Below are positions 1 through 12,096 of a DNA stretch of 12,096 nucleotides, piece after piece (position 1 is the stretch's first letter; each line of letters opens with the position of its first letter). The position numbers and the translations under genes are program-made. Under the pieces are notes generated by a model, which saw only the letters and a list, made by a program, of their open reading frames with translations, was not told where the DNA came from and made no database searches. Source of the stretch: Rhodospirillales bacterium (GTDB taxonomy: Bacteria; Pseudomonadota; Alphaproteobacteria; Acetobacterales; Acetobacteraceae); the NCBI GenBank assembly GCA_018971905.1, contig JAGWZS010000031.1:1-12096 (forward strand), given 5' to 3'.

Positions 1-1
1 G

Positions 2-256
2 CTGGCTTATGGGCTCAACCGCGCGCTGGGTGAGGCGCATAACATCGCCTGCCCCTCGGCGTTGATTGGCGCCTCGAATTTTTTTGAGCTGGCGGTGGCC
101 GCCGCCATCAGCCTGTTCGGCTTCAACTCCGGCGCGGCGCTGGCAACAGTTGTCGGTGTGCTGATCGAAGTGCCCGTGATGCTGCTGACCGTCAAACTCG
201 TGATGGCAACCCAAGGCTGGTATGAACGTGCGGATGGCGTCAAAACCCATGGCTGA
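2..256 (+). CDS. acr3: Acr3-family arsenite efflux permease, C-terminal part (5' end outside window)
   Basis: This is the last 84 codons of an open frame that enters from the left edge. It encodes a membrane protein that pumps arsenite (AsIII) out across the inner membrane. The tail carries the conserved Acr3 stretch around [11 protein letters not shown], followed by [20 protein letters not shown], and contains two hydrophobic helices that would be the last membrane segments. The ArsB name is also used for this family, but the sequence is of the Acr3/BASS type and not the larger ArsB antiporter. The stop (254-256) lies inside the start of arsH, so the two genes are translationally coupled. 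Any regulator of this unit lies upstream of the window. Confidence 0.93.
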
Positions 257-965
257 GACATCCTTGCCCAATCTCGATGAAGCGTGCTTCAGGCCGATTG
301 ATGAATCGCGCCTGTTCGATGCGCCCCGGCTGTCACACAAGCCGCGCGTTCTGCTGCTCTATGGCTCCGTGCGGGTGCGCGCCTTCAGCCGTCTGGTGAC
401 GGAGGAAGCCGCCGCGATTTTGCAAACTCTTGGCGCCGAGACACGCAGCTTCAACCCGTCTGGCCTGCCTCTGCCCGATGATGCCGGGGCAGATCATCCG
501 AAAGTGCAGGAATTGCGGGATCTGGTGAGCTGGTGCGAGGGCATGGTGTGGTGCTCGCCCGAGCGACATGGCGCCATGACCGGGATCATGAAGGCGCAGA
601 TTGACTGGATTCCGCTGGCGCTCGGCGCCGTGCGCCCGACACAGGGCAAAACCTTGGCGGTGATGCAGGTTTGCGGTGGTTCGCAGAGCTTCAATGCGGT
701 CAACCAGCTGCGTATTCTGGGCCGCTGGATGCGCCTGATCACCATTCCCAACCAATCCTCCGTGCCAAAAGCCTTCACCGAATTCGATGAGAATGACCGG
801 ATGAAGCCATCGCCTTATTACGACCGCATCGTGGATGTGATGGAGGAGTTGGTGAAGTTCACTCTGCTGACACGCGGTTGCGCGGATTATCTGGTGGACC
901 GCTACAGCGAGCGCCGGGAAAATGCCGAAGAACTTTCCAAGCGGGTCAACCAGCGCGCGATCTAA
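222..965 (+). CDS. arsH: ArsH, NADPH-dependent FMN reductase / organoarsenical oxidase
   Basis: ArsH is a cytoplasmic flavoprotein of the NADPH-dependent FMN reductase fold. Characterised members oxidise trivalent methylated or aromatic arsenicals to less toxic pentavalent forms. Seen here: the phosphate-binding loop [11 protein letters not shown] at residues 47-57, the [17 protein letters not shown] block at 113-129, and the [13 protein letters not shown] block at 152-164. All are typical of ArsH rather than of generic flavodoxin-like reductases. The length (247 aa) is normal. Three ATGs are possible, at 222, 234 and 249. The first has AAGG at 213-216 with 5-nt spacing. The third starts directly at the conserved [10 protein letters not shown] and overlaps the acr3 stop by only 3 bp, so either could be real. 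The gene converges on ybhR and the stop codons overlap. Confidence 0.95.
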
Positions 966-2071
966 ACCGAACGCTTGCGGAACAGCCAACCCGCCGTGAT
1001 GAGGCTGATGAGCGCAAGGGCGGTCATGGCGGCGAACTGGGGCAGCAGGGTGGTGAGGCTGGGCTGCTCGAGAAAGCAGTCACGGATGACCACCAGCGCG
1101 TAGCGCATGGGATTGATGAGGGTGAGATCTTGCACAAAGGCCGGCATGTTGGCGATGGGCGTGGCGAAGCCCGAGAGAATGATGGACGGCACCATGAACA
1201 GGAAGGCGCCGAGCAGCGCCTGCTGCTGGGTGGCGGCGAGTGAGGAGATCATCAGCCCGATGCCGGTAACCGAGGCGATGAACAAAAGCAGCCCAGTATA
1301 GAGCAGCGCCAATGAGCCCAGCAGCGGCACGCCGAACCATAAATGCGTGGCCAGGATGATAACCGTGCCCTCAACGAGGCCAATGATAAGGCCGGGCAGG
1401 CTTTTGCCCAGTACAATGTCGATGGGCCTGAGCGGCGTAACGAGGGTCTGGTCGAACGTGCCGGCCTCGCGTTCCCGTGCGACGGAGAGCCCCACCACCA
1501 GCAATGTGACGACCTGGGTGAGAAGTGCGACGATGCCGGGAATGATGAACCAGTGCGAGTCGAGCGTGGGATTATACAGCGCGCGCGGCACGAGTTGTGC
1601 GGGCGGCGGCACGCCGCCATGCGCGGCGGCCCAGCTCTGGCTGGCGGAGGTGATGATGTCGCTGGCATAGCCCAAGATTAGCAAAGCGGTATTGGAATTA
1701 CGGCCATCGACGATGATTTGCACCGGTGCTGGCTGGCCAAGCAGCAGATTGCGCCCATAACGCGGGTCGATGTCAAGCACCATCTCCACGGCACGTGAGT
1801 CGATGAGTTGCCTGATGCGCTCTGGACTATGCAATACCGCGACCTGCTGGAAACTTGGCGCGCCGACGAAATCCGCCACCAGATCGCGCGAGATGGTGGT
1901 TTGATCTTGGTCATAAACCGCGAAGGGCACATGGTTGAGATCGAAGCTGGCGGCATAGCCGAACACGACAAGCTGAATGAGCGGCGGGCCGATCAGCACC
2001 ATGCGGCTTTTGCCATCGCGCAAGATGGCGAGAAACTCCTTGATGACCAGAGCGAGCAGACGGGCCAGCAT
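962..2071 (-). CDS. ybhR: ABC-2 type permease, YbhR-like subunit of drug/metal exporter
   Basis: Inner-membrane permease of 369 aa with the ABC-2 layout: a short cytoplasmic start, one membrane helix at about 24-42, a long periplasmic domain to about 172, then a cluster of five or so helices to the C-terminus. The cytoplasmic coupling motif [13 protein letters not shown] (198-210) matches the ATPase-contacting segment of YbhR/YhhJ-type permeases. It should pair with the neighbouring YbhS-like permease and be powered by the YbhF-like ATPase. It starts 3 bp after the ybhS stop and has AGAGG about 10 nt before the ATG. It is the last gene of the - strand operon and its stop overlaps that of convergent arsH. 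The substrate cannot be read from the sequence; E. coli YbhFSR has been linked to cation and drug efflux. Confidence 0.88.
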
Positions 2072-2074
2072 GGT

Positions 2075-3196
2075 TCAGTCGAGCCTCTTGCGCGCGGCCA
2101 GCCGCGCCAGACCCAGAAAGATCACCGCCATGACCAGCAGGGCGAACAGATTGGGCAGGATGACGGACCATACCGTGCCGGCCAGAAACAGACTTTGCAG
2201 AATGGCCACAAAATAGCGCGCCGCGACGATATGGGTGAGCAGTTGGATGGGTGTGGGCATGCTGGAAATATCGAATATAAACCCTGAAAGGATGAAGGCC
2301 GGCAGGAAGGTGGTGATGATGGCGATCTGCCCGGCGACGAACTGGTTTTTGGCCACGGTGGAAATCAGTAGCCCCATGCCGAGCGAGGCGAGCATGAACA
2401 GCGACGAGGCTAGGCCAAGCACGATGAGCGAGCCCAGCAGCGGCACGCCAAACAGCCCAGTCGCGATCATTACCGAGGCCACCATGCCCCCCATGCCGAG
2501 CAGGAAATAGGGAATGATCTTGGCGATCAATATCTCATTCATGCTCACTTTGGTGACCATCAACGCTTCCATGGTGCCGCGCTCCCATTCACGCGCGATG
2601 ACAAGCGCGGTGAGCAACGCGCCGGTGAGGGTCATGATGACGGCGATAAGCCCTGGCACCAGATAATCGCGGCTGCTGACCGCCGGGTTGAACCAGATGC
2701 GCGGCTCGAGATCGATGGGCTCAGGATTGGCAACGCCCGCCAACGCGGCCTGCTGCGCCACCCAATCCGCCCAGCCTTGTTCGACATAATTCTCGATCAG
2801 TCGGGCATTATTGGCGTCGATGCCGTTGACGAACAGGCCGATGGCCGGGCTTTGGCCTGCGGCAAGCTTACGGGCGAAATCACCTTGCAGCCAGATGAAG
2901 CCATCGATATCGCCATTGCTCATGGCCCGCGCCGCGGCCGGTTCATTCACGAAATCCTGTGGGGTGAAATAGGGCGAATGGCGGAATTCGGCGGTGAGGC
3001 TCGTGGCCGCGGCACTTGGTTCATCAACCACCAGCCCCAGCCCGACATGGCGGGCATCGAGCGACACGCCATAGCCGAACAATAGCAGCAGCATTGTGGG
3101 CAGAATGAAGGCAATGGCGATGGAGGAGGGGTCGCGCAGGATTTGCAGGGTTTCCTTGCGGATAAGGCCGCGCAGGCGCATCAGCATCGCGTTCAT
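2075..3196 (-). CDS. ybhS: ABC-2 type permease, YbhS-like subunit of drug/metal exporter
   Basis: Inner-membrane permease of 373 aa, built like its downstream neighbour. There is a helix at about 25-43, a periplasmic domain from about 45 to 175, and a helical bundle from about 178 on. The coupling segment AREWERGTMEALM lies at 201-213, and the WERGTMEALM wording is characteristic of the YbhS/YhhJ branch. It is paralogous to YbhR, and the two would form the heteromeric channel. Its ATG (3194-3196) overlaps the TGA of the ATPase gene in an ATGA junction, so translation is likely coupled. No strong ribosome site is visible, which fits coupling. Confidence 0.88.
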   Translation of the reverse strand: MNAMLMRLRGLIRKETLQILRDPSSIAIAFILPTMLLLLFGYGVSLDARHVGLGLVVDEPSAAATSLTAEFRHSPYFTPQDFVNEPAAARAMSNGDIDGFIWLQGDFARKLAAGQSPAIGLFVNGIDANNARLIENYVEQGWADWVAQQAALAGVANPEPIDLEPRIWFNPAVSSRDYLVPGLIAVIMTLTGALLTALVIAREWERGTMEALMVTKVSMNEILIAKIIPYFLLGMGGMVASVMIATGLFGVPLLGSLIVLGLASSLFMLASLGMGLLISTVAKNQFVAGQIAIITTFLPAFILSGFIFDISSMPTPIQLLTHIVAARYFVAILQSLFLAGTVWSVILPNLFALLVMAVIFLGLARLAARKRLD

Positions 3197-4992
3197 GCCG
3201 CTTGCCCGCTTTGCTGGGCGCCATTGGCCGCGATGAGGGCAACAAAGGCGTCCTCCATGGTTGGCGCGGGCAGTTCGGCCGTGCGGGCGGCGTTTTTAAG
3301 GTCTTCTGAGGTGCCAGCGGCCAGAATCCGTCCCTGCGCCATGATGACCAGATGGTCGCAATATTCGGCCTCATCCATGAAATGGGTGGTCACCAGCACG
3401 GTCACGCCCTGGTCCGCCAGCGCGTTGATGCGCCGCCAGAACTCGCGCCGGGCCAGGGGGTCCACGCCGGAAGTGGGTTCATCGAGGAACAGCACGCCGG
3501 GCTCGTGCATGAGCGCGCAGGCCAGCGCCATGCGCTGCTTGAAGCCCAGCGGTAAATCACGGCTGGTGGCGTCGGCGTAATCGCCAAGCTCGAATTCACT
3601 GAGCGCCCAGGTGATGCGTTGCGCGCGCCGCGCCCCGCGCAGTCCGTAAGCCGAGGCGAAGAAGCGCAGATTCTGGATCACACTGAGATCGCCATAGAGC
3701 GAGAATTTTTGCGCCATATAGCCAAGCCTGCCGCGCGCAGTGGCGGCGGCGGTGCGCAGATCAAACCCATCCACGCTCAGCCTGCCGCTGGTGGCGGGCA
3801 GCAGGCCGCACAACATGCGGAAGGTGGTGGATTTACCAGCACCATTCGCACCCAGCAGGCCGAAGATCTCACCACGTTGCACGGTGAAACTGATGTCATC
3901 GACCGCCGCGAAAGCGCCGAAGCGTTTGGTGAGGTGATCAACTTCGATGACAGCTTGTTGCGGCGCTGACATGGCGGCAGGCGGAGTTGGTGTGGCCAGG
4001 GCTTGGATGCCCGTTTTGGCGCGCAAGAGATCGACAAACCGGTCCTCGAAACGCGGCGCGATGGGGCCAAGCGTGAGGCCCGTGATGCCGGGCGGCTTGA
4101 TCGCCTCTGTCGCCGCGCCCGTATCCAGCACCAGGCGCACGGCTTCGCCCTGGATCAGCGCATCCATCACGCCGGGCGTGGAAGAAAGCGCTGTTTGCAG
4201 CACGCGTTTGGGCGTGCCATCCGCGCGGGCCAAAAAGCTGCGCCCCGCCATGGCCTGGGTGAAATCCCCTGGCTTGCCCGCGCCGATCAACTGCCCCTCA
4301 TGCAGCAGCAGCACTTCATCGCAGCGTTCCGCCTCGTCGAGATAGGCGGTGGAGAGCAAAACGCTCATGCCGGCACCGCGCACGAGATGATCGACGATCT
4401 GCCATAGCTCTCGGCGCGACACGGGATCAACGCCAACCGTCGGTTCGTCGAGCAGCAAGAGCCGGGGCGGGCGGATGAGCGTGCAGGCCAGACCCAGTTT
4501 TTGCTTCATGCCGCCCGAGAGCCGGCCCGCCAGGCGCGTGGTGAAGGGCTGCATGCCGGTCATGTGCAAAAGCTCGGCATAGCGGCCGGGGCGCGCGGCC
4601 ACAGGTACGCCCTGCAAATCGGCGTAAAGGTCGAGATTCTCCTGAACGGTCAGGTCTTCATACAGCCCGAAACGCTGCGGCATGTAAGAGATCATGCCTT
4701 GAACCTTAAGGGGTTCGGCGCGCACATCCGTGCCAAAAACGCTGATCTTGCCGTCATCGAGGCGGAGCAGCCCGGCGATGAGCCGCATCAGTGTGGTCTT
4801 GCCCGCGCCATCGGGGCCGATCAGCCCGGTCACCAGCCCGGGCGCGGTTTGCGCGCTCACCCCCTCAAGCGCGGTGACCACGCGCTTGGCCACGCGGAAC
4901 CGGCGCGTGACCCCCTCCAGGACCAGCGCTTTTGGGACCAGCGCTTTTGGCGCGGCTTCAGTTGGCGGGGGCATTGGGGCCGCCGCACACAT
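3193..4992 (-). CDS. ybhF: YbhF-like ABC exporter ATPase with two fused nucleotide-binding domains
   Basis: Cytoplasmic ATPase (599 aa from the ATG at 4992) that drives the YbhS/YbhR permeases. Domain 1 has Walker A GPDGAGKT (Lys65), signature LSGGM (158-162) and Walker B LLLLDE (178-183). Domain 2 has Walker A GANGAGKS (Lys387), a degenerate signature LPLGF (480-484), Walker B VLFLDE (500-505) and the switch His537. The switch position of domain 1 is Ala216 (STAYLDEA). The open frame extends to a TTG at 5037, overlapping ybhG by 80 bp; ATGs at 4992 or 4974 are more likely because homology begins only near VLEGVTRRF. None has a convincing ribosome site, so coupling to ybhG is probable. The spacer before domain 1 contains a duplicated PKALV pair. 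Gene order matches E. coli ybhGFSR. Confidence 0.9.
4921..4950. repeat. Perfect 15-bp tandem duplication inside ybhF
   Basis: The unit GACCAGCGCTTTTGG occurs twice head to tail (4921-4935 and 4936-4950) with no mismatch. It is in frame and duplicates the five residues PKALV in the N-terminal linker just before the first ABC domain, at residues 15-24 counted from the ATG at 4992. Flanking bases do not continue the repeat. This looks like a recent slippage event in a tolerant linker. Confidence 0.95.
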
Positions 4993-6019
4993 CCGCGCCC
5001 CGTGCCGCGCCCGCTGTTTTCGGCTGGGTGAGGCCAATGCTCACGGTCGCGGGCATGCCAAGCTGTAACTGGCCTTGCGGGTCGCAAGCATACACACGGA
5101 GCTGATAGACGAGCTGGGCGCGCAAATCGGGCGTCTCGACCGTCTTGGGCGTGAATTCGGCGGTGGGGGAGATGTAACCGACCCAGCCGCGATAGGTTTT
5201 GCCCGGATAGGAATCCGTGCTGATGCCGGCTTCCATGCCCAGCCGGATGCGGCCCAGATCGCTCTCGGGCACATAGGCGCGCACCCACAGCGGATTGGTG
5301 AGCGCGATGACATAAACCGGCGCGGAAGGCGAGGTCATGTCGCCGGGTTCCTGCACGCGCTCTTCGATTATGCCATCGGCGGGGGCGTAGAGTTTGGTGT
5401 CTTTGTATTCCTGCGCGGCCAGGGCCGCGTTGGCTTTCGCGGCATCATAGGCACCCTGGGCTGCGGCAATATCCTCGGCGCGCGGGCCTTTGACGGCCAA
5501 TATGTAAGCCTGTTTGGCGGCTTCGTAATTTTGTTTGGCGTTGAGGTAGGCGGCCTGGGCGTCATCGCGCTGCTGGATGGTGGCCGCGCCGCCGGGTGCC
5601 AGCGTGGCATAGCGGCTGAAGTTGGCCGCATCGTTCTCGTAGACCACCTCCAGCGCATCCATCTGCGCCTTGGCCTGGGCAATCTGCTCTGGGCGCGACC
5701 CAGCAAGCAGTGCGGCCAGAATTTGCTGCTGATTGGTGGCTTGGCCGTTGGCGGTGGCCAGCGCGTCCGCAAAGCGGCTTTGATCGAGCGTGGCAATCAG
5801 TTCACCTTTATGAACAGCATCGCCCTCCTGCACCAACATGTGGTCAATCCGCCCTGAATCGTAAAACGCGGCATAGACCTCGCGGATATCGACATTGCCA
5901 TAGAGCGTGAGCCGGTTGGCGTCAGGTGCCGCGCGCCAATGCTGATAAGCGCCCACACCCAGCCCCGTCACCAGAATGACGGCGGCCACCAAAATGAGCC
6001 GTTTGCGTTTGACTGCCAT
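4958..6019 (-). CDS. ybhG: YbhG-like periplasmic membrane fusion protein (HlyD family)
   Basis: Adaptor of 353 aa that links an inner-membrane ABC exporter to an outer-membrane channel. Residues 7-25 form the N-terminal membrane anchor after a basic MAVKRKR start. A split lipoyl domain follows (about 38-75, closing near 210-235), with a long Ala/Gln-rich helical hairpin from about 78 to 205 expected to form the coiled coil. A beta-barrel region ends in FTPKTVETPDLR and LVYQLRVY, which closely resembles the YbhG/YhiI branch. LTLYGNVDIREV near the N-terminus is another YbhG hallmark. The TGA (4958-4960) lies inside ybhF. It starts 51 bp after the thioredoxin-like gene; only a distant AGGGA precedes the ATG. 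No outer-membrane TolC-type gene is present in the window, so a partner encoded elsewhere is presumed. Confidence 0.9.
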   Translation of the reverse strand: MAVKRKRLILVAAVILVTGLGVGAYQHWRAAPDANRLTLYGNVDIREVYAAFYDSGRIDHMLVQEGDAVHKGELIATLDQSRFADALATANGQATNQQQILAALLAGSRPEQIAQAKAQMDALEVVYENDAANFSRYATLAPGGAATIQQRDDAQAAYLNAKQNYEAAKQAYILAVKGPRAEDIAAAQGAYDAAKANAALAAQEYKDTKLYAPADGIIEERVQEPGDMTSPSAPVYVIALTNPLWVRAYVPESDLGRIRLGMEAGISTDSYPGKTYRGWVGYISPTAEFTPKTVETPDLRAQLVYQLRVYACDPQGQLQLGMPATVSIGLTQPKTAGAARGADVCGGPNAPAN

Positions 6020-6070
6020 GATCGTGCTTCGTCCCTGTCAGATGCCGCTTTGGGTGTTATAATCAGATCA

Positions 6071-6307
6071 TCACGCGGCGAGCCAGGCGGCAACATCCTC
6101 GGGCTTTGGCAGGCCACCAGCATGTACGACCTTGCCGTCGATCACGACTCCGGGCGTTGAAACCACGCCATAACCCGCGATGGCTGCATAATCCGCGACT
6201 TTTTCAATGCTCACCTGCACGCCGAGCTTGGCGGCTTCGGCTTCCACCATTTCGGCGGTGGCGATACAGCGTTTGCAGCCAGGGCCAAGGATTTTGACGC
6301 TCTTCAT
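6071..6307 (-). CDS. Small thioredoxin-like redox protein (GPGCKRC, TM0996/MTH895 type)
   Basis: A 78-residue thioredoxin fold lacking a signal peptide, hence cytoplasmic. The active-site motif is GPGCKRC, with Cys11 and Cys14, and a cis-proline follows at STP (Pro52) in VVSTPGVVIDGKVV. The length and wording match the small redox-active disulfide proteins that are often encoded beside UPF0718/ArsP permeases. A GGAG ribosome site sits 7 nt before the ATG, and the gene begins 15 bp after the permease stop. It may keep the permease cysteines or an arsenical substrate reduced; that role is inferred from the repeated neighbourhood rather than shown by the sequence. Confidence 0.9.
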   Translation of the reverse strand: MKSVKILGPGCKRCIATAEMVEAEAAKLGVQVSIEKVADYAAIAGYGVVSTPGVVIDGKVVHAGGLPKPEDVAAWLAA

Positions 6308-6322
6308 GAGAGAACTCCAAAT

Positions 6323-7384
6323 TTACGAGAACAGGAAGTTGAACAGATAGCCCACGGCGATGATGCCAATGGTCACGATAACGATAAAAACCGCCAGCAG
6401 CCGAAGGGAGAGAACCTTACGCAGAATAATCCACTCAGGCGCCGAGAGCGCCGTGACTGACATCATGAACGCCAAGGCCGTGCCCAGTGCGGCGCCCTTG
6501 CCGAGCAGGGCGATGACCACCGGAAAAATCCCCGCCGCGTTGGAATAAATCGGCACGCCGATCAGCACGACGAGCGGCACGGTCCACCAATGGCCATGCC
6601 CCATGATGTTCGCCAGCATCTGGGTTGGCGCATAGCCATGGATGAAGGCCCCCGCGGCAACTCCCGCGATAATCCAACCCCAAACCCGGCCGAATATGTC
6701 GCCCATGGCTTCAAGCCCGGCATGGATACGATCGACAAATCTCAGCCGCGCGGGAGAGGGCGCGTCAGGGTTGGTGCGGATCTCGCGCACCCATTGTTCC
6801 AGCCAGCCTTCCAGATGCAGCCGGCCGATAACCCAGCCCGCGGCGATGGCTACGGCCAGCCCGAAAGCGAGATAGGTGAGGGCCACGCGCCAGCCCACCA
6901 GGGCAAAGAGCAGCCCCAGCGCCACCTCGTTGATCATAGGAGAGGCGATGAGGAAGGAAAACGTCACGCCCAGCGGCACACCCGCTGAAACAAAGCCAAC
7001 GAATAGCGGCACGGCCGAGCAGGAGCAGAACGGCGTGACGATGCCTAAGCTGGCGGCGGCGATGTTGCCAAGCCCCTCACGCTTGCCAGCCAGAAAGGCG
7101 CGCGTACGCTCGGGCGAGAAGAAGCTGCGCACCATGCCCATGCCAAACACGACCAGCGCCAGCAGCATCAGAACTTTCGGTGTCTCGAACACGAAGAAGC
7201 GCAGAGTTGCATCGAGATGCCCGCCAGGGGTGACGGGCAGATGCGACACCAGCCAGTCAGAGACGGGCTGCAACTGCCAATAGACGACAAACCAGGCGCA
7301 AAGCGCCAGGATCATGCCGCCGACCAACAAGGCGTCGCGGGAGTGTTTCTGGACTGGTGGCGGGGTGAAGGTTGAGCTGCTCAT
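6323..7384 (-). CDS. UPF0718/ArsP-type permease
   Basis: Polytopic inner-membrane protein of 353 aa with roughly eight hydrophobic helices. The family hallmark TPFCSCSAVPLFVGF lies at 117-131 with Cys120 and Cys122, followed by GVPLGVTFSFLIASPMINE (135-153). A second, related half begins around 230 and includes GVPIYSNAAGIFPV. Characterised ArsP proteins export trivalent organoarsenicals, but the family is broad and other metal substrates are possible. The start is fixed by context: the ATG at 7382-7384 overlaps the arsR TGA as ATGA. The frame stays open upstream to 7618, but that extension is Arg/Pro-rich and lies over arsR, so it is not coding. A charged loop (about 190-225) separates the halves. 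Confidence 0.92.
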   Translation of the reverse strand: MSSSTFTPPPVQKHSRDALLVGGMILALCAWFVVYWQLQPVSDWLVSHLPVTPGGHLDATLRFFVFETPKVLMLLALVVFGMGMVRSFFSPERTRAFLAGKREGLGNIAAASLGIVTPFCSCSAVPLFVGFVSAGVPLGVTFSFLIASPMINEVALGLLFALVGWRVALTYLAFGLAVAIAAGWVIGRLHLEGWLEQWVREIRTNPDAPSPARLRFVDRIHAGLEAMGDIFGRVWGWIIAGVAAGAFIHGYAPTQMLANIMGHGHWWTVPLVVLIGVPIYSNAAGIFPVVIALLGKGAALGTALAFMMSVTALSAPEWIILRKVLSLRLLAVFIVIVTIGIIAVGYLFNFLFS

Positions 7385-7695
7385 GCGGCGGCCTTGGTGT
7401 CTGGAGTGTTTTGCGCGGCCAGGGCCAAAGCGGCCTCGACAAGGGTTGTGACGGCGGGCGGAATATTGGCGGCCCGCCGGTAGCGCACCCACTGGGCGTC
7501 TCGCCGGTCGGTCACCAACCCGGCATTTTTGAGCGCCGCCATGTGGCGTGACATGCGCGATTGAGTGACGCCGAGGCGCTGCATCAGCTCGCACACGCAA
7601 TGTTCCTGGCCGTCCCACAAGAGCGCCAAGGCAGCAAGCCGTGTTGGCTCAGCCAGGGTGGTCAGGATGTCGCAGGGGTCTATGGCTCTGATCAT
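7381..7695 (-). CDS. arsR: ArsR-type metalloid-responsive repressor
   Basis: Winged-helix repressor of 104 aa that should leave its operator when AsIII or SbIII binds. The N-terminal LAEPTRLAALALL segment and the recognition helix near VTQSRMSRHMAALKNAGLV (43-61) are typical of ArsR/SmtB. The sensor motif is EHCVCELM (31-38) with Cys33 and Cys35, matching the ELCVCDL motif of E. coli-type ArsR; the third Cys of that site is Met38 here. Cys8 is a further candidate ligand. Its stop overlaps the permease start. The predicted transcription start is at or beside the ATG and no Shine-Dalgarno is visible, so the message may be leaderless. It is probably autoregulated together with the six genes downstream. 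Confidence 0.95.
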   Translation of the reverse strand: MIRAIDPCDILTTLAEPTRLAALALLWDGQEHCVCELMQRLGVTQSRMSRHMAALKNAGLVTDRRDAQWVRYRRAANIPPAVTTLVEAALALAAQNTPDTKAAA

Positions 7696-7730
7696 GTCAT
7701 AAATATGCGCCTAAGCGCATAAGCGCGCAA
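7696..7730 (-). promoter_or_regulatory. Promoter and putative ArsR operator of the seven-gene efflux operon
   Basis: Read on the - strand there is TTGCGC (7730-7725), a 17-nt spacer and CATATT (7707-7702), a plausible sigma70-type promoter. An inverted repeat TATGCGC-CTAA-GCGCATA (7704-7721, 7-bp arms) lies between the two boxes and overlaps the -10, where a bound repressor would block polymerase. A direct repeat TAAGCGC is also present (7712-7718 and 7720-7726). The start of transcription, about 7 nt past the -10, would fall at the arsR ATG. Confidence 0.7.
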
Positions 7731-7895
7731 GGTGGAGGGTAAAATTTTCCCGGCCTCACATGTCAGGATAGAGGGAGTATTGTTATGCAGCTTATTTGGC
7801 GCACTCGTTCCGCCACAAGTGTACCCAGCCCTGATGCCGGGGCGCCACCACAGCGTAAAGTATGCACCACAACCTTGACCATCCTGGCGCCTCGT
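7696..7895. other. Gap between the thiolase gene and arsR
   Basis: This 200-bp stretch separates two - strand genes. Its arsR-proximal end holds the promoter and inverted repeat described separately. A near-palindrome GGGTAAAATTTTCCC (7737-7751) sits just upstream of the -35. No clear hairpin with a T-run was found after the thiolase stop, so read-through from the thiolase into arsR cannot be excluded. An open frame on the + strand here runs antisense into the thiolase and looks non-coding. Confidence 0.5.
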
Positions 7896-9083
7896 TCAGG
7901 TGATGCGCTCAAGCGCCAGGGCGATGCCTTGGCCGCCGCCAATGCACAGTGTCACAACCCCGCGCCGGAGGTCATCACGTTGCACGGCATGCAGCAGCCG
8001 GGTGGTCAGCACCGCGCCTGTCGCCCCGATCGGATGGCCATGAGCAATGGCCCCGCCCTCCACATTCACAACATCCTCGGCCAGCCCCAGATCGTGAATG
8101 ACGGCCAGCACGATCGCGGCGAATGCCTCGTTGATCTCGAAGCGGTCCACATCGCTGATCCTCCAGCCTGCACGGTCCAGCGCCTGACGCACGGCGGGCA
8201 CCGGGCCAAGCCCGAAATAGCCAGGCTCCACCGCGCCAATCCCATAGGAGACCAGCCGCGCCATTGGCTTTAACCCATGCCGCGCGGCCCATTCCGCCTC
8301 CGCCACCACCATGGCCGCGGCCCCCGTGTTCAGCCCAGGCGCATTGCCAGCCGTGATAGTGCCATCCTTGCGAAAGGCAGGCTTGAGCGCGGCGAGGGAT
8401 GCAAGTGTGGTGTCTGGCCGGTTATGCTCATCCTTCTCAAACCGGACTGGCCCCTTGCGCCCGGAAAGGATGACCGGCTCGATCTCGGCCAAAAACTTGC
8501 CGGCCGCCTGCGCCGCGGCGAAGCGTGATTGCGAGCGTTCCGCCCAGCGGTCCTGCGCGGTACGGTCAATGTGATATTTGGCCGCGAGATCCTCGGTATG
8601 CCAGCCGGAATGCTGACCGGAGAAGGCGTCGTTAAGGCCATCCTCCAGCATCGCATCAACCAGCACGCCCGACCCTATGCGATACCCCCAGCGCGCCTCA
8701 CGTTGCAGATAGGGCGCGAGGTCCATGTTCTCCATCCCGCCCGCGAGGGCGCTATCGATAAAGCCGAGCATGATCTCTTGCGCGGCGGAGACAATCGCCT
8801 GCGCGCCGGAGCCGCAAACGCGGTTCACGGTCATCGCGGGCACCTCCACGGGCATGCCTCCACCGATGGCGGCTTGCCGGGCGGGATTCATCTTCGTTCC
8901 AGCCTGGATCACGTTGCCCATCGCCACGGTGCCGATTTCTGCGGCGGGAAGCCCTGATCGCTCCAGCACGGCCCGCACCACCGCAGCTCCCAGCTGCGGT
9001 GCCGGTGTGGTCTTCAGTGTTCCCCCATAGGTTCCGATCGCAGTGCGGACCGGCGCGCAAAGAACAATTTTGCGGTGCGCCAT
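7896..9083 (-). CDS. Acetyl-CoA C-acetyltransferase (thiolase)
   Basis: Cytoplasmic thiolase of 395 aa, the usual size, expected to condense two acetyl-CoA to acetoacetyl-CoA or run the reverse cleavage (PHA/ketone-body or fatty acid metabolism). Catalytic features are complete: nucleophile Cys90 in NRVCGSG, Asn318 in NEAFA, His350 in GHPIGATGA and Cys380 in CIGGGQG. The frame extends to a TTG at 9089, but the ATG at 9083 is chosen because GGGAGG (9098-9093) lies 9 nt before it and only 3 nt before the TTG. The CoA-loop segment reads GNAPGLNTGAAA where GNASGLNDGAAA is usual, so the Ser that contacts substrate in the Zoogloea enzyme is Pro249 here. An FNR-type box lies upstream. No other PHA or beta-oxidation gene is adjacent. 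Confidence 0.92.
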   Translation of the reverse strand: MAHRKIVLCAPVRTAIGTYGGTLKTTPAPQLGAAVVRAVLERSGLPAAEIGTVAMGNVIQAGTKMNPARQAAIGGGMPVEVPAMTVNRVCGSGAQAIVSAAQEIMLGFIDSALAGGMENMDLAPYLQREARWGYRIGSGVLVDAMLEDGLNDAFSGQHSGWHTEDLAAKYHIDRTAQDRWAERSQSRFAAAQAAGKFLAEIEPVILSGRKGPVRFEKDEHNRPDTTLASLAALKPAFRKDGTITAGNAPGLNTGAAAMVVAEAEWAARHGLKPMARLVSYGIGAVEPGYFGLGPVPAVRQALDRAGWRISDVDRFEINEAFAAIVLAVIHDLGLAEDVVNVEGGAIAHGHPIGATGAVLTTRLLHAVQRDDLRRGVVTLCIGGGQGIALALERIT

Positions 9084-9138
9084 GGACAAGGCCTCCCAAT
9101 GTACCAGTAATCTCTAACAAATGGCGTGGGTGACAGCC

Positions 9139-9152
9139 TTGATGTTGATCAA
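9139..9152 (-). promoter_or_regulatory. FNR/Anr/FixK-type binding site upstream of the thiolase
   Basis: TTGATGTTGATCAA is a perfect match to the TTGAT-N4-ATCAA consensus of Crp/Fnr-family oxygen or redox regulators. Its centre is about 62 nt upstream of the thiolase ATG. A class II arrangement, with the site centred at -41.5, would put the transcription start near 9104 and a weak -10 (TAGAGA on the - strand, 9116-9111) at the right distance. Confidence 0.68.
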
Positions 9153-9378
9153 CCAGGAGGTGCAGGCTGGTGTTACATTCTCTTTGATAACTGGATCGCC
9201 CTTCCCCCGGTGATATTGGTGAGGGTGCTCTATTTGCGAATGTTTTCATGCAGTCTGTGATGCCGCCCTGCCATTAACGCCCCCTTCATGAAATGAAGCG
9301 CCGCTGTTTGCATATCTGTGTCAGCCTGTCTGCTGGAATCACGGAATTTGGAGCATTGAGCACCATGGGGTGTATGCG

Positions 9379-9419
9379 GCCTGCCGTCCTCCGGACGCTC
9401 GGCGGTCGCTACGGCAGGC
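9379..9419. repeat. Inverted repeat with 9-bp perfect arms
   Basis: GCCTGCCGT (9379-9387) and ACGGCAGGC (9411-9419) are perfect reverse complements around a 23-nt GC-rich loop. There is no T-run on either side, so it is not a standard intrinsic terminator. It may be a dispersed palindromic repeat or the remnant of a mobile-element end. Confidence 0.6.
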
Positions 9420-9497
9420 TGACACCGGCCTCTTGTACCACTGCCTGGGACACGGCCTGCTGGACTGAGGGGAGGGATGGCAAGCGGTTAAGCAGGG

Positions 9498-9542
9498 TTG
9501 AAATAGACCAAATTTTCAAGTATATCCTTTACGGATATACTT
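9498..9542 (+). promoter_or_regulatory. vapBC promoter with overlapping autoregulatory operator
   Basis: TTGAAA (9498-9503), a 17-nt spacer and TATATC (9521-9526) make a strong sigma70-type promoter. A perfect inverted repeat AAGTATATCC-TTTAC-GGATATACTT (9518-9542, 10-bp arms) covers the -10 and the predicted start near 9533. VapB antitoxins of this fold bind such palindromes with VapC as co-repressor, so this is very probably the operator. Confidence 0.85.
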
Positions 9543-9553
9543 AGGGGGTTCTC

Positions 9554-9778
9554 ATGCTGATGCGAACATCACTGTTTCTCTCCAACCGTTCGCAGGCCGT
9601 GCGGTTGCCCAAGGCCGTGGCTTTCTCCGAGGGGGTCCACGAGGTGGTCATCGTTCCCGATGGCCCCCGCCGGATCATCGCGCCCGCCGAAGCGGCTTGG
9701 GATGATTTCTTTGATGCCCAAGGCATCGATCTTGACGCGCGCAAACAGCCAGCAATGCAGGAGCGCGAGCGTTTTTGA
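9554..9778 (+). CDS. vapB: VapB-type antitoxin (AbrB/SpoVT-like)
   Basis: A 74-residue antitoxin that binds and blocks the VapC nuclease and represses its own operon. The N-terminal swapped-hairpin DNA-binding region contains SNRSQAVRLPKAVAF (10-24), which is diagnostic of VapB/MazE-like proteins. The C-terminal part, with WDDFFDAQGID (about 49-59), should be the flexible toxin-binding segment. AGGGGG (9543-9548) lies 5 nt before the ATG at 9554; a second ATG at 9560 with 11-nt spacing is possible. Its TGA overlaps the vapC ATG by one base. Confidence 0.93.
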   Translation: MLMRTSLFLSNRSQAVRLPKAVAFSEGVHEVVIVPDGPRRIIAPAEAAWDDFFDAQGIDLDARKQPAMQERERF

Positions 9779-10179
9779 TGTTGCGCTATATGCTGGACAC
9801 CAATTTCTGCATCCGTGTTCTCCGGGACAGACCCAAGGGGCTGAGGGCGCGCTTCAATGCCAATGCCGAAGCGTTGTGTCTCTCTGATGTGGTCCTGTAC
9901 GAATTGCTCTATGGTGCAGAACGCTCAAACGACCCGCCGCGCATTCGCCGTGAAGTTGAGCATTTTGCAGCCCGGCTGACAATGTTGCCCTTCGACAGCG
10001 AGGCAGCGGCGCATTCAGCCGATATACGGGGTGATCTGGAGCGGCGGGGGAATGTGATCGGCCCGTACGATTTGATGATCGCCGGGCATGCGCGCAGCAG
10101 AGGCTTGGTTGCCGTTACCGGTAATCTGGGCGAGTTCCAGCGCGTGGTGGGCCTGAGGTGTGAAGACTGGCTGGTATAA
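9778..10179 (+). CDS. vapC: VapC-type toxin, PIN-domain ribonuclease
   Basis: A 133-residue PIN-domain endoribonuclease. VapC toxins halt translation by cutting specific RNAs, with initiator tRNA the target in several enterobacterial members. The acidic metal-binding residues are all present: Asp7 in YMLDTNFC, Glu42 in LYELLYGAE and Asp98 in GPYDLMIAGHA, with Asn116/Glu119 in VTGNLGEF as the last part of the site. The toxin therefore appears intact. The frame opens one codon earlier at a TTG (9775), but the ATG at 9778 in the TGATG junction with vapB is the natural start. AGGAG at 9759-9763 is rather distant, consistent with coupling to vapB. Confidence 0.93.
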   Translation: MLRYMLDTNFCIRVLRDRPKGLRARFNANAEALCLSDVVLYELLYGAERSNDPPRIRREVEHFAARLTMLPFDSEAAAHSADIRGDLERRGNVIGPYDLMIAGHARSRGLVAVTGNLGEFQRVVGLRCEDWLV

Positions 10180-10200
10180 GCCGTACGGCGCGGTTAGCAC

Positions 10201-10300
10201 ATTTTTCAGAATTTACCGTAACGATCTTACTCAATTTAACGCATTATTTATCACATAAAACAAAATCATCAAAAATAACTCAATTAAATCATACTACAAC
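10201..10300. other. AT-rich block next to the attachment site
   Basis: Only 24 of these 100 bases are G or C, against a GC-rich surround. An 8-bp direct repeat ACTCAATT occurs at 10229-10236 and 10278-10285. Low-GC DNA beside an att core often carries arm-type integrase or host-factor sites; that role is inferred and no consensus site is clearly matched. Confidence 0.7.
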
Positions 10301-10306
10301 AACGAG

Positions 10307-10361
10307 GCTCGTCAGGCTCATAACCTGAAGGTCGTCAGTTCAAATCTGGCCCCCGCAACCA
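10307..10361 (+). other. 3' fragment of a tRNA-fMet gene, putative att site
   Basis: The 55 nt correspond to the 3' part of initiator tRNA. They include the end of the D arm (GCTCGTC), an intact anticodon arm with TCAGG-CTCATAA-CCTGA (anticodon CAT), the variable loop AAGGTC, a T arm with TTCAAAT flanked by complementary stems, and CCCCCGCAACCA including an encoded CCA. The 5' half (acceptor CGCGGGG and D arm) is absent; AT-rich DNA precedes the fragment. Tyrosine integrases commonly use such tRNA 3' ends as crossover sites, leaving a duplicated fragment at the far end of the element. The A29-T41 pair is consistent with an alphaproteobacterial origin. Confidence 0.88.
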
Positions 10362-10386
10362 AATATCTGAGACAAATCAACGTATT

Positions 10387-10410
10387 AAAGCCGCCGAAAG
10401 GCGGCTTTTT
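10387..10410 (+). terminator. Intrinsic terminator after the tRNA fragment
   Basis: AAAGCCGCC (10387-10395), loop GAAA, GGCGGCTTT (10400-10408), with the T-run continuing to 10410. The GC stem, GNRA-type loop and T5 run make this a strong + strand terminator, 25 nt after the CCA end. It would end a tRNA transcript before the integrase gene. Confidence 0.9.
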
Positions 10411-10530
10411 GCTGTCCAGCGCACTAGGGCAGTCTTAGGGTAATTTAACTCGGATTCCCAAACCTGATGGCCTATGGTCGTGGTCCGCCAATGATCCGCA
10501 ACCGGAGCGCGTTATGCGCAAGGGGGTGTC

Positions 10531-11874
10531 ATGCCGACCGTCGAGCTGTTGGGTGGAAAGGTTCAGATTTATCAGCGCGGCAATAGCCGCTTCTGGCAGG
10601 CGCGGGCGTCTGTTGGCGGCAAGCAGCGCCAGTTTAGCACCAAAGCCGAAACACAGGAGCTGGCCGCCAAGGCGGCGGAGAGCTGGTACTTCAAATTGCA
10701 CGGTCAGGCCGAAGCCGGCGTGCTGAATGACCGTCCAACCTTCAGGAAGGCGGCTGATCAATTCCTCAAGGAATACGGGGTGATCACCGAGGGCGAGCGC
10801 TCGGAGAAATGGACCGAGAGCCACGGCATCCGGTTGCGGGTGCATCTGCTGCCGTTCTTTGGGGCGTTGCCGTTGGACAAGGTGACGCCCGGCAAGGTGC
10901 AGGAATACCGGGTGCATCGGATGACCAGCTATGCGGCGCCCAACCCTCACTCCAAAAGTCAGCATAAGCCCAAGGCCAAGCCGCCGGCCCGCAGCACGCT
11001 GCACGATGAGGTGGTGACGCTGCGCATGGTGCTCAAAACCGCCATCCGCCATGGCTGGTTGGAGTATCTGCCGGATTTGACGCCGCCTTACCGGACCCAG
11101 GGCAAAATCACCCACCGGCCCTGGTTCAGCCCCGAGGAATATAAGCAGCTTTACGAGGCGGCGCGGGCTTATGCGAAGGAACCGTTCCGCTCACACCTCA
11201 AGTGGAATGCTGAGCAGGTTTATGACTTCGTGCTGTTCATGGCCAATACCGGGTTGCGGCCGGATGAGGCGTTTAATCTGCAGCATCGGGATGTGACGAT
11301 TGCCGCGGGTGACGGCAAGCAGGAGCTTCTGGAAATTGAAGTACGCGGCAAGCGCGGTGTTGGGCATTGCAAGAGCATGCCGGGGGCTGTGCGGGTTTAT
11401 CAGCGGCTGCTGGCGCGGGCTAAGCCGGTGCAGGTAGAATCCCGCCGCGAGCGGCAGCACCGGCGCAGGACTGGCGGGGACGCACCTGTCCCGTCCGCGC
11501 CCGAATATCCGGGGGCGACGGATCTGGTCTTCCCGGGCAATCACATCAAGCTGTTCAATAATCTACTGGCCCGGACTGGGCTCAAGCTGGATCGGGATGG
11601 CAAGGCTCGGACCGCCTATAGTTTGCGCCATACCTATATCTGCATGCGGCTGATGGAAGGGGCGGATATCTATCAGGTTGCCAAGAATTGCCGCACCTCG
11701 GTTGAGATGATCGAGAAGCATTATGCGATCCATCTGAAGAACACGCTCGATGCCACCGCCATCAATGTCATGCGCAAGCGGGCCGGGAAAGCCAAGACAA
11801 AAGCTGGTGCGGGGAAGGGCGCAAGGAAGGCGGGAGAGGGCAGTGCGGAATTGGACGGAGATGGGGCGGATTAG
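10531..11874 (+). CDS. Tyrosine recombinase / phage-type integrase
   Basis: Site-specific recombinase of 447 aa. After an N-terminal arm-binding-like region (1-60) comes a SAM-like core-binding domain (about 70-180), then the catalytic domain. Catalytic residues that can be placed are Arg243 in NTGLRPDEAFNL, Lys274 in VRGKRG, Arg366 and His367 in YSLRHTY, and the nucleophile Tyr398 in IEKHYAI. The first His of the usual HxxR box is Tyr363, a substitution I recall from some integrases of this class. The GH pair often found nine residues before the Tyr is not recognisable (NCRTS). The C-terminus ends in a Lys/Ala/Gly-rich tail from about 415. AAGGGGG lies 4 nt before the ATG. Its position beside the tRNA-fMet fragment indicates that it acts at that site. 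Confidence 0.92.
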   Translation: MPTVELLGGKVQIYQRGNSRFWQARASVGGKQRQFSTKAETQELAAKAAESWYFKLHGQAEAGVLNDRPTFRKAADQFLKEYGVITEGERSEKWTESHGIRLRVHLLPFFGALPLDKVTPGKVQEYRVHRMTSYAAPNPHSKSQHKPKAKPPARSTLHDEVVTLRMVLKTAIRHGWLEYLPDLTPPYRTQGKITHRPWFSPEEYKQLYEAARAYAKEPFRSHLKWNAEQVYDFVLFMANTGLRPDEAFNLQHRDVTIAAGDGKQELLEIEVRGKRGVGHCKSMPGAVRVYQRLLARAKPVQVESRRERQHRRRTGGDAPVPSAPEYPGATDLVFPGNHIKLFNNLLARTGLKLDRDGKARTAYSLRHTYICMRLMEGADIYQVAKNCRTSVEMIEKHYAIHLKNTLDATAINVMRKRAGKAKTKAGAGKGARKAGEGSAELDGDGAD

Positions 11875-12096
11875 AACTGGGCGGAACTGACGGAAAGCCG
11901 GGCGAAGGCCCGGCGAAATAGCGATCCGCTTGGCGGATCGCCAAAAAGCGCACCCCTTGCGGGTGCGCAATCAGGGGCTTGGCCCCGCTTGAATGTGGCC
12001 GACTACTCATCAGCTTCTCAAAACGCTAAGGCCACCGGCAGCTTCTCGGCGCAAGTGGTAGAACATGCTCTATCCAAATGTACTTAACCCCAGCCT
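11875..12096. other. Hairpin-rich region downstream of the integrase
   Basis: No gene is visible in the last 222 bp. Four perfect hairpins lie between 11897 and 11986: 7-bp arms at 11897-11914, 9-bp arms at 11921-11941, 8-bp arms at 11948-11968 and 5-bp arms at 11974-11986. Each is separated by about six bases and has a loop of 3-5 nt. From 11990 on I see nothing recognisable. Confidence 0.75.
11943..11968 (-). terminator. Intrinsic terminator for a - strand gene lying to the right
   Basis: On the - strand the stem GCGCACCC / GGGTGCGC (11968-11948, 5-nt loop) is followed directly by TTTTT (11947-11943). This is a good rho-independent terminator and implies a gene beyond the right edge that converges on the integrase. 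Confidence 0.75.

Follow-up and report, generated by a model that had tools for sequence, protein, structure and literature searches.

ABC transporters are seldom met among the transporters of arsenic resistance operons. In the excerpted text of a survey that covers more than 700 ars operon transporters, the leading types are ArsY (Acr3), ArsB and ArsP, and ABC transporters make up less than 1%, those on record being five among over 700, all with ArsY (Acr3) (PMC4435449). The locus studied here, a window of 12,096 nucleotides (the whole stretch of DNA analysed) from an uncultured bacterium, thus raises the question whether an adaptor-dependent ABC exporter can form one transcription unit with an ars cassette, and what it would do there. 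An adaptor-ABC set together with ArsP and a thioredoxin is not among the ABC transporters described in the same excerpts (PMC4435449), and our literature search showed no such arrangement in the titles and abstract openings among the matches listed.

The seven-gene string and its two parts

The window carries seven minus-strand genes in the order and with the junctions (-4, +15, +51 bp, an overlap, -4 and +3 bp) given in the preliminary description. The first is arsR (7381..7695), coding for an ArsR-family repressor with a CVC motif (NF033788, 82.3 bits against a cut-off of 55; PF01022), followed by arsP (6323..7384), coding for an ArsP_1/UPF0718 permease with the motif TPFCSCS, and by the gene of a thioredoxin-like ArsE-family protein (6071..6307). 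A 51-bp spacer (6020..6070), in which a consensus scan found no minus-strand promoter-like site, leads to hlyD (4958..6019) for a HlyD/YbhG-like periplasmic adaptor, and then to the genes of a fused two-domain ATPase in the YbhF position (3193..5037) and of two ABC-2 permeases in the YbhS (2075..3196) and YbhR (962..2071) positions. Hereby, the extent of arsP assumes the ATG at 7384, the mechanical ORF start being the GTG at 7618, and the start of the ATPase gene, which overlaps hlyD, is uncertain, the first ~20-35 residues being poorly conserved. With arsR as first gene and co-directional, close-packed genes behind it, the locus has the layout of an ars operon, and the earlier view of one gene string headed by arsR, with an ars cassette joined to an exporter, is borne out. 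An assembly artefact at the thioredoxin-hlyD junction is improbable, because other genomes have thioredoxin fragments at about equal spacing before hlyD.

On the plus strand, arsH (222..965; TIGR02690, 398 bits against a cut-off of 292) converges on the exporter genes with a 4-bp overlap. It is preceded by the C-terminus of acr3 (2..256, plus strand; 88 bits with TIGR00832, matching positions 261-326 of the 327 in the profile), which scores below the full-length cut-off because it is cut by the contig start. Upstream of the string lies the gene of a BktB-like thiolase (7896..9089, minus strand), a recurrent neighbour of the module or of its ars head; on plasmids, ars linkage of the thiolase was absent in the three regions opened out of at least 25 matches. 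Rfam searches at gathering thresholds and tRNA searches across the window gave no match.

The ars head equals in content and order the arsR-arsP-arsE-type cassettes, which combine a UPF0718 permease with an MTH895/ArsE thioredoxin. Such cassettes are common: of the best 28 new ArsP loci found across the phylum, 27 have the thioredoxin, and heads like that of the window are found on Cereibacter azotoformans pORIO3 (arsR-permease-thioredoxin) and, behind ars genes, in Comamonas sp. C11 (permease-thioredoxin). A relative of the window's exporter stands within 1.5 kb at one of these 28 loci (G588, see below). The permease combines the PF03773 domain (213 bits, scanned as ORF 6323-7618) with the C(S/T)C motif, which is reported for ArsP permeases in the survey excerpts (PMC4435449). 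No NCBIfam model reached its cut-off for this protein, and no solved structure matches it by sequence at E 0.001. An SaoE-type efflux system was rejected, the permease reaching 115.6 bits against the NF040736 cut-off of 325. The thioredoxin scores above the cut-off of TIGR00412 (81.9 against 62 bits) and has a CXXC motif (GCKRC); its likeness to the ArsEFG system, reportedly the work of Chen, Zhang and Rosen in 2019, lies in this family, named MTH895/ArsE by NCBI.

The exporter part possesses the fused double ATPase (two stretches of PF00005, ABC_tran) and the two ABC-2 permeases (PF12698, ABC2_membrane_3, with 158 bits in the YbhS position and 136 bits in the YbhR position, the latter also matching PF01061 with 102 bits) of a YbhGFSR system; YbhF of E. 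coli likewise has a double ATPase domain. The adaptor (HlyD_D23), however, reaches 329.8 bits against the cut-off of 393 of NF002939 (PRK03598, which we take to be the YbhG model), and none of the 13 scanned window proteins, from a window list of 71 ORFs, is an outer-membrane factor. A complete YbhGFSR system, as the exporter had been called before, is therefore not supported. The E. coli YbhGFSR (YbhFSR) has the same set of components, an adaptor, an ATPase and a pair of ABC-2 permeases (named in excerpts of PMC7190983); unlike it, the exporter of the window is headed by arsR and has an adaptor that stays below the YbhG model cut-off and carries two invariant cysteines, C312 and the tail residue C345. 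No such cysteines occur in the five other YbhG-like adaptors inspected in related genomes (G007, G034, G012, G032, G041).

A putative operator and transcription

A perfect operator-like inverted repeat, TATGCGC-TTAG-GCGCATA, is located before arsR at 7704..7721, and its core arms (ATGCGC/GCGCAT) are kept before hlyD in a relative, G021. The repeat confirms one half of the earlier statement that a promoter with an inverted repeat stands only before arsR. The promoter half is not matched by the consensus scan, which detected no sigma-70-like promoter on the minus strand anywhere in 5900-9300, the region upstream of arsR included, and a promoter at this site is thus putative. Since the same scan also missed any promoter before arsR, the spacer free of promoter-like sites constitutes weak evidence.

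The gene map is consistent with ArsR control of the seven-gene string. Binding of a metalloid would free ArsR from the palindrome, and transcription would continue across the 51-bp spacer as far as the exporter genes. In G021, the operator arms and about 20 first arsR codons are retained, the match stopping 20 bp before hlyD, which is what a former common transcript of arsR and the exporter would lead one to expect.

Recurrence of the gene order and loss of the head

A survey of genomes for the gene order, proposed earlier as a check with a lack of recurrence as the refuting outcome, found it intact in G588, linked in G808 and in fragments within the window's genus. In G588, which belongs to another (Beijerinckiaceae-type) family, all seven genes are in order with 63-75% identity gene by gene, and the thioredoxin-hlyD gap of ~400 bp offers room for a separate promoter, although a promoter scan found none. 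G808 carries, on a single contig, arsP-trx-thiolase-...-NodT outer-membrane factor-hlyD-ATPase-permease, with the NodT-type factor (TIGR01845, 391.5 bits) directly before hlyD. These two are the only linked cases found beyond the genus. In an even class sample of 385 genomes, ArsP was detected in 12 (E 1e-50) and HlyD in 11 (E 1e-60, at most five candidates being scored in nearly every genome listed); both together occurred in the window's genome only.

Within the genus, the exporter adaptor is present in 15 of 37 genomes with 16 copies (three loci of a contig scan with a single HlyD, L025, L026 and L027, are those of G035, G016 and G022 and were counted once), and a single copy, that of the window, has an intact head. 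Clear fragments of arsR, arsP or the thioredoxin gene precede hlyD in six copies (G001, G003, G016, G017, G021 and the second copy of G009). In blastn searches with 400 windows from the same loci as controls (best E 7e-4), G021 shows the start of arsR with the operator (E 9e-17), G001 two thioredoxin pieces (E 2e-19 and 9e-12), G016 a thioredoxin fragment (E 2e-6) and G017 a 135-bp arsP stretch at -473 to -340 from hlyD (E 2e-6). At the protein level the latter match is weak (tblastn E 0.06); a chance match was considered and dropped after the control, and the stretch was counted. The arsR profile gave only p 0.013 on G021, with controls that contain real arsR genes. Scanning for thioredoxin tails yielded scores of 63 (G001), 51 (G003), 93 (G016) and 98 (second G009 copy) against 43 for the best of 1500 control windows, and these tails end 50-53 nt before hlyD, compared to 51 in the window; across the relatives the tails end at 50-56 nt, and at 71 in G011. 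Three copies of one clade (G011, the main copy of G009, G002) have a weaker, short tail (p about 0.005), the tail in G023 is not significant, and no head traces precede hlyD in four copies (G025, G022, G008, G033). Weak blastn matches within or beyond the control range (E 7e-4 to 0.005; L031 at -2287, L038, L046, L048, L028) and a reverse-frame match of the thioredoxin profile in G023 (p 0.025) remained uncounted.

The nearest relative, G035, has the same flanks and an hlyD that is 97% identical, and 1792 bp are missing between 7-bp direct repeats, which lie in the window at 7833..7839 (left) and 6041..6047 (right; CGGCATC on the minus strand). In G035 and G021, acr3 and arsH adjoin the module; in G001 they lie ~3 kb downstream of it, and arsH is split between two frames. 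Compared with six relatives whose head is not intact, the exporter has dN/dS values of 0.06-0.20, and it is thus under purifying selection in genomes that mostly lack the head. From the fragments in the relatives, the loss in G035 and these dN/dS values it follows that the fusion of arsR head and exporter is ancestral in the genus, and that the head was lost repeatedly with the pump being kept. The idea that the exporter was recently placed under metalloid control is hence not supported. Because the exporter stayed when the head was lost several times, it appears to be useful without ArsP, ArsE and a cis-encoded ArsR.

Alternative readings and possible function

The clean junction in G035 could also suggest that, in the strain of the window alone, the arsR-arsP-thioredoxin cassette was recently inserted between the thiolase gene and hlyD with a 7-bp target duplication: the flanks are the same without the cassette, and the direct repeats bound it. 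Fragments of the head at the same place in G001, G003, G016, G017, G021 and G009, together with the intact order in G588, nevertheless require that the head was present earlier, and the stretch, the ends of which were inspected for inverted repeats by eye, contains no recognisable transposase gene. A recent insertion is thus very improbable and was rejected once the fragments appeared, deletion being the better reading of this junction. Alternatively, the exporter might retain a promoter of its own, with the ars head simply lying upstream. The exporters of most relatives have no intact head and must be driven otherwise there, and the wide gap in G588 points in the same direction; in the window, however, the short gap holds no promoter-like site by the (weak) scan, and in G021 operator and arsR start stand close before hlyD, so that we consider two transcription units rather unlikely.

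Another possibility, to which we give somewhat less than an even chance, is that a general stress or drug exporter was joined to the ars cassette via common resistance islands and shares its promoter, not its substrate. Flanks that differ between most genomes, the retention of the exporter under purifying selection where the ars head is not intact and the multidrug adaptor EmrA among the solved structures related to the adaptor by sequence agree with such an origin, as does the export of tetracyclines and cations reported for E. coli YbhFSR in the excerpts of PMC7190983. Plasmid relatives add to this: an ars linkage of the plasmid HlyD was rejected for the two nearest matches, Methylovirgula pHY1 and Azoarcus pAZKH, as no annotated ars genes lie within 9 kb of the exporter relatives on either. 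Yet the same join exists in two families, the spacer is conserved within the genus, three further copies have acr3 and arsH next to them or close by, and a fourth follows an ArsR/ArsI-like cluster.

Taken as a whole, we regard it as probable that the locus is transcribed as a single unit headed by arsR, which combines a widespread arsR-arsP-arsE cassette with a four-gene ABC-2 exporter by fusion. Hereby, ArsE would keep a thiol or metalloid substrate reduced, ArsP would carry an arsenical across the inner membrane, and the ABC exporter, together with a NodT/TolC-type channel whose gene lies elsewhere, would expel some toxic compound found alongside metalloid stress. This compound may be an arsenical, an antimonial or a thiol conjugate thereof, but need not be; export of organoarsenicals or thiol conjugates by the pump is hypothetical, and its substrate may be unrelated to arsenic, since the exporter is retained without ars genes. 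A division of labour with ArsP, as once suggested, is not supported, ArsP being found in 2 of the 37 genus genomes (G000, G025) against 15 of 37 for the adaptor. The stronger proposal of a dedicated ars-linked tripartite ABC exporter is doubtful: here, ArsP and Acr3 would load the periplasm with arsenicals, the conserved cysteine pair of the adaptor (C312, tail C345) would take the metalloid or thiol-bound metalloid, exit would proceed via a NodT-type channel, and the pump could replace ArsP/ArsE. If true, arsenicals would be exported across two membranes by primary-active transport, which would explain the repeated loss of the ars head with the pump kept.

In conclusion, arsR and a full adaptor-ABC set stand in one gene string. 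They were united long ago, and gene remnants show that this arrangement was taken apart repeatedly while the pump persisted. An operon can thus lose its regulator and first genes while its tail stays under selection, and the natural series of intact, beheaded and arsR operator-joined exporters represents a direct testing ground for metalloid handling by tripartite ABC pumps.

Gene map of the window

The window comprises an entire contig (C266, 12,096 bp) of a fragmented, 81% complete source genome. The seven minus-strand genes (within 962..7730) and their junctions given in the preliminary description were borne out by the gene map and by a Pfam/NCBIfam family scan. In the exporter, there called a complete YbhGFSR-type one, adaptor and ATPase indeed resemble YbhG/YbhF and RbbA-type proteins. 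Since the adaptor (329.8 bits, cut-off 393) and the ATPase (537.5 bits, cut-off 1050) fall below the NCBIfam equivalog cut-offs, the designation YbhGFSR-like is right, while YbhGFSR proper is wrong. Ahead of arsR we find a perfect 7+7 inverted repeat (7704-7721), and the promoter claimed at this position was not recovered, as a consensus scan yielded no sigma-70-like promoter there. At their far end the exporter genes converge with arsH, which follows a truncated acr3 on the plus strand, and the exporter is therefore flanked by two ars units. The contig additionally carries a gene pair for a MazE-like antitoxin (slightly under the Pfam cut-off) and a VapC protein of the tRNA(fMet)-specific endonuclease family (9554-10179), as well as a 447-aa ORF (10531-11874) without Pfam or NCBIfam match, which by eye has the look of a tyrosine-recombinase integrase and may mark a mobile island.

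Both halves, the ars head (arsR, arsP and a thioredoxin gene) and the ABC exporter, are of known kinds. A published survey (PMC4435449) records few ABC transporters in ars operons, namely 5 among more than 700 transporters, and among the matches listed from the open-licence literature there was no account of arsR-arsP-thioredoxin together with an adaptor-ABC set.

The ars head and its traces before the exporter

The head is a standard cassette. ArsP is present in 58 of 398 genomes of a phylum-wide sample (E 1e-50), and in 27 of 28 new loci from the best ArsP genomes the same small thioredoxin lies within 1.5 kb of it. Within this distance, beyond which an exporter would be missed, hlyD occurs in a single locus of the 28 (L094, from genome G588 of another family). 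Named examples of such cassettes are Cereibacter azotoformans (arsR-permease-thioredoxin-rhodanese-thioredoxin-CcdA) and Comamonas sp. C11. Within the window's genus, ArsP was found in 2 of 37 genomes, the window's own and G025, where arsR-arsP-thioredoxin is present and this exporter is absent from the 18 kb read.

The adaptor has close, full-length relatives (67-97% identity) in 14 further genomes of the genus, giving 15 of 37 with the window. The four exporter genes are kept together, except in G022 and G023, whose copies are interrupted by the end of the contig, and in a broken second copy in G009, and their surroundings mostly differ between genomes. In this second copy (L122 5975-6699, contig C94), the tail of a thioredoxin gene, parts of hlyD and the end of a permease gene run into one another. 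In three genomes, G011, G002 and G023 (L040, L042, L043), a tRNA-like 3' end, judged by eye, lies closely upstream of hlyD, an arrangement known from genomic-island insertion sites.

G035 has the upstream thiolase and the downstream arsH-acr3 in common with the window, and 1792 bp are cleanly absent from it between 7-bp direct repeats. Taken alone, this difference could fit an insertion in the window as well as a deletion in G035; it is the other relatives that decide, and according to these the head-exporter join is old. G021 retains the operator and approximately the first 20 arsR codons, the match stopping 20 bp before hlyD (blastn E 9e-17). Two thioredoxin pieces precede hlyD in G001 (E 2e-19, 9e-12) and one in G016 (E 2e-6). 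A 135-bp stretch in G017 (L036, -473 to -340 from hlyD, 64%; blastn E 2e-6), weak as protein (tblastn E 0.06), is probably a decayed arsP. Control windows drawn from these loci (400) gave a best E of 7e-4. A thioredoxin profile (ten sequences gathered, nine used, one with a stop being dropped; 2000 control windows) gave empirical p values of 0.0005, 0.001 and 0.0005 for G001, G003 and G016, and an arsR profile built from four sequences gave 0.013 for G021, with real arsR genes among its controls. In a scan for the thioredoxin tail (1500 control windows, maximum 43), G001, G003, G016 and the second G009 copy scored 63, 51, 93 and 98, and their tails stop 50-53 nt before hlyD, compared to 51 in the window. 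Scores of 39-40 (p about 0.005 each) were obtained for G011, G002 and the main G009 copy, which form one clade and are thus not independent; G023 (27, p 0.15) is not significant, and fragment scans gave no head trace before hlyD in G025, G022, G008 and G033. The 16 copies hence divide into one intact, one clean deletion, six clear fragments, three weak, one not significant and four without trace.

In an exporter tree (FastTree), the genus copies form one clade (1.00) beside the Beijerinckiaceae copies, and the window, G035, G021, G001, G003 and G016 nest together with support values of 0.74-1.00, whereas support is 0.10 and 0.22 at two nodes lying deeper. As a tree of the exporter alone, this topology accommodates both vertical descent and within-genus transfer.

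Recurrence outside the genus and the thiolase neighbour

Recurrence of the gene order elsewhere, on which the preliminary description had staked its reading, was confirmed by a genome survey. In G588, of a family we infer to be Beijerinckiaceae, the order arsR-arsP-thioredoxin-(about 400 bp)-hlyD-ATPase-permease-permease is intact (63-75% identical to the window). G808 carries arsP-thioredoxin-thiolase and NodT factor-hlyD-ATPase-permease on one contig, with about 4 kb from thioredoxin to hlyD. ArsP occurs in 14 of 199 genomes of this family (E 1e-60) and the adaptor in 4 of 198 (E 1e-85; scoring covered ten candidates per listed genome), the two being linked in G588 and G808; the exporters of G886 and G907 are not ars-linked. 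Among 385 genomes of a class sample, ArsP and adaptor co-occur only in the window's genome. The NodT-type outer-membrane factor immediately before hlyD in G808 (L150 3520-5049; family scan) completes a tripartite set, as does, judged by eye, a similar ORF before hlyD in G968 (L165 1-939), whose contig is too short to show ars genes.

A BktB-like thiolase (window 7896-9089; L041 3722-4903; L142 6435-7616; L150 1246-2430; 69-75% identity) lies upstream of the exporter module in the window, in G035, where the contig end truncates it, and in G009, the latter with a weak thioredoxin tail between thiolase and hlyD. At E 1e-150, which the cut G035 copy fails to reach, only the window and G009 have it among 38 genus genomes. 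Of 13 ArsP loci read from the G588 family, several of them cut by contig ends, two (L142, L150) have it next to arsP-thioredoxin. The three plasmid thiolase regions inspected contain no annotated ars genes. Ahead of the G009 thiolase (L041 928-3632) are genes for ArsR, an ArsI/CadI-like VOC protein (57.3 bits, cut-off 116), ABM-like, CMD and OsmC proteins, possibly an organoarsenical cluster. The tie of the thiolase to head or exporter is suggestive rather than established.

Exporter function with and without the head

The intact head is missing from G035, G021, G001, G003, G016 and G009, and their four exporter genes contain no internal stops. Against the window, dN/dS is 0.06-0.20, a pairwise time average that does not date selection to after head loss. 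Since the frames are intact in all six, these data argue for an exporter still in use in the relatives that lack an intact head.

C312 of the adaptor (4958-6019) is found in 20/20 members of the exporter clade and a cysteine in the otherwise variable tail in 19/19 aligned; a tail cysteine is also present in G907 and Azoarcus when their sequences are followed to the stop. No cysteine occurs in five YbhG-like adaptors from related genomes. The invariant pair is a possible clue to the substrate and could form a plain disulfide. As both cysteines are shared by clade members that lack ars neighbours, namely those of the Methylovirgula plasmid pHY1 and of Azoarcus, the pair does not mark ars linkage.

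A tight partnership of ArsP and pump is spoken against by the data, because the pump is far commoner without ArsP than with it. In the favoured mechanism, whose first step fits the gene map, ArsR would repress a single transcript at the palindrome (7704-7721) and be released upon metalloid binding. Judged from their families, the ArsE-type thioredoxin and ArsP would then handle an arsenical at the inner membrane, and the ABC exporter, together with an outer-membrane channel whose gene lies elsewhere, may expel a metalloid-stress compound.
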